Shown here one piece after another: positions 1-64,000 of a stretch of DNA of 64,000 nt. The notes beneath the pieces are model-generated. The model was not told where the DNA came from. It saw nothing but the letters and a program-made list of their open reading frames with translations, and did not search any database. Origin of the DNA: Bacillota bacterium (GTDB lineage: Bacteria > Bacillota > Sulfobacillia > JAJZYS01 > JAJYTV01); the NCBI GenBank assembly GCA_021799275.1, contig JAJZAT010000010.1, positions 1 to 64,000 of the forward strand, in the 5' to 3' direction. The position numbers and the translations under genes were made by a program. Position 1 is the first letter of the stretch. Each line of letters begins with the position of its first letter.

Positions 1-161
1 GCCCCGCTCTCGTAGCACCTCCGCCCGAAAACCCTCTTCCCGTCCGTCGCAAACGCGGCCGGGCGCCTCCCTGGCCCGTCCGCGACCACTCGTTCGGGCC
101 GCCAAACTGCCTCAGCGAAAAAGGCTCATCTCTGTGATGCCCTGGGCGCCCAGCCGTCAAA

Positions 162-458
162 CTAGTACAGTGTTTCGGAAGTTCGTTCCTCAGAAGTCAG
201 TCGACGCCCGCAGCCACATCCTCCGCTCGACCTGCTGTCCGAACACCAGCGGCCGCAGCCGTGCGACGTCCTCCGCGCGCAACGCAAAAAGACAGAGATG
301 AAGCGACGTAGCCACGCACCCTGCGCGCTGCGCTTCCATCCCTGTCCCACCCCCGTAAGAGCCGTCTTACGAGGGATTCAAAACGACCGTCGCAAATTCC
401 GTGTTGGAGTGTTATGGAAATTTCCCGACAGGAGCAAACGTCTGGGAGGCTATACTAG
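162..458 (-). mobile_element. Internally deleted IS630-type element (MITE-like remnant)
   Basis: Read on the minus strand, this stretch matches the first ~250 bp of the intact IS at 2250-3821 (left end, leader and start of the transposase). It then jumps directly to the last ~35 bp of that IS, so the middle ~1.27 kb is missing. The end at 162 (CTAGTACAGTGTTTCGGAAG) is nearly identical to the right end of the intact copy. The end near 458 keeps only TATACTAG and is degraded. It carries no working transposase. It could have been mobilised in trans by the intact copy, but the eroded end suggests it is old. Confidence 0.85.
198..285 (-). pseudogene. Transposase N-terminal fragment inside the IS remnant
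   Basis: The minus strand encodes a peptide starting LRAEDVARLRPLVFG, which matches the beginning of the IS630-type transposase encoded at 2424-3485. The frame ends soon after the internal deletion junction near 198. The helix-turn-helix and the DDE catalytic domain are both gone, so this is a dead fragment. Confidence 0.8.
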
Positions 459-507
459 TGGTCACCGCGCCTTTGCGCGGCAGGTACGACTCTCGCCCGG
501 ACGCCAG

Positions 508-1446
508 TCAGGCGGATGGCTGGCGGAAGTAGTGGCCGAGGTCGAGATCTTCGATCAGCCCGGGGTGTGTCGGCCCCCACCCAAGGAGTTCCCGCGTCAG
601 CGCGCTTGACGCTGGGCTGTCGGTGGCAAGAGGGCCCGCCAGCCATGCAAAGTGCTCGCCAGCTTTCTCGGGCGCGACAGGTGCGGCCGGGATCCCGAGA
701 TGCCTACCTATCACCTCGGCCACCGCGCAAATCGGCACGCCTTCGTCCGCCACCGCATGCAGCGTGGACCCGGCCGGCGCCTTCTCCACGGCGAGACGGA
801 AGAGGTGCGCCGCGTCCATCCGGTGCACGGCCGGCCAGCGGTTGGACCCGTCGCCGAGGTAGCCCGCGACGCCCGTCCGGCGGGCGATGTCGACCAGGAC
901 GGACATAAAGCCGTAGTCGCCGTCGCCATGGACGGTCGGGGGAAGTCGCAGCACCACGGAGCGAACGCCCTTCTCGGCCAGGCCGAGGGTGATCTCCGCG
1001 GTCACCTGCCGCGCGTTCACGCCGTCGATCAGGGCCCGGGCATCGTCGCCGAGAATGCCATGCCCGTCGCGCTCGGTCGCCACGCGGCCCGGGGCGACCC
1101 CGAGCGTTCCGGAGGCGATGACGAGCGCCCGGTCGCTGCCCGAAAGCGCCTCGCCCAGCACGTCGATGGCGCGGCGATCCGCGTCTGCGGCTTCCTGGAA
1201 GGCGCCCGAAAAGGCCATGTCGTGCTTGAAGGCCAGATGGATCACGCCGTCCGATGCCTCCGCCGCGGCCCGCAGGGTGTCGAGGTCGTCGATGGTTCCG
1301 CGGCATACCGCCGCTCCGGCTGCGGAGACCGTCGCGGCGGAGGCGTCGGATCGGGCGAAACCGGTCACCTCATGGCCTGCGGCAACAAGCTCGGGGATGA
1401 CCGCAGAGCCGATCCATCCGGACGCACCGGTAACGAACACGCGCAT
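508..1446 (-). CDS. SDR-family NAD(P)-dependent oxidoreductase/epimerase-like protein
   Basis: A 312-residue extended short-chain dehydrogenase/reductase. The N-terminus has a beta strand and the dinucleotide-binding TGASGWIG motif (residues 6-13), followed by a typical Rossmann pattern. The substrate is unknown. I chose ATG at 1446 because GGAGGTGC lies just upstream; longer frames run into the operator and lack a ribosome site. It is divergent from the TetR regulator gene at 1551, and its promoter lies inside a perfect palindrome, so it is very likely the main target of that regulator. Related SDR-TetR pairs often respond to small hydrophobic or electrophilic compounds; that ligand is inference. 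Confidence 0.85.
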   Translation of the reverse strand: MRVFVTGASGWIGSAVIPELVAAGHEVTGFARSDASAATVSAAGAAVCRGTIDDLDTLRAAAEASDGVIHLAFKHDMAFSGAFQEAADADRRAIDVLGEALSGSDRALVIASGTLGVAPGRVATERDGHGILGDDARALIDGVNARQVTAEITLGLAEKGVRSVVLRLPPTVHGDGDYGFMSVLVDIARRTGVAGYLGDGSNRWPAVHRMDAAHLFRLAVEKAPAGSTLHAVADEGVPICAVAEVIGRHLGIPAAPVAPEKAGEHFAWLAGPLATDSPASSALTRELLGWGPTHPGLIEDLDLGHYFRQPSA

Positions 1447-1487
1447 TGAAGCACCTCCAATTGAGAGGACTGTCCCGCGAAACGCTA

Positions 1488-1532
1488 TGACAGCCACTGA
1501 CATCAGTCTAGGTGTAATGTCAGTGGCTGTCA
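1488..1532. promoter_or_regulatory. Perfect 16-bp inverted repeat: probable TetR operator
   Basis: Arms 1488-1503 (TGACAGCCACTGACAT) and 1517-1532 are exact reverse complements, separated by 13 bases. Each arm itself carries the pentamer TGTCA (or its complement) at both edges. The repeat covers the promoter of the leftward SDR gene and lies immediately before the regulator gene, the expected place for an autoregulatory TetR operator. Confidence 0.8.
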
Positions 1533-1533
1533 A
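1505..1533 (-). promoter_or_regulatory. Sigma-A-type promoter for the SDR gene
   Basis: On the minus strand a consensus -35 TTGACA (1533-1528) is followed after exactly 17 bases by TAGACT (1510-1505). Both boxes are embedded in the palindromic operator, so a bound dimer would block RNA polymerase. Confidence 0.65.
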
Positions 1534-1538
1534 TGGGG

Positions 1539-1544
1539 TATGAT
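1539..1544 (+). promoter_or_regulatory. Putative -10 box of the tetR-like gene (leaderless transcript)
   Basis: TATGAT lies 7 bases before the chosen ATG at 1551, so transcription would begin at or next to the start codon. No Shine-Dalgarno site is present there, which fits a leaderless mRNA. The -35 region would fall inside the right operator arm. Confidence 0.45.
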
Positions 1545-1550
1545 GGTCTT

Positions 1551-2114
1551 ATGAGATGGCAGCCAGACGCGCGCGGACGGCTGGAAGAGGCGGCGTTCGC
1601 GCTTTACAGCGAGCGCGGCTTCGATCAGACCACCGTGGCGGAGATCGCGGACAGGGCGGGACTCACCGAACGCACGTTCTTCCGGTACTTCGCCGACAAG
1701 CGCGAGGTACTGTTTTCGGGGTCGGATCTGCTCAAGACGGGCTTCGCCGATGCGGTCGCCCAGGCGCCGTCGTCGGCAGCGCCGATCGATGCGGTCTTTG
1801 CCGGGCTTCAGGCTGTCGCCGGCTTCTTCGAGGGACGGCGCGAATTCGCCCGGCGGCGCCGCGGCATCATCGCCGTGAACCCGGAACTCCAGGAGCGCGA
1901 ACTGATCAAGATGGCTTCGCTGAAGGACGCCGTCGCTGCCGCCTTGCGGCAACACGGCGTCACGGAGCCTGCGGCGAGTCTGGCGGCAGAGGCCGGCGTT
2001 GCCGTGTTCCATGTTGCCTTCGAGCGTTGGACCGACCAGGCCGACGAGGAAAAGCTGTTGCCGTTCATCCGGGAGACGATGACCCAGCTCAAGGCGGTCA
2101 CGGCGGGCGCTTGA
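1551..2114 (+). CDS. TetR/AcrR-family transcriptional regulator
   Basis: A 187-residue regulator. The N-terminal helix-turn-helix (about residues 10-55) shows the family pattern TVAEIADRAGLTERTFFRYF followed by DKREVLF. The C-terminal half is a helical ligand-binding/dimerisation domain with no recognisable ligand. I prefer ATG 1551 over ATG 1533 because the family usually starts close to the first helix and 1533 lies next to the operator. It faces away from the SDR gene across a perfect palindrome, so it probably represses both genes until an inducer binds. Confidence 0.85.
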   Translation: MRWQPDARGRLEEAAFALYSERGFDQTTVAEIADRAGLTERTFFRYFADKREVLFSGSDLLKTGFADAVAQAPSSAAPIDAVFAGLQAVAGFFEGRREFARRRRGIIAVNPELQERELIKMASLKDAVAAALRQHGVTEPAASLAAEAGVAVFHVAFERWTDQADEEKLLPFIRETMTQLKAVTAGA

Positions 2115-2423
2115 ATCGCGCGGCGGCAGTGGGACCGGGAGTGGCGCGCAGAGCCTCCGCCGATCGGTGGGGGCTTCGGTTTTGCGGCCTGCCGTCAAGC
2201 GGTACGCGGCAAGAGGACGCCATACGTCGGCCTTGCGTTTGACAGCCCCCTAGTACAGCGTTTCAGAAGTTCGTTCTCCCCGGGAAGTTACCATAACATT
2301 CCAGCAAGGAGTTTTCGGGGGTAGTGTTGAAGCCCCTGGTAAGACAGCCCTTGCGGGGGTGGGACGGGGATGGGAGCAGTGCGCGCAACGCATGTTGCAG
2401 CGTCGTTCCATCCCTGTCCCTTG

Positions 2424-3485
2424 GTGTTGAGCGCGGAGGACATCGCACGGCTGCGGCCGTTGGTCTTCGGGCAGAAGGTCGAGCGACGGATGTGGCTGCG
2501 GGCGTCGATCGTCTGGCAGCTGGCGCAGGGGACGCCCCCGGAAGAGGTGGTGGAGCATCTAGGGGTTCACTTGCGCACCGTGCGCAAGTGGCGGGGGCGA
2601 TTCGCTGAGCGAGGTGTGCCGGGTCTGCAGGATCTCCCTCGGTCGGGTGCTCCGTCGATATACACGGTGACGCAGCGCTGCGAGGTGTTAGCCATCGCGT
2701 GCGACGAGCCACGGCACTACGGTCTGGAGGAGAACGACTGGACGGTGAGCACGCTCACCCAGGCGGCGCAGTCCGTGGTGCCGATGAGCCGCAGCAGTAT
2801 CTGGCGCACCCTCCAGCACAACGCCTTGCATCCCCATCGGGTGCAGATGTGGCTGCACAGCATCGATCCCGCTTTCCGGGAGAAGGTCAACGCGATCGTG
2901 TCGGTCTACGAGAATCCGCCAGAGGACGCCGTCGTCGTGTGCGTGGACGAGAAGACCGGGATCCAGGCCACCGAGCGCAAGTCGCCGCTGAAGCGGCCGG
3001 TTCCCGGCAGGCCAGGGCGGTTCGAGTTCGAATACATCCGCCATGGCACGCAGTCGCTGCTCGCCGCCTTCAACATCCGCGACGGAAAAGTCCTCGCCCA
3101 CTGTGGCAAGACGCGCAGCGCAGACGACCTCGTAGCTTTCATGGAAGGGGTCGCGGAGCATCACCGCGACGCCAAGCGGATCATCGTGATCTGGGACAAC
3201 CTGAACATCCACCACGACGGGACGCAAGGCCGCTGGACCGCGTTCAACGAACGACACAGTGGCAAGTTCCAGTTCCTCTACAGGCCGTTGCACGCATCGT
3301 GGGTGAACCAGGTTGAGATCTTCTTCTCGATCGTCGGCCGCCGCTGCCTTCGCCATGGCGACTTCTCCTCCGAAGAAGATCTCAGAAACCGCCTTCTGGC
3401 CTTCATTGACAGCTGGAACCAAACTGACGGTCATCCCTTCCGCTGGACGTTCCGCGGCTATCCCATCCAGGAGGTGATCGCCTGA
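2424..3485 (+). CDS. IS630-family DDE transposase
   Basis: The protein has an N-terminal helix-turn-helix region (PEEVVEHLGVHLRTVRKWRGRF) and a C-terminal DDE endonuclease domain. The acidic triad is visible in VCVDEKTG, VIWDNLNIHH and ASWVNQVEIF, with 39 residues between the second Asp and the Glu. I place the start at GTG 2424 (VLSAEDIARL) because similarity to the remnant copy begins in this region; an ATG at 2370 in the same frame would add 18 poorly conserved residues. The gene is intact and the element looks recent and possibly active. Confidence 0.85.
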   Translation: MLSAEDIARLRPLVFGQKVERRMWLRASIVWQLAQGTPPEEVVEHLGVHLRTVRKWRGRFAERGVPGLQDLPRSGAPSIYTVTQRCEVLAIACDEPRHYGLEENDWTVSTLTQAAQSVVPMSRSSIWRTLQHNALHPHRVQMWLHSIDPAFREKVNAIVSVYENPPEDAVVVCVDEKTGIQATERKSPLKRPVPGRPGRFEFEYIRHGTQSLLAAFNIRDGKVLAHCGKTRSADDLVAFMEGVAEHHRDAKRIIVIWDNLNIHHDGTQGRWTAFNERHSGKFQFLYRPLHASWVNQVEIFFSIVGRRCLRHGDFSSEEDLRNRLLAFIDSWNQTDGHPFRWTFRGYPIQEVIA

Positions 3486-3793
3486 TGCCGCAGCCTCCGT
3501 ACTCCAAGTACCAGGTGCTCGCCGCCCACGACACCGTTGTGCGATTCCTGCAAGACCACGGTCTCAACCACCTAATGGCCGCTGCCCGCGGCCGCCATGT
3601 CGTCGTCTACTCCGAAGAGCCTGACGGCGAGAAGATCCCCCGTATCCGCTTCTGCGCCCTCGACCACTACCAATTTTGGCTCGACGTCACCACCCATCCT
3701 GGCCGATGGGCGCCTACACCGTACGAAGGCGAGCTCCCCCAGCTCTGCGACACTGCCCTGACGGACCTCTCTTGGCTCCTGGCCGAGTTCTGA
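3485..3793 (+). CDS. Hypothetical protein, second ORF of the IS630 element
   Basis: A 102-residue protein whose ATG overlaps the transposase stop by one base (TGATG), so it is probably translationally coupled. It is acidic and rich in aromatic residues (for example YQFWLDVTTHPGRW), with no signal peptide or membrane segment. I recognise no domain. It lies wholly inside the IS, ending just before the right inverted repeat, so it travels with the transposase. A role in transposition or as a passenger cannot be told from sequence. Confidence 0.6.
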   Translation: MPQPPYSKYQVLAAHDTVVRFLQDHGLNHLMAAARGRHVVVYSEEPDGEKIPRIRFCALDHYQFWLDVTTHPGRWAPTPYEGELPQLCDTALTDLSWLLAEF

Positions 3794-4037
3794 GGAACGA
3801 ACTTCCGGAACGCTGTACTAGTCCCCGGGCTCCATGGCTAGGCAGGGAGGCAACCGCGATCACGTGCTCTCTTTTGGGTAGACCAGACACCGGCTAACCG
3901 CGCATCACGCGCATGGAGGGCCAGGCCTGGGCGGTGTGGCTATGGGGCCGGCCGTGAGGGGACCCCCGCGCACCGCGCGATCGGACCAAGTGGAGCTGGT
4001 ACCAGAATTGCAGCGCTTCAGGTTTTTGGCGACAGCG

Positions 4038-6044
4038 CTAGAACAGCGCCTTGGGCGCGATGAGCGCGGCATGCAGGCGCCAGGCCCAGATCGCGAAGGC
4101 GCCGCGCTGCACCGTGGCATTCGGGCGGAAGGTGCCGTCCGGGTAGCCGAGCACGACACCATCCTGGGCCGCGGCGTCGACGTAGCCGAGGAACGCCGGC
4201 GGGATCTGGGCGGCGTCCGTGAAGGGCGAGGATGCCGTGGAGGGCTGAAGGCCGAAGGCGCGCCAGAGCCAAGTCGCCAGCTGGGCCCGCGTGGCCGGGC
4301 CGGAGGCGGAAAAGCCGTCGCCAGGCAGCACAACGTTGCTGGCAAAGGCCCAGGACACGGCCGGACTGGCCCAGGCGGGAATGCCCGGAATGGACGGGTC
4401 GCCTGAGGTGCTGGGCGAGCCCATCGCCCGATAGAGCATGGCGATCGCCTGGTCTCCCGTCACGGTCGCGTCTGGGCGGAAGGTGCCATCGGGGTAGCCC
4501 TGGACGAGTCCCGCCGCCTGGTCCGCGTCGACATAGAACTGGCTGGAGCCGGAGGAGCCCGTGTCGCTGAAGGGCGCGAACTGGATCGGATAGGTGCCCA
4601 TCACCTTGCCCGTCGCCCCGTCGGTCACCTCCACCTTGGTCAGGGGTCCGTTCACGGGTGCCGTGATCAGGTGGTCCCCCTGGTAGGAGGGATTGCCGAG
4701 GGTCGGGTCGCCGGTCTGGTACCAGTAGGTGGAGACGTAGGCCTGGCTGAGGTTCTGGCCCTCGACGAACAGCGTGCCGCCGTCCTCGTAGACTCCGGTG
4801 ACCGCCGGGGCCGCGCCGGTGGTGAAGGACCAGCTCTGCTGGAAGGGCTCGGTCTTGCCGCTCGTCAAGGTGAGCGTGCCCGCCATGTTCGCCGTGTAGG
4901 TGGTCTCATACTGCAGGGGCTGCTTCGGGAAGAGCGCGACGGACGTACCCATGGTCTCGCCGGGATAGGTGGCGTTCTGGTCCTGGTAGGTCTGCGCGTC
5001 GACGAGATAGCTGGGCACCTCGGTTGGACCCTGGCTCAAGGTCGCCTGTGACACCGCAACGGACTGCACCTGGCCGGGATCGAAGGTGAGGCTCACGGGG
5101 TAGCCCGCCTCCGGCAGGGCGCTCGTCTGCGTCGCGGGCGCGATACCTGCGAGCGGGTCGGGGTCCTCGCCCTCGAAGGCGATGGGCACGTTCGTTTCGC
5201 CGTTCCAGGGAAACGCCCACGAGAGCGACGACGTCACGTCGAAGCCCGTGTCCATGTCGACGACGTAGGCCGCCTGGCCTGTGAGGTCGCTCTTCGGGCT
5301 CTGGAACAGGCCGGCGCCGATCGCCGTCAGGGTCGGGTCCAAAAGGCCGAAGCGGTGGAAGGTCGTGTCGAAGAGGCCCTGCAGGCTCCAGGGCCCGCTC
5401 GGATCGCCGGAGACCATGACCTCGTTGCCGCCGGCGACGGCGGAGAACGCCTGGTCGCGGTCGAGCGGCCAGGTGCCGAGGAATCCCTGCGCGAGGGAGT
5501 TCGGCTCGGAGTGCATGCTGACGCTTAGAGGATAGAGGGTCGGATGGTCGACGAAGTACTGCGCGTGGCCCTGCGACGCCGCCTGCAGCGAAGCGTCGTA
5601 GCCCACGGCCGAGAGCGATGTCTCCTGGCGGACGTAGTCGAGGACGCGTTGCGCCTCGATGCTCTGGAGGTTCTCCTGCGGCAGGCTTTGCGCCGCGCCC
5701 TGCGCCACCGAGAACTGGAGGTTCTCGACGAGCGGGCTCGTCCCTGGAGACGTCACCGTGATGGTCGCGGTGTAGCTGCCGGGGGCGAGAGGCGTCGGCC
5801 ACTGGTAGACGCAGCCCTGCTGCTGCTGGTCGTAGGGCATGGTGATGGTCTGGCCCTGGAACTGGAGCGTGCAGGCGACGCTCGAACCGGGATCGGGCAG
5901 GGCCTGGAGCGAGAAGACCGGCGTCGCGACGAGCAGCGTCACGCCGTTGGGACTAGGGGCGTAGTAGCTGAATGCCGCCTGGGCGCTGCCGATCGGCAGC
6001 ACCAAGACGAAGAGCAGGGTCAGGAGCGGAAGGATGCGTCGCAT
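4038..6044 (-). CDS. Secreted SLH-domain protein with CAP (YkwD-like) domain
   Basis: A 668-residue exported protein. A signal peptide ends near GSAQA (about residue 22). An Ig-like segment follows, then a CAP/SCP-like domain (about residues 125-270) with conserved His/Glu context (SMHSEPNS and FHRFGLLDPTLTAIGAG), then further beta-rich regions. Three S-layer-homology repeats lie at the C-terminus, including two copies of GYPDGTFRP, and would anchor it to cell-wall polymer. ATG 6044 is chosen because GGAGG precedes it; the in-frame start at 6074 lacks one. The function is cell-surface and the exact activity unknown. SLH repeats support a Gram-positive-type envelope. Confidence 0.8.
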   Translation of the reverse strand: MRRILPLLTLLFVLVLPIGSAQAAFSYYAPSPNGVTLLVATPVFSLQALPDPGSSVACTLQFQGQTITMPYDQQQQGCVYQWPTPLAPGSYTATITVTSPGTSPLVENLQFSVAQGAAQSLPQENLQSIEAQRVLDYVRQETSLSAVGYDASLQAASQGHAQYFVDHPTLYPLSVSMHSEPNSLAQGFLGTWPLDRDQAFSAVAGGNEVMVSGDPSGPWSLQGLFDTTFHRFGLLDPTLTAIGAGLFQSPKSDLTGQAAYVVDMDTGFDVTSSLSWAFPWNGETNVPIAFEGEDPDPLAGIAPATQTSALPEAGYPVSLTFDPGQVQSVAVSQATLSQGPTEVPSYLVDAQTYQDQNATYPGETMGTSVALFPKQPLQYETTYTANMAGTLTLTSGKTEPFQQSWSFTTGAAPAVTGVYEDGGTLFVEGQNLSQAYVSTYWYQTGDPTLGNPSYQGDHLITAPVNGPLTKVEVTDGATGKVMGTYPIQFAPFSDTGSSGSSQFYVDADQAAGLVQGYPDGTFRPDATVTGDQAIAMLYRAMGSPSTSGDPSIPGIPAWASPAVSWAFASNVVLPGDGFSASGPATRAQLATWLWRAFGLQPSTASSPFTDAAQIPPAFLGYVDAAAQDGVVLGYPDGTFRPNATVQRGAFAIWAWRLHAALIAPKALF

Positions 6045-6087
6045 GGCGGACCTCCCTGGCGAACCGCGGGCCATCGACTGGCGGCCG

Positions 6088-7143
6088 CTATTGCGTGGAT
6101 GCCCAACGGTAGTGGCGGCTGCGTCGGCCGCCTTCGGCCGATGCGAGCCCCTGCCCGACCAGTCGCAGAAGGTCCTGGCCGGCGGTGACCTGGCTGACGC
6201 CGCAGAGCCCGGCGGCCTCCTTGGCCGTCAGGAGCCCATGCGCCTTGAGCGCCGCCAGGAGGAGAGCCTCTCGCGCCTCCCGATCGAGCAAGCGTGGCGG
6301 CGGTGCCTCCACCTCGGGCCCGTCCGGCGCGGCCGGCAACTCATGTTGCCGCCGCCACGCCGCCGAGAGGAAGCGGAAGGCAAAGTCCTCCGCGATCTTG
6401 CGGTGCTCGCAGAACATCCAGGAAACGCTCGGCTGCTGCACCTGCAGGGCGGCGACGATGCTCAGGAGCCACCCGTCCCGCACTCTGCGCTCTTGCGCGA
6501 GGCGCAGGAGCTCGCTGAGCCGCCCTTCGACGACGAGCGCGGCGTGCGGCACGGCGGCAAGCTCGGCCAAGGTCAGCTGCAGGCTGCCATCCTGCAGGGA
6601 CTGGGAGAGGTCCGGCAGGGACTTTCGCTCCACCACCGCCATGAGGCGGCCGCCTTCGATCAGGCCGTAGTCTCCGGCCGGCAGCTGGCGCCTTTCGAGG
6701 GCGACCGCCTTGCCCTCGAACTTCCAGCCATAGCGCTCCCGCGCGTCGACGGCGATGACGAGTCCGCGGTCCAGGGCACGCGCACCCGGGATGCGCACCC
6801 CTGGCCGTGTCGAATGCATCGAGCGCTGGCTTCTCCAGAAGATCAGCGTCCGGCCGCGGCTCTGCGTCCAGACGAAGAGCGAGCGGCGCAGACGGGGGCG
6901 GTCGAGCACGAGTTCGACCGACTTTCCGCGCCTCGCGATGCGGACGACCGGCAGGACCTCGAGTTCCTCCGCGCCTTGTGGCCACTCCTGCAGCTGATAG
7001 CAGAAGAGGTCGCGATCGGCGGGGAAACGGCCGCGCGTGGCCAGCACGAGATCACCATCTTGCAACGGCAGCCGCACGAGGTAGGGCAGGCGGCTGCTTT
7101 CGTCCGGATTCTTGGCGATGACAAACGGGCGTGGCATGCTCAT
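6088..7143 (-). CDS. ERCC4-domain nuclease fused to a winged-helix domain
   Basis: The 351-residue protein has the XPF/ERCC4 nuclease signature: DARER (D133, R135, E136), GDY (158-160) and VERK (171-174). These are the metal-binding residues of the family. The first ~120 residues are basic and unassigned. The last ~65 residues form a helix-turn-helix/winged-helix (TAKEAAGLCGVSQVTAGQDLLRLV), suggesting DNA binding. ATG 7143 has AAGGAA upstream. It is followed on the same strand by the SLH-CAP gene but spacing argues against tight coupling. A structure-specific DNA endonuclease is the likely role; the pathway is not evident. Confidence 0.7.
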   Translation of the reverse strand: MSMPRPFVIAKNPDESSRLPYLVRLPLQDGDLVLATRGRFPADRDLFCYQLQEWPQGAEELEVLPVVRIARRGKSVELVLDRPRLRRSLFVWTQSRGRTLIFWRSQRSMHSTRPGVRIPGARALDRGLVIAVDARERYGWKFEGKAVALERRQLPAGDYGLIEGGRLMAVVERKSLPDLSQSLQDGSLQLTLAELAAVPHAALVVEGRLSELLRLAQERRVRDGWLLSIVAALQVQQPSVSWMFCEHRKIAEDFAFRFLSAAWRRQHELPAAPDGPEVEAPPPRLLDREAREALLLAALKAHGLLTAKEAAGLCGVSQVTAGQDLLRLVGQGLASAEGGRRSRHYRWASTQ

Positions 7144-7239
7144 CGTTTCCTTGACCCGAGCGAGAATCCTGCGCTGGTGACTTGCCATATCGGCCCATCT
7201 GGGCGCTGAACGTCCCTAAACCCGTGGCACCGGGGGCAC

Positions 7240-8421
7240 TCAGGCGGTGCGGTGTTCGGCGGTCGCGGCCAGCAGGGGCCGGATGCTGAAGAAGGCGAGC
7301 ACGAGAAGGAGGGCGCCCAAGGCGAGGCCGAAGGTGAGGCCGACGCGCGCCGCGGCGAATCCGATCGGCAGCAGCAGGATGGCGCCGACGCCGTTGCCGA
7401 GGCCGAGCGCGACGCCGGAGCCTAGGCCGGGGTTCTCCCTGAAGATGTCCTGGCCGATCAGGCTCGTGACCGGCGAGGTGCTGAAGAGGGCGATGCCGAG
7501 GAGCGCGAGGATCGGCCAGAAGGTGAGGCCGTGCGCGAGCGGCAGCAGGGCCATTAGCACGAGCCCCGCGATGGAGGATCCCCAGAGCACCACGCCGCTG
7601 CCCAGGCGGTCCCGCAGCAGGCCGCCCGCCAGGTTGCCGATGATGCCGATGCCGATCATCGTCGTGACGAGGGAGGCGCCGAGCACCAGGGAGCCACCGG
7701 AGCGGTGCCAGAGGATCGGCATCAAGGTCGTGACGGTGGAGATGGCACCTGCCCTCAGCCCCGCGAACGCCACCAAGGCCAGGGCGGGCCTCACGTGGCG
7801 GCGGAACTGCACCGGGGCCTGCTTGGATGTCCGTTTTGGCAAGGCTGGCACGACGCGCAGGAGCCAGGGCCAGGTCACGACGACCAGCACGCCCACGAGC
7901 CAGAGGTGCGCGAGGCCGAAGGCCGTCGCGAGCACTGTTGCGACCAGCGGGCCGACGGCGCGGCCGAATTCGCCGCCAACCATGAAGAGCGACATCGTGA
8001 AGCCGGGCCGCTTGCCCGCCAGGCTCCGCGTGACCGCCATGGCCTGGGGATGGAACAGCGTCGAGCCGACGCCGGCCAGGAAGAGGCCCGCGGCCATGCC
8101 GGCATAGGCCGGCGAGACCGACACGAGTGTCACGCCCACGACGGAAAGGAGCGGACCGCCGAGCGCGAGCGCTCGGCCGCCGATCCGGTCCGCGAGCAGG
8201 CCGGAAAGCGGCTGCACCATCTGGCCGAACATCAGGATGGTGACAAGGCTCGTCAGGAGGAAGAGCGGTACGTGGCGCTCCGTCGCGATCAGCGGCAGGA
8301 TGCCCGGCAGATAGTTCGCCAGGGCGTCGTTGTTGAGGTGTGCCCAGATGAGGGCCCAAAACGCGGTGCGATGCACGGGGGCGGCAGGGCGCGCCCCGGC
8401 GTGCGGCTCTGTCTGAAGCAT
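7240..8421 (-). CDS. MFS exporter, fosmidomycin-resistance (Fsr)-like
   Basis: A 393-residue membrane protein with about 12 hydrophobic segments. The first helix contains HLNNDALANYLPGILPLI, which resembles the H-x-ND pattern of the Fsr subgroup of major facilitator transporters; the loop between TM2 and TM3 has GLLADRIGGR, a standard MFS motif. ATG 8421 is preceded by AAGGGGA, so I prefer it to the TTG at 8436. Substrate is uncertain; Fsr homologues export fosmidomycin or other small polar compounds. It lies upstream of the ERCC4 gene on the same strand. Confidence 0.75.
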   Translation of the reverse strand: MLQTEPHAGARPAAPVHRTAFWALIWAHLNNDALANYLPGILPLIATERHVPLFLLTSLVTILMFGQMVQPLSGLLADRIGGRALALGGPLLSVVGVTLVSVSPAYAGMAAGLFLAGVGSTLFHPQAMAVTRSLAGKRPGFTMSLFMVGGEFGRAVGPLVATVLATAFGLAHLWLVGVLVVVTWPWLLRVVPALPKRTSKQAPVQFRRHVRPALALVAFAGLRAGAISTVTTLMPILWHRSGGSLVLGASLVTTMIGIGIIGNLAGGLLRDRLGSGVVLWGSSIAGLVLMALLPLAHGLTFWPILALLGIALFSTSPVTSLIGQDIFRENPGLGSGVALGLGNGVGAILLLPIGFAAARVGLTFGLALGALLLVLAFFSIRPLLAATAEHRTA

Positions 8422-8576
8422 GCAGGTCCCCTTCAACTTAAATAGAGATCGATGAAGTGCGTCGAGTCTGGCCGAAGAGCAGCATGTTTATCATAGCGTC
8501 TTCGTCCCAAAGTGCACGGGTCGACGGCCGACTTCGCGTGCGACATGTCGGCTGCCACCCCGGGGGTCGTCCACGC

Positions 8577-8604
8577 TTGCCACGCCGATCGGGCATGTTA
8601 AACT
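8577..8604 (+). promoter_or_regulatory. Putative promoter of the MIP18/DUF59 gene
   Basis: TTGCCA (8577-8582) and TAAACT (8599-8604) are separated by 16 bases and lie about 20 bases before the coding start at 8627. This is a reasonable sigma-A-type promoter, seen by inspection only. Confidence 0.45.
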
Positions 8605-8626
8605 GGAGCGGAAGCGGGGGATCAGC

Positions 8627-8932
8627 ATGCTGACCAAGGAACAGGTCTACGAGGAGCTCAAGAGCATCATCGACCCGGAGATCGGGATCGATATCGTCAA
8701 CTTGGGCATGGTCTACGGGGTCGAGGTATCCGAGGACGGTCGTGAGGTGCACATCGACATGACGCTCACGACGATGGGCTGCCCGCTCTACTCCCAGATC
8801 GAGCGGGGGATCCAGATGCAGCTCGGCCAGCTCGGTGCCGAGGAGGTCGAGGTGAAGCTCGTCTGGTCGCCGCCCTGGTCGCCGGAGTTCATGTCGGAAG
8901 ACGCGCGCACCGCTCTGCGCTACCTCTTCTGA
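8627..8932 (+). CDS. MIP18-family (DUF59) metal-sulfur cluster assembly factor
   Basis: A 101-residue protein matching the whole MIP18/PaaD/SufT-like family. The hallmark DPEIGIDIVNLGMVY occurs at residues 16-30, followed by the conserved TLTTMGCPL with a single Cys. Members help mature Fe-S proteins, acting as carrier or adaptor in the cytoplasm. GGGGGA precedes the ATG. It stands alone between a promoter and a hairpin terminator, so it seems monocistronic. Confidence 0.88.
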   Translation: MLTKEQVYEELKSIIDPEIGIDIVNLGMVYGVEVSEDGREVHIDMTLTTMGCPLYSQIERGIQMQLGQLGAEEVEVKLVWSPPWSPEFMSEDARTALRYLF

Positions 8933-8947
8933 ATCCGATCGGACAAG

Positions 8948-8983
8948 GGCCGGGCGGACGAGGAGACTCCTCGCCGCCCGGCC
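8948..8983 (+). terminator. GC-rich hairpin after the MIP18/DUF59 gene
   Basis: GGCCGGGCGG and CCGCCCGGCC form the base of a long stem that continues through CGAGGAG/CTCCTCG-type pairing. No clear T-run follows, so termination is likely but not certain. Confidence 0.6.
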
Positions 8984-9093
8984 GCTCGCTGTCCCAGGCG
9001 GGAGGGCGGTCACCAAGCGATATGGGCCGCGCGGGCCGCGGGATTTCGCGCAGGCTCCCTGAAGTGGTAGCCTAACGTCATCGGGAGGTGCCC

Positions 9094-10587
9094 ATGCTGC
9101 GCAAGAACGTCTTTTTCGGTGTCGGCCTCCTGCTCATCGGCGTCGTGGCCGGCGTCGCCATCGCGCCCGCCGTCCGCGCCACGACCCAGCCGGCCTTCAC
9201 CGAGTCGTTTCCGCTCTTGCAGGAGATCTATCAAACCATCACCCAGAACTATTACACCCCCGTGGATAACAGCAAGCTCATCCAGGGCGCCATCAACGGC
9301 ATGACCGGCGCCTTGAACGACCCTTACACGGTGTATTACACGCCGTCCGAGTACCAGCAGTTCACGCAGCAGGTGAACGGGCAGTATGCCGGCATCGGCG
9401 CCGAGCTGGACCAGGTCGCCCAGGGCGTCGAGGTCATGACGGTCTTCCCGAACTCGCCCGCCGCCAAGGCCGGCGTGCAGACAGGGGACATCTTCAGCCG
9501 GGTCAACGGCAAGTCCACCGCGGGCTGGTCGGCGGACCAGGTGGCGAACGCCGTGCGCGGCAACCCGGGCACCAAGGTGACGCTGGTGTTCAGCCGGGGC
9601 GGTCACCCCTACACCGTCACCCTGACGCGGGCCCTGATCACCATCCCGACGGCGACGGACCAGATGCTGCCGCACGGCATCGGGCTCATTACCCTCTCGC
9701 AGTTCTCGCAGGACGCCGCGAGCGCGTTCCAGTCGGCTCTCAATCGGCTGAAGCCGTACCACCCGCGGGCGTACATCCTCGACATGCGCAACAACCCAGG
9801 CGGCTACGTCGACCAGGCGGTCGGCATCGCGCAGGACATCATCCCGAAGGGCAAGGTCGCCACGCTGGTCGGCAAGAACTACCCGGCGCAGGTGTACTCC
9901 TCGCAGAGCGGCAAGTCGCTCGGCGTGCCGCTCGTGGTGCTGGTGAACGGTGGCACCGCGAGCGCGGCGGAAATCCTCTCGGCCGCGATCGTGCAGAACC
10001 ACGAGGGCCGCCTGATGGGCACCCAGACGTTCGGCAAGGGCATCGCGCAGCAGGTGATGCCGATGCAGCAGGGCGGCTACCTCAAGATCACCATCGCGCA
10101 GTGGATGACTCCGAACGGCAGCAACATCGAGCACAAGGGCATCACCCCGACCTACATCGTGACGGGCACGCAGGCGCCGCTCGTGGCCGCGCAGGCCTCT
10201 CTCGGCGGCACGCCGAGCATGAAGGCGACACTGAAGGTCGGTTCGCTCTGGCTGACCGCGGACGGTCAGCAGGACGCGCTCGGCCACGCGCCCGCCATGA
10301 AGGGCGGCCAGCTCTACCTCTCCACGACGGCGGTCGAGCAGGCGACCGGCGCCCTCGTCAACTACCAGACGAGCGCCAAGACCTTCGAGGTCGTGCTGGG
10401 CAAGGACACCCTCACGTTGACGGTCGGGCAAGGTCAGGGCAGCCTCGACGGGCGCAGCGTCAAGCTGGCCCCTGCCGAGGTGATGTCGGGCGCCCCGATG
10501 ATCCCGGTGCAGGATCTGGTGCAGGCCTTCCGGGTCAAGAGCCAGAGCCTCGGCGGTGGCAGCTACCGCCTGACCACCACCTACTGA
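9094..10587 (+). CDS. ctpA: S41-family C-terminal processing peptidase (CtpA-like)
   Basis: A 497-residue secreted or membrane-anchored serine protease. One hydrophobic segment at residues 6-25 would export or anchor it. A PDZ domain spans about 90-175. The S41 catalytic pair is visible: Ser290 in GGTASAAEI and Lys315 in FGKGIAQQ, 25 residues apart as in CtpA. The last ~100 residues resemble a copper-amine-oxidase N-terminal-like stalk domain common in Bacillota surface proteins. ATG 9094 follows GGGAGGTG; the GTG at 9088 overlaps that site. Its substrate is unknown; cell-wall or signalling proteins are usual targets. Confidence 0.88.
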   Translation: MLRKNVFFGVGLLLIGVVAGVAIAPAVRATTQPAFTESFPLLQEIYQTITQNYYTPVDNSKLIQGAINGMTGALNDPYTVYYTPSEYQQFTQQVNGQYAGIGAELDQVAQGVEVMTVFPNSPAAKAGVQTGDIFSRVNGKSTAGWSADQVANAVRGNPGTKVTLVFSRGGHPYTVTLTRALITIPTATDQMLPHGIGLITLSQFSQDAASAFQSALNRLKPYHPRAYILDMRNNPGGYVDQAVGIAQDIIPKGKVATLVGKNYPAQVYSSQSGKSLGVPLVVLVNGGTASAAEILSAAIVQNHEGRLMGTQTFGKGIAQQVMPMQQGGYLKITIAQWMTPNGSNIEHKGITPTYIVTGTQAPLVAAQASLGGTPSMKATLKVGSLWLTADGQQDALGHAPAMKGGQLYLSTTAVEQATGALVNYQTSAKTFEVVLGKDTLTLTVGQGQGSLDGRSVKLAPAEVMSGAPMIPVQDLVQAFRVKSQSLGGGSYRLTTTY

Positions 10588-10602
10588 CGGCACCGAAATG
10601 AA

Positions 10603-10640
10603 GGGCGGCCGGCCGCGGGTCCTACCCGCGCCGGCCGCCT
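10603..10640. terminator. Bidirectional terminator between convergent genes
   Basis: A strong stem (GGCGGCCGG to CCGGCCGCC, with inner GCGGGT/ACCCGC) lies between the 3' ends of the rightward S41 protease gene and the leftward SLH gene, so it can serve both. Confidence 0.65.
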
Positions 10641-10651
10641 TCCTGCTCGAT

Positions 10652-11947
10652 CTACTGGCTGAGGGCCACGTGGTCGGCGGCCACGCTGCCGTCCGTCTCC
10701 ACCCTGCCCTGCACCACCGCCGAGAGGCCCACGGCCGGCGCGCTGGGCGGGTTGGCGCCGAGGCCCGCCACGGTTGTCGACCCCTGGACGCTGATTGTGA
10801 CGAGATCGCCGGCCCCGAGCGAAGGGACAAGCGGGCTGAGGGCGCTTGCGGTGTCCAACCGCAGCGTGAAGCCGCCCTGGCCGGCGGACGTGATCGTGCC
10901 GGCGAGGTCGAAGGCGTAGGGTTCCGTGACGGCCAGCGTCAAGGGATCCTCGCGCACGCTTGCCTGGGACCAGAGGAGGTAGGAGGGCCAGGCCTGCACC
11001 GCGACGGTGCGCCCGTCGTACGTGATGCTCGCGCCTTGGCCGACCCCGAACGATGTCCCGCTGTCGAGGTAGAGGGTCTCTGGCGAGAGATCCGCCACCT
11101 CGCCCTGCAAGGGACTGGCGGCCGCGGGCGCGAGATCGAGAAGAAGCGGCGAGGTGCCGTCCTTGGCGACGAAGGCCGCGACCAGGTCTCCCGGGTGCAG
11201 GGCGAAGAGGTCCGCGGCGGACGAGCCGCGGTAGACCAAGGCGGCCTTCATCAGATCGAGCGTGCGCCCTGTGACGCCGATTGCCCCCGCGTCTCCGCCC
11301 AAGGGACTCGAGGCCGCGAGCGCCGGGTCGTCGGGCGGGTAGACGTCCACGAGAGGACCAGCCACGATGTTCGACACGCCGGCTGCGCCCCGGTCGTAGG
11401 CGATCGCGCGCAGGAGCATGGCGGCCCATTCGGCCCGCGTGACGCGGGCGAGCGGCAGGAAGTCGCCCTGAAGGCTCCCGAGAACGACGCCGTCGGCCGA
11501 GAGGGCGGCGATGTCGCCCGCGGCGTAGGATGGGATGGCGGCCTTGTCCTGGAAGGCGGAGGTCCCTTGCTTCGGTGGGATCTTGAAGGCCCGCGCGATC
11601 AGCGCCGCGGCTGCCGCACGGTTCAGAGGCTGCGTCGGTTCAAGGTAGCCGGCGGCGGTGCCTTGCAGGATGCCCGCGTGGACCGCTCTTGCCACGTCGC
11701 TGCGAAGTGTCGGGCTGACGTCCTGGCTGTCGCGCATGGACGGCAGGGTCGCGGCGGGAAGCGCCAAGGCCCGCGCCAGGGTGGCCGCGGCCTGCTGGCG
11801 GCTCACCGGAGCCCCCGGCTCGAAGAGGCCGGACGATTCGCCATGCAGCACACCGGCGGAGGCGAGCATCGTGACTTCGGGAAACGCCCAACTGTCCGTG
11901 GGTACGTCGCGAAAGTGAAGGAGTGCGGCGAGGGCGAGGGAGAGCAT
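10652..11947 (-). CDS. SLH-domain surface protein
   Basis: A 431-residue protein with a very short hydrophobic leader (MLSLALAALL) followed at once by three S-layer-homology repeats (about residues 12-195; FRDVPTDSW, then VARAVHAGILQG, then ADGVVLGSLQGDFLP). The C-terminal ~230 residues are beta-rich and unassigned, with alternating acidic and hydrophobic stretches. SLH repeats at the N-terminus should bind secondary cell-wall polymer and display the rest outward. GGAGGAGAATCC precedes the ATG. Its function beyond the S-layer or cell surface is unknown. Confidence 0.8.
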   Translation of the reverse strand: MLSLALAALLHFRDVPTDSWAFPEVTMLASAGVLHGESSGLFEPGAPVSRQQAAATLARALALPAATLPSMRDSQDVSPTLRSDVARAVHAGILQGTAAGYLEPTQPLNRAAAAALIARAFKIPPKQGTSAFQDKAAIPSYAAGDIAALSADGVVLGSLQGDFLPLARVTRAEWAAMLLRAIAYDRGAAGVSNIVAGPLVDVYPPDDPALAASSPLGGDAGAIGVTGRTLDLMKAALVYRGSSAADLFALHPGDLVAAFVAKDGTSPLLLDLAPAAASPLQGEVADLSPETLYLDSGTSFGVGQGASITYDGRTVAVQAWPSYLLWSQASVREDPLTLAVTEPYAFDLAGTITSAGQGGFTLRLDTASALSPLVPSLGAGDLVTISVQGSTTVAGLGANPPSAPAVGLSAVVQGRVETDGSVAADHVALSQ

Positions 11948-12176
11948 GGATTCTCCTCCAGTGCAAAGTAATCGACACCAGGATTAGACAAACTTTGCGC
12001 TGGATCCTTGTCCACTCCAAACCCAAGCTGTGCAAACCGCTGGGGTAATGCTTGCGCTTCCGGCGCTGAGTGATTGATGGGGGCGCACGGGCGGAACGGT
12101 TGGTTCTCCGGCCGAGGGAGGGTTCGCCGCCAAAAGGTAATGCCCTCCAACGGCGGTCCTAGGCGATCACGCCGCC

Positions 12177-13007
12177 TCAATAGGGTGACGCGGCGGCCTC
12201 CCGAGAAGCAGAACCGGAGGCGGATGAGCCCTGCGCACCCTGGGATTTGGTGGTGCCACCCCCTCCAGAGCCGCCCGAAGAGCCGCTCCCCATCATCGCC
12301 TTCATCATGGCGAGCAGCTTTGCCTTCATGCTTGGGTCCTCCATGAGCGACGACATGAGCGAGAGCAGGCGCGAGCGCTCGGTCGGGTCCCGGGAAATGC
12401 CCTCCATCACCGACATCGTGGTGTGACGCAGCGTCTTGGCCTGCGCAGGATCGCTCAGCGCACGCAGTGTCAGCCTTAGCGAGACGTCCGACATGCCCGT
12501 CGCGACGTCGGGGGTGGCGAGTGCCGCCCGCTGCTCGCTGAGATTCTGCTGGAGGAGGGGCTTGGCGGAGGCGGGAGAAGCGATCGCTGCCTTACGCCCG
12601 TTCGTAGCCAGGGCTGTCAACTGGTGGCCGATGGAGGCGTCGGCCCACATGAGACGTTGCTCCTTGAGATTTTGGTTCAGGGCAAGCGCACGCGTCTTTG
12701 GGTTGCCAATCACCACATCCCGTCCGTGCACAAGCAGGTGGGCCATACCTGGCCGGGTTGCGGAGCTAGCCCACATCTGCTTCTGTTCTGAAAGATTCTG
12801 GCGAAGTATCTGGGTGCTGACGGGTGTGCTCATGGCGCGCTTTCGTCCTTGGACGAAGGCGGACTGCACACTCGGATCGAGAGACACGCTGCGCGTCAGC
12901 CGCTTCGCCGGTTCGCTCAAGGGATTGCGGGCGCCGCAACCACTTAGCAGCAGACACGCGCCGAAGATCGAACCCAGAACGGGGAAGAGACGACGGTGCG
13001 GGGCCAT
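12177..13007 (-). CDS. Lipoprotein with ~40-residue internal repeats, weakly GerD-like
   Basis: A 276-residue lipoprotein. The signal peptide ends in the lipobox LLSGC (Cys24). Three repeats follow between about residues 65 and 190, each starting with the pattern L-x-QNL-x-EQ and two containing MWA and GR followed by an I-x-x-P end. The C-terminal part (SLMEDPSMKAKLLAMMKAM) is Met-rich and amphipathic and ends in a Gly/Ser tail. The DP-rich helical tail is reminiscent of GerD, a spore germination lipoprotein, but I cannot confirm this. GAGGAG precedes the ATG. It appears monocistronic. Confidence 0.7.
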   Translation of the reverse strand: MAPHRRLFPVLGSIFGACLLLSGCGARNPLSEPAKRLTRSVSLDPSVQSAFVQGRKRAMSTPVSTQILRQNLSEQKQMWASSATRPGMAHLLVHGRDVVIGNPKTRALALNQNLKEQRLMWADASIGHQLTALATNGRKAAIASPASAKPLLQQNLSEQRAALATPDVATGMSDVSLRLTLRALSDPAQAKTLRHTTMSVMEGISRDPTERSRLLSLMSSLMEDPSMKAKLLAMMKAMMGSGSSGGSGGGGTTKSQGAQGSSASGSASREAAASPY

Positions 13008-13652
13008 ATGGTATCACTCCTCGTGGTCAGTTTCCTCAGCCCGCCCTGACGCATGCGCTTCGGGGACCGATACGGCGGTGCGAACCCGAAGCGAGACGCG
13101 CAGCTAGACGGCGAAATCCGCCTCTAGAGGGCGTTGTGTTGCTGAGGAATCCTCGCAGAGCGCCCCCCTTTGTCTGAGCATCAGGCGCGAAGACCGCTCG
13201 TTCGGTGCTCGGCTTGCAAGAGGGGTTGAGACCGAACCCGCTGATGTCATCACCAGAGACGTGGCGTACGCCGTCTGGCATGCCGGGATCCCTCATAGTC
13301 AGCTAGGCATTACTTCAGCTCACTGAAGGAACGGCAGGAGCGGAGGAATTTGGCGAGAAACACTGTGCGATGCGCTTGCCCTCGGACGCTAGATTATTCC
13401 AGAGGCTTAAGTGGGGAACTAGGTTCCCTTATTACTGAGAGCACGATGCTCTCGTCGGCAGCGTAACTCACGGCGGACCGGCTACTCCCGTCCGCTTGTT
13501 GCCTCTTCCGGGCTAAGACCTTGTGCGCCTTGTGGAAGCTAGCACCATTCCTCTAGGCGGTGCGGGCATTGCACTCCTATTGCCTTCTGAGCCCAACCTT
13601 AACTTGATGCATCTTGGGTAACTGTAGTCGAGTGGGGAGGACTGCAGCTCAA
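13008..13652. other. Long intergenic region with a cluster of hairpins
   Basis: About 645 bases without a convincing gene separate the leftward lipoprotein from the rightward histidine kinase. Between 13414 and 13563 four short stems occur in a row: GGGAAC/GTTCCC (13414-13428), GAGAGCA/TGCTCTC (13437-13453), GCGGAC/GTCCGC (13473-13495) and GCACC/GGTGC (13542-13563). They may form a structured leader RNA of the kinase operon. I found no match by eye to the common riboswitch cores. Base composition is lower in GC than the left flank. Confidence 0.4.
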
Positions 13653-16600
13653 GTGACTGATATTATTGGGTTCTTGTTCGAACTTACGCTCATACTTTTG
13701 TTTGTCCGCAGTTTGTGGAGTTACATGCGTCCTGGTGGAAGGACACATGGGGAAATTCCGCTACTACTTGGGTCGCTAGCTGTAGCTGTGCTTGCACAAA
13801 CCGTAGGAGCGCGGCTGGGGGTATCTGAGAACATCCTCACCGTCATCGGCGGGTCGCTGTTTCTGGCGCAAGCATACTTTCTGCTTCTCCTGGCTAGGCG
13901 ATTCGCCTCGATTCGCGCTGCGACACTGACGGCTGCAGGCGCGGGACTGATAGTCGCCATTCTCTTTCTAATTGTCGGCAACCGACATCTTACGACTTTG
14001 CCCTTGGCTTTCATCTATGCGCTGTATCTTTGTACCGTCGGCTACGCCGTCCTGTTGTTTGTCCGCGAGATGCGAAGAAAGCGCGGAGTCGTGCCACGCA
14101 GGATGCTTGCCATCGCGCTGGGTACCGTCGCAATTATTCTCGCTATTCTGTTTCCGGCAGTATCGACCGCTCTGGGCTTGTCGCTCTCGCAGACGCACCT
14201 GCTCGCGGCCACGCTGGCGCTTGCCGCGAGCATCGAGTACGTCGTCGGCTTCACACCTCCGAGCTGGCTGCTGCGCCGCTGGCAGATGCCGGAGATCGCA
14301 AGTTTCATTCGAGACGAGTCAAGGGACCGCGACATCGACGCTGCAATGGCACGTCTTGCAGTCGTCGCGCTGCGCATCACGGGTGCCAAGTGGGTTGGGG
14401 TTATCCAGACGGTGGGCGTGCATGCATCCGCGCGGTGGTACGGGATATCTGACGAGCCGGAGCCGCCCCCGTCACACTTCGACGCCCGCCTCGGCGGACT
14501 GTTGGCCCAGGCAGCTACGGAAAGCAAACCAGGCGTCAGCCGGACGCTCGATGATCTACCCGAAGGGTTGCGCAGCTGGGTTGTGCAGTCGGGAGTGCAA
14601 GAGTACTCAGCGGTCCCAATCGGCAGCAGGGAGCACCAGGTCGGTTTGCTGCTCGTACTGGCATCTCGCGGGTTCCTATTCGCCCACGACGACGTAGACC
14701 TGTTGGTGCATCTGGCGCACCATACAGCGGTCACGGTCGAAAACGTGCGGCTCCTTGATGCCGCGACGCGCGAAGCGGCACGTCTCAGTGTGGTGAACGG
14801 CGTGATGGAGGCACTGATGCGTCCGCTCGATCAGGACGTGCTCGCTCGTGAGATTGTGCGCGCCATCTTCAACGCCGTCAGCGCGGATGTCGCCGAACTG
14901 TTCACGCTGGACCCGGACGGGCTCCTGACACGCATCGCCAAACTCCCGGAGGACGACACCCCCCTGCGCCTGTTGTCCGGCACGGGCGTCCCAGGGCTCG
15001 CGGCCCAGCAGCGTATGATGGTGTTTTCCGAGGATGTGCAAAGTGATGAGCGCTTCGCGCGGCGGGAGGAGGCGTTGCGAGAAGGTTACCGATCCGCCCT
15101 GGCCGTGCCACTCTTCGCTCAAGGCGTTCCGGTCGGCGTTTACACCTTAATTCATAAACACAGTCACTCTTACACCGAAGACGAGGAGCATATACTGCAG
15201 GCGCTCGCCGCTCCGATCGCAGCGGCTCTGCACAACGCCATTCTCCATCACACCGCCGAGAAACGCCTGCAGCAGTTTACTACATTGCACGAGAGCGCCG
15301 TCGCGCTAGCGGCCGAACGCTCCGTAGACGCGCTCCTCTCGCGGATCGCCGATGCGGCTCGGCGGCTGACAGATGCCCGATACGGCGCCCTGTCGACCTT
15401 AGACGAAGATGGAAGAATCGCGCGGTTCGTGACGTCCGGATTGAACGGAGCACCTAATAGCCATAGCCTGTCAATGCCGACGGGGCGAGGGTTGCTGGGT
15501 GATGTGCTGTATGGCGGCAAGGTCATACGGATCGCCGATATTGCCGCACATCCACGGGCACTCGGACTCCCCCCGGGACACCCTCCCATGCGTAGCCTGC
15601 TCGGTGTGCCCATAGCCTACGACGGCCAGACCCTTGGCATGTTATACGTTTCCGAAGCCCCACGCGAAGAATTCTCGGAAGTGGACGAGTCGGCGCTGCA
15701 GGGGCTCGCAGCCCTCGCAGCGGTCGCCATCACCAATGCGAATCTCTTCGCCCGTTTAGACGACGCCCGGCAAGCGGCCGAGCGGGCGAATGAGGAACTC
15801 GCGGATGCAAACCGCGCCAAATCGGACTTTCTTGCCAGCGTGAGCCATGAACTGCGCACGCCGCTGAACGCGATACTGGGGTTCACCGAACTCATGCTGG
15901 ACGATGATGGCCTTGCGTTGGAGAGGAGAAGGCACTACCTCGAAACGGTGCATACGAGCGGTAAGCATCTTCTCAGTTTGATCAATGACATCCTCGACCT
16001 CTCAAAGATCGAAGCGGGCCGCATGGATCTCCAGATCGAGGACTTCGATGCGTCGCTTGCGATCCGCGAGGTGTTGACTGCGGTGGAGCCTCTTGCGACG
16101 CAGGGCGGCCTGCAACTCGCCGGGCAGTCCGAGCCCGGGATGCGCGTCCAGGCCGACCGGGGCAAGTTCAAGCAGATCCTCTACAACCTCATCTCGAACG
16201 CCATCAAGTTCACCGATAAAGGCGGCAGCGTCGAGGTGGAATGCCACCGCCGCGAGAACGAGTTCATACTCTCGGTTGCCGACACGGGTATTGGCATCGC
16301 ACCTGATGATCAGCAAAGGATCTTCGATGCCTTTCAGCAGTTGGACGCATCCAGTGAACGGCAGTACAAGGGCACGGGACTGGGACTGGCGCTCGTGAGA
16401 CAGTTCGTGTTGTTGCACAGCGGGCGTATCACGGTACAGAGCCAGCTCGGTCAGGGAAGCAGATTTGAGGTCTGCCTGCCGAGCCGTACAGGTATGTCCG
16501 ACTCCGAGGTGGCAGCAGCGTCGACCCATGAGGTCACGGACGCTCCCCTCATTCTCGTTGTTGAGGATGATCCCCGCTCGGAAGCATTGTTGCGTCACTC

Positions 16601-17294
16601 GCTTGAGGGCGCCGGTTACCGGGTGGCAACCGCTCATAACGGCGAAGAGGCCCTCGTTAAGGCGAGGGCTCTGCTACCGACTGCGATCACTCTAGATGTA
16701 CTGCTGCCCGGCATCGACGGCTGGGGCGTGCTGGAGGTGCTGAAGAGCGATCCGCAGACGCGCAACTTGCCGGTCGTGGTCGTCACCGTGGCCGACGACC
16801 GCAGGAGGGCGTACGCCCTTGGCGCATCCGACTACTTTGTGAAGCCGGTGAACCGGGACGTATTGCTGGAGCGGCTTGCACGCTACACGAACCTTCCCGG
16901 ATCTCGGCGCACCGTGCTGGCTGTCGATGATGAGCAGGCCTCGCTTGATCTGACGGCGGGCATCCTGCAAGGAGCCGGCTACCGGGTCATCGTGGCCCAC
17001 AATGGGGGTGAGGCCCTTGAATTGGTGCGGTGCGATCCTCCGGACGTCATCCTGCTCGATCTGCTGATGCCTGAGATGAGCGGCGTTGCAGTGCTTGCGG
17101 AACTACGGCGGATGGAGGCGACACGCGAGGTGCCCGTACTCATCCTAACAGCTCGCGACCTGACCGAAGAAGACAAGCGGCAACTGAGCGGAACTGCACT
17201 TGCAGTCCTGCACAAGGGCGAGCACGCCAATGCGGACCTAGTCCAGTGGATCAGGTTTGCACTGGGGATCGACAACATGGAGGAGCACCCATGA
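13653..17294 (+). CDS. Hybrid sensor histidine kinase (membrane, GAF repeats, two receivers)
   Basis: About 1213 residues. The N-terminus has 6-7 hydrophobic helices (to about residue 205). Tandem GAF-type domains follow (about 230-700), then a HisKA domain with phospho-acceptor His732 in SHELRTPLNAILGF, a HATPase domain (GTGLGLALVRQF), and two receiver domains with phospho-Asp at D1015 (TLDVLLPG) and D1136 (LLDLLMPE). I favour GTG 13653, since GGGGAGG lies 12 bases upstream; the in-frame TTG at 13614 has no ribosome site. Its stop overlaps the next start (ATGA). The signal is unknown; output presumably passes to the receiver and HD-GYP proteins downstream. Codon use is less GC-biased than its neighbours. 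Confidence 0.85.
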   Translation: MTDIIGFLFELTLILLFVRSLWSYMRPGGRTHGEIPLLLGSLAVAVLAQTVGARLGVSENILTVIGGSLFLAQAYFLLLLARRFASIRAATLTAAGAGLIVAILFLIVGNRHLTTLPLAFIYALYLCTVGYAVLLFVREMRRKRGVVPRRMLAIALGTVAIILAILFPAVSTALGLSLSQTHLLAATLALAASIEYVVGFTPPSWLLRRWQMPEIASFIRDESRDRDIDAAMARLAVVALRITGAKWVGVIQTVGVHASARWYGISDEPEPPPSHFDARLGGLLAQAATESKPGVSRTLDDLPEGLRSWVVQSGVQEYSAVPIGSREHQVGLLLVLASRGFLFAHDDVDLLVHLAHHTAVTVENVRLLDAATREAARLSVVNGVMEALMRPLDQDVLAREIVRAIFNAVSADVAELFTLDPDGLLTRIAKLPEDDTPLRLLSGTGVPGLAAQQRMMVFSEDVQSDERFARREEALREGYRSALAVPLFAQGVPVGVYTLIHKHSHSYTEDEEHILQALAAPIAAALHNAILHHTAEKRLQQFTTLHESAVALAAERSVDALLSRIADAARRLTDARYGALSTLDEDGRIARFVTSGLNGAPNSHSLSMPTGRGLLGDVLYGGKVIRIADIAAHPRALGLPPGHPPMRSLLGVPIAYDGQTLGMLYVSEAPREEFSEVDESALQGLAALAAVAITNANLFARLDDARQAAERANEELADANRAKSDFLASVSHELRTPLNAILGFTELMLDDDGLALERRRHYLETVHTSGKHLLSLINDILDLSKIEAGRMDLQIEDFDASLAIREVLTAVEPLATQGGLQLAGQSEPGMRVQADRGKFKQILYNLISNAIKFTDKGGSVEVECHRRENEFILSVADTGIGIAPDDQQRIFDAFQQLDASSERQYKGTGLGLALVRQFVLLHSGRITVQSQLGQGSRFEVCLPSRTGMSDSEVAAASTHEVTDAPLILVVEDDPRSEALLRHSLEGAGYRVATAHNGEEALVKARALLPTAITLDVLLPGIDGWGVLEVLKSDPQTRNLPVVVVTVADDRRRAYALGASDYFVKPVNRDVLLERLARYTNLPGSRRTVLAVDDEQASLDLTAGILQGAGYRVIVAHNGGEALELVRCDPPDVILLDLLMPEMSGVAVLAELRRMEATREVPVLILTARDLTEEDKRQLSGTALAVLHKGEHANADLVQWIRFALGIDNMEEHP

Positions 17295-17680
17295 CCGAGC
17301 AGCACAGGCAAGTGGTCCTACTGGTCGAGGACAACCCCGTGAATGCTGAGTTGGCACGTACCCTGCTTGAGCGAGACTGCTTCGAGGTGGTGCATGCCGC
17401 TACCGCTGAGTCTGCACTGCGCCTGGCGCAGGATGTCCGGCCCAATGTCGTGCTGATGGATCTTCGCCTCCCGGATGCAGATGGCCTTGCTGTTGTCCGC
17501 AGCCTGCGTGCGGATCCCACCTTTGCTCAGACTGCGATCATTGCGCTCACCGCGTACGCGATGGCTAGAGATGAGGAAGAGGCATTGGCGGCTGGGTGCG
17601 ACGGCTTTATCGTCAAGCCGTTCGATACCCGGTCGTTCACATCGCGGATCCATAGCATCCTTCGGGCGCGACCTTCCTAA
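17291..17680 (+). CDS. Single-domain response regulator (CheY/DivK-like)
   Basis: A 129-residue stand-alone receiver. The acidic pocket is in LLVEDN, the phospho-acceptor is Asp57 in VLMDLRLPDADG, and the conserved Lys is in IVKPFD. There is no output domain, so it acts through protein contact. ATG 17291 overlaps the kinase stop by four bases and has GGAGGAGC upstream. It is probably phosphorylated by the kinase and relays to a partner or serves as a phosphate sink. Confidence 0.85.
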   Translation: MTEQHRQVVLLVEDNPVNAELARTLLERDCFEVVHAATAESALRLAQDVRPNVVLMDLRLPDADGLAVVRSLRADPTFAQTAIIALTAYAMARDEEEALAAGCDGFIVKPFDTRSFTSRIHSILRARPS

Positions 17681-17705
17681 GACGCCCGTAGAAGGAGGTC
17701 TTCCT

Positions 17706-18773
17706 TTGGAACAGGCTCTAGAGCGCGACGCGGTATTGATCATCGATGATGAGGCCGTCAACCGCGAACTTTTGCGTGCTCAGCTGGAGGCTGCCGGCGT
17801 ACGCACTCTCGAAGCATCCGGCGGGCTTGAGGGCATCGCCATCATCGAACGCCTGGGCACCGAGCTGGGGGCCGTTTTGCTCGACCTCCATATGCCGAGG
17901 GTAGACGGCTTCGAGGTTCTGCGTCGCGCGCGCGCGGCCAACCTTCCAGGACATTTGCCTATCATTGTCGTCACAGCCGCCAGTGATCGAGACTCGCGGC
18001 GTCGGGCAGCGGCCGTAGGTGCCGACGAATTTTTAACCAAGCCCGCAGACCAAATCGAGCTGGTCGCCAAAGTCCGCAACGCCATCCGCTGGCGTCGACT
18101 GTTCCGCAGGATGATCAGCGTCCAAGGCGTGCTGGATGGGCTTGCGATTGCCATCGAATCCCGGGACCACTACACCGAAGACCATACGCTACGCGTGTCC
18201 ATGTACTCCCTCTGTCTGGCGGAAGCGTTGGACCTTTCACTGGACACGCGGCTGCAAGTGCTGGAAGGCGGTCTCGTGCACGACGTTGGCAAGATTGCTG
18301 TACCAGATGCGATTCTGCTCAAAGAAGGCAAACTGACCCCAGAGGAATACGAGATGATGAAGCGACACGTACTGGTCGGCGCGCAGATCTGCGAGGCGAT
18401 GGGCGTAGACGCGATTACAGTCCAGCTTGTCCGACACCATCATGAGCGTTTCGATGGCAATGGCTACCCCGATGGTCTTGCTGGTGAGCGGATTCCCCTT
18501 GCCGGACGCATCGCCGCCGTCGCCGACGCGTTCGACGCCATGACATCGAACAGGCCTTACCGCAGCGCGCTATCGTGGGAAGCGGCAACCAACGAACTCA
18601 AGGGAGGCAGGGGATCCCAATGGGACCCTGCTATCGTGGATGCTTTTCTCGAAGTTGTGGCCACAAACGACCATGTGATGGGTGCCGCGCGCGAGGGCGG
18701 CTCCCGCCTGCACCATCTGCTACGGCTTCGCCGAGCGCACCTGCTTACGCGACTGGAGGTCCCGTCTGAATAG
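17706..18773 (+). CDS. Response regulator with HD-GYP c-di-GMP phosphodiesterase domain
   Basis: A 355-residue protein with an N-terminal receiver (phospho-Asp in LLDLHMPRVDG) joined by a helix to a complete HD-GYP domain: HTLRVS, HDVGK, RHHHERFDGNGYPDGL and DAFDAMTSNRPYR are all present, so hydrolysis of cyclic di-GMP is expected. I chose TTG 17706 because GAAGGAGGTC ends 5 bases before it. The gene directly follows the single-domain receiver, so the operon couples a hybrid kinase to c-di-GMP breakdown. A strong terminator lies at 18906-18942. Confidence 0.85.
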   Translation: MEQALERDAVLIIDDEAVNRELLRAQLEAAGVRTLEASGGLEGIAIIERLGTELGAVLLDLHMPRVDGFEVLRRARAANLPGHLPIIVVTAASDRDSRRRAAAVGADEFLTKPADQIELVAKVRNAIRWRRLFRRMISVQGVLDGLAIAIESRDHYTEDHTLRVSMYSLCLAEALDLSLDTRLQVLEGGLVHDVGKIAVPDAILLKEGKLTPEEYEMMKRHVLVGAQICEAMGVDAITVQLVRHHHERFDGNGYPDGLAGERIPLAGRIAAVADAFDAMTSNRPYRSALSWEAATNELKGGRGSQWDPAIVDAFLEVVATNDHVMGAAREGGSRLHHLLRLRRAHLLTRLEVPSE

Positions 18774-18905
18774 CAGGCCATCTCGGTTCTGCCGACAGAT
18801 CCACCGGAACGGGAGCGTGAGGGTGGTCGCCAAGGTGTCCGTGGCCGCACCTGACAGGGCTGCGACGAACTTTGTACACGTTGCACTGGAGCACCTGCGG
18901 GGAAC

Positions 18906-18942
18906 GTTGAAGGCGGGCCGCACACGGCAGCCCGCCTTCAAC
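18906..18942. terminator. Bidirectional terminator, 13-bp perfect stem
   Basis: GTTGAAGGCGGGC (18906-18918) pairs perfectly with GCCCGCCTTCAAC (18930-18942). It separates the rightward HD-GYP gene from the leftward nifU-like gene and could stop transcription in both directions. Confidence 0.75.
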
Positions 18943-18951
18943 GGATGGGAT

Positions 18952-19173
18952 TCAGGAGACGGCGCGAACGCGCTCTACACCGGCGACCCGCCGGCGCAGG
19001 GCCAGCTCGAGCTTCTGCTTCACCGTCAAGGCGGACATGGGGCAACCGATGCAGTGCCCCTTCAGCCGCACGAACACGTCGCTCCCCTGGACGTCGACGA
19101 GCTCGACCTCGCCGCCGTCCTGACGGAGCTGCGGTCGCAGATCCTCGATGACGCGCCTGACTTCCTCGAGCAT
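18952..19173 (-). CDS. NifU C-terminal-domain Fe-S scaffold protein
   Basis: A 73-residue protein equal to the isolated NifU/NfuA C-terminal domain. It has LRPQLRQDGGEVELVDV and the cluster-binding CIGC (C-x-x-C) motif. Such proteins bind a [4Fe-4S] cluster and hand it to client enzymes in the cytoplasm. GGAGGTGTGATCGC precedes the ATG at 19173. It lies downstream of lgt on the same strand with a short gap, so the two may be co-transcribed. Confidence 0.88.
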   Translation of the reverse strand: MLEEVRRVIEDLRPQLRQDGGEVELVDVQGSDVFVRLKGHCIGCPMSALTVKQKLELALRRRVAGVERVRAVS

Positions 19174-19217
19174 GCGATCACACCTCCATGGTCCGATTCT
19201 AGCATTGGGGCCGGACC

Positions 19218-20024
19218 CTACGGCGTCGCTTCGCCCTTCGCCTCGACCTGGCCCTGCTGCGAGCGCCAATGTCGCATCACCCTCAGGTACATGTACCCGG
19301 CGACGAGGAAGATCAGGGGGGTGAACCACTGCTCGAGGGTCATGAAGCCGATGCCGAGGTAGTGGTTGATGTAGACAATGCCGTAGAGCGGGTTCTGCCG
19401 CACAGACTCCTCGATCAGACCGCGGAACAGCTGGTACCAGAGGTTGAACGTCCAGAACTGGTAGCCGTCCGGCAGCTTGCCGTACTTGCGCCTGATGTAG
19501 AAGTAGCGGAGCAGCAGCACAAGGCCGATCGCCGAGCCGATCAGCTGCGCCGGCCAGCGGAAGCCCATGCCGGTGAAGCGCCCCAGCACCTCGTGGTTGA
19601 AGATGTTGCCGATGCGCACCAGGATGTAACCGATCGAGAGGCCCGGCACCGCGAGGTCCAGAAGACCCTGGAACGGCAGGCGGTTGGCGCGGCAGCTGAG
19701 GTAGCCGCCGAGGAGACCGCCCAGGAGGCCGCCGTCCCAGGCGAGCCCGCCCTGCCAGATGCGGAAGACCTGCAGGGGGTCGTGGACGATCCAAAGGGGG
19801 TCGTTGGCGAACACGAACACGAGCCTGGCGCCGACCACGCCGCCGACGATCGCCCAGATGGCGACCGAGGTGATCGCGTTCTCCGTCCAGCCGCGATGCA
19901 TGCCCTCGCGTACCATGTAGGCGGCGCCGAGCAGCATCGATACGGCCATGAATAAGCCATACCAGCGGATGCCGAACCCGCTCGAGAACTGAATGATGTA
20001 GGGATGGAGCTGCGGCAAATACAT
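19218..20024 (-). CDS. lgt: Prolipoprotein diacylglyceryl transferase
   Basis: A 268-residue integral membrane enzyme that transfers diacylglycerol from phosphatidylglycerol to the lipobox Cys of prolipoproteins, the first step of lipoprotein maturation. It has about seven hydrophobic segments, the family region around GARLVFVFANDP, and the signature VRIGNIFNHEVLGR containing the catalytic Arg/Asn context. I start at ATG 20024 because MYLPQLHPYI aligns with typical Lgt N-termini; upstream frame is not protein-like. The lipoprotein at 12177-13007 is an obvious client. Confidence 0.9.
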   Translation of the reverse strand: MYLPQLHPYIIQFSSGFGIRWYGLFMAVSMLLGAAYMVREGMHRGWTENAITSVAIWAIVGGVVGARLVFVFANDPLWIVHDPLQVFRIWQGGLAWDGGLLGGLLGGYLSCRANRLPFQGLLDLAVPGLSIGYILVRIGNIFNHEVLGRFTGMGFRWPAQLIGSAIGLVLLLRYFYIRRKYGKLPDGYQFWTFNLWYQLFRGLIEESVRQNPLYGIVYINHYLGIGFMTLEQWFTPLIFLVAGYMYLRVMRHWRSQQGQVEAKGEATP

Positions 20025-20099
20025 GTGTCTTGCGCCCACGGCCCCGGGGCCGCAGACCCTCCCCTCACCGGATTGTCTCGTCTTCCTCTGTCTCGGCCC

Positions 20100-20129
20100 A
20101 TTATCATGGCTTGGGCGGCGCCCTGTCCA
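20100..20129 (-). promoter_or_regulatory. Putative lgt promoter
   Basis: On the minus strand TGGACA (20129-20124) and GATAAT (20105-20100) are 18 bases apart. Transcription would start about 80 bases before the lgt ATG. Confidence 0.4.
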
Positions 20130-20309
20130 GTTAGGCTGAGCCAAAAGGCCCAAGGCCATCCCAGGCTGGAAGGCTTGGCAGCGGCCTGGTCGCGCACACT
20201 AGCAGGCGAGGGGTGCGGCCATCGGGCGTCCGATCGCGTTCGCGGGATACTTGGCATAGTATCAGCGATGGTCTACGCTAGTAGCCGAAGGTTGAAGGAG
20301 GGAACTCCC

Positions 20310-21242
20310 GTGTCCGAGGAAGCGGAGAAGGTCCTGGTGATCGGGTCGGGCATCGCCGGCCTGACCGCCGCCATCTACACCGCCCGCGCAAACCTGAATC
20401 CTTTGGTGCTCGAGGGCGACGAGCCGGGCGGACAGCTGTCCCTTACTTCGGAGGTAGAGAACTACCCCGGTTTTGTCGAGGGGATCAACGGTTTTGATCT
20501 CGTCCAGAACATGCGTCAGCAGGCCGAACGCTTCGGCGCACGCTACGAAGGCGGGCGCGTCGAGCGGATCGAGGCTGGGGCACCGCACAGCGTGGTGCTC
20601 GACGACGGCCGCACCATCAAGGCGCACGCGGTGGTCATCGCCACGGGGGCCACGGCCAGGTGGCCCGGGCTGCCGCGGGAGCGGGAATACATCGGCCATG
20701 GGGTCTCGACCTGCGCAACCTGTGACGGCGCCTTCTACCGCGGCCTCAAGGTGGCCGTGATCGGCGGCGGCGACTCCGCGCTCGAGGAGGCGCTCTTCCT
20801 GACGCGGTTCGCGACGGAGGTGCACCTCATCCACCGCCGCGACACCTTGCGGGCGTCGAAGATCATGCAGCAGCGCGCCTTTGACGAGCCGAAGGTCAAG
20901 TTCCACTGGAACACCGCCGTCGAGGGCTTCGTCGGTGAGCCGGAGGAGGGCCTCAAGGGTCTCAAGCTGAAGGACGTCGCGACCGGTGCCAAGGAGCAGC
21001 TGGACGTCGACGGGCTCTTCATCGCGATCGGCCACATCCCGAACACCCAGTTCGTCGAGGGCGTGCTCGCCCTCGACGAACAGGGATATCTGAACGAGAG
21101 CGTCGTCACGCACGTGCCCGGCATCTTCGCCGCGGGCGACGTGCGCGACCACGTCTACCGCCAGGCCGTCACCGCCGCCGGCATGGGCTGCCAGGCGGCC
21201 CTAGAGGCCGAGCGCTGGCTGGGCGCGAGCGCGCTCGGATAG
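20310..21242 (+). CDS. trxB: Thioredoxin reductase (TrxB-like flavoprotein)
   Basis: A 310-residue FAD/NADPH enzyme reducing thioredoxin. FAD-binding GSGIAGLTAA is at the N-terminus, the redox-active CATC pair is Cys135/Cys138, the NADPH-binding GGGDSALEEALFL follows, and the late FAD motif is GIFAAGDVRD. Length matches bacterial TrxB. GTG 20310 is preceded by AAGGAGGG; the longer in-frame ATG at 20268 lacks a site. It diverges from lgt. Confidence 0.9.
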   Translation: MSEEAEKVLVIGSGIAGLTAAIYTARANLNPLVLEGDEPGGQLSLTSEVENYPGFVEGINGFDLVQNMRQQAERFGARYEGGRVERIEAGAPHSVVLDDGRTIKAHAVVIATGATARWPGLPREREYIGHGVSTCATCDGAFYRGLKVAVIGGGDSALEEALFLTRFATEVHLIHRRDTLRASKIMQQRAFDEPKVKFHWNTAVEGFVGEPEEGLKGLKLKDVATGAKEQLDVDGLFIAIGHIPNTQFVEGVLALDEQGYLNESVVTHVPGIFAAGDVRDHVYRQAVTAAGMGCQAALEAERWLGASALG

Positions 21243-21260
21243 AGACCTCGCCGCACGACC

Positions 21261-21296
21261 GAGGGCCTGCCCCATGTGGGGCGGGCTCTCGGTTTT
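21261..21296 (+). terminator. Rho-independent terminator of trxB
   Basis: GAGGGCCTGCCCC and GGGGCGGGCTCTC form a long stem with the loop ATGT, followed by GGTTTT. Confidence 0.85.
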
Positions 21297-21423
21297 CTGA
21301 TGCCAGGAGATTCCACATGGGCCATGCAGCGTGGCCCTTAAAAGGCCGGACGGACGTAGGCAGATTAACCGACCGGCAGGAGTAATAAGAGAAAATGTCT
21401 CGATCCGTGAGGGAGGATCTCCT

Positions 21424-22773
21424 ATGGCAATCTCGGCGCCTGCGACGGCCCTGGCTCTCCTGGATGCGATGGCGGCGGGCGATTTCTCCGCCCCGGAGCC
21501 CCAGACGGCGGACGCCTCGCCGGAGCTCAGGGCGGGTGCGCGCTCCGCGGAGAAGTGCCGGGAGCTCCTCTTTTCGACCGAGCAGGCCGCAAACGTTTTG
21601 ACGCGCCGCGTGACGGAGATCTACGCGGATCACGAGGCGATGGCCGTCGCGGCCGAGGGCATCGCCGACGCGATCGCCCAGACCGCAGCCACCACCGAGG
21701 AACTGAGCGCCTCCGCGGAGCAGATGGCCGCCTCGAGCGCCCAGGCCGCGAAGCTCGCCGCGGAGGCGGCGGCGCGCAGCGAAGCAGGCACGAGGGCCAT
21801 GCGGCAGGTGTCGGACAGCATGCAGACGGTGGTGGAAGGCAGCGCGCGCACGGCCGCGGCCAACGACGACCTGCGCCAGGGCTTCAGGCGCATCGCGGAG
21901 ATCGTCCAGCTGATCAACGAGGTGGCGGGCCAGACCAATCTGCTCGCCTTGAACGCCGCCATCGAGGCGGCGCGCGCAGGCGAGCACGGGCGCGGGTTCG
22001 CCGTGGTCGCGGACGAGGTCCGCCGCCTCTCGGACCGGACCAAGGCGGCGGCGAAGGAGATCGCGGACACCATTGCCCAGCAGGCCCAGGGCATCGACGA
22101 GACCGCAAGGGCCGCCGAGAGTTCCGCATCCGCCGTGCGCGACGCGTCGTCCCTGATCACAGAGGCCCAGGCGGCCTTCGACCAGATCGCCGGCGCGTCG
22201 TCGCAGACGCGCGACCAGGTGGCGGAGATCGCGGCCGTCGCGCATCAGCAGGCGGCGGCCGTCGGGGAGATCGCGCAGCGCATGCAGGCCGCGCACGAGC
22301 GGATCAACCAAACCGCGACGAACCTGGACGCCGCCTCGAACGAGGTCCACACGGTCAGCACAGAGCTCGAGGCCCAGCGCGCGATGCTCGCCGCCTACAA
22401 GACGCCGCGGACCGACAAGGCTCTCGTGGCGCTCGCGGTGACGGACCATCTCCTGTGGCGCCACCGCGTGCACGCCATGCTCGCCGGGCGCCTGCGCCTG
22501 AGTCCGGGGGACGTCGGCTCGGCGGACGCCTGCCGGCTGGGACGCTGGTACGCCGCGGCAGACGGACACTACGGCAACCTGCCCGCGTTCAGGGCGGTGG
22601 CGGCACCGCATGAGGAGGTCCACCGCCTGGCGCGTATGGCGGCCGAGGCGTACGGACGCGGGGGAGCCTCGGCGGCGCGCGGCCTGGTCGAGGATCTGGA
22701 CCGTCAGGCGGCGCATGTGGTGGAGGCCCTCGAGCAGCTCGGTGAGATGGTGGAGGACAGGATCCTGGCCTAA
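21424..22773 (+). CDS. Cytosolic methyl-accepting chemotaxis protein with C-terminal CZB zinc-binding domain
   Basis: A 449-residue soluble chemoreceptor: no membrane segment, a helical signalling domain with the hairpin-tip consensus [20 protein letters not shown], and a C-terminal CZB domain. The four zinc ligands are visible: His342 (DHLLWRH), Cys370 before LGRWY, His396 and His400 (HEEVH). CZB domains bind zinc and sense changes in zinc or oxidants such as HOCl. GGGAGGATCTCCT precedes ATG 21424. It would signal through CheA/CheW to the flagellum encoded later in this window. Confidence 0.87.
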
Positions 22774-22902
22774 CCGGTCCCAGCTGCCAGAGCGCCCGCA
22801 TCGTACCGCATGACTCAGGGCGATGGAGGATGCGGACGGGCACCCAGTAAGGACGAGGTGGTAGGAGGTCCGACGGCGTACCTAACGGTATACGCGATTG
22901 CC

Positions 22903-22912
22903 GGGGGGGGGG
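22903..22912 (+). repeat. Homopolymeric run of ten G
   Basis: Ten consecutive G sit 5 bases before the GTG at 22918, or inside the N-terminal codons if translation starts at ATG 22810. Such tracts can slip during replication and change expression, but can also be a sequencing artefact. Confidence 0.6.
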
Positions 22913-22917
22913 CGCTC

Positions 22918-23673
22918 GTGACCGATCGTGACGTGCAAGACCGCCTCACGGAGTCCGCCCACTGGGAGCAGTACTGGTTGTCGGAGCGCAAGGCGCACCC
23001 CGACAGCTACATCTTCGATCCCATCCTGCGCCCGCGGCTGCCACGTGGCGGCGACTACTTCGAGATCGGCTGCACGCCCGGCAAGACGATGGCGTACTTT
23101 GCCCGGAACTACGGCTATCGCGTTTGCGGCATCGACTACGTCGGCACGGAACTTGTCCATGACAACATGCGGCGTTGGGACATCAAGGACTACGAGGTGG
23201 TCACGGCCGACTTCCTCGAGCACCGTTTCCCGCAGGAGCGCCTGTTTGACGTGGTGGGGTCCTACGGCTTCATCGAGCACTTCGCCGACGTCGAGGACGT
23301 GCTGCTGCGCCAGGCTGCCTACGTCAAGCCCGGGGGCTACCTGGTGGTGGAGGTGCCGAACCTGCGCGGCTTCAACACCCTGCTCTACCGCGTCTTCCTG
23401 CCTGAGGAACTCAGCGGGAGCAATCTCGCGGCGATGCGACCCGAGGCGATCACGGCGCCGCTTGTGGCGAGCGGATTCCAAATCGTCTACGGCCGCTACT
23501 TTGGCACGTGCTTTCTGCAGTTCGACGAACAGAACGGCTTCCTCGCCTCGCGGCCCTGGCTGCTTGGACTGGTTCGGGGCATGAAGCGCCTGCTCGCTGC
23601 GGTGCACCTGGACAATGTGCCGTCCGCGTTCCTGTCGCCCTACCTCGTCGTGATCGCCCGGAAGGACATCTGA
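22918..23673 (+). CDS. Class I SAM-dependent methyltransferase
   Basis: A 251-residue methyltransferase. SAM-binding motif I is YFEIGCTPGKTMAYFA, motif II acidic residue follows in CGIDYVG, and motif IV-like text is FDVVGSYGFIEHF. The substrate is unknown; the C-terminal half resembles small-molecule or sugar methyltransferases. The start is uncertain: GTG 22918 is preceded by the G run that can act as a ribosome site, while ATG 22810 has none. It lies between two chemoreceptor genes but shows none of the CheR features. Confidence 0.75.
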   Translation: MTDRDVQDRLTESAHWEQYWLSERKAHPDSYIFDPILRPRLPRGGDYFEIGCTPGKTMAYFARNYGYRVCGIDYVGTELVHDNMRRWDIKDYEVVTADFLEHRFPQERLFDVVGSYGFIEHFADVEDVLLRQAAYVKPGGYLVVEVPNLRGFNTLLYRVFLPEELSGSNLAAMRPEAITAPLVASGFQIVYGRYFGTCFLQFDEQNGFLASRPWLLGLVRGMKRLLAAVHLDNVPSAFLSPYLVVIARKDI

Positions 23674-23822
23674 GGGACGCATCGGGTGGCCCCGGCACCT
23701 TCGCGGCGAAGTGGGCCAAACGAGGCGAATGGACAGGACCATACGGACGTGGCCCCTAGACGTTTGACCCCTTTACTCTGGGAAAGCAAGGGAATCATCC
23801 CAACCCGGAGGGGGAGTCCGCC

Positions 23823-25634
23823 ATGTTGTCGTTGCACCGGTCCAAGGTGTCCGCCGTCGAGCCGATCGCAGACCTTTCCGAAGGTCGGCACGAAGCCAGG
23901 GACGCGATCTCGCTCGCGTCCTCCATCGCGGGCGCCATGGGGACGCTCAACGACAGCGCGCAGGACATGAGCCGGCGCATCGTCGAGGTGCGGCGCGCCG
24001 TGGGCGAACTGCGCGACAGCACGGCGCAGCGCCCCGACCTCTTGCGGCGCGTGGAGGAGAACCTTGCCTTGCTCTCGCAGGCCTTCGACCAGGTTGCGAG
24101 CGGCGCGACCGAACAGGCGAACGCCACCACGGCCGCGCTCGGCCTGGTGCAGGAAGTGGCGAGCGAGGGCGGCCATGTCGAAGAACGCTCGCGCGAGGTG
24201 ACGCGCTTCATCTCCGACGGCGTCTCGGACCTCGAGCACCACCGCGAGGAACTCGCCGAGGTGCTGACGGCGGTGCAAAGCGTGGCCGTCTCCATGCAGG
24301 AGGTGCGCGACGAGCTGAGGCACCTGCGCGAGGCGGCGACCGGCATCGGGGACATCTCGGACAACATTCTCGAGATCGCCTCTCAGACCAACCTCCTGTC
24401 GCTCAACGCCTCGATCGAGGCTGCGCGGGCCGGGGAGCACGGCCGGGGCTTCGCGGTGGTGGCGGAGGCGGTGCGCAAGCTGGCGGAGCAGTCCAAGGTG
24501 CAGGTGGCCGAGACCGGCGACCGCATCAAGCTGATCGACCAGGCGATCCAGCGCGTCGGCCAGGTGGTCGACAAGGTGGGCGGCGCCGTCGGACACGTCG
24601 CGGACCTCTCCGGGGGAGCCGGAGAGACGCTTGGCAGGATGGTCACGCTGATGCAGGGCACGCGCGATCAGGTAGGCGACATGGGCCAGAGTTTCTCGCG
24701 CGTCGCCGCGCGGCTTGGCAAGGCCGCGGAAGAGCTTGGCAACGTCGCCGCGGTCTCCGAGGAGAACGCCGCCATCGCCGAGGAGGTCACGGCGAGCGTG
24801 AACGGCGTCCGAACTCAAATGGAAGAGATGTCCCGCACGGTGGTCTCGGACAGCCAGGCGGCCGAAGAGACAAGCGGGCACGCCGAGGCGCTCGCGCTGC
24901 ATGCGGATCGCCTCGCGGGCACGTCCGCCATCCTGCGTCTGATGGCGCAGGACGTGGCCGAGGTGGTGCAGGGCGGGGACCGCTCCTCCGTGATCCTGGC
25001 CATCGCCAAGGAGGCGAAGGACTACGCGCGGCGGGCCCAGGCGATCTTCGCGGGGGTTCCGCTGGAGGAGTACCAGCGTACGCGCTATCGCGAACTTCAG
25101 ACGGCGGACGATGTCCGTAGCCTTTCGCGGCTGTTCCCGCTCCCGGGCGGGGCGAGGTTTCAGCCGCCCAAACTGACGTGCGGCTGGGACCAGCAGGTGG
25201 ACGAGGCGCTCGGCACCCTGCTCGACGAGATCCGTCGCCGCCATCCGGAGTCCGGGACGGTGGCGTTCATGGATCTGAACGGGCTCTCGATCATGCAGGA
25301 CTTCACCTGTCGGCAGCCCTGGACGGGGGATCCGGCCAAGGATGGAGTCGGCAACCGGGTGAAGCGCATGTTCGACGACAGGGCGTCGCTCGCCGCGGTG
25401 CGGGTAGGTCTCGATGAGCACGGCTGGCAGATGCCGCCGCAGAGCTCCTACCTGTCGCTCTGGCAGTATGCGCCTCCAGAGGACGACGGCCGCTTTGTCT
25501 CAAGCGTCTACCAGCGGGACACGGGCGAGATCATGCTGGAGGTGGCGGCACCCGTCTGGGCGCACGGACATCCGGTAGGGGCCCTGCGCTGGGTCCTCAA
25601 GGTGGACAGCTCGGGCCGCGCCAATGTGGCCTGA
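23823..25634 (+). CDS. Cytosolic chemoreceptor with C-terminal PAS/Cache-like sensor
   Basis: A 603-residue protein without membrane helices. The signalling hairpin is at about residues 185-215 ([20 protein letters not shown]). After the coiled coil the last ~200 residues form a separate domain with [24 protein letters not shown] and [10 protein letters not shown], a pattern I associate with C-terminal sensor domains of some bacterial receptors. GGAGGGGGAGTCCGCC precedes the ATG. The receptor is inverted relative to the usual sensor-first layout. Ligand unknown. Confidence 0.85.
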
Positions 25635-25709
25635 GACCCTGGACTTCCTGATGCGCAGGAGTGCCATCGCATGCGCTCGAACTAGTCCGTCCGAGCGAGG
25701 AGGTGTGCC

Positions 25710-25907
25710 GTGCCAGCGCCACAGAGGTTCCTGCAGGAACTGATCGGCAAGCCGATCCGCCTGCATTTCGCACGGGTGGAGTCCGCGTCGGCCGAAGGCC
25801 TGCTCGACGGTTACGACAACCTGGGCGTGCTTGTCCGCCGGGCGGACCGCCTGACCTTCTATCCCTGGCATGTGCTGCGGTCGATCGAGGTGGCGGAAGA
25901 GGACTGA
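25710..25907 (+). CDS. Small Sm/Hfq-like protein
   Basis: A 65-residue protein with the strand pattern of an Sm fold: LIGKPIRLHFARVESASAEG, then LLDGYDNLGVLVRR, then LTFYPWHVLRSIEV. The YDN-x-GVLV stretch resembles the Sm1 region of Hfq (FDNFVVLL), and YPWHVLRSI resembles the Hfq Sm2 YKHAISTI. It is too divergent to name hfq. GAGGAGGTGTGCC precedes GTG 25710. A role in RNA binding is inference from fold resemblance. Confidence 0.55.
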   Translation: MPAPQRFLQELIGKPIRLHFARVESASAEGLLDGYDNLGVLVRRADRLTFYPWHVLRSIEVAEED

Positions 25908-25949
25908 CGCCCGGTTTCCTCCCGGTCGGAGGCAGGACGGCCTTTGCGC

Positions 25950-26618
25950 TCAGAAGAAGCTGCCGAACCCCGACAGCCTCTGCAGGATGCCGCTGAGCAT
26001 CAGGACCCCGAGCAGGATGAGGAGCGCGCCGCCGATCCGTTCGAGAAGGCGGGTGTGGCGCCTGAGGCCCGCAAGGCGGTCGACGAGGCGGTCCGCGAGG
26101 ATGCCGAGCAGCAGGAACGGTACGCCGAGCCCCAGGGCGTAAGCGATCAGCAGGATGCCGCCATGCTGCCAGCTGCCCGTCTGCGCGGCCAGGATGAGGA
26201 TGCTGCCGAGCCACGGCGTCACGCACGCCGTCCAGCCGAAACCGAACGCCGCGCCCACTAGCGTGGCGCTGCCGAAGCCCATCTGCGTCGGCGTGTAGTG
26301 GACGCGCATGTCGCGCATGAGCAGGCTAGGCTGCAGACCGAGCATGAAGAGGCCGAAGAGGATGACGAGCACGCCGCCGGCGTCCCGCAGGAGGGTACGC
26401 TGCTCGGAAAGGAGCTGGCCCAGTACCGTCGCGCTCAGCCCGAGCAGGATAAAGACGATGCCGAAACCCAGCACGAAGCCGACAGCGTTGACGATGCGCA
26501 CATAGCGGCGCTCGCCGCCGCCAGCGGCGAGCAGGGCGAGGTAGCTGGGCAGAAGCGGTAGCACGCAGGGAGACGCGAACGATAGGATGCCGCCTAGAAA
26601 GGCGAGCGGCAGAGAGAT
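25950..26618 (-). CDS. ccdA: CcdA-type thiol:disulfide transmembrane protein
   Basis: About 222 residues with six hydrophobic helices. The two redox cysteines of CcdA are present: one in FASPCVLPLLPSY and one in GWTACVTPWLGS. CcdA passes electrons from cytoplasmic thioredoxin to extracytoplasmic thiol proteins, for example in cytochrome c maturation, which fits a trxB gene nearby. The first Cys lies upstream of the first standard in-frame start (GTG 26564), so the real start must be further left in the protein; with GGGAGGG at 26634-26628 a non-standard ACG (26621) or ATC (26618) is likely. Confidence 0.8.
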   Translation of the reverse strand: MSLPLAFLGGILSFASPCVLPLLPSYLALLAAGGGERRYVRIVNAVGFVLGFGIVFILLGLSATVLGQLLSEQRTLLRDAGGVLVILFGLFMLGLQPSLLMRDMRVHYTPTQMGFGSATLVGAAFGFGWTACVTPWLGSILILAAQTGSWQHGGILLIAYALGLGVPFLLLGILADRLVDRLAGLRRHTRLLERIGGALLILLGVLMLSGILQRLSGFGSFF

Positions 26619-26863
26619 CGTGGGGAACCCTCCCGTAAGCGGGTGGCTACGGCCAAATTCTCGCAGGGTCCGTCCGCCGGGTCAAACCGGTGTCGCAGCA
26701 GGATATGGTCCCGCGTTCCGATCATGACCGATCGTCGAGAGCCAGGTGGGACGCGCTTCGAGCGCTGGAGCGGCGCCCCTGGGACCCGAATGGATGAAAT
26801 TACCGCAGTGCCTCGCGCCGTCGCACCCCCACAAAGGCGTCGGGCGACACGAACCCACTCCTA

Positions 26864-26893
26864 TTGACACAAGTCATTTCTGCCTGATATTGT
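26864..26893 (+). promoter_or_regulatory. Promoter of the riboswitch-pilin transcript
   Basis: Consensus TTGACA (26864-26869) is followed after 18 bases by TATTGT (26888-26893). Transcription would begin near 26900, just ahead of the riboswitch core. Confidence 0.6.
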
Positions 26894-26908
26894 CGACCCA
26901 CACTGAAT

Positions 26909-26999
26909 ACCCCGCGAAATGGCAAACAGCTCGAAAGGGCTGGACGCAAAGCTACGGGTCTAAGGCCGAGAGGGCTATGATCGCCGGGTTGCCGAAGGG
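26909..26999 (+). promoter_or_regulatory. c-di-GMP-I (GEMM) riboswitch
   Basis: The sequence holds the conserved GEMM core in order: GGCAAAC, a P1b hairpin with a GAAA tetraloop (CAGC-TCGAAAGG-GCTG), GGACGCAAAGC, a GGGTCTAA segment, and the closing GCCGGGTTGCCGAAGG. This matches the c-di-GMP-I aptamer, in which the nucleotide is bound at the three-way junction. It lies between a promoter and a terminator (27009-27046) in front of a Flp pilin gene, so c-di-GMP probably controls read-through into the pilin gene. Whether binding switches it on or off cannot be read by eye. Confidence 0.85.
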
Positions 27000-27008
27000 A
27001 GAAGGTTT

Positions 27009-27046
27009 GGCCTCCCGATGGCTGTCGGGAGGCCTTATCGCTTTTT
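27009..27046 (+). terminator. Riboswitch-controlled terminator
   Basis: GGCCTCCCG (27009-27017) pairs with CGGGAGGCC (27026-27034), followed by a run of five T at 27042-27046. The upstream GGGAG (26998-27002) at the riboswitch edge could pair with CTCCC (27012-27016) as an anti-terminator. Confidence 0.8.
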
Positions 27047-27077
27047 CGGGGCGGGGGGAGGAGGGGATATCGCGCTC

Positions 27078-27248
27078 ATGGCCATACAGGTCTCCGCGTT
27101 CCTGTACCGTCTCAGGGCAGCCGAGGGTCAGAGCATGGTCGAATATGCGCTGATCATCACGCTGGTCGCGATCGTAGTGGTCGGTGCCGTCGTGCTGTTT
27201 GGCCAGGGTGTCAGCAACATCTTCGACTCCATCACCAGCAAGCTCTGA
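27078..27248 (+). CDS. flp: Flp/Fap-type (type IVb) pilin
   Basis: A 56-residue prepilin. The leader ends at AAEG, followed by QSMVEYALIITLVAIVVVGAVV, which is the Flp signature with Glu at position 5 after the cleavage site and one hydrophobic helix (key residues G16, E21, Y22). A prepilin peptidase would cut after the Gly. GGGAGGAGGGG precedes ATG 27078, 12 bases away. Flp pilins form Tad pili used in adhesion and biofilm; no tad machinery lies in this window. Expression appears to be under the c-di-GMP riboswitch. Confidence 0.85.
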   Translation: MAIQVSAFLYRLRAAEGQSMVEYALIITLVAIVVVGAVVLFGQGVSNIFDSITSKL

Positions 27249-27608
27249 CTCCGGGAGGGCGCCGCTCCGACGTAACTGACCTGTGGGTAGACGATGGTTT
27301 GAAATTAGGAGTTCCTAACCGCCGATGGCGCAGTGCCCTGCAGAGAGCCGCACGACACAATAGGACGGCACACGACGGCAAAAGCCACCCGTAACCGGGC
27401 TGTGGGTAGCGGCGGTTCCAGGCAAGTGACCGCCATGGTAGCATGGCCAAAGTCTGGTGGGCCATATGGCGGTTGCCGAAGGATGCACGACACAGGATCG
27501 TAGGTTCAGGTGCGACTGGAAATGCGGAACTGTGTTGCGTTCCGTCGAAACCCGCCTCGGTCTTCCCGACAGGATTCGGGAAGCCCTGACCTGAAGGAGA
27601 CCTGGCGC
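27249..27608. promoter_or_regulatory. Intergenic leader with a possible degenerate GEMM-like element
   Basis: No gene is evident in these 360 bases before the chemoreceptor. Fragments resemble a c-di-GMP-I aptamer: GACGGCAAAAGCC then GGGTAGCGGCGGTTCC (27374-27419), and further on GCCATGGTAGCATGGC (a 6-bp stem) and GGTTGCCGAAGG (27471-27482), the last shared with the riboswitch at 26909-26999. The order and spacing do not fit the consensus cleanly. A CTTCCCG/CGGGAAG hairpin follows near 27562-27583. Confidence 0.3.
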
Positions 27609-29459
27609 ATGCGCAACCTCAATGTTCTGATGAAACTCATGGCCGCTTCCGCCGTCGTCGCTGTGATCTTTGCGGCGTCCATCCTGTATTCCATCGTCTC
27701 CACGGCGGCGGTCAACGCCAACTACGCGCACATCCTGCAGAGCGCCGTCCCGAACGAAACGGCGGCGGCCCAGCTCGACACCGACATGTGGGGGGCGCTC
27801 GCCGAGGTGCGCGGCGCCATCGTGAGCGGCAACCCCGGCAGCTACCAGAGCTTCATCAAAGACGCGAAGACACAGATCGGCCTCCTCAAGAAGCTCAGCG
27901 TGACGCCGCAGCAGAAGTCGGCCTACCAGGCCCTTTCGGCGGACGTGTCACAGGAGCTCTACACGCTGGGCCAGGTCGAGATGTACGCCACCACGGGCCT
28001 CAAGCCCGAGGCGATCGAACTTCTCGGCACCTCGACGCCGACGCGCAACCAGATGCGGACGGACGTCCTCAGCTTCGAGCAGCAGACGGAACACGTCGTG
28101 GCGCAGACCGCCCAGCGGGAGCAGGGCGCGGCGCGTACCGCCCTGATCGTCGAGGTGGTTCTCGCGGTCGTGGCCATGGTGGTTGGCTTCCTGCTGATCC
28201 GCCGCATGGCGGCGATGATCGCGGAGCCCATCACGAGGATCGCGGAAGGCGCGCGGCGCATCGCCGACGGCGATCTCACGAGCGAGCGCCTGAGCGATGC
28301 GTCGGGAGACGAGCTCGGCGACGTCGCCAAGGCCTTCAACCGCATGACGGAAGACCTGCGCCAGATGATCGGGCGCATCCGCCAGGCCGCGCAGGAGGTC
28401 GCCACCGCAGGAGACCAGATGGCGTCCACCGCGGAGCAGGTGGCAGGGGCGACGGCGCAGATCTCGTCGTCGATGCAGGAGGTCGCCGCCGGAGCGAGCC
28501 TGCAGTCGCAGCGCGCCGACGAGACGGCGGGCTACATGGATCAGCTGAAGCTCGCGGCCCAGCAGGTGATGCAGGGCGCGAAGAGCCAGGCGGAGGACAT
28601 CGCCCGGGCGACCGAGGTGGTGCGCCAGTCCGCCAAGGCGATCGAGCAGGTCGCGCGGAGTGCTCAGGAGGTCTCCGCGGCCGCCGCCCGCGCATTGCAC
28701 GAGGCGGAGTCTGGCGGCTCCTCGGTGCGCCAGACGGTCGACGGCATCGCGCAGATCGACGAGGCGTCGCGCGAGGCGGTCGCGGCGGTCGAGGCCCTAG
28801 GGGCCTCATCGCAACAGATCGGCGCGATCGTCGAAGTGATCTCCTCGATCGCCGACCAGACCAACCTCCTGGCGCTCAACGCGGCGATCGAGGCCGCGCG
28901 CGCGGGGGAACACGGGCGAGGCTTCGCGGTGGTGGCCGATGAGGTGCGCAAGCTCGCGGAGAGCTCCGGCGAGGCCAGCGACCAGATCTCCCAGATCATC
29001 GAGACCATCCAGGGTCACGTCCATTCGGCGGTCGAGAACATGAACGTCTCCAACGAGCGCGTGCGCCAGGGCACCGAGATGGCCGGCAAGGCCGGAAGGG
29101 CTCTCGAGGCCATCCTCCAGGCGATGCGCGAGACGAACGGCTACGCGCAGGACATCTCCGCGGCGGCCGAAGAGGTCGCCGCCAGCACGGAAGGCGCGGT
29201 GCAGGCCATGGATGCCATCGCCGCGGTCGCCGAGGAGAGCCTGGCCGCGACGGAGCAGATGACGTCCCAGGCCATGGCCGTGCAGGAACGCGTGCAGGGC
29301 GTGGCCGCGGTCTCGGCCGAGACGGCCGCGGCCGTGGCGCAGGTCTCCTCCAGTAGCGAGGAGATGGGCGCCTCGGCGGAAGAGATCACGGCGACGGCCA
29401 GGCGCCTGGCCGATACCGCCGGTTCACAACGCGAAATCGTCCTTCACTTCCGAACTTAG
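27609..29459 (+). CDS. Membrane methyl-accepting chemotaxis protein (4HB-HAMP-MA)
   Basis: A 616-residue receptor. TM1 spans about residues 7-29, an extracytoplasmic four-helix-type sensor follows, TM2 is around 178-198 ([15 protein letters not shown]), then HAMP and a long cytoplasmic signalling hairpin with [20 protein letters not shown] at its tip. GAAGGAGACCTGGCGC precedes ATG 27609. The ligand is unknown. It is immediately followed by cheW, which would couple it to CheA. Confidence 0.9.
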
Positions 29460-29498
29460 CCGCACTGACCGATAGAAGGACTTAAAGGGGGAGTGCCG

Positions 29499-29975
29499 AT
29501 GGCAGATGGCGACCAGGTACAGCTCGTGCTCTTCGAGTTGCACGGAGAGATCTACGGCGTCGAGGCCATGAAGGTGCAGGAGATCGTCCTGCGCGGGCGG
29601 GAGACGGCCATCCCCAGGGCACCACAGTACGTCATCGGCATCATGAATCTGAGAGGTCGGGTCATTCCCGTCGTCGATCTTCTGCGACGCTTCTCGCTCG
29701 GTGAAGCCGGAGATACCGCAACGCAGGTCATCGTGGTGGAAATCCGGGGCAGCCAGGTCGGCTTCATCGTCGACATAGTCACGGAGGTCCTCAACGTTCC
29801 CCTCGCCAAGATGGAGCCCCCTCCCGAAACCGTCGTGGACGGGCCCGTGCGCTCCGTCTCGGCCATCCTGCAGCTCGGCGACCGCCTAGCGAGCGTCCTC
29901 GACCTCGACCTCGCCTTCGCCTCGGAGGAACTTGCGGCCGAATTCGCCCTCGCCACCCAGGCTGTAGCGAGGTAA
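29499..29975 (+). CDS. cheW: Chemotaxis coupling protein CheW
   Basis: A 158-residue CheW-domain protein with the conserved MNLRGRVIPVVDLL and VGFIVDIVTEVL segments. It links receptors to the CheA kinase. ATG 29499 is preceded by AAAGGGGGAG. A CCGATAG box at 29468-29474 resembles a sigma-28 -10 element, weakly. A second CheW-like gene begins at the right edge of the window. Confidence 0.9.
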   Translation: MADGDQVQLVLFELHGEIYGVEAMKVQEIVLRGRETAIPRAPQYVIGIMNLRGRVIPVVDLLRRFSLGEAGDTATQVIVVEIRGSQVGFIVDIVTEVLNVPLAKMEPPPETVVDGPVRSVSAILQLGDRLASVLDLDLAFASEELAAEFALATQAVAR

Positions 29976-30114
29976 AGCGCCCTCGTCGACACGCTCTCAC
30001 CCACGGTTGCGGCATGCCGTCGAAACGTCGGAACGTGTCGTCCCGTGGGAGGAAAGACCGCTGAATGCCGCGAAAATGGGGAATTGCCCCATCCGGCGAT
30101 GGAGGGTGAATCAG

Positions 30115-30885
30115 GTGGATCTAGGTCTCTCGATCGCCGCAAGCGCCCTGGGCGCAACTGAACAAGGGGTCTCGATCTACGCGAATGACCTGAGCAATGC
30201 CAACACGACGGCCTTCGCTCCGGAAACCCCTCTCTTCGCGGGTCTTCCGGCGACGATCCAAACGGTGGCGACCACCGTACCCCAGGCCACGGCAACCCCT
30301 TCGCAAATCAGCCTCGGCACGGGTGTGGTGCTTGCAGGCGGCGACGTCAGTAGTGCCGGGCAGTCCCTGCAGGAGACCGGCGTCGGCACCGACGTGGCTC
30401 TGCAAGGTCCTGGCTATTTCGTGCTGCGCACGGCCGCCGGCCCCGCCTACACGCGGGACGGCAGCTTCGGCGTAGACGCCAAGGGCAACCTCGTGACGGA
30501 GTCCGGCGCGCTGGTCCTTTCGGCGCAGGGGCAGCCGATCTCGGTCGGCGGCGCCTCGTCCGCCGACGTGCGCATCACCGCGACCGGCGCGGTGCTCGCG
30601 GGCGGCAAGACCGTCGGGCAGCTCGGCATCGCCACCTTCCCCAACCCGAACGGCCTTGTGCCGATCGGGCAGAACTCGTTCGCCGCCGGCCCCAATTCCG
30701 GCATCGCCAGCCTCGGCGGCCTGCCGGGCGGCACGAGCCTTGTGCCGGGAGCGCTCAGTTCCTCCGGCACCGACGTCGCCCAGAGCCTCACCGGCCTCAT
30801 CACGCTCGAGCGCAGCTTCCAGCTCGACGCGAAGGTGCTTGGCCAGGCCAGCCAGATGCTGAACTGGGCCGCCTCGATGGGTTAG
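30115..30885 (+). CDS. Flagellar basal-body rod/hook protein (FlgF/FlgG family)
   Basis: A 256-residue axial protein. The N-terminal helix has the family text SALGATEQGVSIYANDLSNANTTAFA, a central GPGYFVLRTAAGPAYTRDGSF corresponds to the FlgG-type domain, and the C-terminus ends LERSFQLDAKVLGQASQMLN. These features match distal-rod proteins FlgF/FlgG (FlhO/FlhP in Bacillus). I use GTG 30115 because GGAGGG precedes it. It starts a run that includes motAB and another rod-type gene at 32579. Which is FlgF and which FlgG is not certain. Confidence 0.85.
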   Translation: MDLGLSIAASALGATEQGVSIYANDLSNANTTAFAPETPLFAGLPATIQTVATTVPQATATPSQISLGTGVVLAGGDVSSAGQSLQETGVGTDVALQGPGYFVLRTAAGPAYTRDGSFGVDAKGNLVTESGALVLSAQGQPISVGGASSADVRITATGAVLAGGKTVGQLGIATFPNPNGLVPIGQNSFAAGPNSGIASLGGLPGGTSLVPGALSSSGTDVAQSLTGLITLERSFQLDAKVLGQASQMLNWAASMG

Positions 30886-30916
30886 ACCGAACGATCCGCT
30901 GAAGGGGGGCGAGCTT

Positions 30917-31744
30917 ACGGATCTCATCACACCTATCGCATTCGTGATCGCGGTTGTGGCCGTCGTGCTCGCCGACATTCTCGACGGCGGGACGATCCTC
31001 GGCCTGATCAACATTTCCGCCATGATCCTGGTGCTCGGCGGCACGATGGGTGCCACCGCCATGAGTACGCCGATGGTGGATCTGAGACGCGTCCCCGCGT
31101 TCCTCGGCAAGGTGCTGAGGCCGAAGGGGACCAACATCGACTCGACGATCGACGATATCGCCGCCCTCGCGGAAGTCGCGAGGCGGGAAGGACTTTTGCG
31201 CCTCGAGGACGAGCTCGGTCGCAGGCCGGTGACGGAGTTCCTGCAGCGAGGCGTCCAGCTGATCGTCGACGGAGCGGACGAAGACCGCATCCGCCTGATG
31301 ATGGAGCAGGAGGTCACGATCTACGAGGAGCGCGAGCTCACAGGCGCCACCTTCTTCGAGACGGCCGGCGGCTTCTCTCCCACCCTCGGCATCATCGGCA
31401 CGGTCGTCGGCCTGATCTCGGTGCTCTCGAACCTCTCCGACGTGCAGAAGCTGGCACCCTCGATCGCCACCGCCTTCACGGCGACCCTCTGGGGTATCGC
31501 GACGGCCAACCTCTTCTGGCTGCCGATCGCGAACCGCCTGAAGGCGAACCTGAAGCACGAGGTCCAGGCGCGGGAGATGATCATCGAAGGCTGCATCGCG
31601 ATCGCGGCGGGGCAGAACCCGCGGCTGATCTCGGAGCAGCTTGCCGTCTACCGCATGCCGGGCAAGCCCGGCAAGGGCAAGAAGGCGGACGCGGCGCAGG
31701 AGGGGGAGGAGCAGCCTGAGCTGCAGCAGGTTGTCGGCCGATGA
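30917..31744 (+). CDS. motA: Flagellar motor stator protein MotA
   Basis: A 275-residue four-helix stator subunit: TM1 and TM2 near the N-terminus (ISAMILVLGGTMGATAMS), a cytoplasmic loop with charged residues, and TM3-TM4 with GGFSPTLGIIGTVVGLI. With MotB it forms the ion channel driving rotation. The first standard start (GTG 30944) would cut into TM1 and has no ribosome site, whereas GAAGGGGGG (30901-30909) sits 7 bases before ACG 30917, giving the family-like start (T/M)DLITPIAFVI. I therefore propose ACG initiation. The stop overlaps motB (ATGA). Confidence 0.88.
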   Translation, partial: TDLITPIAFVIAVVAVVLADILDGGTILGLINISAMILVLGGTMGATAMSTPMVDLRRVPAFLGKVLRPKGTNIDSTIDDIAALAEVARREGLLRLEDELGRRPVTEFLQRGVQLIVDGADEDRIRLMMEQEVTIYEERELTGATFFETAGGFSPTLGIIGTVVGLISVLSNLSDVQKLAPSIATAFTATLWGIATANLFWLPIANRLKANLKHEVQAREMIIEGCIAIAAGQNPRLISEQLAVYRMPGKPGKGKKADAAQEGEEQPELQQVVGR

Positions 31745-32574
31745 GCCGACGCAAGCGCGCGAGCGAAGCGGGTGGCGGGGGCGAGGGCGCAGGCATGCTG
31801 CGCTGGCTCCTGACCTATTCCGACATGATCACGCTCCTCATGGTCTTTTTCATCGTGCTCTATGCCGTCTCGCAAGTGGACAAGGCCCGCTACGAGGTCC
31901 TGATGAAGGCCTTGAAGCAGGTCTTGACGGGCCAGCAGGTGGTGACGCAGGTCGGCGGGACCGTCCCGGTGCCTCCGCCGGTGATCGGCAAGACGCCCAC
32001 CACGGCGCAGACCGCCCAGCAGAAGGAGCTCCAGAATCTCGCCAAGGAGATCCAGCAGGCGGCTCAGCAGAGCGGGCTGCAGGCGGATGTCTCGGTGACG
32101 GTGGCCGCGGTCGGCGTCAGGGTCTCGTTCCTGAACGGCGTCCTCTTCAACCTCGGCCACGCGACGATCCGCACCTCCTCCTATCCGCTACTCGACCACA
32201 TCGGCGCCATCCTGGCGACCGCGCCGAACAACGTCATCGTCGAGGGCTACACCGACGACATCCCGATCAACACCGAGCGCTACCACTCCAACTGGGACCT
32301 CTCGGCCATCCGGGCGACACGGGTCATCGAGTTCCTGATAGAGACGGGTCTCGATCCCGCCCGCTTCTCCGCCGAGGCCTACAGCCAGTACCGCCCGATC
32401 GCCTCCAACGCGACGGCGGCAGGGCGCCAGATGAACCGGCGCGTCGACCTCGTGATCCTGCGCTCCACGCCCTACTCCGTGGAGCAGATCATGGAGAACT
32501 ACGACCAGATCCCCGGGACGCCGGCGCGGGCAGGACCATCGAGCAGCACACTTGGCAATCCGTCTGGGAGGTGA
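31741..32574 (+). CDS. motB: Flagellar motor stator protein MotB
   Basis: A 277-residue protein with one N-terminal membrane helix carrying the ion-binding Asp28 (TYSDMITLLMVFF), a linker, and an OmpA-like peptidoglycan-binding domain (VEGYTDDIPINTERYHSNWDLS and NRRVDLVI). It anchors the stator to the cell wall. Its start overlaps motA. It lies between two rod-type genes, an uncommon place for motAB. Confidence 0.92.
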   Translation: MSRRKRASEAGGGGEGAGMLRWLLTYSDMITLLMVFFIVLYAVSQVDKARYEVLMKALKQVLTGQQVVTQVGGTVPVPPPVIGKTPTTAQTAQQKELQNLAKEIQQAAQQSGLQADVSVTVAAVGVRVSFLNGVLFNLGHATIRTSSYPLLDHIGAILATAPNNVIVEGYTDDIPINTERYHSNWDLSAIRATRVIEFLIETGLDPARFSAEAYSQYRPIASNATAAGRQMNRRVDLVILRSTPYSVEQIMENYDQIPGTPARAGPSSSTLGNPSGR

Positions 32575-32578
32575 GCGC

Positions 32579-33304
32579 GTGCTGAGAGGCATCGACACGG
32601 TGACCGCGGGGATGGTGGCGGACGAGGGCTGGCAGACGATCCTCGCCAACGACCTGGCGCAGCTCGACACTCCGGGCTACAAGTCCGAGACGCCCGTCAT
32701 CGGCTCGTTCGAGACGCTGCTCGTCGCGAGGACCGGCCAGGACGCGGGGCAGGTCGGCTCCCAGAGCGGTGGCGCGGCGATCGTCGCCACGACGACCGAC
32801 TGGACCGAAGGGGCCCTGCAGGAGACCGGCAACCCCCTCGACGTGGCCCTCCAGGGCCCCGGCTTCTTCGCGGTGCAGACGCCGCAAGGCGTGCGCTACA
32901 CCCGGGCCGGCGACTTCTCGCTCGACGCTGCCGGAAACCTCGTGACGCCGCAGGGCTACCTCGTCCTGAGCACCGCGGGCACGCCGCTCAAGGCCGGGAC
33001 GAACGCGCAGATCGCACCGGACGGCACGCTCTCCTCGAGCGCCGGCAGCACGGGGAAGATCGGCGTCTTCAGCCCGGCGCTCACGGGCCTCGTCGACACG
33101 GGAGGCGGTATCTACCAGGCGACGGGGGCCGTGCCCGCGACGACCGGCGCCACTCTGACGCCGGGAGCGCTCGAGGCATCGAACGTCCAGGCGCCGGAAG
33201 TGCTCGCCGCCATGATCCAGGTGCTGCGGCACTTCCAGGCCGGCCAGCAGTTCGTCAGCGAGGACAAGAGCACCATCGACCGCTTCATCCAGGAGGCGTC
33301 CTAG
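32579..33304 (+). CDS. Flagellar basal-body rod protein (FlgF/FlgG family)
   Basis: A 241-residue axial protein with the N-terminal pattern TILANDLAQLDTPGYKSE, the central GPGFFAVQTPQGVRYTRAGDF, and the C-terminal coiled coil ending in FVSEDKSTIDRFIQEAS. GTG 32579 is preceded by GGGAGG overlapping the motB stop. Shorter and more divergent at the N-terminus than the gene at 30115; together they probably fill the FlgF and FlgG positions of the distal rod. Confidence 0.85.
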   Translation: MLRGIDTVTAGMVADEGWQTILANDLAQLDTPGYKSETPVIGSFETLLVARTGQDAGQVGSQSGGAAIVATTTDWTEGALQETGNPLDVALQGPGFFAVQTPQGVRYTRAGDFSLDAAGNLVTPQGYLVLSTAGTPLKAGTNAQIAPDGTLSSSAGSTGKIGVFSPALTGLVDTGGGIYQATGAVPATTGATLTPGALEASNVQAPEVLAAMIQVLRHFQAGQQFVSEDKSTIDRFIQEAS

Positions 33305-33307
33305 GAG

Positions 33308-33832
33308 ATGTCGTACGCGCCGCTCTTCCCTGCGGGTCCGGTGACGACCGTGGCGCAGGGGCTCGCCCAGAGCCCTGGCGCCGCGCAGCCCACTGCGCTG
33401 CAGGGGGCGTTGTCCGGACCGTCCGCCCAGAGCGGCGGGACGTTCCAGCAGGCGATCGCCGCGGCGGCGCAGGCCACGGGCCTCGACCCGCGGCTGCTCG
33501 CGGCGGTGGCCGCGCAGGAGAGCGGCGGCGATGCGAACGCCGTTTCGCCGGTCGGGGCGGAGGGCCTCATGCAGCTGATGCCCGGGACCGCCCAGGCTCT
33601 CGGCGTGCAAGACCCCTTCAACCCCACCGAGAACGCCATCGGCGGCGCGACCTACCTCAAGGAGATGCTGCAGCAGTTCCAGGGCAGCCTTCCGCTCGCC
33701 TTGGCGGCCTACAACGCAGGGCCGGGCGCCGTGCAGGAGTACGGCGGCATCCCGCCCTACCCGGAGACCGAAGCCTACGTGAGGGGGGTGCTCTCGTCCT
33801 ACCAGGCGGCCATGGACGGGCAGCAGAAGTAG
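33308..33832 (+). CDS. Lytic transglycosylase (SLT domain), flagellum-associated
   Basis: A 174-residue protein with a Pro/Ala/Gly-rich N-terminus and a C-terminal SLT domain. The catalytic Glu71 is in [11 protein letters not shown], followed by [10 protein letters not shown] and [11 protein letters not shown], all standard for goose-lysozyme-like transglycosylases. There is no obvious signal peptide, so it may be exported by the flagellar system like FlgJ-type hydrolases, opening peptidoglycan for the rod. It sits between rod-type and hook-type genes. Confidence 0.85.
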
Positions 33833-33864
33833 CATCCGGATCCGACTAAGGGGGCATGGCAGCG

Positions 33865-34800
33865 ATGATGCAGGCGCTTTCCAGCGCGGTGGCGGGACTC
33901 GACGGCGAGCAGACCGCAATGAACGTCATCGGCAACAACATCGCCAACGTCAACACGATCGGCTTCAAGTCCAGCGAAGTGGACTTCACGACGCTTCTCT
34001 CGCAGCTGCTCTCGAGCGGCTCGGCACCGGTGATCGGCACGAACGGACCGGTCCTCGGCGGCACGAACCCGCAGGCCGTGGGACTCGGCGTCGGCATCGG
34101 CACCGTGACGCAGAACATGGCCCAAGGCAGCCTGCAGCAGACCGGCAACCCGCTCGACGTCGCGATCCAGGGCAACGGCTTCCTCGTGCTGCAGAGCACG
34201 CAGGGCACCGTCTACTCCCGCGACGGCGGACTTGAGATCGACTCGAACGGAGACCTCGTCCAGGCGTCCACCGGATCCCTCGTCGAGGGCTACCAACCCA
34301 GCATCACCTCGAGCGGCACCACCCCGCCCACCTACACCGTAGGCACGTACACGAAGCCGACCTACCCCACGACGACGGCGCCCAAGCCGATCACGATCCC
34401 GCAGGCGATCACCGTCACGGGCGGCACCGGCACCTACAACCTCGCGTCGGTCGCGATCGGGGCCGACGGCACCATCACCGCGACCTACCAGAACAGCAGC
34501 GGCGCTTCGTCGCAGGTGGTCCTCGGCCAGATCGCCGTCGCCACCGTGCCGAACGAGAACGGCATGATCCCGGTCGCTGGCAACGCGTACACCACCGGCC
34601 CCAACAGCGGCACGGCGGCGTACACGGGCCCGGGCACCAACGGCGCCGGCTCGTTCGCGATCGGCTCGCTCGAGCAGTCCAACGTGGACATCTCGCAGGA
34701 GCTGACCAACATGATCGTCGCGGAGCGCTCCTACCAGGTCGACGCGAAGGTCATCACGACGGCCGATACGATGCTCCAGTCCCTGATCCAGATCCAGTAA
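33865..34800 (+). CDS. flgE: Flagellar hook protein (FlgE/FlgG family)
   Basis: About 311 residues. The N-terminus reads MMQALSSAVAGLDGEQTAMN then NNIANVNTIGFKSS, followed by GNGFLVLQSTQGTVYSRDG, a Thr/Pro-rich insertion (about residues 140-190), and the C-terminal ISQELTNMIVAERSYQVDAKVI. The length and central insertion favour the hook protein over the rod protein, as in Bacillus where the hook is short. ATG 33865 fits the AAGGGGG site better than ATG 33856, which is only one base away from it. Assignment between FlgE and FlgG is moderately certain. Confidence 0.8.
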   Translation: MMQALSSAVAGLDGEQTAMNVIGNNIANVNTIGFKSSEVDFTTLLSQLLSSGSAPVIGTNGPVLGGTNPQAVGLGVGIGTVTQNMAQGSLQQTGNPLDVAIQGNGFLVLQSTQGTVYSRDGGLEIDSNGDLVQASTGSLVEGYQPSITSSGTTPPTYTVGTYTKPTYPTTTAPKPITIPQAITVTGGTGTYNLASVAIGADGTITATYQNSSGASSQVVLGQIAVATVPNENGMIPVAGNAYTTGPNSGTAAYTGPGTNGAGSFAIGSLEQSNVDISQELTNMIVAERSYQVDAKVITTADTMLQSLIQIQ

Positions 34801-35153
34801 TGAGCGCCTCGGGTCCGTTTCCGGGGGTGCTCCAGAGCGCCCTGCAGGGACTCTCGATGCGTGAGCAGGTCATCGCGCAGAACGTCGCCAACATCGCCAC
34901 GCCCGGCTACCAGGCCCAGGACGTGCAGTTCGCGGCCACGCTGCAGCAGGCGATGCAGACCGGCAACGTCGATGCCCAGGTGGTCTCAGACCCCGGCGCG
35001 ATGAACCAAAACGGCAACGGCGTCGACCTCGAGCAGCAGCTCGGTCTCATGAACCAGGTGGCCCTGATCCAGCAAGGGGTCATGAACCAGGTCGACGCGG
35101 ACGAGCAGGCCACGAAGACCATCTTGAACGACCTCGGTGGCGCGGGAGTGTGA
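34800..35153 (+). CDS. flgB: Flagellar proximal-rod protein FlgB
   Basis: A 117-residue rod protein: QVIAQNVANIATPGYQAQDVQF near the N-terminus and a C-terminal helix (LMNQVALIQQGVMNQV). It overlaps the hook gene stop (TAATG). In most bacteria flgC follows directly; here fliE follows and flgC is 15 kb away at 50651. Confidence 0.9.
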   Translation: MSASGPFPGVLQSALQGLSMREQVIAQNVANIATPGYQAQDVQFAATLQQAMQTGNVDAQVVSDPGAMNQNGNGVDLEQQLGLMNQVALIQQGVMNQVDADEQATKTILNDLGGAGV

Positions 35154-35157
35154 TGAC

Positions 35158-35457
35158 GTGAGCGTAGGTGCGGTAACCCAGGCGGCCCTGAACCTCGGCG
35201 TCGGCGGCAGCGCCGCCGCCGGCAAGTCGGTGGGCCAGGACTTCGCGCAGATCCTCTCGAGCGCCATCTCCCAGGTGACCGGGGCTCAGGCCCAGGCCAA
35301 CCAGCTCGCGGCGACCTACGCCATGGGCGGCAACGTCACCCTGGAGCAGGTGATGCTCGCCACGAGCAAGGCGGAGCTCCTCGTCGAGACGGCGGGGGCC
35401 GTCACGACGCGGGCGATCTCGGCCTACCAGAGCCTGATGCAGACGAGCATCGGCTAG
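35158..35457 (+). CDS. fliE: Flagellar hook-basal body protein FliE
   Basis: A 99-residue protein linking the MS ring to the rod. The C-terminal helix pattern MLATSKAELLVETAGAVTTRAISAYQ is typical of FliE. GTG 35158 follows GGGAG. It is tightly placed after flgB. Confidence 0.87.
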   Translation: MSVGAVTQAALNLGVGGSAAAGKSVGQDFAQILSSAISQVTGAQAQANQLAATYAMGGNVTLEQVMLATSKAELLVETAGAVTTRAISAYQSLMQTSIG

Positions 35458-35500
35458 CGATCCAAATATCCCCGCGGCGGGGCGACTGGGGGGCGAGGCC

Positions 35501-36502
35501 ATGGAACTTACCGGCAGGCGCAAGGCGGCCATTCTCATGGCCGGACTCGGGCCGGAGGTCGCCGCGCAGGTGTACAAGCATCTGGGCGAACAGGAGATCG
35601 AGCAGGTCACCGTGGAACTCGCGCGGGCGGAGGATACCCACGCCGAGGAGCGGATGGCCGTGCTCGAAGAGTTCCGCGACCTGCGGGAGGCCGGCGGCTA
35701 CATCGACGAGGGCGGGCTCTCCTACGCCCGCGCGATCCTCGAACGCGCCCTGGGTGCCGGGCGCGCCAAGGAGATCTTGGACCGCCTCACCGCTTCCCTC
35801 GCGCCGCGGCCTTTCGACACCTTGCGCAACGCGGACCCCATGCAGCTCCTCACCTTCCTCCAGGGTGAGCACCCGCAGACGATCGCCCTGGTCCTGGCCT
35901 ACATCCGCGCGGACGCCGCGGCGATGGTCCTGAAGAACCTGCCGCCGGACCTCCAGGCCGACGTGGCGCGGCGCATCGCCACGATGGAGCACACGAACCC
36001 CACCATCGTGGCCGAGGTGGAGGCGATGCTCGAGGGCAAGATGGTCACGCTGTTCGGCGGCGACCTCTCCCAGCCCGGCGGCGTCGACGTCATGGTGGCC
36101 GTGCTGAACCAGGTGGACCGCTCCACCGAGCGGACCATCCTCCAGAGCCTCGAGGAGAAGAACCCGGAACTCGCCGACGAGATCAGGCGCCGCATGTTCC
36201 TCTTCGAGGACTTCGCGCAGGTGGAGGACCGCTTCATCCAGCGCATCATCCGCGAGGTGGACCAGCAGGACCTGGTGCTCGCACTCAAGGGAGCGTCAGA
36301 CACCATCTCCCAGACCTTCTACCGCAACATGTCGCAGCGCATGGCCGAGGTCGTGCGCGAGGATCTGAAGTTCCTCGGCGCGGTGCGCCTGCGCGACGTC
36401 GAAGCCGCCCAGCAGCGGATCGTCGCGATCGCCCGCCGCCTCGAGGAAGAGGGCGAAATCATCATGTCACATGGCGGAGGAGCCGATGAAATCATCTCCT
36501 GA
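35501..36502 (+). CDS. fliG: Flagellar motor switch protein FliG
   Basis: A 333-residue rotor protein that binds FliF at its N-terminus and MotA at its C-terminal charged helix. Visible family text includes GRRKAAILMAGLG, the middle-domain EHPQTIALVLAYI and the C-terminal FEDFAQVEDRFIQRIIREVD with its charged residues. GGGGGGCGAGG precedes the ATG. Its usual upstream partner fliF is not adjacent here. Confidence 0.93.
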   Translation: MELTGRRKAAILMAGLGPEVAAQVYKHLGEQEIEQVTVELARAEDTHAEERMAVLEEFRDLREAGGYIDEGGLSYARAILERALGAGRAKEILDRLTASLAPRPFDTLRNADPMQLLTFLQGEHPQTIALVLAYIRADAAAMVLKNLPPDLQADVARRIATMEHTNPTIVAEVEAMLEGKMVTLFGGDLSQPGGVDVMVAVLNQVDRSTERTILQSLEEKNPELADEIRRRMFLFEDFAQVEDRFIQRIIREVDQQDLVLALKGASDTISQTFYRNMSQRMAEVVREDLKFLGAVRLRDVEAAQQRIVAIARRLEEEGEIIMSHGGGADEIIS

Positions 36503-37196
36503 GCGCGGGACGCGCGTGATCAAGGCCGAGAGGCTGGTGCAGCAGGGTCCGGCAGCCCCCCTGCCCGGCTCTGGTCCCGTGCGCCCGGCCGAGGCAGCTT
36601 CCGCCGCCGCAGCCGACCACATCATCCAGGTCGCCCGCCAGGTGGCCCGCGCGACGCTGAGCATCGCCCAGCGCGACGCCGAGCACCTGAGGCGCCAGGC
36701 GGAGCGCGAGGCGAGGCGCCAGGGCTTCGAGGCGGGCCGCAAGGCCGGTTACACCGAGGGGCTCAGCGCGGCGCAGCAGGATGCCCAGCGCATCCTCGCT
36801 CAGGCCGAGGCGTCCGCCGACGAAATCTTGAACCGCGCCCAGGCCGACATCGGCCAGCTCGCTTGCGAGGTGGCGGCGCACCTCATCGGCGTCCAGCTCA
36901 TGCTCAACCCGGAAGTGGTCGAGCGGGCCGTGCTCGAGGTACTCCAGGAGAGCCCGCAGAAAGGCCCCGTCACCATCGAGGTCTCGCCCATGGATCTCGA
37001 GCGGGCCGTGAAGGCCCTGCCGGCCTTCCGCGGCGCCGCGGGCGCCAGCGCGAACGTCAGCGTCGCGGAGGATCCGTCGCTGCCGCAGGGCGGCGTCAGG
37101 GTCACGGGACCGCAAGGCGTCGTCGAGCGCAACTGGCGCGAGGGACTCGTCGCGATCTCACAGGCCTTCGAGGAGGTGGCGCGCCGTGGCGTTTGA
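36486..37196 (+). CDS. fliH: Flagellar export regulator FliH
   Basis: A 236-residue stator-like subunit of the export ATPase complex. It has a long Ala/Glu/Arg-rich coiled coil with the GxxxG-type stretch GFEAGRKAGYTEG and a C-terminal domain (IEVSPMDLERAVKALP) that binds FliI. ATG 36486 has GGAGGAG close upstream; ATG 36471 has none. It overlaps fliI. Confidence 0.85.
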   Translation: MKSSPERGTRVIKAERLVQQGPAAPLPGSGPVRPAEAASAAAADHIIQVARQVARATLSIAQRDAEHLRRQAEREARRQGFEAGRKAGYTEGLSAAQQDAQRILAQAEASADEILNRAQADIGQLACEVAAHLIGVQLMLNPEVVERAVLEVLQESPQKGPVTIEVSPMDLERAVKALPAFRGAAGASANVSVAEDPSLPQGGVRVTGPQGVVERNWREGLVAISQAFEEVARRGV

Positions 37197-38493
37197 CCTC
37201 GATCGCTATCGCGACGCGATGCAGAGCGTGCCCGGCCGCCTGGAGTACGGCAGGGTGGTCGAGGCCGTAGGCCTCTCCATCCAATCCCTTGGACCGCAGG
37301 TATCCCTGGGGGAGCTCTGCTACGTCGAGCAACCGAGCGGCGAGCCTCTGCCCGCCGAGGTGGTCGGCTTCCGCGAGGGGCGCGTCATCCTGATGCCGCT
37401 CGGCCGCAGCCGCGACATCGCGCCGGGGGCTGCCGTGCGGCCGGCCCGCGAAGCCTTCACGGTTCCCGCGGGCGACGCCTTGATCGGTCGGGCGATCGAC
37501 GCGTTCGGAGCGCCAATTGACGGCCTTCCCGCCATCCTGCCCGCAGAGCGCATCCCCACCGACCGCCCCGCGCCGAGCCCGCTCGAGCGGCCGCTGATCC
37601 GCGACGTGCTGCCGACGGGGGTCAAGGCGATCGACGCCCTGACGACGCTTGGCGCCGGCCAGAGGATCGGCATCTTCTCGGGACCCGGCGTCGGCAAGAG
37701 CGTGCTCCTCGGCATGATGGCCCGTGGCTCCGCCGCCGATGTCGCCGTGATCGCCCTCGTGGGCGAGCGCAGCCGCGAGGTGCAGGAGTTCGTCATGCGG
37801 GACCTCGGACCCGAAGGCATGGCGCGCAGCGTCGTCATCGTGGCGACGTCGGACGAGCCCGCGCTCGTGCGGGTGCAAGCCGCCTTCACCGCCACCGCCA
37901 TCGCGGAATACTTCCGCGACAAGGGCAAGAGAGTTTTGCTCCTCTTCGACTCGATCACGCGCGTCGCGACAGCCCAGCGCGAGGTGGGGCTGGCGGCGGG
38001 GGAGCCTCCGGCCACCCGCGGCTACCCGCCCTCGGCGTTCGCCATCCTGCCGCGTCTTCTCGAGCGCGCCGGCACGGCGAAGGTCGGGTCGATCACGGGC
38101 TTCTACACCGTGCTGGTCGAGGGCGACGACATGCAGGAGCCGGTGGCGGACGCCGCGCGTAGCGTGCTCGACGGCCACATCGTGCTGACGCGCGAGCTCG
38201 CCGACGCCGGCATCTTTCCCGCGATGGACGTGGGCCGCTCGATCTCGCGCGTCATGCGCCAGATCGTCAAGCCGGAGCACCAGGAGCTCTCGCAGACACT
38301 GCGCGGGCACTGGGCGCTCTACGAGGATGCGAAGGACCTCATCCGCATCGGCGCCTACCAGGCCGGGGCCAGTCCCGACGTGGACCGGGCGGTTGCGCTC
38401 AGGCCCCGCATCATCGAGTTCCTGCGCCAGGACGAGCACGAGATCGTGCCGTTCGACACGGCGGTCGAGGGACTGCGGGAGATCTGCCGATGA
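37186..38493 (+). CDS. fliI: Flagellum-specific ATPase FliI
   Basis: A 435-residue F1-type ATPase energising flagellar protein export. The Walker A motif GPGVGKSV is at 166-173, Walker B is LLLFDSIT, and the family ATP-synthase signature PPSAFAILPRLLERAG is present. GTG 37186 overlaps the fliH end and follows GGAGGTG. It overlaps fliJ by ATGA. Confidence 0.94.
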   Translation: MAFDLDRYRDAMQSVPGRLEYGRVVEAVGLSIQSLGPQVSLGELCYVEQPSGEPLPAEVVGFREGRVILMPLGRSRDIAPGAAVRPAREAFTVPAGDALIGRAIDAFGAPIDGLPAILPAERIPTDRPAPSPLERPLIRDVLPTGVKAIDALTTLGAGQRIGIFSGPGVGKSVLLGMMARGSAADVAVIALVGERSREVQEFVMRDLGPEGMARSVVIVATSDEPALVRVQAAFTATAIAEYFRDKGKRVLLLFDSITRVATAQREVGLAAGEPPATRGYPPSAFAILPRLLERAGTAKVGSITGFYTVLVEGDDMQEPVADAARSVLDGHIVLTRELADAGIFPAMDVGRSISRVMRQIVKPEHQELSQTLRGHWALYEDAKDLIRIGAYQAGASPDVDRAVALRPRIIEFLRQDEHEIVPFDTAVEGLREICR

Positions 38494-38930
38494 GCGCCCA
38501 GGAGCGCCTGGAGCGCCTGCTTCGCCTGCGCCGGCACGAGCGCGACATGGCGGCCGTCGCCATGCGCCGCGCCGAGGAGCAGGCGGCGGCGGCAGAAGCC
38601 GCAGCGCGGGCGGCCCGCGAGCGGCGCGACGAGGCGGAGCGCCGGCAGGCTGCCGCTTCCAGGAGGCCGCAGAGCACCCACGACTTTCTTCAGGGTCGCT
38701 TCGAGGTTCTCGAGCGCATCGACGACGAGCGCATGCAGGACCTGCAGGAGCGGCGTCTCCACCGGGCGCTCAACCTTCGCCGCGGCGACCTGCGCCAGGC
38801 GATGGTGCGCGAGGAGCAGATGAAGCACCTCGACGAGAGCGAGCGCCGGCGTCAGCAGGCGGAGGAGCTGCACCTGGAGCAGAAGGCTTTGGACGACCTC
38901 AGGCGCGAAGGGGGTGGACGGCCATGGTGA
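38490..38930 (+). CDS. fliJ: Flagellar export chaperone-like protein FliJ
   Basis: A 146-residue, almost entirely helical coiled-coil protein rich in Arg, Glu and Ala (LRLRRHERDMAAVAMRRAEE). Position between fliI and fliK with overlap on both sides identifies it as FliJ, the central stalk of the FliI hexamer. Sequence alone would not be specific. Confidence 0.82.
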   Translation: MSAQERLERLLRLRRHERDMAAVAMRRAEEQAAAAEAAARAARERRDEAERRQAAASRRPQSTHDFLQGRFEVLERIDDERMQDLQERRLHRALNLRRGDLRQAMVREEQMKHLDESERRRQQAEELHLEQKALDDLRREGGGRPW

Positions 38931-40183
38931 CGGCGACGATCGCGTCCCTGCCGGCGGCGGCGGGCGCCAAGGGAGCATCGCCGGCGAAGGCGCAACCGGG
39001 CTTCCAGGACGCCTTGCGCCAGGCCATGTCGACGCGGGAAGCGCCGAAGTCCGAGAAGAGCCACCTGACCAAGGAGGCGGCGGGTCTCTGGCTCGCCGTC
39101 GCGGCCCAGCCGTACGAACGGGTGGCAGCCTCCACTCAGACCCACGGCGGGCTTACCGCTCTGGCCAGTGGCCACATGGAGGCTGGGCTGACGAAGACGT
39201 CGCTGGCTGCCGCAGGTGGCACGGCCCCTGCAACTGGACGTCTCGAGGCCAAGGATGTGCATCCGGAAGCCCTTGTCTCGGAACAGGCGCACCTGAAGGT
39301 GAATGGCGGCGCGGTTCTTTCCTCCGTGCAAGCGAAGCCAGCGGCCGTAGGCCCGGCGGCCGCGTCGACCCAGGCCGTAGCCAAGACGTCACCGGATGTC
39401 AGCCGGAGCCTCGAGCCTGCGATGGCCAAGGCGTTGGCCGCCAAGGTCCCCACGGCCGCCTCCACCGGCGAGGGAGCCGCTGCGACGACGGTTGCCAGCC
39501 TTGCGCGGAGCCTGCCGACCGTGGCAACGCAGCCTGGCCGGATCGCCTTCCGCACCGCCTTCGCGTCGACGCCTGCCGAAGGCAGGGGTGCCAAGGAGGC
39601 CAACCCGTCGTCCGCGATCGCGAGCGCACCTGGCGTGCCCGAAGCTGCAACCAGCCTGCGGCAACCGGCGGGTGCCGCGGCCGCCGTGGCGGCACACGTC
39701 GGCGGGACCTCATCCCTTGGATCCCATGGGCGAGGCCAAGCGGGAAATTTGGCGAGAGACGGCGAACGTGGTCGACAGGTGGCGGTGCCGGGAACCCAGC
39801 CGGTCGCGGCCACGGCTGCCGCACCGCGGCCCTTTGGGACAGGCCCGGTGGACAGCGCGTCCGTCGCGGCGCAGGTGGCGGCGGTGGCGCAGCGCACCGC
39901 CGCCAGCATGGAGTCCGGGCCGGCCTCGGTGCGGCTGCAGCTTGATCCGCCGGAGCTCGGGCACGTGCAGGTCACGCTGCGTGCCGCGCAGGACGGCATC
40001 GTCGCCGTGCTGCGGGCGGCGAATCCGGCCGCGATCGCGCTGCTGCAGGGTGGACAGGAAGATCTTCGCCAGCGCCTCGGGGCGCTCGGCTTCAAGACCA
40101 CAAGTGTCGAGGTGATTGCGGCGGACCGGCCGAGGATCGTCGTCGCAAGCAGCCGCAGTTCCGCCGGAAGGAGGCGCGACTAG
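38924..40183 (+). CDS. fliK: Flagellar hook-length control protein FliK
   Basis: A 419-residue protein with a long, low-complexity Ala/Ser/Thr/Pro-rich ruler region and a conserved C-terminal domain at about residues 325-400 (VRLQLDPPELGHVQVTLRA, then LRQRLGALGFKTTSVEV) that contacts FlhB. ATG 38924 overlaps the fliJ end. A less GC-extreme stretch at 39100-39700 reflects the poorly conserved ruler region. Confidence 0.87.
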   Translation: MVTATIASLPAAAGAKGASPAKAQPGFQDALRQAMSTREAPKSEKSHLTKEAAGLWLAVAAQPYERVAASTQTHGGLTALASGHMEAGLTKTSLAAAGGTAPATGRLEAKDVHPEALVSEQAHLKVNGGAVLSSVQAKPAAVGPAAASTQAVAKTSPDVSRSLEPAMAKALAAKVPTAASTGEGAAATTVASLARSLPTVATQPGRIAFRTAFASTPAEGRGAKEANPSSAIASAPGVPEAATSLRQPAGAAAAVAAHVGGTSSLGSHGRGQAGNLARDGERGRQVAVPGTQPVAATAAAPRPFGTGPVDSASVAAQVAAVAQRTAASMESGPASVRLQLDPPELGHVQVTLRAAQDGIVAVLRAANPAAIALLQGGQEDLRQRLGALGFKTTSVEVIAADRPRIVVASSRSSAGRRRD

Positions 40184-40588
40184 ATGTCCGTAGGCTCCAT
40201 CGGGGGGTCGTCGGGTGGCACCGGCCAAGGCAACGGGACCTCGGTCGGGGGGCTCAACCAGAACGACTTCCTGCAGTTGCTCGTGGCGCAGATGCAGAAC
40301 CAGGATCCGACGAACCCGGTGTCGAGCGACCAGTTCCTGCAGGAGATGGCCTCGTTCACCGAGGTTGTGGACCTCTCGCAGCTCCAGACCCTGACGCAGT
40401 CGCTCCTGAACAACGAGGTGGCGACGCAGGGACTCGGGCTGCTCGGCAAGCAGGTCACGGCCCAGACGGGTTCGGGTGGGCAGGTCACCGGCACGGTGAC
40501 GGAGCTCACTATGGTCCAGGGCCAGCCGATGCTTACGGTCAACGGCACGCAGGTACCGGTCAGCCAGGTGGTTTCGGTCCAGTCGTAG
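40184..40588 (+). CDS. flgD: Flagellar hook capping/scaffold protein FlgD
   Basis: A 134-residue FlgD with the conserved NQNDFLQLLVAQMQNQDPTNPV and FLQEMASFTEVVDLSQL segments. It lacks the C-terminal FlgD Ig/Tudor domains, as in other short Bacillota versions. GGAAGGAGG lies 11 bases before the ATG. The hook gene, which often follows flgD, is instead at 33865. Confidence 0.9.
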   Translation: MSVGSIGGSSGGTGQGNGTSVGGLNQNDFLQLLVAQMQNQDPTNPVSSDQFLQEMASFTEVVDLSQLQTLTQSLLNNEVATQGLGLLGKQVTAQTGSGGQVTGTVTELTMVQGQPMLTVNGTQVPVSQVVSVQS

Positions 40589-40622
40589 GGCAGGACCGCG
40601 GCGCGAGAGGAGGGGGGACGGG

Positions 40623-41573
40623 ATGGCGAAGGCGCGCGCGAGCGAGGTGTCGGGTCTCAAGGCACCGCCGCACGTCTACGACTTCCGCCGTTCCCGCCGA
40701 CTCTCCGCGGATCAGATGCGATCCCTCGAGCGCATGCACGAGCATCTCGCGGGACTCCTCGGCACCTACCTCACGGCCTACCTGCGCACGCGCGTCACCT
40801 GCGAACTCAGGGACGTCGTACAGACCGTGTTCGAGGATGTGGTCCGCTCGCAGCCGGCGCGCAGCATCGTCGCGACGCTCGCGGCGGAGCCCCTGACGGG
40901 CGCGCAGCTCATGCGCCTCAGCCCGTCGCTCGGGCATGCCCTGATCGACCGCCTGCTTGGCGGATCCGGCGACGTGTCGGTGGACGACAGGACGTTCACC
41001 GACATCGACATCCACGTGCTGGAGCGCGGCCTGCCGGTCTTCCTCGAGGCTCTCGGCGAGAGCTGGGCAGGGGTGGAGCGCCTGCATCCCGTGATCCGCC
41101 TCCTGGAGGCCTCGCCGCAGTTCCTGCGCCTCGTCGGCCCGCAGGAAGCCATCGTGCAGATCGACATCGAGATCTCGTTCGCCCATCACTCGGGTGATCT
41201 CACGATCGTGATCCCCTACGAGTCCCTCAAGCCGATCCTGCCGAAGCTCACCTCCGTCGCGCTCTTGACGGAGCAGACGGAGGACCACCCGGCGGACATC
41301 GAGGGAGCGCGGCTGCTGCGCCAGGCGGCCCTCGGCATCGAGGTGGACGTCTCGGCCGTCATCGGCTCCACGACGCTGACCGTGGCGGACTTCATCGACC
41401 TCTCGGCCGGCGATGTGGTGATGCTGGACCAGCAGGCCGCGGTGCCGCTGGAGGTGCTCGTGGAGGGGCGCCCAAAGTTTTTGGCGAGGCCGTTCGTCAG
41501 GAGCCGAAGGATCTGCCTGATGATCGACGGTCGTATCGAGGAGAACGAGGGGAGCCAGGACCATGCTGAATGA
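40623..41573 (+). CDS. fliM: Flagellar motor switch protein FliM lacking the CheY-docking peptide
   Basis: A 316-residue FliM. It begins MAKARASEVSGLK and enters the family core almost at once (VYDFRRSRRLSADQMRSLERMHE). The core continues through the CheC-like middle domain and a C-terminal SpoA domain. The usual N-terminal LSQxEIDALL peptide, which binds phosphorylated CheY, is absent, and no upstream start in this frame exists. GGAGGGGGG precedes the ATG. The missing peptide is found on the small FliN-like protein at 61192. Confidence 0.9.
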   Translation: MAKARASEVSGLKAPPHVYDFRRSRRLSADQMRSLERMHEHLAGLLGTYLTAYLRTRVTCELRDVVQTVFEDVVRSQPARSIVATLAAEPLTGAQLMRLSPSLGHALIDRLLGGSGDVSVDDRTFTDIDIHVLERGLPVFLEALGESWAGVERLHPVIRLLEASPQFLRLVGPQEAIVQIDIEISFAHHSGDLTIVIPYESLKPILPKLTSVALLTEQTEDHPADIEGARLLRQAALGIEVDVSAVIGSTTLTVADFIDLSAGDVVMLDQQAAVPLEVLVEGRPKFLARPFVRSRRICLMIDGRIEENEGSQDHAE

Positions 41574-42546
41574 CCAGGACCTCTCCACCTACGGCATCGT
41601 GCAGAATCTGGCCTGGGGCGGGGCGGTGCCTGTGCTCGCGGACCGTTTGGGCTGGGATGCCCAGGCGGTGGTGAACCGTGTCAAGGAGGGAGAGGGGCCC
41701 AAGGCCCCCACCCGTGTCTACCGTTTGAGCGGGCAGCTCACGCAGGAGGGCGTGCTCGAGTTCGACGACGGCATCTACGCGGCCTTGCAGGAGGAAGGCG
41801 CCGACCAGGTGGCCGAAGCCTGCCTCAAGATGCTCGGCGAGGTGCTGCGGCGCGAGGTGGAGGTGCGCCTGGGACCGGTTCCCGAGGGGAGTTCCTCGCT
41901 GGACGGCAGTTGGGTGCAGACCTCCGTACGGGTGCTCGTCGGCGAGCAGAGCTACGAGGTGGCGCAGTACGTGCGCCCGACCGAGGTGGGCGAGGTGGTG
42001 GCGGCGTTCTCCGCCGCCGACCCTGCGCCTGAGCCGGAGATCCCGGCGGACCTCGAGGCGGCCGGCGAGGCGCTCCTGACCCCCGACATGCTGCTCATGG
42101 CCGGCATCTCGGATGCGGATCCGTCCTCTGGCGAGGCGGGCGCCGAGGCCTGGGGCGACGAGGAGACGGCCGCGGCCGCCGCGCCGCCGGCGATGCCGGA
42201 GGCGCCGCCTGTCGCCTTCGAGGTCCAGCAGTGGCCCGAGCTGCCGCAGGACCGACCGCAGCTCGCGCAGCCCGCCACGCTGGGCCTCCTCTACGACGTG
42301 CCGCTCACGGTGCGCGCGGAGCTCGGACGCACGCAGCGGCGAGTGGAGGACATCATCACCCTGGGACCCGGGTCGGTGATCGACCTCGACCGCATGGTCG
42401 GCGACATGGTCGACATCTACGCCAACGGCCAGTGGGTCGCGAAGGGCGAGGTCGTGGTGGTCGAGGAGAACTTCGGCGTGCGCATCACCGAGATCGGCAC
42501 GGCGAGCGAGCGCGTCTCGAAGCTTCGCCTGCGGGAGGGAAGCTGA
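41563..42546 (+). CDS. fliN: Flagellar motor switch protein FliN/FliY
   Basis: A 327-residue protein. The last ~80 residues are a SpoA/FliN domain (DVPLTVRAELGRTQRRVEDI, then GSVIDLDRMVGDMVDIYANG). The N-terminal ~150 residues are unassigned and lack a clear CheC phosphatase motif; an Ala/Glu/Pro-rich linker joins the two. It overlaps fliM by about 11 bases. It is the main candidate for the C-ring base; a second, shorter SpoA protein is at 61192. Confidence 0.82.
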   Translation: MLNDQDLSTYGIVQNLAWGGAVPVLADRLGWDAQAVVNRVKEGEGPKAPTRVYRLSGQLTQEGVLEFDDGIYAALQEEGADQVAEACLKMLGEVLRREVEVRLGPVPEGSSSLDGSWVQTSVRVLVGEQSYEVAQYVRPTEVGEVVAAFSAADPAPEPEIPADLEAAGEALLTPDMLLMAGISDADPSSGEAGAEAWGDEETAAAAAPPAMPEAPPVAFEVQQWPELPQDRPQLAQPATLGLLYDVPLTVRAELGRTQRRVEDIITLGPGSVIDLDRMVGDMVDIYANGQWVAKGEVVVVEENFGVRITEIGTASERVSKLRLREGS

Positions 42547-42547
42547 C

Positions 42548-42997
42548 GTGCCGATCCTCCTGCAGCAGCAGGTACCAGGGGTTCCGCTCGGCGCCTGGAT
42601 CGTCACGATCCTGTTCCTCGCGGCGCTCGCGGGCATCGCCTACTGGCTCGTGCAGATGGTCCGCCAGGGGCAGGGCCGGGTCGGGCAGGGCGCGGGCATG
42701 CGCGTCATCGGCCGCCTGCCGCTCTCGATGAACCAGTCCGTGGTGCTGGTGGCCGTGGGCGACGAGGTGCTGCTGCTCGGCGTCGGGCAGCGGGTGGAGC
42801 TCCTCTGGCGCATCGAGGATCCGGAGCTCAAGGCGAGCGTCCTGCGCGAGACGGCGCCGCAGCCCGGCGGGGTGCCGCTCGCGGCGACCTTGAGCCGGCT
42901 GCAGGACAGCGATTTCCGCGGCCTTCTCGAAGAGAGCCTCCGCCGCGTTCGCGAAGGGCGCAGCCTGCGCCGGGAGCGCGGCGACGACGATGGGTAG
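42548..42997 (+). CDS. fliO: Flagellar biosynthetic protein FliO
   Basis: A 149-residue protein with one N-terminal membrane helix (WIVTILFLAALAGIAYWLV) and a short cytoplasmic beta domain (MRVIGRLPLSMNQSVVLVAV). FliO assists assembly of the FliP ring. The GTG start follows GGGAGGGAAGCTGAC. It overlaps fliP. Confidence 0.82.
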   Translation: MPILLQQQVPGVPLGAWIVTILFLAALAGIAYWLVQMVRQGQGRVGQGAGMRVIGRLPLSMNQSVVLVAVGDEVLLLGVGQRVELLWRIEDPELKASVLRETAPQPGGVPLAATLSRLQDSDFRGLLEESLRRVREGRSLRRERGDDDG

Positions 42998-43742
42998 AGC
43001 CTCCTGGCTCCTCCTTGCGGTCTTCGCCGGCCTCCTGCTCGTGCTGCCGGGACAGGCCCTCGCGGCGACGCCGATTCCGGCGCCAAGCGGCCCGGCCGTC
43101 ACCCACGCCCTGCAGGCGAACCCGCAGATCAGCCTTCTGGCGATGCTCTCCCTGCTCGCGGTACTGCCCGGCGTTGTGCTCCTGATGACGTCCTTCACGC
43201 GCATCGTGGTGGTGCTCTCGCTCCTGCGCACGGCGCTCGGCCTCAACCAGGTGCCGCCGAACCAGGTGATCATCGGACTCGCGCTCTTCCTCACCCTCTT
43301 CACGATGGCCCCTACGCTCACCAAGGTGGAGTCCGCGGCCATCACGCCCTACCTCTCGGGCAAGATCACGGCGACGCAGGCGGCCACCAGGGCCGAGACC
43401 CCAATGAAGCAGTTCCTCGCGGCCGGCACGCGCCAGCAGGACCTCGCCATCTTTCTCGCGGCCCAGAACGGCGGCAAGAGCCAGGTCACGTCGCTCAATA
43501 AGGTCCCCCTGACCGCCCTCGTCCCGGCCTACACCATCAGCCAGCTGACGATCGCCTTCGAGATGGGCGTCCTCCTCTTCGTCCCCTTCGTCATCATCGA
43601 CTTCATCGTGGCCTCGGTGCTGATGGCGCTCGGCATGATGATGGTGCCCCCGACCCTCATCTCCCTGCCCTTGAAGCTGCTGCTCTTCGTCCTGATGAAC
43701 GGCTGGGGTCTCGTCGTCCAGAACCTTCTCACGATGCGCTAG
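42990..43742 (+). CDS. fliP: Flagellar export gate protein FliP
   Basis: A 250-residue membrane protein with a cleavable leader (ending near QALA) and four helices. Family signatures MTSFTRIVVVLSLLRTALG and FVPFVIIDFIVASVLMALGM are intact. FliP pentamers form the core of the export gate. Confidence 0.94.
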   Translation: MGRASWLLLAVFAGLLLVLPGQALAATPIPAPSGPAVTHALQANPQISLLAMLSLLAVLPGVVLLMTSFTRIVVVLSLLRTALGLNQVPPNQVIIGLALFLTLFTMAPTLTKVESAAITPYLSGKITATQAATRAETPMKQFLAAGTRQQDLAIFLAAQNGGKSQVTSLNKVPLTALVPAYTISQLTIAFEMGVLLFVPFVIIDFIVASVLMALGMMMVPPTLISLPLKLLLFVLMNGWGLVVQNLLTMR

Positions 43743-43758
43743 GAAAGGTTGTGGGGCT

Positions 43759-44031
43759 GTGAGCATCGACAGCGTCTTCGGCGTCGCGCAGAACGGGCTT
43801 CTGACGGCGCTGCTCGTGTCGGCCCCCATCCTTGGCCTCGTGCTGCTGCTGGGCCTCGTCATCAGCCTCCTGCAGGCCGTCACGGGCCTGCAGGAGCCGA
43901 CCCTCTCGTTCGTGCCGAAGATCGCCGGGGTGGCGCTCGTGCTGATCGTGCTCGGCCCCTGGATGCTGATCCAGCTCGTCGACTTCGCGGCGAACCTCTA
44001 CGCCCACTTGGGGGGGCTCGTCGGTCCATGA
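43759..44031 (+). CDS. fliQ: Flagellar export gate protein FliQ
   Basis: A 90-residue protein with two membrane helices (PILGLVLLLGLVISLLQAVT and ALVLIVLGPWMLIQLV) and the family loop QEPTLSFVPKI. The GTG start has GGAAAGG upstream. Its stop overlaps the fliR start (ATGA). Confidence 0.92.
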   Translation: MSIDSVFGVAQNGLLTALLVSAPILGLVLLLGLVISLLQAVTGLQEPTLSFVPKIAGVALVLIVLGPWMLIQLVDFAANLYAHLGGLVGP

Positions 44032-44807
44032 GCCTCCTGAGCGGGATCAGCTACACCGTCTGGGGACCGGCCGCGCTCATCTTCGTCCGCGTGGTGGCGC
44101 TGTTCGCCACCGCCCCGGTGACGGGCTCGCAGGTGCTGCCGCCGACGATCCGCATGCTGCTTGCGATGCTCGTCGCGTACTTCGCGCTCGGCCTTGGCGT
44201 GCCGGCGACACCGCCCCCGGAGGCGCTCTTCCCGCTCGCCCTCCTGGCACAGGTCCTGGTCGGGGTGGGGCTCGGCCTCCTCGCCACCTTGATGTTCACC
44301 CTCTTCCACACCGCGGGGGCCGTGCTCGACGCGGAACTCGGCTTCACCGTGGCGCAAGTCTTCAACCCGTTTTCGGCGGCCGGCACCGAGACCCTGATCG
44401 CGAACTGGTTCGACGCCTTCGGCACCTACCTGTTCCTGGCCGTCGGCGGCGTGCAGCTGATGCTGCTCGCGGCGGTGCAGAGCCTGCGCGTCGTGCCGAT
44501 CGACATAACGCAGCTCGCGGTGCGGCAGGGGGCGCTCGCGGCGGGCATCCAGGCCTTCACCGCCAGCTTCCTGATCGCGACGGAACTCGCCGCCCCGATC
44601 GTCCTCGCCCTTCTCCTGATCGACCTCGTTGGGGCGGTGCTCGGCCGGCTGATGCCGCAGCTCAACGTGCTCTCCTTCAACATCCCGGTGAAGATGTGGC
44701 TCGGCATCGGCCTTGTCGCTGTGGCCCTGCCGCTGATGGTCGACGCGGCGCATCTGGGGCTTTTGCAGATGGGCCAGGACCTGACCCAGTACCTCGGAGG
44801 CATCTGA
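44028..44807 (+). CDS. fliR: Flagellar export gate protein FliR
   Basis: A 259-residue membrane protein with about six helices and the family features FVRVVALFATAPVTGS and NPFSAAGTETLIANWFD. It completes the FliPQR gate next to FlhB. The ATG overlaps the fliQ stop. Confidence 0.92.
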   Translation: MSLLSGISYTVWGPAALIFVRVVALFATAPVTGSQVLPPTIRMLLAMLVAYFALGLGVPATPPPEALFPLALLAQVLVGVGLGLLATLMFTLFHTAGAVLDAELGFTVAQVFNPFSAAGTETLIANWFDAFGTYLFLAVGGVQLMLLAAVQSLRVVPIDITQLAVRQGALAAGIQAFTASFLIATELAAPIVLALLLIDLVGAVLGRLMPQLNVLSFNIPVKMWLGIGLVAVALPLMVDAAHLGLLQMGQDLTQYLGGI

Positions 44808-44839
44808 AGGCACAAAGTCCCAAGGGGAGGTGAGGCAGC

Positions 44840-45907
44840 ATGGCGACACCGGAGCAGAAGACCGAAGCCGCCACACCAAGACGGCGGCAGGAAGCCAGGC
44901 GCCAGGGCATGGTCCTGCAGGCGCCGGGCGTCAGCCGGTCGCTCTCGGTGGCGGGTCTCCTGCTCATCGCCATGAGCGTCACCGGCTCCGGCGCGGGCAT
45001 CTACGCCATGCTGCGAGAGAATCTCTCCGCGCCGGCCGTCACGCCCGTGCCCGGCATCGGCTGGGCCACCGGCGTGATGCAGCGGGTGATCCTGGGCACC
45101 TTCGAGACCGCCCTGCCCTTCCTCGTGATCGGCCTCGCGATCGCTCTTCTCGGTCCCATCCTGCAGCACGGCGTCGCGATGCAGCCGATGCGCTTCGACC
45201 TCTCCCGCGTCGATCCCACCAAGGGCTTTCAGAGGATGTTCTCGCAGCGCTCGCTGCTCGAAACGGCCATCGCCCTGGTCACGCTCCTGGTGCTGCTGCC
45301 GGTGGCGGGGCTGCTCTGGTGGAATCTCGTGCATCAGATCCTTGCGGGGCTCTACCCCCTGCCGGCTCTGCTCTCCGTCGCGTTCGGCGGCGCCCGCACC
45401 ATCGGCTACGTGGTGGTGGGGGTGGCGATCGCGGCCGCGGCGGCCGACTACATGCTCGCGCGCAGCCAGTTCGAGCGGGACATTCGCATGACGCGGCAGG
45501 AGATGCGCGAGGAGATGCGGCGCAGCGAGGGAGACCCCCTCGTGCGCGCGCGCCTGCGCTCCCTGCAGCGCAGGGCGGCCCGCATGCGCATGCTCCAGCG
45601 GGTGAAGGAGGCGGATGTGGTCATCGTCAACCCGACGCACTACGCGGTGGCCCTCAAGTACGACGCGAAGTCCATGCAGGCGCCGGAGGTGGTGGCCAAG
45701 GGCCGCAACTACATCGCCGAGCGCATCAAGGAGGAAGCGATCGCGCAAGGGGTGCCGATCGTGCCGAACGAGGCCCTCGCCCAGGCCCTGCACCGCTCCG
45801 TCGAGGTGGGCCACCCGATCCCGCCGGCGCTCTTCCGCGCCGTGGCTGAAGTGCTCGCCTACGTCTACCGCCAGCAGGGCAAGGCACCGGGGGGTGGTAG
45901 CGCATGA
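44840..45907 (+). CDS. flhB: Flagellar export substrate-switch protein FlhB
   Basis: A 355-residue protein: four membrane helices and a cytoplasmic domain with the autocleavage site NPTH at Asn264 (VIVNPTHYAVALKY). Cleavage there switches export from hook to filament proteins after contact with FliK. The N-terminal EQKTEAATPRRRQEARRQG is typical. It overlaps flhA by ATGA. Confidence 0.94.
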   Translation: MATPEQKTEAATPRRRQEARRQGMVLQAPGVSRSLSVAGLLLIAMSVTGSGAGIYAMLRENLSAPAVTPVPGIGWATGVMQRVILGTFETALPFLVIGLAIALLGPILQHGVAMQPMRFDLSRVDPTKGFQRMFSQRSLLETAIALVTLLVLLPVAGLLWWNLVHQILAGLYPLPALLSVAFGGARTIGYVVVGVAIAAAAADYMLARSQFERDIRMTRQEMREEMRRSEGDPLVRARLRSLQRRAARMRMLQRVKEADVVIVNPTHYAVALKYDAKSMQAPEVVAKGRNYIAERIKEEAIAQGVPIVPNEALAQALHRSVEVGHPIPPALFRAVAEVLAYVYRQQGKAPGGGSA

Positions 45908-47964
45908 TGCGGCTCGGCCAGAGCGGCACCGTCCTCTTCGTCCTGGTCGTCGTGGTGATGCTCATAATCCCTCTCCCGACCTGGATCCTCGACGGCCTCA
46001 TCCTCGTGAACCTCTCGTTCGCGCTTCTCATCCTGCTCGTCACGCTGAACGTCCGCGACCCCCTGCAGTTCTCCGCCTTTCCCGCGCTTCTCCTGATGAC
46101 GACGATGTTCCGCCTGGCGCTCAACGTCTCGGCGACGCGCCTCATCCTCCTGCAGGCGAACGCCGGCACGGTCATCTCCACCTTCGGCAACTTCGTCGTC
46201 GGTGGCAACGCGGTCGTGGGCTTCATCGTCTTCCTCATCCTGATCATCGTGCAGTTCATCGTCATCACCCGCGGCGCCGAGCGCGTCTCGGAGGTGGCGG
46301 CCCGCTTCACCCTCGACGCGATGCCGGGCAAGCAGATGTCGATCGACGCGGACCTCAACGCCGGCCTCATCAGCGACCAGGAGGCGCGCCGGCGCCGGCG
46401 GCTGATCACGCAGGAGGCGGACTTCTACGGCGCCATGGACGGTGCCAGCAAGTTCGTCCGCGGCGACGCCATCGCCTCGATCATCATTGTGGCGATCAAC
46501 ATCGTCGGCGGCTTCGTCATGGGCATGGTTTTCCTGCATCTCGCCTTCACGCAGTCGCTTTCGACCTACACGATCCTGTCGGTGGGCGACGGCCTCGTCA
46601 GCCAGCTTCCGGCGCTGCTGATCTCGACGGCGACCGGTCTCCTCGTGACGCGCGCCGCGTCGGAGGTGAGCTTCGGCGGCGACCTCGTGCGCCAGATGCT
46701 GCAGGCGCCGCGGACGCTCTACATCCTGGCGGCGGTCATCGCGTTCCTCGGCATCTTCACGCCGATCTCGAAGCTCGTGGCCCTGGTGCTCGCCGCGGCC
46801 TTCGCGCTCCTGGGCTACCGCGCGCAACTCGGCAGCGCCGAGCTCGCGGCGGCCGCGGGGCCCTCCGTGGCCCTCGGGGCGAGCCGGGCCGAGGCCGCGC
46901 CAGGCGCGGCGCCGGAACCGGCGCAGGCCGGCACCGGCGTGCCGGGTCCGGTGGACGCGCTTGCGGTCGAGTTCGGCTTCGGCCTCCTCTCGCTCGTCGA
47001 CAAGGCCCAGGGCGGCGACTTCTTCGAACGGGTGCAGAAGGTGCGCGAGCAGATGGCCGAGGAGTTTGGCATCCTGCTGCCGCCGGTGCGGGTCAAGGAC
47101 AACCTGTCGCTCCCGCCCTCGACCTACCGCATCCTGCTGCGCGGCGCGGAGGTGGCGCGCGGCGAACTGATGCCGGGGCGCCTGCTCGCGATGGGCAAGG
47201 AGGGGGGGTCCCTCCCGGGCATCGCCGTCAAGGATCCCGTCTTCCAGCTGCCGGCACTCTGGATCGCGAGGCAGCAGCAGGACCAGGCGGTGCTGCAGGG
47301 CTACACCGTGATCGACACGGCGACCGTGCTGACGACCCACTTCGCGGAGTCGGTGCGCCGGCATGCGGCGGAACTTCTGTCGCGCGAGGACGCCAAGCGC
47401 CTTCTGGACCGCCTGAGGCAGGTGGATCCCGCGGCGGTGGACGAACTGACGCCGGGTCTCCTCTCGCTCAGCGCCATCCATAGAGTCCTGCAGGGCCTCC
47501 TGCGGGAGGGCATCCCGGTGCGGGACCTCGTCACCATCGTCGAGACGCTCGGCGACAGGGCCGGCGAGACGAAGGATCCCGAGCAGCTCACGGAGTACGT
47601 GCGGCAGGCCCTCGGCCGCCAGATCAGCCAGCGCATCGCGCCGCCCGGCGAGGTGCTCTACGCGATCACGCTCGATCCACGGCTCGAAGGCGAACTGCGG
47701 ACAAGGGTACAGGCGCAGGAAGGTAGAACCTTCCTCGCATTGGACCAGGATACGGCCCTCAAGCTGACGCAGGTTGCGGAACGGCTCGCGCGGGATCCCG
47801 CGCACGCCGAGAAACCGACGGCCATCGTGGTGGCACCGATCCTGCGCGGCCACCTGAGACGACTCTTGCGCCCGGTGCTGGAGGATGTGCCCGTGCTGAG
47901 CTATCCGGAACTCGATCCAGGCATGCGTCTGCAGAGCGGAGGGGTGATCAGGCTTGACGACTAA
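45904..47964 (+). CDS. flhA: Flagellar export gate protein FlhA
   Basis: A 686-residue protein with eight N-terminal helices, the FHIPEP-type cytoplasmic loop (RFTLDAMPGKQMSIDADLNAG) and a large C-terminal domain (from about residue 345) that docks chaperone-substrate complexes. It is the nonameric ion-driven part of the export gate. Confidence 0.95.
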   Translation: MMRLGQSGTVLFVLVVVVMLIIPLPTWILDGLILVNLSFALLILLVTLNVRDPLQFSAFPALLLMTTMFRLALNVSATRLILLQANAGTVISTFGNFVVGGNAVVGFIVFLILIIVQFIVITRGAERVSEVAARFTLDAMPGKQMSIDADLNAGLISDQEARRRRRLITQEADFYGAMDGASKFVRGDAIASIIIVAINIVGGFVMGMVFLHLAFTQSLSTYTILSVGDGLVSQLPALLISTATGLLVTRAASEVSFGGDLVRQMLQAPRTLYILAAVIAFLGIFTPISKLVALVLAAAFALLGYRAQLGSAELAAAAGPSVALGASRAEAAPGAAPEPAQAGTGVPGPVDALAVEFGFGLLSLVDKAQGGDFFERVQKVREQMAEEFGILLPPVRVKDNLSLPPSTYRILLRGAEVARGELMPGRLLAMGKEGGSLPGIAVKDPVFQLPALWIARQQQDQAVLQGYTVIDTATVLTTHFAESVRRHAAELLSREDAKRLLDRLRQVDPAAVDELTPGLLSLSAIHRVLQGLLREGIPVRDLVTIVETLGDRAGETKDPEQLTEYVRQALGRQISQRIAPPGEVLYAITLDPRLEGELRTRVQAQEGRTFLALDQDTALKLTQVAERLARDPAHAEKPTAIVVAPILRGHLRRLLRPVLEDVPVLSYPELDPGMRLQSGGVIRLDD

Positions 47965-48928
47965 CGTGGAGCGCTTCAGGGCCTCCGACATGACGTCGGC
48001 CTTGATGCAGGTTCGGCAGGCGCTCGGACCCGACGCGCTGATCATCGGGACGCGCAGCTACCAGCCGGCCGGCATCCGCAAGCTCTGGGAGCGCCCCTAC
48101 GTCGAGGTGTTCGCCGGCCGTGGCGCCCCATCCGCCTCTCCGGCTTCTCCAGCCGCGCCGACGCTGTCCGCTCCGACGGTGGCCGGCGCGCAGGCCGTAG
48201 GCGTCGTTCCGGCTGGCGCGCCCGTGGCCGTGCCGGCGGCGCCGCGCGAGCTCTTCTCGGGATCGACGTCCGACGCCGCCCTGGACGAGTACGAGCGGTG
48301 GCTGCAGCCGCGTCTCAGTCGCTTCGAGCCGCGCTCCCTGGCGCTCGTCGGCCCGACCGGCGGCGGCAAGACGACGACGCTCGCGAAGCTCGCGGCGCGC
48401 TACGCGCTCGACCGCGGGGAACGGGTCGGGCTCGTCACGACCGACACCTACAGGATCGGGGCCGTGCATCACCTGCAGACCTACGCGGAGATCATGGGGC
48501 TGCCCTGGAAGGTGGCGCAGGATCCGCCCGCGATGCGCGAGGCGGTGGCGTCCCTCGCCTACTGCGACCGCATCCTCATCGACACCTCCGGCCGCAACTT
48601 CCGCCGGGAGGAGGCGCGCCGCGAACTCCTCGCCCTGCTCGCGGCCGCGAATCCGGAGTCCGTGGAGCTCGTGCTGTCGCTGACGACCGGCAAGGAGGAG
48701 ATGGAGGAGCTTGCGGGCTACTTCCAGGAAGGCCCCCTAACGCGGGTGCTTCTGACGAAGCTCGACGAGGCGAGTTCGATCAAGAAGCTCGTGACGGCCC
48801 TCAAGGTCTTCGAGCTGCCACTCTTCGCCGTCACGAACGGGCAGATGGTCCCGGACGACATCTGGTTCCCCGGCGCGCGCCAGCTGGCGCAGGCGATCGC
48901 GCGCGAAGCGGTGACCGTCGATGCATGA
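47954..48928 (+). CDS. flhF: SRP-type GTPase FlhF
   Basis: A 324-residue protein with an N-terminal B-domain, an Ala/Pro-rich linker, and an SRP-like NG domain. The P-loop GPTGGGKTT starts at residue 133; later motifs are TTDTYRIGA, RILIDTSGR and TKLDEASSIKK. FlhF sets flagellar position and number. The TTG start lies inside the flhA end, 9 bases after GGAGGGG. Confidence 0.9.
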   Translation: MTTNVERFRASDMTSALMQVRQALGPDALIIGTRSYQPAGIRKLWERPYVEVFAGRGAPSASPASPAAPTLSAPTVAGAQAVGVVPAGAPVAVPAAPRELFSGSTSDAALDEYERWLQPRLSRFEPRSLALVGPTGGGKTTTLAKLAARYALDRGERVGLVTTDTYRIGAVHHLQTYAEIMGLPWKVAQDPPAMREAVASLAYCDRILIDTSGRNFRREEARRELLALLAAANPESVELVLSLTTGKEEMEELAGYFQEGPLTRVLLTKLDEASSIKKLVTALKVFELPLFAVTNGQMVPDDIWFPGARQLAQAIAREAVTVDA

Positions 48929-49451
48929 CCAGGCGACCGCCCTGCGCGAGCGGCTGCGGCCACCGAAGCCGGTGGCGGAGGTGTGGGCCGTCGCCACCTT
49001 GGGTGGCGAGCGCGCCGCCCTGCAGTTCTCGCGCGAGATCCTCGAGGCCCTGAGGTCCGCGCCGCTCTCGGTGCGGCTCTGGGGCGGCGAGACCGACGGC
49101 GCAAGCGTCGTGCTGCTGCCCGCCGGGGAGGGGCGCAAGAACGTCCGGCGGCCGTACATGCGTGGCGCGCACACCTGGCTCCTGCTCTGTCCCGCGACGC
49201 CCACGGGGTATGCGGAGTGCCAGGCGCTCCTGGGCGAGATGGTCGACCGCTCGCTCCGGCGCGTCTACCTCGCGCTCTCCGGCGTCGCGTCGGTGCAGGC
49301 GGGCGAGGCCGAGGTGGAGAGGTTCAGCGGCATGCTCGGCCCCGCGATCCCGTACCAGCCCCAGCCGTTCGGCTTCTACGGCCCGAACGACCAGGGCCTC
49401 CTGACCTTGGCGCCGTCGGCCCTCAGGCGTTTCTTCCAACCGGGACGGTGA
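48921..49451 (+). CDS. FlhG-position protein without P-loop (unknown function)
   Basis: A 176-residue protein between flhF and fliA, where flhG/ylxH (a MinD-like ATPase) normally sits. It has no Walker A motif: the expected glycine-lysine loop after the first strand reads ATLGGERAALQF. Later text (LLLCPATPTGYAECQALLGEMV, and a Gly-rich end PFGFYGPND) faintly recalls the MinD/FlhG segment TTPE-x-x-A-x-x-DAY. I infer a degenerate FlhG-like partner of FlhF but cannot exclude an unrelated gene. It overlaps flhF by eight bases. Confidence 0.55.
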   Translation: MHDQATALRERLRPPKPVAEVWAVATLGGERAALQFSREILEALRSAPLSVRLWGGETDGASVVLLPAGEGRKNVRRPYMRGAHTWLLLCPATPTGYAECQALLGEMVDRSLRRVYLALSGVASVQAGEAEVERFSGMLGPAIPYQPQPFGFYGPNDQGLLTLAPSALRRFFQPGR

Positions 49452-49455
49452 ACCG

Positions 49456-50196
49456 ATGCGGGAGAGACAGGACGCGTACGCGCGCTGGAAGAGCCCAGGA
49501 CAGGACAGCCGGGAGGAGTACCTGCCGCTCGTCTACGAACAGGCGCAACGCATCCTCTTCCGCCTGCCGCCGGGGCAGCTCGAGCGCGACGAGATCGTCT
49601 CGTTCGGGGTCATCGGGATGCTGGAAGCCCTGGACCGCTACGACCAGGGTCGCGGCGTGCCGATCGAGGCGTACCTGAGGACGCAGATCCGCCGCCGCAT
49701 CCTGGACGGGCTGAGGAGCCAGGATCGCCTGCCGCGCCGCCTGCGCGAGCGGGAGAAGCTGGTGCGCGAGGCCTACGCGCGCCTCGAGCAGCAGGAGGGG
49801 CGGACCGTCTCGGACGACGAGGTGGCGACGGAACTCGGCCTGAAGCCCGAGGACTTCCAGGATTGGCTCATGGATCTCTCGTTCACCACGCTCTGGTCGC
49901 TCGAGGTTCTGGGCGAAGAGGGGGTCGAACCGCTCGACGCGGAGCCGACGCCCGAGGCGGCGCTCGAGGCAGGCGAACTCCATGAGCAGCTCCGCTCCGC
50001 GATCGAGCGGCTGCCGAGAAGAGAGCAGGAGGTCCTGGCCGCCCACTACGACATGGGCTACAGCCTGCAGGAGATCGCGGCGGCCTTCGATCTTTCGGAC
50101 CGCTATGTGGCCCAGCTTCACGCGAGGGCGGTCCTGCGCCTGAGAGGCGCTCTCAGCCGGTACCGCGCGCAGATGAAGGGGAGGGAACTCCGGTGA
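49456..50196 (+). CDS. fliA: Flagellar sigma factor FliA/SigD (sigma-28)
   Basis: A 246-residue sigma-70-family protein. Region 2 contains LVYEQAQRILFRLP, then ERDEIVSFGVIGMLEALDRYD and AYLRTQIRRRILDGLRSQD; region 4 contains LPRREQEVLAAHYDMGYSLQ and the helix-turn-helix EIAAAFDLSDRYVAQLHARA. It directs late flagellar and chemotaxis genes. Its inhibitor candidate FlgM is at 52779. Confidence 0.9.
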   Translation: MRERQDAYARWKSPGQDSREEYLPLVYEQAQRILFRLPPGQLERDEIVSFGVIGMLEALDRYDQGRGVPIEAYLRTQIRRRILDGLRSQDRLPRRLREREKLVREAYARLEQQEGRTVSDDEVATELGLKPEDFQDWLMDLSFTTLWSLEVLGEEGVEPLDAEPTPEAALEAGELHEQLRSAIERLPRREQEVLAAHYDMGYSLQEIAAAFDLSDRYVAQLHARAVLRLRGALSRYRAQMKGRELR

Positions 50197-50642
50197 TCCC
50201 TAAGGGGACAGGCACGCAGGGGGGCGAGCTCGAGGCGCTCCTGCAGCAGTTCAGCCAGTCGCTCGAGGAGGCAAACCGTGAGCTCCTCGACGCGGTGCGG
50301 ACCGAGCTCCGCGACCTGCACGCGCGGGTGGGGGCCCTCGAGGGAGAACTGCGCATCGCGCGCATGCAGATCGAGGCCTTGCAGCAGAGCGCCCAGGAGG
50401 AGCGCCCGGCCGACCGGCCGGCGCCGGCGGTCGAACCGCCGAAGGAGCCGGAGCGGAGCCCCGAGGCCGAGCGCATCGCGGAGGAGATCCGCCAGCGGCA
50501 CAAAGACATCTGGCAGCTGCAGAACGCGGGAGAAAGCCCCGCCGACGTGGCTAAGAGGACAAACCGCCCACAAGGCGAAGTAGAACTGATCATGCGACTC
50601 ATGCGCCAGCGGGGCACGCCGGCGCCTGGGACAGGGAGGTAG
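50193..50642 (+). CDS. SwrB-like coiled-coil protein (DUF6115-type C-terminus)
   Basis: A 149-residue protein with a heptad-rich coiled coil (residues 10-70), a Pro/Glu linker, and a C-terminal segment DIWQLQNAGESPADVAKRTN then GEVELIMRLM that looks like a short HTH. In Bacillus, swrB follows sigD and has the same C-terminal pattern, but it also has an N-terminal membrane helix that is absent here. The GTG start overlaps the fliA stop. Confidence 0.6.
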   Translation: MIPKGTGTQGGELEALLQQFSQSLEEANRELLDAVRTELRDLHARVGALEGELRIARMQIEALQQSAQEERPADRPAPAVEPPKEPERSPEAERIAEEIRQRHKDIWQLQNAGESPADVAKRTNRPQGEVELIMRLMRQRGTPAPGTGR

Positions 50643-50650
50643 GCAGAACC

Positions 50651-51061
50651 ATGGGTCCACTTACAGCGATGGATGTTTCGACGTCCGGTCTCACCGCCTA
50701 CCGCGAGATGATGGACGTGATCGCCAGCAATATCGCCAACATGTACTCCACGACGACGCCTTCCGGGGCGCCGTATCAAGAGGAAGCCGTCGTGCTGCAG
50801 GCTGGTCCGACCTTCGCCGCTACGCTCGGCCAGGTACTGCAGCCCCAGGGTGTCGAGGTGGCCGCGGTGGTCCAGGTGGGGCAGGGCACGGCAGGTACCG
50901 GCGCTGGTGCCGCCACGGTGGGACAGGCGACGAACGTCGACCTCGTCTCGCAGATGACCCAGCTCATCCTGGCGAGCCGCGCCTACGACGCGAACGCCTC
51001 GGCGTTCGCCGTGGAGAAGTCTGTGGAACAGAGGGCCTTGCAGCTTGGCCAGAACGCCTGA
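50651..51061 (+). CDS. flgC: Flagellar proximal-rod protein FlgC
   Basis: A 136-residue rod protein with DVSTSGLTAYREMMDVIASN then IANMYSTTTPSGAPY, matching the FlgC N-terminus, and the C-terminal VDLVSQMTQLILASRAYDAN. GGGAGGTAGGC precedes the ATG. It is separated from flgB (34800) by about 15 kb and pairs instead with fliF. Confidence 0.9.
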   Translation: MGPLTAMDVSTSGLTAYREMMDVIASNIANMYSTTTPSGAPYQEEAVVLQAGPTFAATLGQVLQPQGVEVAAVVQVGQGTAGTGAGAATVGQATNVDLVSQMTQLILASRAYDANASAFAVEKSVEQRALQLGQNA

Positions 51062-52634
51062 ACCCGGGACCGCGTCCGCGGGAGCACCAGATCTCGGCAG
51101 AATCTTCGGCACCGCCCGCGACTTCTGGCAGCAGAAGGAACCGGAAGTCCGGCGGCGCTACATCACATGGGCCACGATCGCCATCGTCGCTTTGGCTGGC
51201 GTTGGCTACTTCACCACGCGAAATCCGTACACGCTCGTCTTCTCGAACCTGGCCCCGGCCGACGCCGGACAGGTGACGCAGGCGCTCACCTCGCTGAAGA
51301 TCCCGTACCAGCTCGCGGGCACGAGTGTCTACGTCCCCGCGTCCGAGGCGGACCAGGCCAGGGTGGATCTCGCGACGCAGGGACTCCCTGCGCAGGGCTT
51401 CGAGGGCTACTCAGGCGTCCTGTCGAGCTCCGGCCTCGGCATGACCGACCAGCAGCTGAGCCTTGCGACCTTGAACGCCCTGCAGAACGACCTGGCCCAG
51501 ACGGTGGAGTCCATCTCGGGCATCGCCAAGGCCAACGTCCTCCTGCAGCCGGCGCAGCAGTCCGTCTTCGTCGACCAGCCGCAGTCCCAGGCCACGGCGG
51601 CCGTCTTCGTCGACCTCGAGCCAGGGATCACGCTCTCGCCGAGCCAGGTGCTCGGCATCGAGGAACTCGTGGCGCACTCGGTGCAAGGGCTCTCGATCAA
51701 TCACGTCTCGGTGGTCGACCAGAACGGAGACCCCCTGACCGCGGCGAGCGGTGCGGACCCCTCGACCGCGGGCAGCAGTGGTAGCGCGAGCGGCGAGATG
51801 GCTCTGCAGCGCCAGTTCGAGCAGAATCTGAACGGGCAGCTGACGGCGCTCCTGCAGCCGATCGTAGGGGCGGGCAACGTGGTGGTGCAGACGAGCGCCA
51901 CGCTCGACACGACGCAGACGCAGACGCAGTCGAGCGTCGTGCAGCCGCTGAGCACCGGGCAGGGCGTGCCGGTCTCGAACCACACGATCAAGGAGACGTT
52001 CACCGGCACGGGCACAGCCCCGACGGTGTCGGGCTCCACCTCGACGCCGACCTACCCCGCCGGCTCGACCTCGGGGCAGAACAACCTCAACTACACCGAC
52101 TCGACGATCAACTACCAGGTCTCGCACATCAACCAGACGATCACGTCGCAACCCTTCACGCTCAAGGGCCTGACGGTGTCGGTGATGCTCAACTCGACGG
52201 CCTACCACCTGACGGCGCAGAACCAGAAGGCCCTGCAGAAGCTCATCGGCACGGCGGTCGGGTACACGACCGCCCAGCTGACCCAGAGCGACGTGACGAT
52301 CTTCTCGGCTCCGTTCCAGAAGGCCAAGGTGCCGACGTTCCCCACGACGTCGACGCTGCCCGCGTCGCCGACGACGCTGGGGGCGGCCGGTGGCGCGGTC
52401 CTCCTGCTCATCGTGCTCGCCTTCCTGCTGCTGCGCAGGCGCGGTCAGGGCAAGGCGCCCGCATCTCGAGTGCAGCGCCAGCCGCTGCAGCCAGCGCCCG
52501 AGCCGTTGCCGCCGGTGGCGCCCGATCCGACGCGCATGGTGATGGACCGGGTCAAGGACCTGGTGCAGCGCGATCCGGAGGAAGCGGCCAACCTGGTGCG
52601 CAACTGGCTGCGCGACGACACAAGACGGAGATAG
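51045..52634 (+). CDS. fliF: Flagellar MS-ring protein FliF
   Basis: A 529-residue protein with TM1 at about 42-60 (ITWATIAIVALAGVGYF), ring-building domains containing NPYTLVFSNLAPADAGQV, a Thr/Ser-rich insertion, TM2 near 447-465 (GAVLLLIVLAFLLLRRR) and a C-terminal tail (DPEEAANLVRNWLRDD) that binds FliG. A TTG start overlaps the flgC end. It lies far from fliG (35501). Confidence 0.92.
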   Translation: MARTPEPGTASAGAPDLGRIFGTARDFWQQKEPEVRRRYITWATIAIVALAGVGYFTTRNPYTLVFSNLAPADAGQVTQALTSLKIPYQLAGTSVYVPASEADQARVDLATQGLPAQGFEGYSGVLSSSGLGMTDQQLSLATLNALQNDLAQTVESISGIAKANVLLQPAQQSVFVDQPQSQATAAVFVDLEPGITLSPSQVLGIEELVAHSVQGLSINHVSVVDQNGDPLTAASGADPSTAGSSGSASGEMALQRQFEQNLNGQLTALLQPIVGAGNVVVQTSATLDTTQTQTQSSVVQPLSTGQGVPVSNHTIKETFTGTGTAPTVSGSTSTPTYPAGSTSGQNNLNYTDSTINYQVSHINQTITSQPFTLKGLTVSVMLNSTAYHLTAQNQKALQKLIGTAVGYTTAQLTQSDVTIFSAPFQKAKVPTFPTTSTLPASPTTLGAAGGAVLLLIVLAFLLLRRRGQGKAPASRVQRQPLQPAPEPLPPVAPDPTRMVMDRVKDLVQRDPEEAANLVRNWLRDDTRRR

Positions 52635-52638
52635 CGAG

Positions 52639-52661
52639 CCCTGCGGCACAGCTACAGGGCG
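52639..52661 (+). terminator. Weak hairpin after fliF
   Basis: GCCCTG (52644-52649 region) pairs with CAGGGC; no T-run follows. It may reduce read-through into the flgM transcript. Confidence 0.35.
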
Positions 52662-52729
52662 CAGATCGCACCCAGACGAGCCACAACGCCTCGCAGCGGC
52701 CAGAACGGTAGTTCCTGAGGCGCGCGAAC

Positions 52730-52738
52730 GCGCGATAA
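52730..52738 (+). promoter_or_regulatory. Possible sigma-28 -10 box before flgM
   Basis: GCGCGATAA resembles the sigma-28 -10 element GCCGATAA. No clear TAAA -35 box is found 15 bases upstream. Late control would fit a flgM-flgN-flgK-flgL transcript. Confidence 0.3.
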
Positions 52739-52778
52739 GGAAGATAGAGGGATTCAGGCGAACGAGGAGGTGGGCAAG

Positions 52779-53042
52779 GTGAAGGTGGACGAGGTGTCAG
52801 GCATTCCCGAGGTACCGCAGGTCCGGCAGGGACAGGCGGCGCGGGAGGCCGAGCTGCAGCGGCAGAACGTGCAGCCGCCGACGCCGCCCGACCAGGTGGA
52901 GATCTCGCAGGCCGCCCGCTTCGCGGCCGCGCCCGATCAGGCGGCGCGGGTCGAGAAGCTGAAGGCCGAGGTACAGAAGGGCCTCTCGGTGAACTCGGAC
53001 AAGATCGCGGCCTCGCTCGTCAGCCAGGGAGTCGTGCGTTGA
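52779..53042 (+). CDS. flgM: Anti-sigma-28 factor FlgM
   Basis: An 87-residue, charged, probably partly unfolded protein with VEISQAARFAAAPDQAAR and the C-terminal helices VEKLKAEVQKGLSV then KIAASLV, typical of FlgM. It binds FliA and is exported when the hook is complete. I chose GTG 52779 because GAGGAGG lies 8 bases upstream. Confidence 0.82.
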   Translation: MKVDEVSGIPEVPQVRQGQAAREAELQRQNVQPPTPPDQVEISQAARFAAAPDQAARVEKLKAEVQKGLSVNSDKIAASLVSQGVVR

Positions 53043-53371
53043 CGGGCGAAGCGGACCTCAGCGCCGCGATCGGCCTCTACGAGGAGCTTTCGGCCTTGCT
53101 CGGCGAGATCAAGGCGGCCGTCGTCGGCGCGGATACGGACAGGCTTTCGGCGCTTGTGCCGCAGCAGGAGGAACTCCTGCGACGCGTCGGCGCCTTGCGG
53201 TTGCCGGAGACCGGGCCGGACGACAAGGTGCACGAGCTCGAGCGGGCGGCGGCGGACGCCCTGCGGCGCAACACCCAGAACGGCGTCCTGCTCCGGGAGC
53301 AGCTCGCGCTCATCCAGGTGACGATGAAGGCGATCCTTGGCGAGGGCAGCGCGGTCAATCGGCTCGCCTGA
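53039..53371 (+). CDS. flgN: FlgN-like flagellar export chaperone
   Basis: A 110-residue helical protein (LYEELSALLGEIKAAVV, then LVPQQEELLRRVGALR) between flgM and flgK, the conserved place of FlgN, the chaperone for FlgK and FlgL. The TTG start overlaps the flgM end by four bases. Confidence 0.8.
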   Translation: MTGEADLSAAIGLYEELSALLGEIKAAVVGADTDRLSALVPQQEELLRRVGALRLPETGPDDKVHELERAAADALRRNTQNGVLLREQLALIQVTMKAILGEGSAVNRLA

Positions 53372-53401
53372 CCGCCAGGGTGCTGAAAGGGGGAACCGGG
53401 G

Positions 53402-54910
53402 TTGCCATCGGCATTTTTCGGCCTCGACATCGCGAACACCGCGCTCTCCGCGGCGCAGGTGCTCATGGATGTGGCTGGGCAGAACATCGCCAACGACGCG
53501 ACGCCTGGCTACTCCCAGCAGGTGGCGAGCCTCGTGGCGACGCCGCCGTATGCCCAACCTGACATGGGGGGCCTTTACACGCCGCAGCTCGGGACCGGCG
53601 TCGAAGTGCAGTCGGTCAACCGGGTGCGGGCGAGCTATTTGGATGGACTTTTTCGCACGACGCAGAGCGACGAGAGCAATTACTCGACGCGTTCCAACTA
53701 CCTGCAGGCCCTGCAGAGCGTCCTGAACGAGCCCGGCTCGAACGGGCTCACGTCGACCATGAACCGCTTCTTCTCGGACTACCAGACGCTCTCCCAGAAC
53801 CCCCAGAGTTCAGCCGCCCGCACGGTGGTGCAGCAGGACGGTGAGGCGATCGCGGCCCAGATCCAGCAGATCTACCAGGGGTTGCAGAACGTCGGCCAGC
53901 AGGCGCAGAACCAGGCGACGCTGGATGTGCAGACCGTGAACTCGGATCTGCAGCAGCTTGCGAACCTTAATACCACCATCGCGCAGGCCCAGGCCATCGG
54001 CCAGCAGCCGAACGACCTTCTGGACCAGCGTGACAACCTCCTGGACAGCCTCTCGAAGCTCATCAACATCAATGTGTCGACGCAGACGAATACGGTAGGT
54101 TCCTACGTCACGTCGCAGGTGACCGTGACGACCCCCGCGAGCGGCGGAGGGGCCGTAAGTCTGGTGGATGGCGGCCAGTATGGCTCGGCCACGCTGACGC
54201 CGGCAAGTTCTGGACCTCAGTTTAGCCTGAGCGCCACCGACGCCGTGACGGGCACGTCGTCGGCCGTTGCGCCGACCGGCGGCTCGATCGGTGCCGCCTA
54301 CCAGCTCGTGAACCAGGACCTGAACCCGACGCCTTCGTCCGGGACGAGCCTGATGAGCGAGTTCAACGCGGCCGCCCTGAACCTCGTCAACGGCATCAAC
54401 AAGGTGCAGATGCAAGGCGTCTATCCCGTGTACACGAGCGGCAGCACCACGCCGTCCTCCTGGTCGAACGGGCAGGCCTTCTTTGTGACATCCTCCAACA
54501 CGACTGGTACCCTGACCGCGTCCGACATCCCGGGCCTCGAAGTGAACCCGGCCATCCAGAGCGACATCAATCAGATCACGACCACGACGGAGCCGAATCC
54601 GGCCCTCGGCGACAACTCGAACGCGATCGCGATGGCCGACTTCGGACAGAGCCAGAATGGCCCGGTGCAGACCTACGCGTCCTTCGTCTCCGACATGGGA
54701 GCGTCCGTGGACCTCTCGCAGAACCTCCAGAGCACGTCGGATTCGCTGCTGAGCCAGATCACGTCCCAGCGTGAGCAGACGGCCGGCGTCTCGATCAACG
54801 AGCAGATGACCAATCTCATTCAGGCCCAGAGCATGTACACGGCCGCCGCGAAGGTCGCCGAGGCCATGGACAGTTCCCTGCAGTCCCTCTTGAGCGCGAT
54901 TCAGCCGTAG
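53402..54910 (+). CDS. flgK: Hook-filament junction protein FlgK (HAP1)
   Basis: A 502-residue axial protein. The N-terminus has LMDVAGQNIANDATPGYSQQ and the C-terminus VSINEQMTNLIQAQSMYTAA then KVAEAMDSSLQSLL. TTG 53402 follows AAAGGGGGAACCGGGG. It joins the hook to FlgL and filament. Confidence 0.92.
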   Translation: MPSAFFGLDIANTALSAAQVLMDVAGQNIANDATPGYSQQVASLVATPPYAQPDMGGLYTPQLGTGVEVQSVNRVRASYLDGLFRTTQSDESNYSTRSNYLQALQSVLNEPGSNGLTSTMNRFFSDYQTLSQNPQSSAARTVVQQDGEAIAAQIQQIYQGLQNVGQQAQNQATLDVQTVNSDLQQLANLNTTIAQAQAIGQQPNDLLDQRDNLLDSLSKLININVSTQTNTVGSYVTSQVTVTTPASGGGAVSLVDGGQYGSATLTPASSGPQFSLSATDAVTGTSSAVAPTGGSIGAAYQLVNQDLNPTPSSGTSLMSEFNAAALNLVNGINKVQMQGVYPVYTSGSTTPSSWSNGQAFFVTSSNTTGTLTASDIPGLEVNPAIQSDINQITTTTEPNPALGDNSNAIAMADFGQSQNGPVQTYASFVSDMGASVDLSQNLQSTSDSLLSQITSQREQTAGVSINEQMTNLIQAQSMYTAAAKVAEAMDSSLQSLLSAIQP

Positions 54911-54948
54911 ATAGGACGTCCTGACGCTTGAATGGGGAGGGAGACCCG

Positions 54949-55869
54949 GTGCGCATCACGGATCAGATGATGTATCAAAACCTCACGCAGAGCATCGACC
55001 AGGCCCAGGCGGCGTACATCCGCACCCAGGAAGAGGCGAGTTCCGGCGTCTCCATCTCGCAACCGTCAGACAATCCCGCGGGCACGGCGGTCGTGCTCCA
55101 GCTGACGTCGGCGCAGCAGCAGGTGGCCTCCTGGCAGGGCAATGCCCAGGCGGTGCAGAGCAAGATGCAGACGACCGACCAGGCGATGGCCCAGATCGAG
55201 AGCGTGATCTCGTCGGCTCAGTCCCTGGCGCAGCAGGGAACGTCCGGGACCATGACCGCCCAGGATCTCACGGACCTTTCCCAAAAGGCCGCCTCCCTTT
55301 TGCAGCAGACGGAGAGTCTCGCGAACACCCAGTATGCCGGGGAGTACGTGTTCGGTGGCGTGGCCCAGCAGCCCCCCGTCGTGGGCGGCGCCTACAACGC
55401 TGCGGCCACGTCCGCGCCGCAGTCCATCGAGATCGGGCAGGGCGTCAAGGTGCAGACCACGGTCGATGGCAACCAGGCGTTCAACACCGCGCCGTCGAGC
55501 ACGCCCAGCGACTGGACCACCTACCACACGTCACAGGCCACCCTCCTGAATGTGCTGTCGGCCCTGCAGTCCGATCTCGCGAGCGGCAACACGGCTGCCG
55601 TGGAGGCGGATCTGGGCGCGCTCTCGGCGCAGGGCGACAATATCTCGAGCCTGCGGGCCCAGCTTGGTGCCAACATGGAGCAGGTACAGGCGGCAGTCTC
55701 GCAGTTGACCACCATGAGCTCGACGCTCCAGATCGAGCAGGGCAACGTGGAGAACGTCGACATGGCCAAGGTCCTGACGCAGCTCACGGCCCAGCAGACG
55801 GCGTACCAGGCCGCGGTGGCGGCGGGAGCCAACATGAAGCTGCCCACGCTTGCCAGCTACCTCAGCTGA
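54949..55869 (+). CDS. flgL: Hook-filament junction protein FlgL (HAP3)
   Basis: A 306-residue flagellin-related protein beginning VRITDQMMYQN, with ASSGVSISQPSDNPAGT in the N-terminal helical domain and a C-terminal helix ending near LTAQQTAYQAAVAAGA. GGGGAGGGAG precedes GTG 54949. It closes the rightward flagellar run. Confidence 0.92.
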   Translation: MRITDQMMYQNLTQSIDQAQAAYIRTQEEASSGVSISQPSDNPAGTAVVLQLTSAQQQVASWQGNAQAVQSKMQTTDQAMAQIESVISSAQSLAQQGTSGTMTAQDLTDLSQKAASLLQQTESLANTQYAGEYVFGGVAQQPPVVGGAYNAAATSAPQSIEIGQGVKVQTTVDGNQAFNTAPSSTPSDWTTYHTSQATLLNVLSALQSDLASGNTAAVEADLGALSAQGDNISSLRAQLGANMEQVQAAVSQLTTMSSTLQIEQGNVENVDMAKVLTQLTAQQTAYQAAVAAGANMKLPTLASYLS

Positions 55870-55892
55870 CATATTGCCAACGACAAGAAGAC

Positions 55893-55917
55893 GCCGCACC
55901 TCCCAGGGTGCGGCTTT
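55893..55917 (+). terminator. Terminator after flgL
   Basis: GCCGCACC (55893-55900) pairs with GGTGCGGC (55907-55914), followed by TTT. It lies between flgL and the converging fliT-like gene. Confidence 0.65.
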
Positions 55918-55929
55918 CGCGTACGTCGA

Positions 55930-56217
55930 TTAGAACTTGCCGTTGAGCAAACGGCCCGTCGCCTCGTGTCTTTTACCGAAGTTGCGCAGCAGCGCGCCTG
56001 TGATCCGGTGCTTCGTGGCAAGCTCGGCCGACACGCGCTCGAGATCCTCGAGCACGGTCCTGAGGGCGGGCAAGTCCTCCTGCTGGGGACTGAGGCGACC
56101 GAGGAGGGCATCCGCCTCCTGGTGCGCGCTCCTGAAGGCCGGCCAGTCATTGCGATCAAGCGCCGCCTTCTCCTGCGCGACCAGAGCGGCGAGATCGCCG
56201 ACGTCCTGGCTAGGCAT
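55930..56217 (-). CDS. FliT/FlgN-like small helical chaperone
   Basis: A 95-residue helical protein (DLAALVAQEKAALDRNDWPA, then LRTVLEDLERVSAELATKHR). It is the last gene of the leftward flagellin-fliS-fliD cluster and its ATG overlaps the GNAT gene stop. Size and position fit FliT, the FliD chaperone, but sequence support is weak. Confidence 0.5.
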   Translation of the reverse strand: MPSQDVGDLAALVAQEKAALDRNDWPAFRSAHQEADALLGRLSPQQEDLPALRTVLEDLERVSAELATKHRITGALLRNFGKRHEATGRLLNGKF

Positions 56218-56731
56218 CGGAAGAGCCGCCGGCACCGATCCAGCAGGCCATGAGCAGTTCGTCGACGTCCTGGCCGTCGATGGAGTACTGACCCCTCCGC
56301 ACCGATTCCACCTCGTAGCCGCTACGCTCGAACAAGGCACGGCCAGGGGTGTTCGTCGCCAGAACACTCAGGGTGAGTTTACGCACCCCCACCACCTGCG
56401 CCCAGTTGCGCATCGCCGCGATCAAGGCCTGGCCGACGCCCTGGCGGCGCCTGGACTTGTCCACGACAATCGCCATCGAGGACACGTGGACGAGAGATTC
56501 CGTGGTGCCGCGCGAAGCGTAGAGGTAACCAGCAAGGTCGTCACCGTCGAACGCCACGAGCATCAGGTGGATGAGTGGGTCGGCAGAGGCCGCGAACTGC
56601 GCCTGCGCATCGGCGGTCAGGGGGAAATGGTCGACGCCGAGGGAGCGGTCCTCTTCCGCCACCTTGTTCACGAGGGCGACGATACGCTCGGCGTCTTCGG
56701 GGCGTGCGCTGCGGACTGTCGTCGTAAGCAT
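56210..56731 (-). CDS. GNAT-family N-acetyltransferase
   Basis: A 173-residue acetyltransferase with the acetyl-CoA-binding motif RRRQGVGQALI at about residues 93-103 and the late strand TLSVLATNTPGRALFERSGYE. It sits 3 bases after fliD in the flagellin cluster, overlapped by the next gene, so it is expressed with the filament genes. Modification of flagellin or of its glycan is a plausible role from context only; a metabolic acetylase is possible. Confidence 0.82.
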   Translation of the reverse strand: MLTTTVRSARPEDAERIVALVNKVAEEDRSLGVDHFPLTADAQAQFAASADPLIHLMLVAFDGDDLAGYLYASRGTTESLVHVSSMAIVVDKSRRRQGVGQALIAAMRNWAQVVGVRKLTLSVLATNTPGRALFERSGYEVESVRRGQYSIDGQDVDELLMACWIGAGGSSDA

Positions 56732-56734
56732 GGG

Positions 56735-58147
56735 CTAACCTCCGCTCGAACTGGAGCTTGAACCCGAAGAACTGCCGCCATTGAGCATGGCCGTCAAGAG
56801 CCCGGAAAGCTGGTTCTTCTGGGTCGTCACGGCCATCAGCGCCTGCATCTCCTGGTTGAACTGGTCTTGCAGGGCGTTCTGCTGAATGGTGATCAGGCTC
56901 TGCTCTTGCGTCTGTTCGTTGGTGAGGTCCGAGATCTGGCTCTGGATGTCGGTCTGAATGCCGGCGATGATGCCAGTGCTGGTATCGCCGTAGTTGTTGA
57001 GGATAGTCCCGAGCTGTGTGGCCACGCCGCCGCTGCCCGTGAAGATGGCCTGCAGTGCCTGGGCGTTCGCCGTGGCGGCGGTCTGGAACGTACTCGACGA
57101 GAACGCCAGCTTCGTGGTGTTGTCGGACTGCAGGTTGAGCGTGATGCCGGCGTCGGAGACGCTCTGGTAGCCGACTGGCGCGGAGGAGTTGCTCGACAGC
57201 AGGGCGGAGTTGATCTGCTGCATGATGCCTTCCGCCGTCGGATCGCCCTGCAGGATGGCGCCCTTGCCCGTGTCCTTATTGATCTCGGCCTGGAGGGCGT
57301 TGTAGTCACCAACGAACTGGTTGATGGCCGATTGAGCCTGGCTGGTCGAGGTGGTGACGGTAATGGTCGTGGAGCCGGGTCCTTGCAAGTTGAGCGTGAG
57401 GCCGGGGACCGTCGTGGAGTCGGTGCCGGTGGTGCTTGTTGTCTGCACCCCGTTTACCGTATACGCCCAAGACTTGCCGGTGTTGGGCTGCTCCGTCATC
57501 CCGAGACCCGTGCTCCCTTCGAATATGCCACTTGGATCGCTGATGTTGAGCGCCTCGTATTGGGTGGAATCCACGGCGAGGTAATAGGAGGTAACGCCGT
57601 TGTTCGTGCCGCTCATGACGGTTGCCGTGGCGCCGGCGTCGACGGCATTGATCTTAGCGGCGATGGAGTTCAGACTGTCCGTCGACGCGACGCTGATCGA
57701 GGTACCGTTGATGGAGAAGCTGCCCTGGAGGTTCAGGGCGTTGGTCGCAGACGTCTGGGACGAGCCGAGCCACTGGTCATAGGCGCCGGCTGTGGTGACA
57801 TCTACGTTGTACGCTCCCGCCGTGGCGGTCGACGACGCGGTCGCTCCCACGACTCCCGTCGTCGAGACGGATGCAGCGGGTGCGGCCCACGTGGAGGCCT
57901 GGGACAGGGTGGTCGCGTCGCTTGCGAGCGCATTGACGTCAGATTGAATAGCGGACCAGGCTTGGGAGGTTTGCGTGAAGTTGGAGATCTCCGTGGATAA
58001 AGTCTGCAGGGGCTGTTCGAGCGCCGTCTCCTCTTCCTGCTGCAATTGCGAGAGCCCGGTCAGATTGAGACTGGGGTAGAGGGCCTGTAGGAGCTGTGGG
58101 TTATTGAGGAGACTTCCCAGTGGAGATGATCCACTGCTCAACGACAT
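56735..58147 (-). CDS. fliD: Filament cap protein FliD (HAP2)
   Basis: A 470-residue protein. Helical ends flank a beta-rich, Thr/Ser-rich centre; near the C-terminus INQFVGDYNALQAEINKDTG and a helical region with QTQEQSLITIQQNALQDQFN match FliD. The C-terminus ends in a long Ser/Gly tail. ATG 58147 overlaps the fliS stop (TGATG); GTG 58150 is an alternative. It caps the growing filament. Confidence 0.88.
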   Translation of the reverse strand: MSLSSGSSPLGSLLNNPQLLQALYPSLNLTGLSQLQQEEETALEQPLQTLSTEISNFTQTSQAWSAIQSDVNALASDATTLSQASTWAAPAASVSTTGVVGATASSTATAGAYNVDVTTAGAYDQWLGSSQTSATNALNLQGSFSINGTSISVASTDSLNSIAAKINAVDAGATATVMSGTNNGVTSYYLAVDSTQYEALNISDPSGIFEGSTGLGMTEQPNTGKSWAYTVNGVQTTSTTGTDSTTVPGLTLNLQGPGSTTITVTTSTSQAQSAINQFVGDYNALQAEINKDTGKGAILQGDPTAEGIMQQINSALLSSNSSAPVGYQSVSDAGITLNLQSDNTTKLAFSSSTFQTAATANAQALQAIFTGSGGVATQLGTILNNYGDTSTGIIAGIQTDIQSQISDLTNEQTQEQSLITIQQNALQDQFNQEMQALMAVTTQKNQLSGLLTAMLNGGSSSGSSSSSSGG

Positions 58148-58512
58148 CACCCGCCTTCCGAGACGCCTTCGAACCCATCGCGGATATTGCTCAAAACCGA
58201 GACGACACGATCGATCAGCACCACGTCGTGTGATGTATTGGCCATGCCCAATGTCATTTCAGCCCATGCGTAGAGATCATTCAGGTTCTGGCCGAGTTCT
58301 CCTGCCAGGTCGCGCGCGGCGCTGCGCAACTGCATGAGGACCTGTTGAGCGGCGATCAGGTGCTTGTTGGATGTGGCGAAGTCACTTTGCATCAGTGCGC
58401 GCTGCCCGACCAGGATGGAATCCACCAGCACCCGGAGCAGGGTGCCCATGGAGGCCTCATCGGGGGCAGCTTCGCGTTGGATCCGGCGATACGCGTTGAT
58501 ACCGCTTGTCAT
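58147..58512 (-). CDS. fliS: Flagellin export chaperone FliS
   Basis: A 121-residue helical protein (LLRVLVDSILVGQRALMQSD, then AEMTLGMANTSHDVVLIDRV). It lies between flagellin and fliD, as usual for FliS, and overlaps fliD at the stop. It binds the C-terminus of flagellin before export. Confidence 0.82.
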   Translation of the reverse strand: MTSGINAYRRIQREAAPDEASMGTLLRVLVDSILVGQRALMQSDFATSNKHLIAAQQVLMQLRSAARDLAGELGQNLNDLYAWAEMTLGMANTSHDVVLIDRVVSVLSNIRDGFEGVSEGG

Positions 58513-58538
58513 TCAACCACCCTCACGAGCTATAGGTT

Positions 58539-58571
58539 ACTGGGCGCAGGGCGTGGAGCTCTGCGCCCAGT
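58539..58571 (-). terminator. Terminator between flagellin and fliS
   Basis: ACTGGGCGCAG (58539-58549) pairs perfectly with CTGCGCCCAGT (58561-58571) across an 11-base loop. It would stop most transcripts after the flagellin gene, giving more flagellin than FliS and FliD. No T-run follows on the minus strand. Confidence 0.6.
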
Positions 58572-58591
58572 GTCGTTGGTCCCGTCAGACC

Positions 58592-60112
58592 TTAGGGAAT
58601 CAGCTTCAGGAGCGCCTGGGGCATGGCGTTGGCCTGAGCCAGCATGCCGACACCGGCCTGCTGCAGGATCTGGTCGCGCGTGAGCTGCGACATGCCCTGG
58701 GCGATATCCGCGTCCATGATCTGGGCGCGCGCCGATGTAAGGTTCTGCGAAGATGCCTGGAGGTCCGACGCGGCGAACTGCAAGCGGTTCTGGTAGGCGC
58801 CGATCGTCGCACGCTGGTTGGACACCGTGTTGATGGCATTGCCCAAGACCGTAAGTGCGGCTTGCGCATCAGACTGAGTGGTGATGTCCAGTCCTGTCGA
58901 TGCAACGGCGTTGCCTGTGCCGTTCGTGTACGAAGTCGCAGCGCTGCCGCTCTGCACGATGTTGAAGGTTGCTTGGGTCGGCTGGGTTGTGATAGTCGGC
59001 TGCACGGTGCCGGACGCCGTATAGGTGTAAGCTGCGGCGGTCGTGCCGGCCGTATCACTCGTCAGTGTACTATTCGCAGCAAAACTTACCGAGCCGTTGC
59101 CCGATTGCACACTGATGGTCTGTCCGTGCGTGATGCCGCCGTCAATAGTGGTCGTCCCTGTGGAGGTTCCGCCAGTGAGCGTAAACGTGGTGGCGGTCGG
59201 GTTCAGCGTAAAGCTAGCCGTCTCGCTGCTGGCTCCGGCCGTAGACGTCGTGAGTGTCATTAGGCTGCCGCCAAGGTTGACGTTGTCGAAGGTGCCCGCG
59301 GTACCATTGTCGGCATAGGTCTGCGTTTGGCCGGTCGTGCTGTCCGTCACCGTTAGGGAAGTGGCACCAGCGTTTGCGGTAATGGTGAACGACTGCCCAG
59401 TGGTCCCTGTGTAGGCGCCCTTGATCGTCGTGAGAAGCGAGTTAGGGTCAGTGAGGTTTGAAACGGTCCAAGGAGCCACCGATGCGGTTAGTGTGTAGCT
59501 GCCGTTTGCAGCGCCGGCGGCCGTCACTAATTGACTTGCGTTGCCATTAACGCCCAGAGAGCTGACGATTCCGCCCTGGACGAGGGTGTTATACGTCTGG
59601 CCCGTAACGCCCAGAGAATACGCGTCTGCGGCGGAAATGGACACGCCGAGGGACTGATTCTGGTCGGCACCGATCTGAATCGACTGGTTTGTGAACCCGC
59701 CGCCCAGAAGGTTCAGTGTGTTGAAGTTCGTGTCGTTGGTGATCTGGCTGATCTGCTGGCTGTACTGGTTCATCTCGGCCTGCAGGGCGTTCAGGTCGGT
59801 GGAGTTGTTCGTGCCGGTCGCGGCCTGCGAGGCCAGGGACCGCATCGACTGCAGAATGCTCTGGATCTGGCCCAAGGCGCTGTCCGCGGTCTGGAACAGG
59901 TTGATGCCGGTCTGCGAGTTCTGGTAGGCCTGGTTCATGCCGCTGATCTCGCTCTGCATCTGCTGCGCGATCGCGAGCCCCGCCGGGTTGTCCGCTGCCG
60001 AGTTGATCTTCAGACCTGAAGACAACTGCCCGAGGACATTGGTCATGTCGGCCTGCGTGTTGCTGAGGTTCAGCCACGCATTCATGGCGGCGACGTTCGT
60101 GTTTACGAACAT
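58592..60112 (-). CDS. fliC: Flagellin
   Basis: A 506-residue flagellin. The N-terminal D0/D1 part has LGQLSSGLKINSAADNPAGL and the C-terminal part ends MDADIAQGMSQLTRDQILQQ then AGVGMLAQANAMPQALLKLI. The centre (about residues 160-400) is a Thr/Ser/Gly-rich surface domain with lower GC than the ends, as expected for a variable exposed region. No Cys is seen. The ATG follows GGAAAGG. Confidence 0.94.
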   Translation of the reverse strand: MFVNTNVAAMNAWLNLSNTQADMTNVLGQLSSGLKINSAADNPAGLAIAQQMQSEISGMNQAYQNSQTGINLFQTADSALGQIQSILQSMRSLASQAATGTNNSTDLNALQAEMNQYSQQISQITNDTNFNTLNLLGGGFTNQSIQIGADQNQSLGVSISAADAYSLGVTGQTYNTLVQGGIVSSLGVNGNASQLVTAAGAANGSYTLTASVAPWTVSNLTDPNSLLTTIKGAYTGTTGQSFTITANAGATSLTVTDSTTGQTQTYADNGTAGTFDNVNLGGSLMTLTTSTAGASSETASFTLNPTATTFTLTGGTSTGTTTIDGGITHGQTISVQSGNGSVSFAANSTLTSDTAGTTAAAYTYTASGTVQPTITTQPTQATFNIVQSGSAATSYTNGTGNAVASTGLDITTQSDAQAALTVLGNAINTVSNQRATIGAYQNRLQFAASDLQASSQNLTSARAQIMDADIAQGMSQLTRDQILQQAGVGMLAQANAMPQALLKLIP

Positions 60113-60230
60113 GTCCTTTCCGCGCCCTCCGACGCGGATTTCCCTTCCCTTCCCTGAAAAATCTTCTCCCCCGTCGAGGAGATTCTGGAGGGGAACCCTC
60201 GAGAGGTTCTACCTCTCCTATCGGACATGC
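60113..60230 (-). promoter_or_regulatory. Flagellin 5' leader with GGA motifs and hairpins
   Basis: On the minus strand a TCCGATAG box (60225-60218) resembles a sigma-28 -10 element; no TAAA -35 box is clear. The ~100-base leader holds a stem ending in five U (60160-60184), three AGGGA repeats (60139-60155), a hairpin CCGCG/CGCGG presenting GGAGG in its loop (60120-60137), and the GGAAAGGAC ribosome site. This layout resembles CsrA-controlled flagellin leaders. Confidence 0.45.
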
Positions 60231-60352
60231 CCCAGGGAAGTGGAGAGCCGAAATTTCGCCAATAGAACCTCCAGACTCGTATAGAAGGCGTCCGTCGTAC
60301 GATAGCGGCCCCAAACCGCCGGAAATCTCGCCTTTGCTTCTGCTTCTCTTGG

Positions 60353-60973
60353 CTAAAGCTTACGCATGGCCTGCAGACGCTTGCGTTCCTGGCGCAGCAC
60401 GTAGGCGATGACGCGATCCTGGTCCATCTCCTTGATCTCCATGAAATCGCAGCCGATCAGGCGGCCACCCTGCGGTGCCTCGCCGGCGCGTACGACGTAC
60501 ATGGTGAGGGGGATGGGGGCACCGCTTTCGAGGAAGAGCGTTGCGGAGACGATGTCCTGCTTCATGATGCCGGAGTCCTGTGGGCAGTGCGCGAGAAGGC
60601 CGCAGCCCGAGAGGTCGATCGCGCGGCAGGCCGTCTCGCCGATGATGAGAGGAAGGACCACCGGCGTGCGGTGGAAGCGCCGCTTGGCGAACCGCTGGAT
60701 CATCAGAGGCTGCCTCGCGGTCACACTTCCCTCGGGCGAGACGGACAGGACGTCCAGCTCCGCCACCAGAGTAGCCGTCTCGGTGTCGATGCGGGCGATG
60801 ATGTGGCTGCCAGCAGGGAACGGCACGCCGCGCCACCGTCTGCCCACGGGGGTAAACGTCAGCGAGCGGCCATCCTGTTCCGCAAGCGTCGCCGGCAGCA
60901 CCACAGGGCCGTCGGGTGTGGCACGCTCGAGCGACACCTCGGCGCCGATCGGAAACTGGGGTAGTTCTTCCAT
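60353..60973 (-). CDS. PilZ-domain c-di-GMP receptor (YcgR/MotI-like)
   Basis: A 206-residue protein with an N-terminal YcgR-type beta domain (to about residue 95) and a C-terminal PilZ domain. C-di-GMP-binding residues are visible: KRRFHRTPVVLPL carries the RxxxR motif and DLSGCGLLAHC carries the D-x-S-x-x-G motif. Such proteins brake or modulate the flagellar motor when c-di-GMP is high. GGGAGGCCCATCGC precedes the ATG. It diverges from the FliN-like gene. Confidence 0.88.
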   Translation of the reverse strand: MEELPQFPIGAEVSLERATPDGPVVLPATLAEQDGRSLTFTPVGRRWRGVPFPAGSHIIARIDTETATLVAELDVLSVSPEGSVTARQPLMIQRFAKRRFHRTPVVLPLIIGETACRAIDLSGCGLLAHCPQDSGIMKQDIVSATLFLESGAPIPLTMYVVRAGEAPQGGRLIGCDFMEIKEMDQDRVIAYVLRQERKRLQAMRKL

Positions 60974-61191
60974 GCGATGGGCCTCCCGCAGGATGGCTGG
61001 CTCAGGCGTCTTGTGAGTTCGCAGGATAAAGTCTTTGGGTAGAGAATCAGGAGCGCAGTTCTCGCGCCCACGGTAGCAGATGGGCTAAAGTGGTTACAAG
61101 CGAGAATGGTACATTAGGACCTATTCGACGCAGAGTTCCCCATTCATGCTGCATTTACGATGATGGACGAAGGATCGGAGGTGACGACGAT

Positions 61192-61623
61192 ATGGCCGAA
61201 GATCCCATGCTGAGCCAGGCGGAGATCGATGCTCTTCTTCGCTCGCTGCAGGACGAGCCGGCGCAGCCGGAGGCCCCGGCGGGGGCAGCGGCGGCTGTCG
61301 CAGCAGAGGCGGGCCCTCCGGCAAAGGCAAGGACAGGGGTCCCTGCGCATGCAGCCTATGATCTGCCGCCCGGATTTGGCCTCCTGCTCGGCGTGCACGT
61401 GTCGCTCTCCGTGGAACTGGGCAGCACGGTGCTGGAGCTGGGGGAGCTCTTGCAACTCGGGCGCTCCTCGCTGATCGTGCTGGACGGCCGCGTCGACACC
61501 CCCCTCATCCTGCGCATCAACGGCGTGCCCTTCGCCGAGGGTGTCGTCGTCGAGACGAACGGCCGCTACGGTCTGCGCATCACGGAACTCTTGCAGCCCG
61601 AGGAAGGAGCCAAGGCATCTTGA
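61192..61623 (+). CDS. Small FliN-like SpoA protein with an N-terminal LSQxEIDALL peptide
   Basis: A 143-residue protein. It starts MAEDPMLSQAEIDALLRSLQ, the motif normally found at the N-terminus of FliM or FliY for binding CheY-P. After an Ala/Pro linker a SpoA/FliN domain follows (VHVSLSVELGSTVLELGELL, then APFAEG-type ending GVPFAEGVVVETNGRYGLRI). GGATCGGAGGTGACG precedes the ATG. It is followed by cheX with overlap and then cheY, so it probably serves as a CheY docking part of the switch, since FliM here lacks the peptide. Confidence 0.85.
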   Translation: MAEDPMLSQAEIDALLRSLQDEPAQPEAPAGAAAAVAAEAGPPAKARTGVPAHAAYDLPPGFGLLLGVHVSLSVELGSTVLELGELLQLGRSSLIVLDGRVDTPLILRINGVPFAEGVVVETNGRYGLRITELLQPEEGAKAS

Positions 61624-62084
61624 ACGTCGAGTGGATCAACCCATTCATCCGCGCCGCAAACCACGTGCTCGGGGAGACGGTCTCGTTCAGCCCCGCGGAG
61701 CTCGGCCAGCTGCTCGTCGAAGAGATCCCCTACACGACGCAGGACGTCACGTGCATGCTCGGCGTCTCCGGCGTCCTCTCGGGCTCCGTGCTCCTCGGCA
61801 TGCCGGACTCCGTGGCTTCGGTCATCGTCGAACGCATGGTGGGACAGCCAACGCCCGTCTCGGATGCCCTGGGGGAGTCGGCGCTCGGCGAAGTCGTGAA
61901 CATGATCTCCGGGTCCGCCCTGCGCTTTCTCGAGAGCGCGGGCTACACCTGCACCATCACCCCGCCCGTGGTCATCCGCGGACGGGGTGCCGTCATTTCC
62001 ACCGCGGCCAAGAAGCGGATCGTCGTTCCCATGCGCTATGGCGACGCCCTGATGCATCTCGCGGTGTCCCTGCAGCAGGGCTGA
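61620..62084 (+). CDS. cheX: CheY-P phosphatase CheX-like protein
   Basis: A 154-residue CheC/CheX-family protein. The phosphatase signature E-x-x-N is in ESALGEVVNMISGSALRFL, and the fold pattern VSGVLSGSVLLGMPDSVASV matches CheX. It would dephosphorylate CheY-P. The TTG start overlaps the FliN-like gene by four bases and follows GAGGAAGGAG. Together with the FliN-like protein it resembles a split version of Bacillus FliY. Confidence 0.82.
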   Translation: MNVEWINPFIRAANHVLGETVSFSPAELGQLLVEEIPYTTQDVTCMLGVSGVLSGSVLLGMPDSVASVIVERMVGQPTPVSDALGESALGEVVNMISGSALRFLESAGYTCTITPPVVIRGRGAVISTAAKKRIVVPMRYGDALMHLAVSLQQG

Positions 62085-62097
62085 GGAGGACAAACCC

Positions 62098-63168
62098 ATG
62101 AGGCGCATGCGCCTAGGGGTGGGCGCCGTAGGGTTCACCCTCGCGGATCCCCCCACCGACGCGACGGGACGGCCGCTGGCGCCGCGCGGCACCGTCATCG
62201 ATGCGGACCTTGCGCGCCGCCTGCAGGAAGCGGGCGTCCACATCGTTTTCGTCGAGGACCCCGCCTTCCAGGACCTCCAGTTCTCCTCGCTCGTCTCGCC
62301 GCCGACGCTGCGCCTCGCCGGCGCCGTGTTCCACGAAGCCCGCGAGCGCCTGCAGACGCGGCCCAAGGAACCCTTGCCCTACGTGCCCTTCTTGCACCTG
62401 GCGCAGGCGGTGATCCAGGATTCCTTCGATACGCCGCTCGACGTGGCCGCCGTGCTGCACCCGCAGAATCAGTCCCAGCGCGACGAGATCCACGCCCTCA
62501 ACCGCGCCAGCCTGGCGGTGCGGCTGGCGCAGGCCATGCGGCTGCCCCGCTACGCGGGGGACCTCGCCGCGGCTGGACTGGCCTGCGACCTTGGCATGCT
62601 GCTCGTGCCGCAGGACGTGCGATGGCGCCAGGGCGCCCTGACGCAGGCGGACATCGAGGCCTTGCACGCCCATGTGGCGTCGGGCCTGCGCTACGTGGAG
62701 GCACGAGAGGGCTGGACCGCGGTGACGCGGGCGGCGATCGCCCAGCACCACGAGCGGATGGACGGCAGCGGCTACCCGAACCGCATGCGCGGCGACGAGA
62801 TCCACCCGACGGCGCGCATCCTCGCGGTTTGCGACGTCTTCGCGGCGATGCTGCTGCCGCGGCCGGACAGGGGCGTCCTCTCGCCGGAGGAGGCTCTGGC
62901 GGAGGTGGACGGCGCCGCCGGCAGCCTCTTCGACTACGACACGGTGGTCGCGTTCCATCACATGGTGCCGCCGTTTCCGGTTGGGACCGAGGTGGAGCTC
63001 TCGACCGGCGAGCGCGCCGTGGTGCTGCGGGTGCCCACGGGCCTCAAGGCGAGGCCGCTCGTTCGGGTGTTCATGGACAAGGACGGCAACCGCCTAGAGG
63101 AGTTCGCGGAGCTGGATCTCAGCCAGCGCGACATGCAGGCGACAACCATACTTCGCGTGATCGCTTAG
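62098..63168 (+). CDS. Degenerate HD-GYP-domain protein
   Basis: A 356-residue protein with an N-terminal region (to about 120), an HD-GYP domain and a C-terminal ~80-residue beta domain. The catalytic HD pair is replaced by Cys163-Asp164 (GLACDLGMLLVP), and the GK residues after it are missing, although QHHERMDGSGYPNRM keeps the GYP motif. It is therefore unlikely to hydrolyse c-di-GMP by the usual mechanism and may bind it or a protein partner. The ATG follows GGAGGACAAACCC. It lies between cheX and cheY. Confidence 0.75.
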   Translation: MRRMRLGVGAVGFTLADPPTDATGRPLAPRGTVIDADLARRLQEAGVHIVFVEDPAFQDLQFSSLVSPPTLRLAGAVFHEARERLQTRPKEPLPYVPFLHLAQAVIQDSFDTPLDVAAVLHPQNQSQRDEIHALNRASLAVRLAQAMRLPRYAGDLAAAGLACDLGMLLVPQDVRWRQGALTQADIEALHAHVASGLRYVEAREGWTAVTRAAIAQHHERMDGSGYPNRMRGDEIHPTARILAVCDVFAAMLLPRPDRGVLSPEEALAEVDGAAGSLFDYDTVVAFHHMVPPFPVGTEVELSTGERAVVLRVPTGLKARPLVRVFMDKDGNRLEEFAELDLSQRDMQATTILRVIA

Positions 63169-63193
63169 CTGGATCGTCCGGGGGGAAGACGCA

Positions 63194-63553
63194 GTGGCCA
63201 AGATCCTGGTGGTGGACGACGCCATGTTCATGCGCAGCAGGCTCCGAGGCCTGCTCGAGGGAGCGGGACATGCCGTCGTGGAAGCCGCGAACGGCAAGGA
63301 GGCCGTGGAGACCTTCGAGCGCGAGCGGCCGGCGCTCGTGTTGATGGATGTCACGATGCCCGAGATGGACGGTCTTGAAGCCCTGAAGCGCATCCGCCAG
63401 GGAAATCCAACGGCCCGCGTGATCATGTGTTCGGCGCTCGGCCAGCAGTCCATCGTGCTGGAAGCGATCAAAGCCGGCGCCAAGGACTTCATTGTCAAGC
63501 CATTCAGGCCGGAGAAGGTGCTCGAGGCCGTCACCCGCCAAGTTGTGGGCTAA
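63194..63553 (+). CDS. cheY: Chemotaxis response regulator CheY
   Basis: A 119-residue receiver with phospho-acceptor Asp52 (LMDVTMPEMDG), the acidic pair in VVDDAMFMRS, and Lys102 (IVKPFRP). The MFMR stretch and small size are typical of Bacillota and Thermotoga CheY. The GTG start follows GGGGGAAGACGCA. It should bind the LSQxEIDALL peptide of the nearby FliN-like protein. Confidence 0.9.
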   Translation: MAKILVVDDAMFMRSRLRGLLEGAGHAVVEAANGKEAVETFERERPALVLMDVTMPEMDGLEALKRIRQGNPTARVIMCSALGQQSIVLEAIKAGAKDFIVKPFRPEKVLEAVTRQVVG

Positions 63554-63569
63554 GGCGTTCAGACTTTTC

Positions 63570-63590
63570 TATTACTACTTACGGTATAAT
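63570..63590 (+). promoter_or_regulatory. Putative promoter before the second cheW
   Basis: An exact TATAAT lies at 63585-63590 in an AT-rich stretch; the -35 box is weak. It would make a transcript starting near 63597, about 40 bases before the ATG at 63635. Confidence 0.45.
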
Positions 63591-63634
63591 TTGTTCGCCC
63601 AAAACTTGGGGATCGGGCGCCGGGGGATGAGCCT

Positions 63635-64000
63635 ATGAGCGACGGGGATCTGCAGTTCGTGCTCTTTGAGATCGAAGGCGTCCGGTATGGCGTGGAAGTG
63701 GAGAATGTCCTCGAGGTCATTACGCGCCCCGAGGTAAGCCAGGTGCCGTCCGCCCAGGATTTCGTCCAGGGCGTCATCAATCTTCGGGGCAAGGTCTTGC
63801 CCGTCATGGATCTGAGACGCCGCTTCCGCCTAGGCGGAGACTCCGCGCGGTCGACGCACATCGTCATCATGCAGCTGCACAGCGAGACGGCCGGGATCGC
63901 CGTGGACGGGGTGTCACAGGTGGTGCGCATCCCCGTCGAGTCGATCGAGCCGCCGCCCGCCGCGATCTCGGGACCGCAGGCGCGCTATGTCGTGGGCATC
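63635..64000 (+). CDS. CheW-domain protein, cut by the window edge
   Basis: The first 122 residues are visible and open to the end of the window. The text VLFEIEGVRYGVEVENVLEV and INLRGKVLPVMDLRRRF is typical of CheW domains. It could be a second CheW or the first half of a CheV. GGGGGA precedes the ATG. Confidence 0.85.
   Translation, partial: MSDGDLQFVLFEIEGVRYGVEVENVLEVITRPEVSQVPSAQDFVQGVINLRGKVLPVMDLRRRFRLGGDSARSTHIVIMQLHSETAGIAVDGVSQVVRIPVESIEPPPAAISGPQARYVVGI

Follow-up and report, generated by a model that had tools for sequence, protein, structure and literature searches.

Introduction

In C. difficile, the functional class I c-di-GMP riboswitches are uniformly OFF switches, whereas other species can have class I switches that are ON, and extrapolation between species has been cautioned against (PMC6366702). 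The same organism carries multiple copies of these leaders, some of which arose by duplication (Cdi1_8 to Cdi1_11; PMC3649979), a situation like that of the two leaders described here. A c-di-GMP-II riboswitch, which is an ON switch, precedes C. difficile pilA1 and heads a pilus locus in which the major pilin comes first (PMC6366702). The aptamer class, the attenuation logic and the duplication of leaders are thus all known already. In the literature that we searched, in which few subscription journals were covered, no c-di-GMP riboswitch was found before a Flp/Tad gene; older comparative lists of GEMM targets may include such cases.

Here we analyze a window of 64,000 nucleotides, the whole stretch of DNA examined, from a Bacillota bacterium. 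We propose that a class I c-di-GMP riboswitch in this window probably controls a Flp (Tad) pilin gene through transcription attenuation, acting as an OFF switch. The features on which the argument depends are the following.

26823-27235, forward strand: second copy of the cassette that heads the Tad operon on contig C31 (83% identity)
26864-26893, forward strand: sigma-70-type promoter, TTGACA (26864-26869) and TATTGT (26888-26893), from a motif scan
26911-26996, forward strand: c-di-GMP-I (GEMM) riboswitch aptamer, from the RF01051 covariance model
26991-27022, forward strand: predicted antiterminator (anti-aptamer) helix GCCG-AA-GGGAG...CUCCC-GA-UGGC, which captures C92/C93, from folding
27009-27034, forward strand: hairpin GGCCUCCCGA...UCGGGAGGCC, putative terminator stem that excludes the antiterminator, from its folding z-score and covariation
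27042-27046, forward strand: U5 tract with non-canonical spacing, beginning 7 nt past the stem
27045-27056, forward strand: UUCGGGGCGGGG element directly 5' of the Shine-Dalgarno sequence, from conservation
27057-27066, forward strand: strong Shine-Dalgarno sequence GGAGGAGGGG, from the sequence
27078-27248, forward strand: flp, encoding a 56-residue Flp/Fap prepilin, from Pfam and the prepilin site
60353-60973, reverse strand: PilZ protein
17475-18773 and 62098-63168, both forward strand: two HD-GYP-type proteins

Results and Discussion

The aptamer and its surroundings

The aptamer matches RF01051 over the full model (1-87) with 80.2 bits against a gathering threshold of 35 (E 3.6e-14), and it is the sole above-threshold match in a cmscan of the window. 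This search had been suggested as a check in an earlier note on this DNA, whose reading of a GEMM/c-di-GMP-I core it supports. The equivalents of Vc2 G20, A47 and C92, which we take from general knowledge of the Vc2 structures to be the ligand-contact positions, are present by alignment position at 26921, at the first A of GCAAAGC and at 26992, and the window aptamer presumably binds c-di-GMP. Some Geobacter GEMM-I RNAs (GEMM-Ib type) sense cyclic AMP-GMP instead. It is very improbable that the present aptamer does so: the discriminating position (G20) is G in both the window aptamer and its paralogue, and HD-GYP and PilZ proteins are encoded within the window. The flagellar genes and c-di-GMP proteins that the earlier note had placed nearby are indeed there, with many flagellar genes in the window in addition to the PilZ and HD-GYP proteins.

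The promoter claimed upstream was also recovered. Its two boxes are separated by an 18-nt spacer and match the consensus at 10 of 12 positions; two such promoters were found against 0.3 expected in shuffled sequence. The TTGACA box lies inside a 10-nt block that is invariant across all nine aligned cassettes.

Two further elements flank this region. A tandem motif, GTAACNNNNCTGTGGGTAG, occurs at 27272-27290 and 27391-27409 within the leader of the adjacent MCP gene. The pair is also found 5' of the orthologous MCP gene in G001 and G002, and G005 has a single exact copy; a search of 10 genomes gave no further occurrences. The motif has no Rfam match and may represent a tandem RNA element or a protein-binding site; a search for a second riboswitch 5' of the MCP gene (27240-27600) returned nothing from Rfam up to E 5. 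On the other side, a 65-codon ORF (25710-25907) is kept in relatives of the genus with 81-88% identity (tblastx). It has no Pfam match at E 0.1 and looks Hfq-like by eye.

The Flp pilin is a satellite of a complete Tad operon

The window Flp matches Flp_Fap (PF04964) with E 2.7e-7 and 30.7 bits, slightly below the cut-off of 32.2, which its C31 paralogue (37.8 bits) and most orthologues exceed. It is a short prepilin with a hydrophobic stretch and a G/XXXXEY processing site, RAAEG/QSMVEY (RAAEG/QSMVEYALIITLVAIVVV), in agreement with the 56-residue Flp prepilin read earlier from the sequence.

There are two Flp genes in the genome, each directly behind an RF01051 riboswitch; the 3.14 Mb draft contains six such riboswitches in all. 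On contig C31, the riboswitch is followed by flp and then by genes for TadE, a TadG-like protein, RcpC/CpaB, a CpaE-like protein, TadA, TadB and TadC, and this operon is headed by a near-identical promoter-aptamer-hairpin-flp cassette. Two prepilin peptidases (peptidase A24 matches) are encoded on C15 and C22, away from the C31 operon. The genome therefore encodes TadA, TadB, TadC, RcpC and TadE together with a prepilin peptidase, as expected of a Tad pilus, and the tadA and rcpC genes that the earlier note had proposed to look for both lie in the C31 operon. A lone pilin devoid of assembly machinery was considered and is ruled out by this complete operon elsewhere in the genome. No Tad genes occur within 11 kb downstream of the window flp, and only in this local sense is the pilin lone. 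The assignment of the riboswitch to flp stands, given the covariance match and the retention of the cassette in seven relatives of the genus and family. The description of a lone pilin under a simple swim-or-stick switch does not, because the window pilin is a satellite duplicate of the riboswitch-flp head of the Tad operon in the same genome.

The likeness between the window and C31 extends over about 415 bp, from the promoter through the pilin and no further. The window cassette is situated between ccdA and an MCP gene. When the surrounding 16 kb were compared with relatives by blast, the cassette was absent from the syntenic site in G001, G002 and G005, the three genus relatives in which the site was recovered. 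Since these relatives share the flanking genes but lack the cassette, the riboswitch-flp unit was most likely inserted at the window site. The two flp genes differ by a dS of about 0.69, as large as that between species of the genus, with a dN/dS of about 0.25. Judging from these sequence distances, the window cassette would be either an old copy that purifying selection has maintained or an acquisition from inside the genus.

It is also conceivable, though improbable, that the window cassette is a duplicate in decay, whose aptamer remains while regulating nothing important, the work being done by the Tad-operon copy. The cassette occurs at this site in only one sampled member of the genus, the Tad genes are far away, and the Pfam score of its pilin is slightly below the cut-off. 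Decay is difficult to reconcile with a dN/dS this low at such a dS, and the promoter, aptamer core, hairpin, Shine-Dalgarno sequence and prepilin site are all intact.

The leader hairpin

The 51-nt stretch that contains the hairpin (26996-27046) folds at −27.5 kcal/mol, with a z-score of −4.2. In an alignment of eight distinct leaders of the genus and family, two pairs of the stem have changed on both sides from G-C to A-U (5 cells), and none of 500 shuffles scored as high. These two covarying pairs indicate that selection acts on the hairpin stem.

The earlier note had described this element as a terminator with U5. The strong hairpin is real. The U tract, in contrast, is not directly attached to it, and a strict scan, which requires the tail to be at most 2 nt from the stem, found no terminator in the window leader or in the other copy of the genome on C31. 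Taken together, the 7-nt gap and the negative scan make the element a real hairpin with non-canonical spacing. The same strict scan returned a canonical terminator, a GC-rich hairpin with a U tract directly after it, at the same position in two family relatives, G006 and G007; the window leader lacks this arrangement. At the hairpin of the window leader, termination is a prediction.

The predicted alternative helix and the proposed switch

A second, predicted helix would compete with the hairpin. In the folds, the GCC at the 3' end of the aptamer, the last two residues of which correspond to C92/C93, and the following GGGA(G) pair with (C)UCCC and (U)GGC in the 5' arm and loop of the hairpin. 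Before the 3' arm of the hairpin is made, this pairing (b:c) has a probability of 0.82-0.98 in all eight cassettes. C92/C93 pair downstream with a probability of 0.95-1.0, compared with 0.26-0.60 when the downstream sequence is shuffled, and they contribute about 3-6 kcal/mol to the helix. In G006, the predicted fold flips from antiterminator to terminator when C92/C93 are blocked.

In single-sequence tests, the observed pairing was reached by 0 to 13% of 60 shuffles, which is marginal for some orthologues. In several leaders (e.g., G005 and G006), the automatic hairpin finder selected a different hairpin from the terminator; for those leaders, the pairing probabilities before the 3' arm is made are thus the better evidence. 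The antiterminator shows no covariation across the eight leaders. Its columns are nearly invariant, and covariation is therefore uninformative there. In seven of the eight cassettes, the terminator hairpin beats the antiterminator at equilibrium whether or not C92/C93 are blocked. Any effect of the ligand in these seven must therefore be kinetic.

Because c-di-GMP needs C92, ligand binding and the predicted alternative helix are mutually exclusive; this predicted helix and the terminator hairpin are likewise mutually exclusive. A helix that excludes both the ligand-bound aptamer and the hairpin has the logic of an OFF attenuation switch. We propose that, without c-di-GMP, the GCC strand and GGGAG would pair with CUCCC..UGGC, and that this antiterminator would retain the 5' arm of the hairpin until the polymerase has passed, allowing flp to be expressed. 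With c-di-GMP bound, the GCC strand would be kept in the aptamer, the hairpin would form, and transcription would stop or drop. In the folding models, this layout suggests that c-di-GMP lowers, rather than raises, pilin expression. Since the window unit duplicates the head of the Tad operon, both loci should respond jointly to c-di-GMP. Against the OFF direction, repression of a pilus by c-di-GMP is contrary to the usual paradigm.

Conversely, the hairpin may be no terminator in this genus, and the ligand could free the ribosome site from pairing between UUCGGGGCGGGG and the aptamer, raising pilin synthesis. The negative strict scan of both copies is consistent with such an ON, translational switch, as is the conservation of UUCGGGGCGGGG, which is kept in all aligned leaders (with one additional G in G002 and the identical G003). 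In most full-length folds, UUCGGGGCGGGG pairs with CCGAA at the 3' end of the aptamer, which includes C92/C93, and with CCCCGC in its 5' flank; the probability of this pairing (a:e) is 0.49-0.99. There are precedents as well: the class I switch Bc2 of Bacillus thuringiensis is ON, and class I switches of Vibrio act otherwise than by termination (PMC6366702). We nevertheless consider this alternative rather unlikely. The Shine-Dalgarno sequence itself is mostly unpaired in those full-length folds, and canonical terminators occupy this position in the family relatives. As UUCGGGGCGGGG sits 3' of the hairpin, it cannot decide termination there. It could lock the read-through RNA in a ligand-blind state or affect translation.

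Distribution among relatives

The whole cassette is conserved in the seven genus and family relatives mentioned above, and the association of riboswitch and pilin extends further. Among 41 genomes compared, 39 class-level relatives bear Flp, and 20 of these (G000, G001-G007, G012-G015, G024, G025, G027, G028, G030-G032 and G039) have a riboswitch directly 5' of flp, defined as RF01051 within about 500 nt upstream on the same strand. In those that have it, the riboswitch-flp unit usually heads a Tad operon, and in most relatives with enough sequence the gene order follows that on C31 up to the contig ends. A riboswitch also precedes flp in an uncultured Clostridia bacterium (L085) and in Bacillota AS04akNAM_35 (L092); in the latter, flp is followed by ORFs that look TadE- and TadG-like by eye.

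It is possible, at slightly less than even chances, that class I c-di-GMP riboswitches are ancestral heads of Tad operons throughout one class of high-GC Bacillota and act there as OFF switches, so that Tad pili would be made at low c-di-GMP. One species would then have spread riboswitch-flp to a second site beside flagellar genes, giving a regulon of two pilins under one signal.

Other arrangements of this aptamer were also seen. In G007 (L070, C23:94172-94259), a c-di-GMP-I riboswitch directly precedes a gene whose start resembles MotA; if it is MotA, the flagellar stator would be under c-di-GMP control. In Thalassobacillus (L087, L090 and L100), a c-di-GMP-I core stands before small ORFs that look SinI/SinR-type by eye. 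Class-level relatives also have c-di-GMP-I aptamers in tandem, spaced by about 75 to 120 nt (G030:C69:52907-53158, G015:C56:58181-58472 and G023:C16:290-583).

Comparison with known systems

Riboswitches for c-di-GMP are known for flagella and type IV pili; the present analysis adds a link to Tad/Flp, conserved between families within a single class. Should the OFF direction be true, this link would run opposite to the usual rule, under which c-di-GMP promotes pili. The duplicated leader also provides a natural matched pair for testing one riboswitch over two pilin genes.

Among the nearest known systems are class I riboswitches such as Cd1, which precedes flgB in C. difficile. Both belong to RF01051, the window copy lying well above the gathering threshold. 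The promoter-aptamer-hairpin layout and the OFF logic of the Cd1-type leaders are alike, although OFF is only predicted here. The targets differ: flagellar genes there, a Flp/Tad pilin and the Tad operon here. The terminator spacing is also non-canonical in the source genus. The pilA1 leader of C. difficile shares with our locus a c-di-GMP riboswitch at the head of a pilus locus. In contrast, its aptamer is of class II, its type IV pilus is of another type, and it is an ON switch, where an OFF switch is predicted here. With the Tad/Flp loci of, for example, Caulobacter and Aggregatibacter, the genome has in common flp together with the genes for TadE/TadG, RcpC/CpaB, CpaE, TadA, TadB and TadC. 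Unlike those loci, it places a riboswitch leader before the operon and repeats this leader before another flp at a dispersed site.
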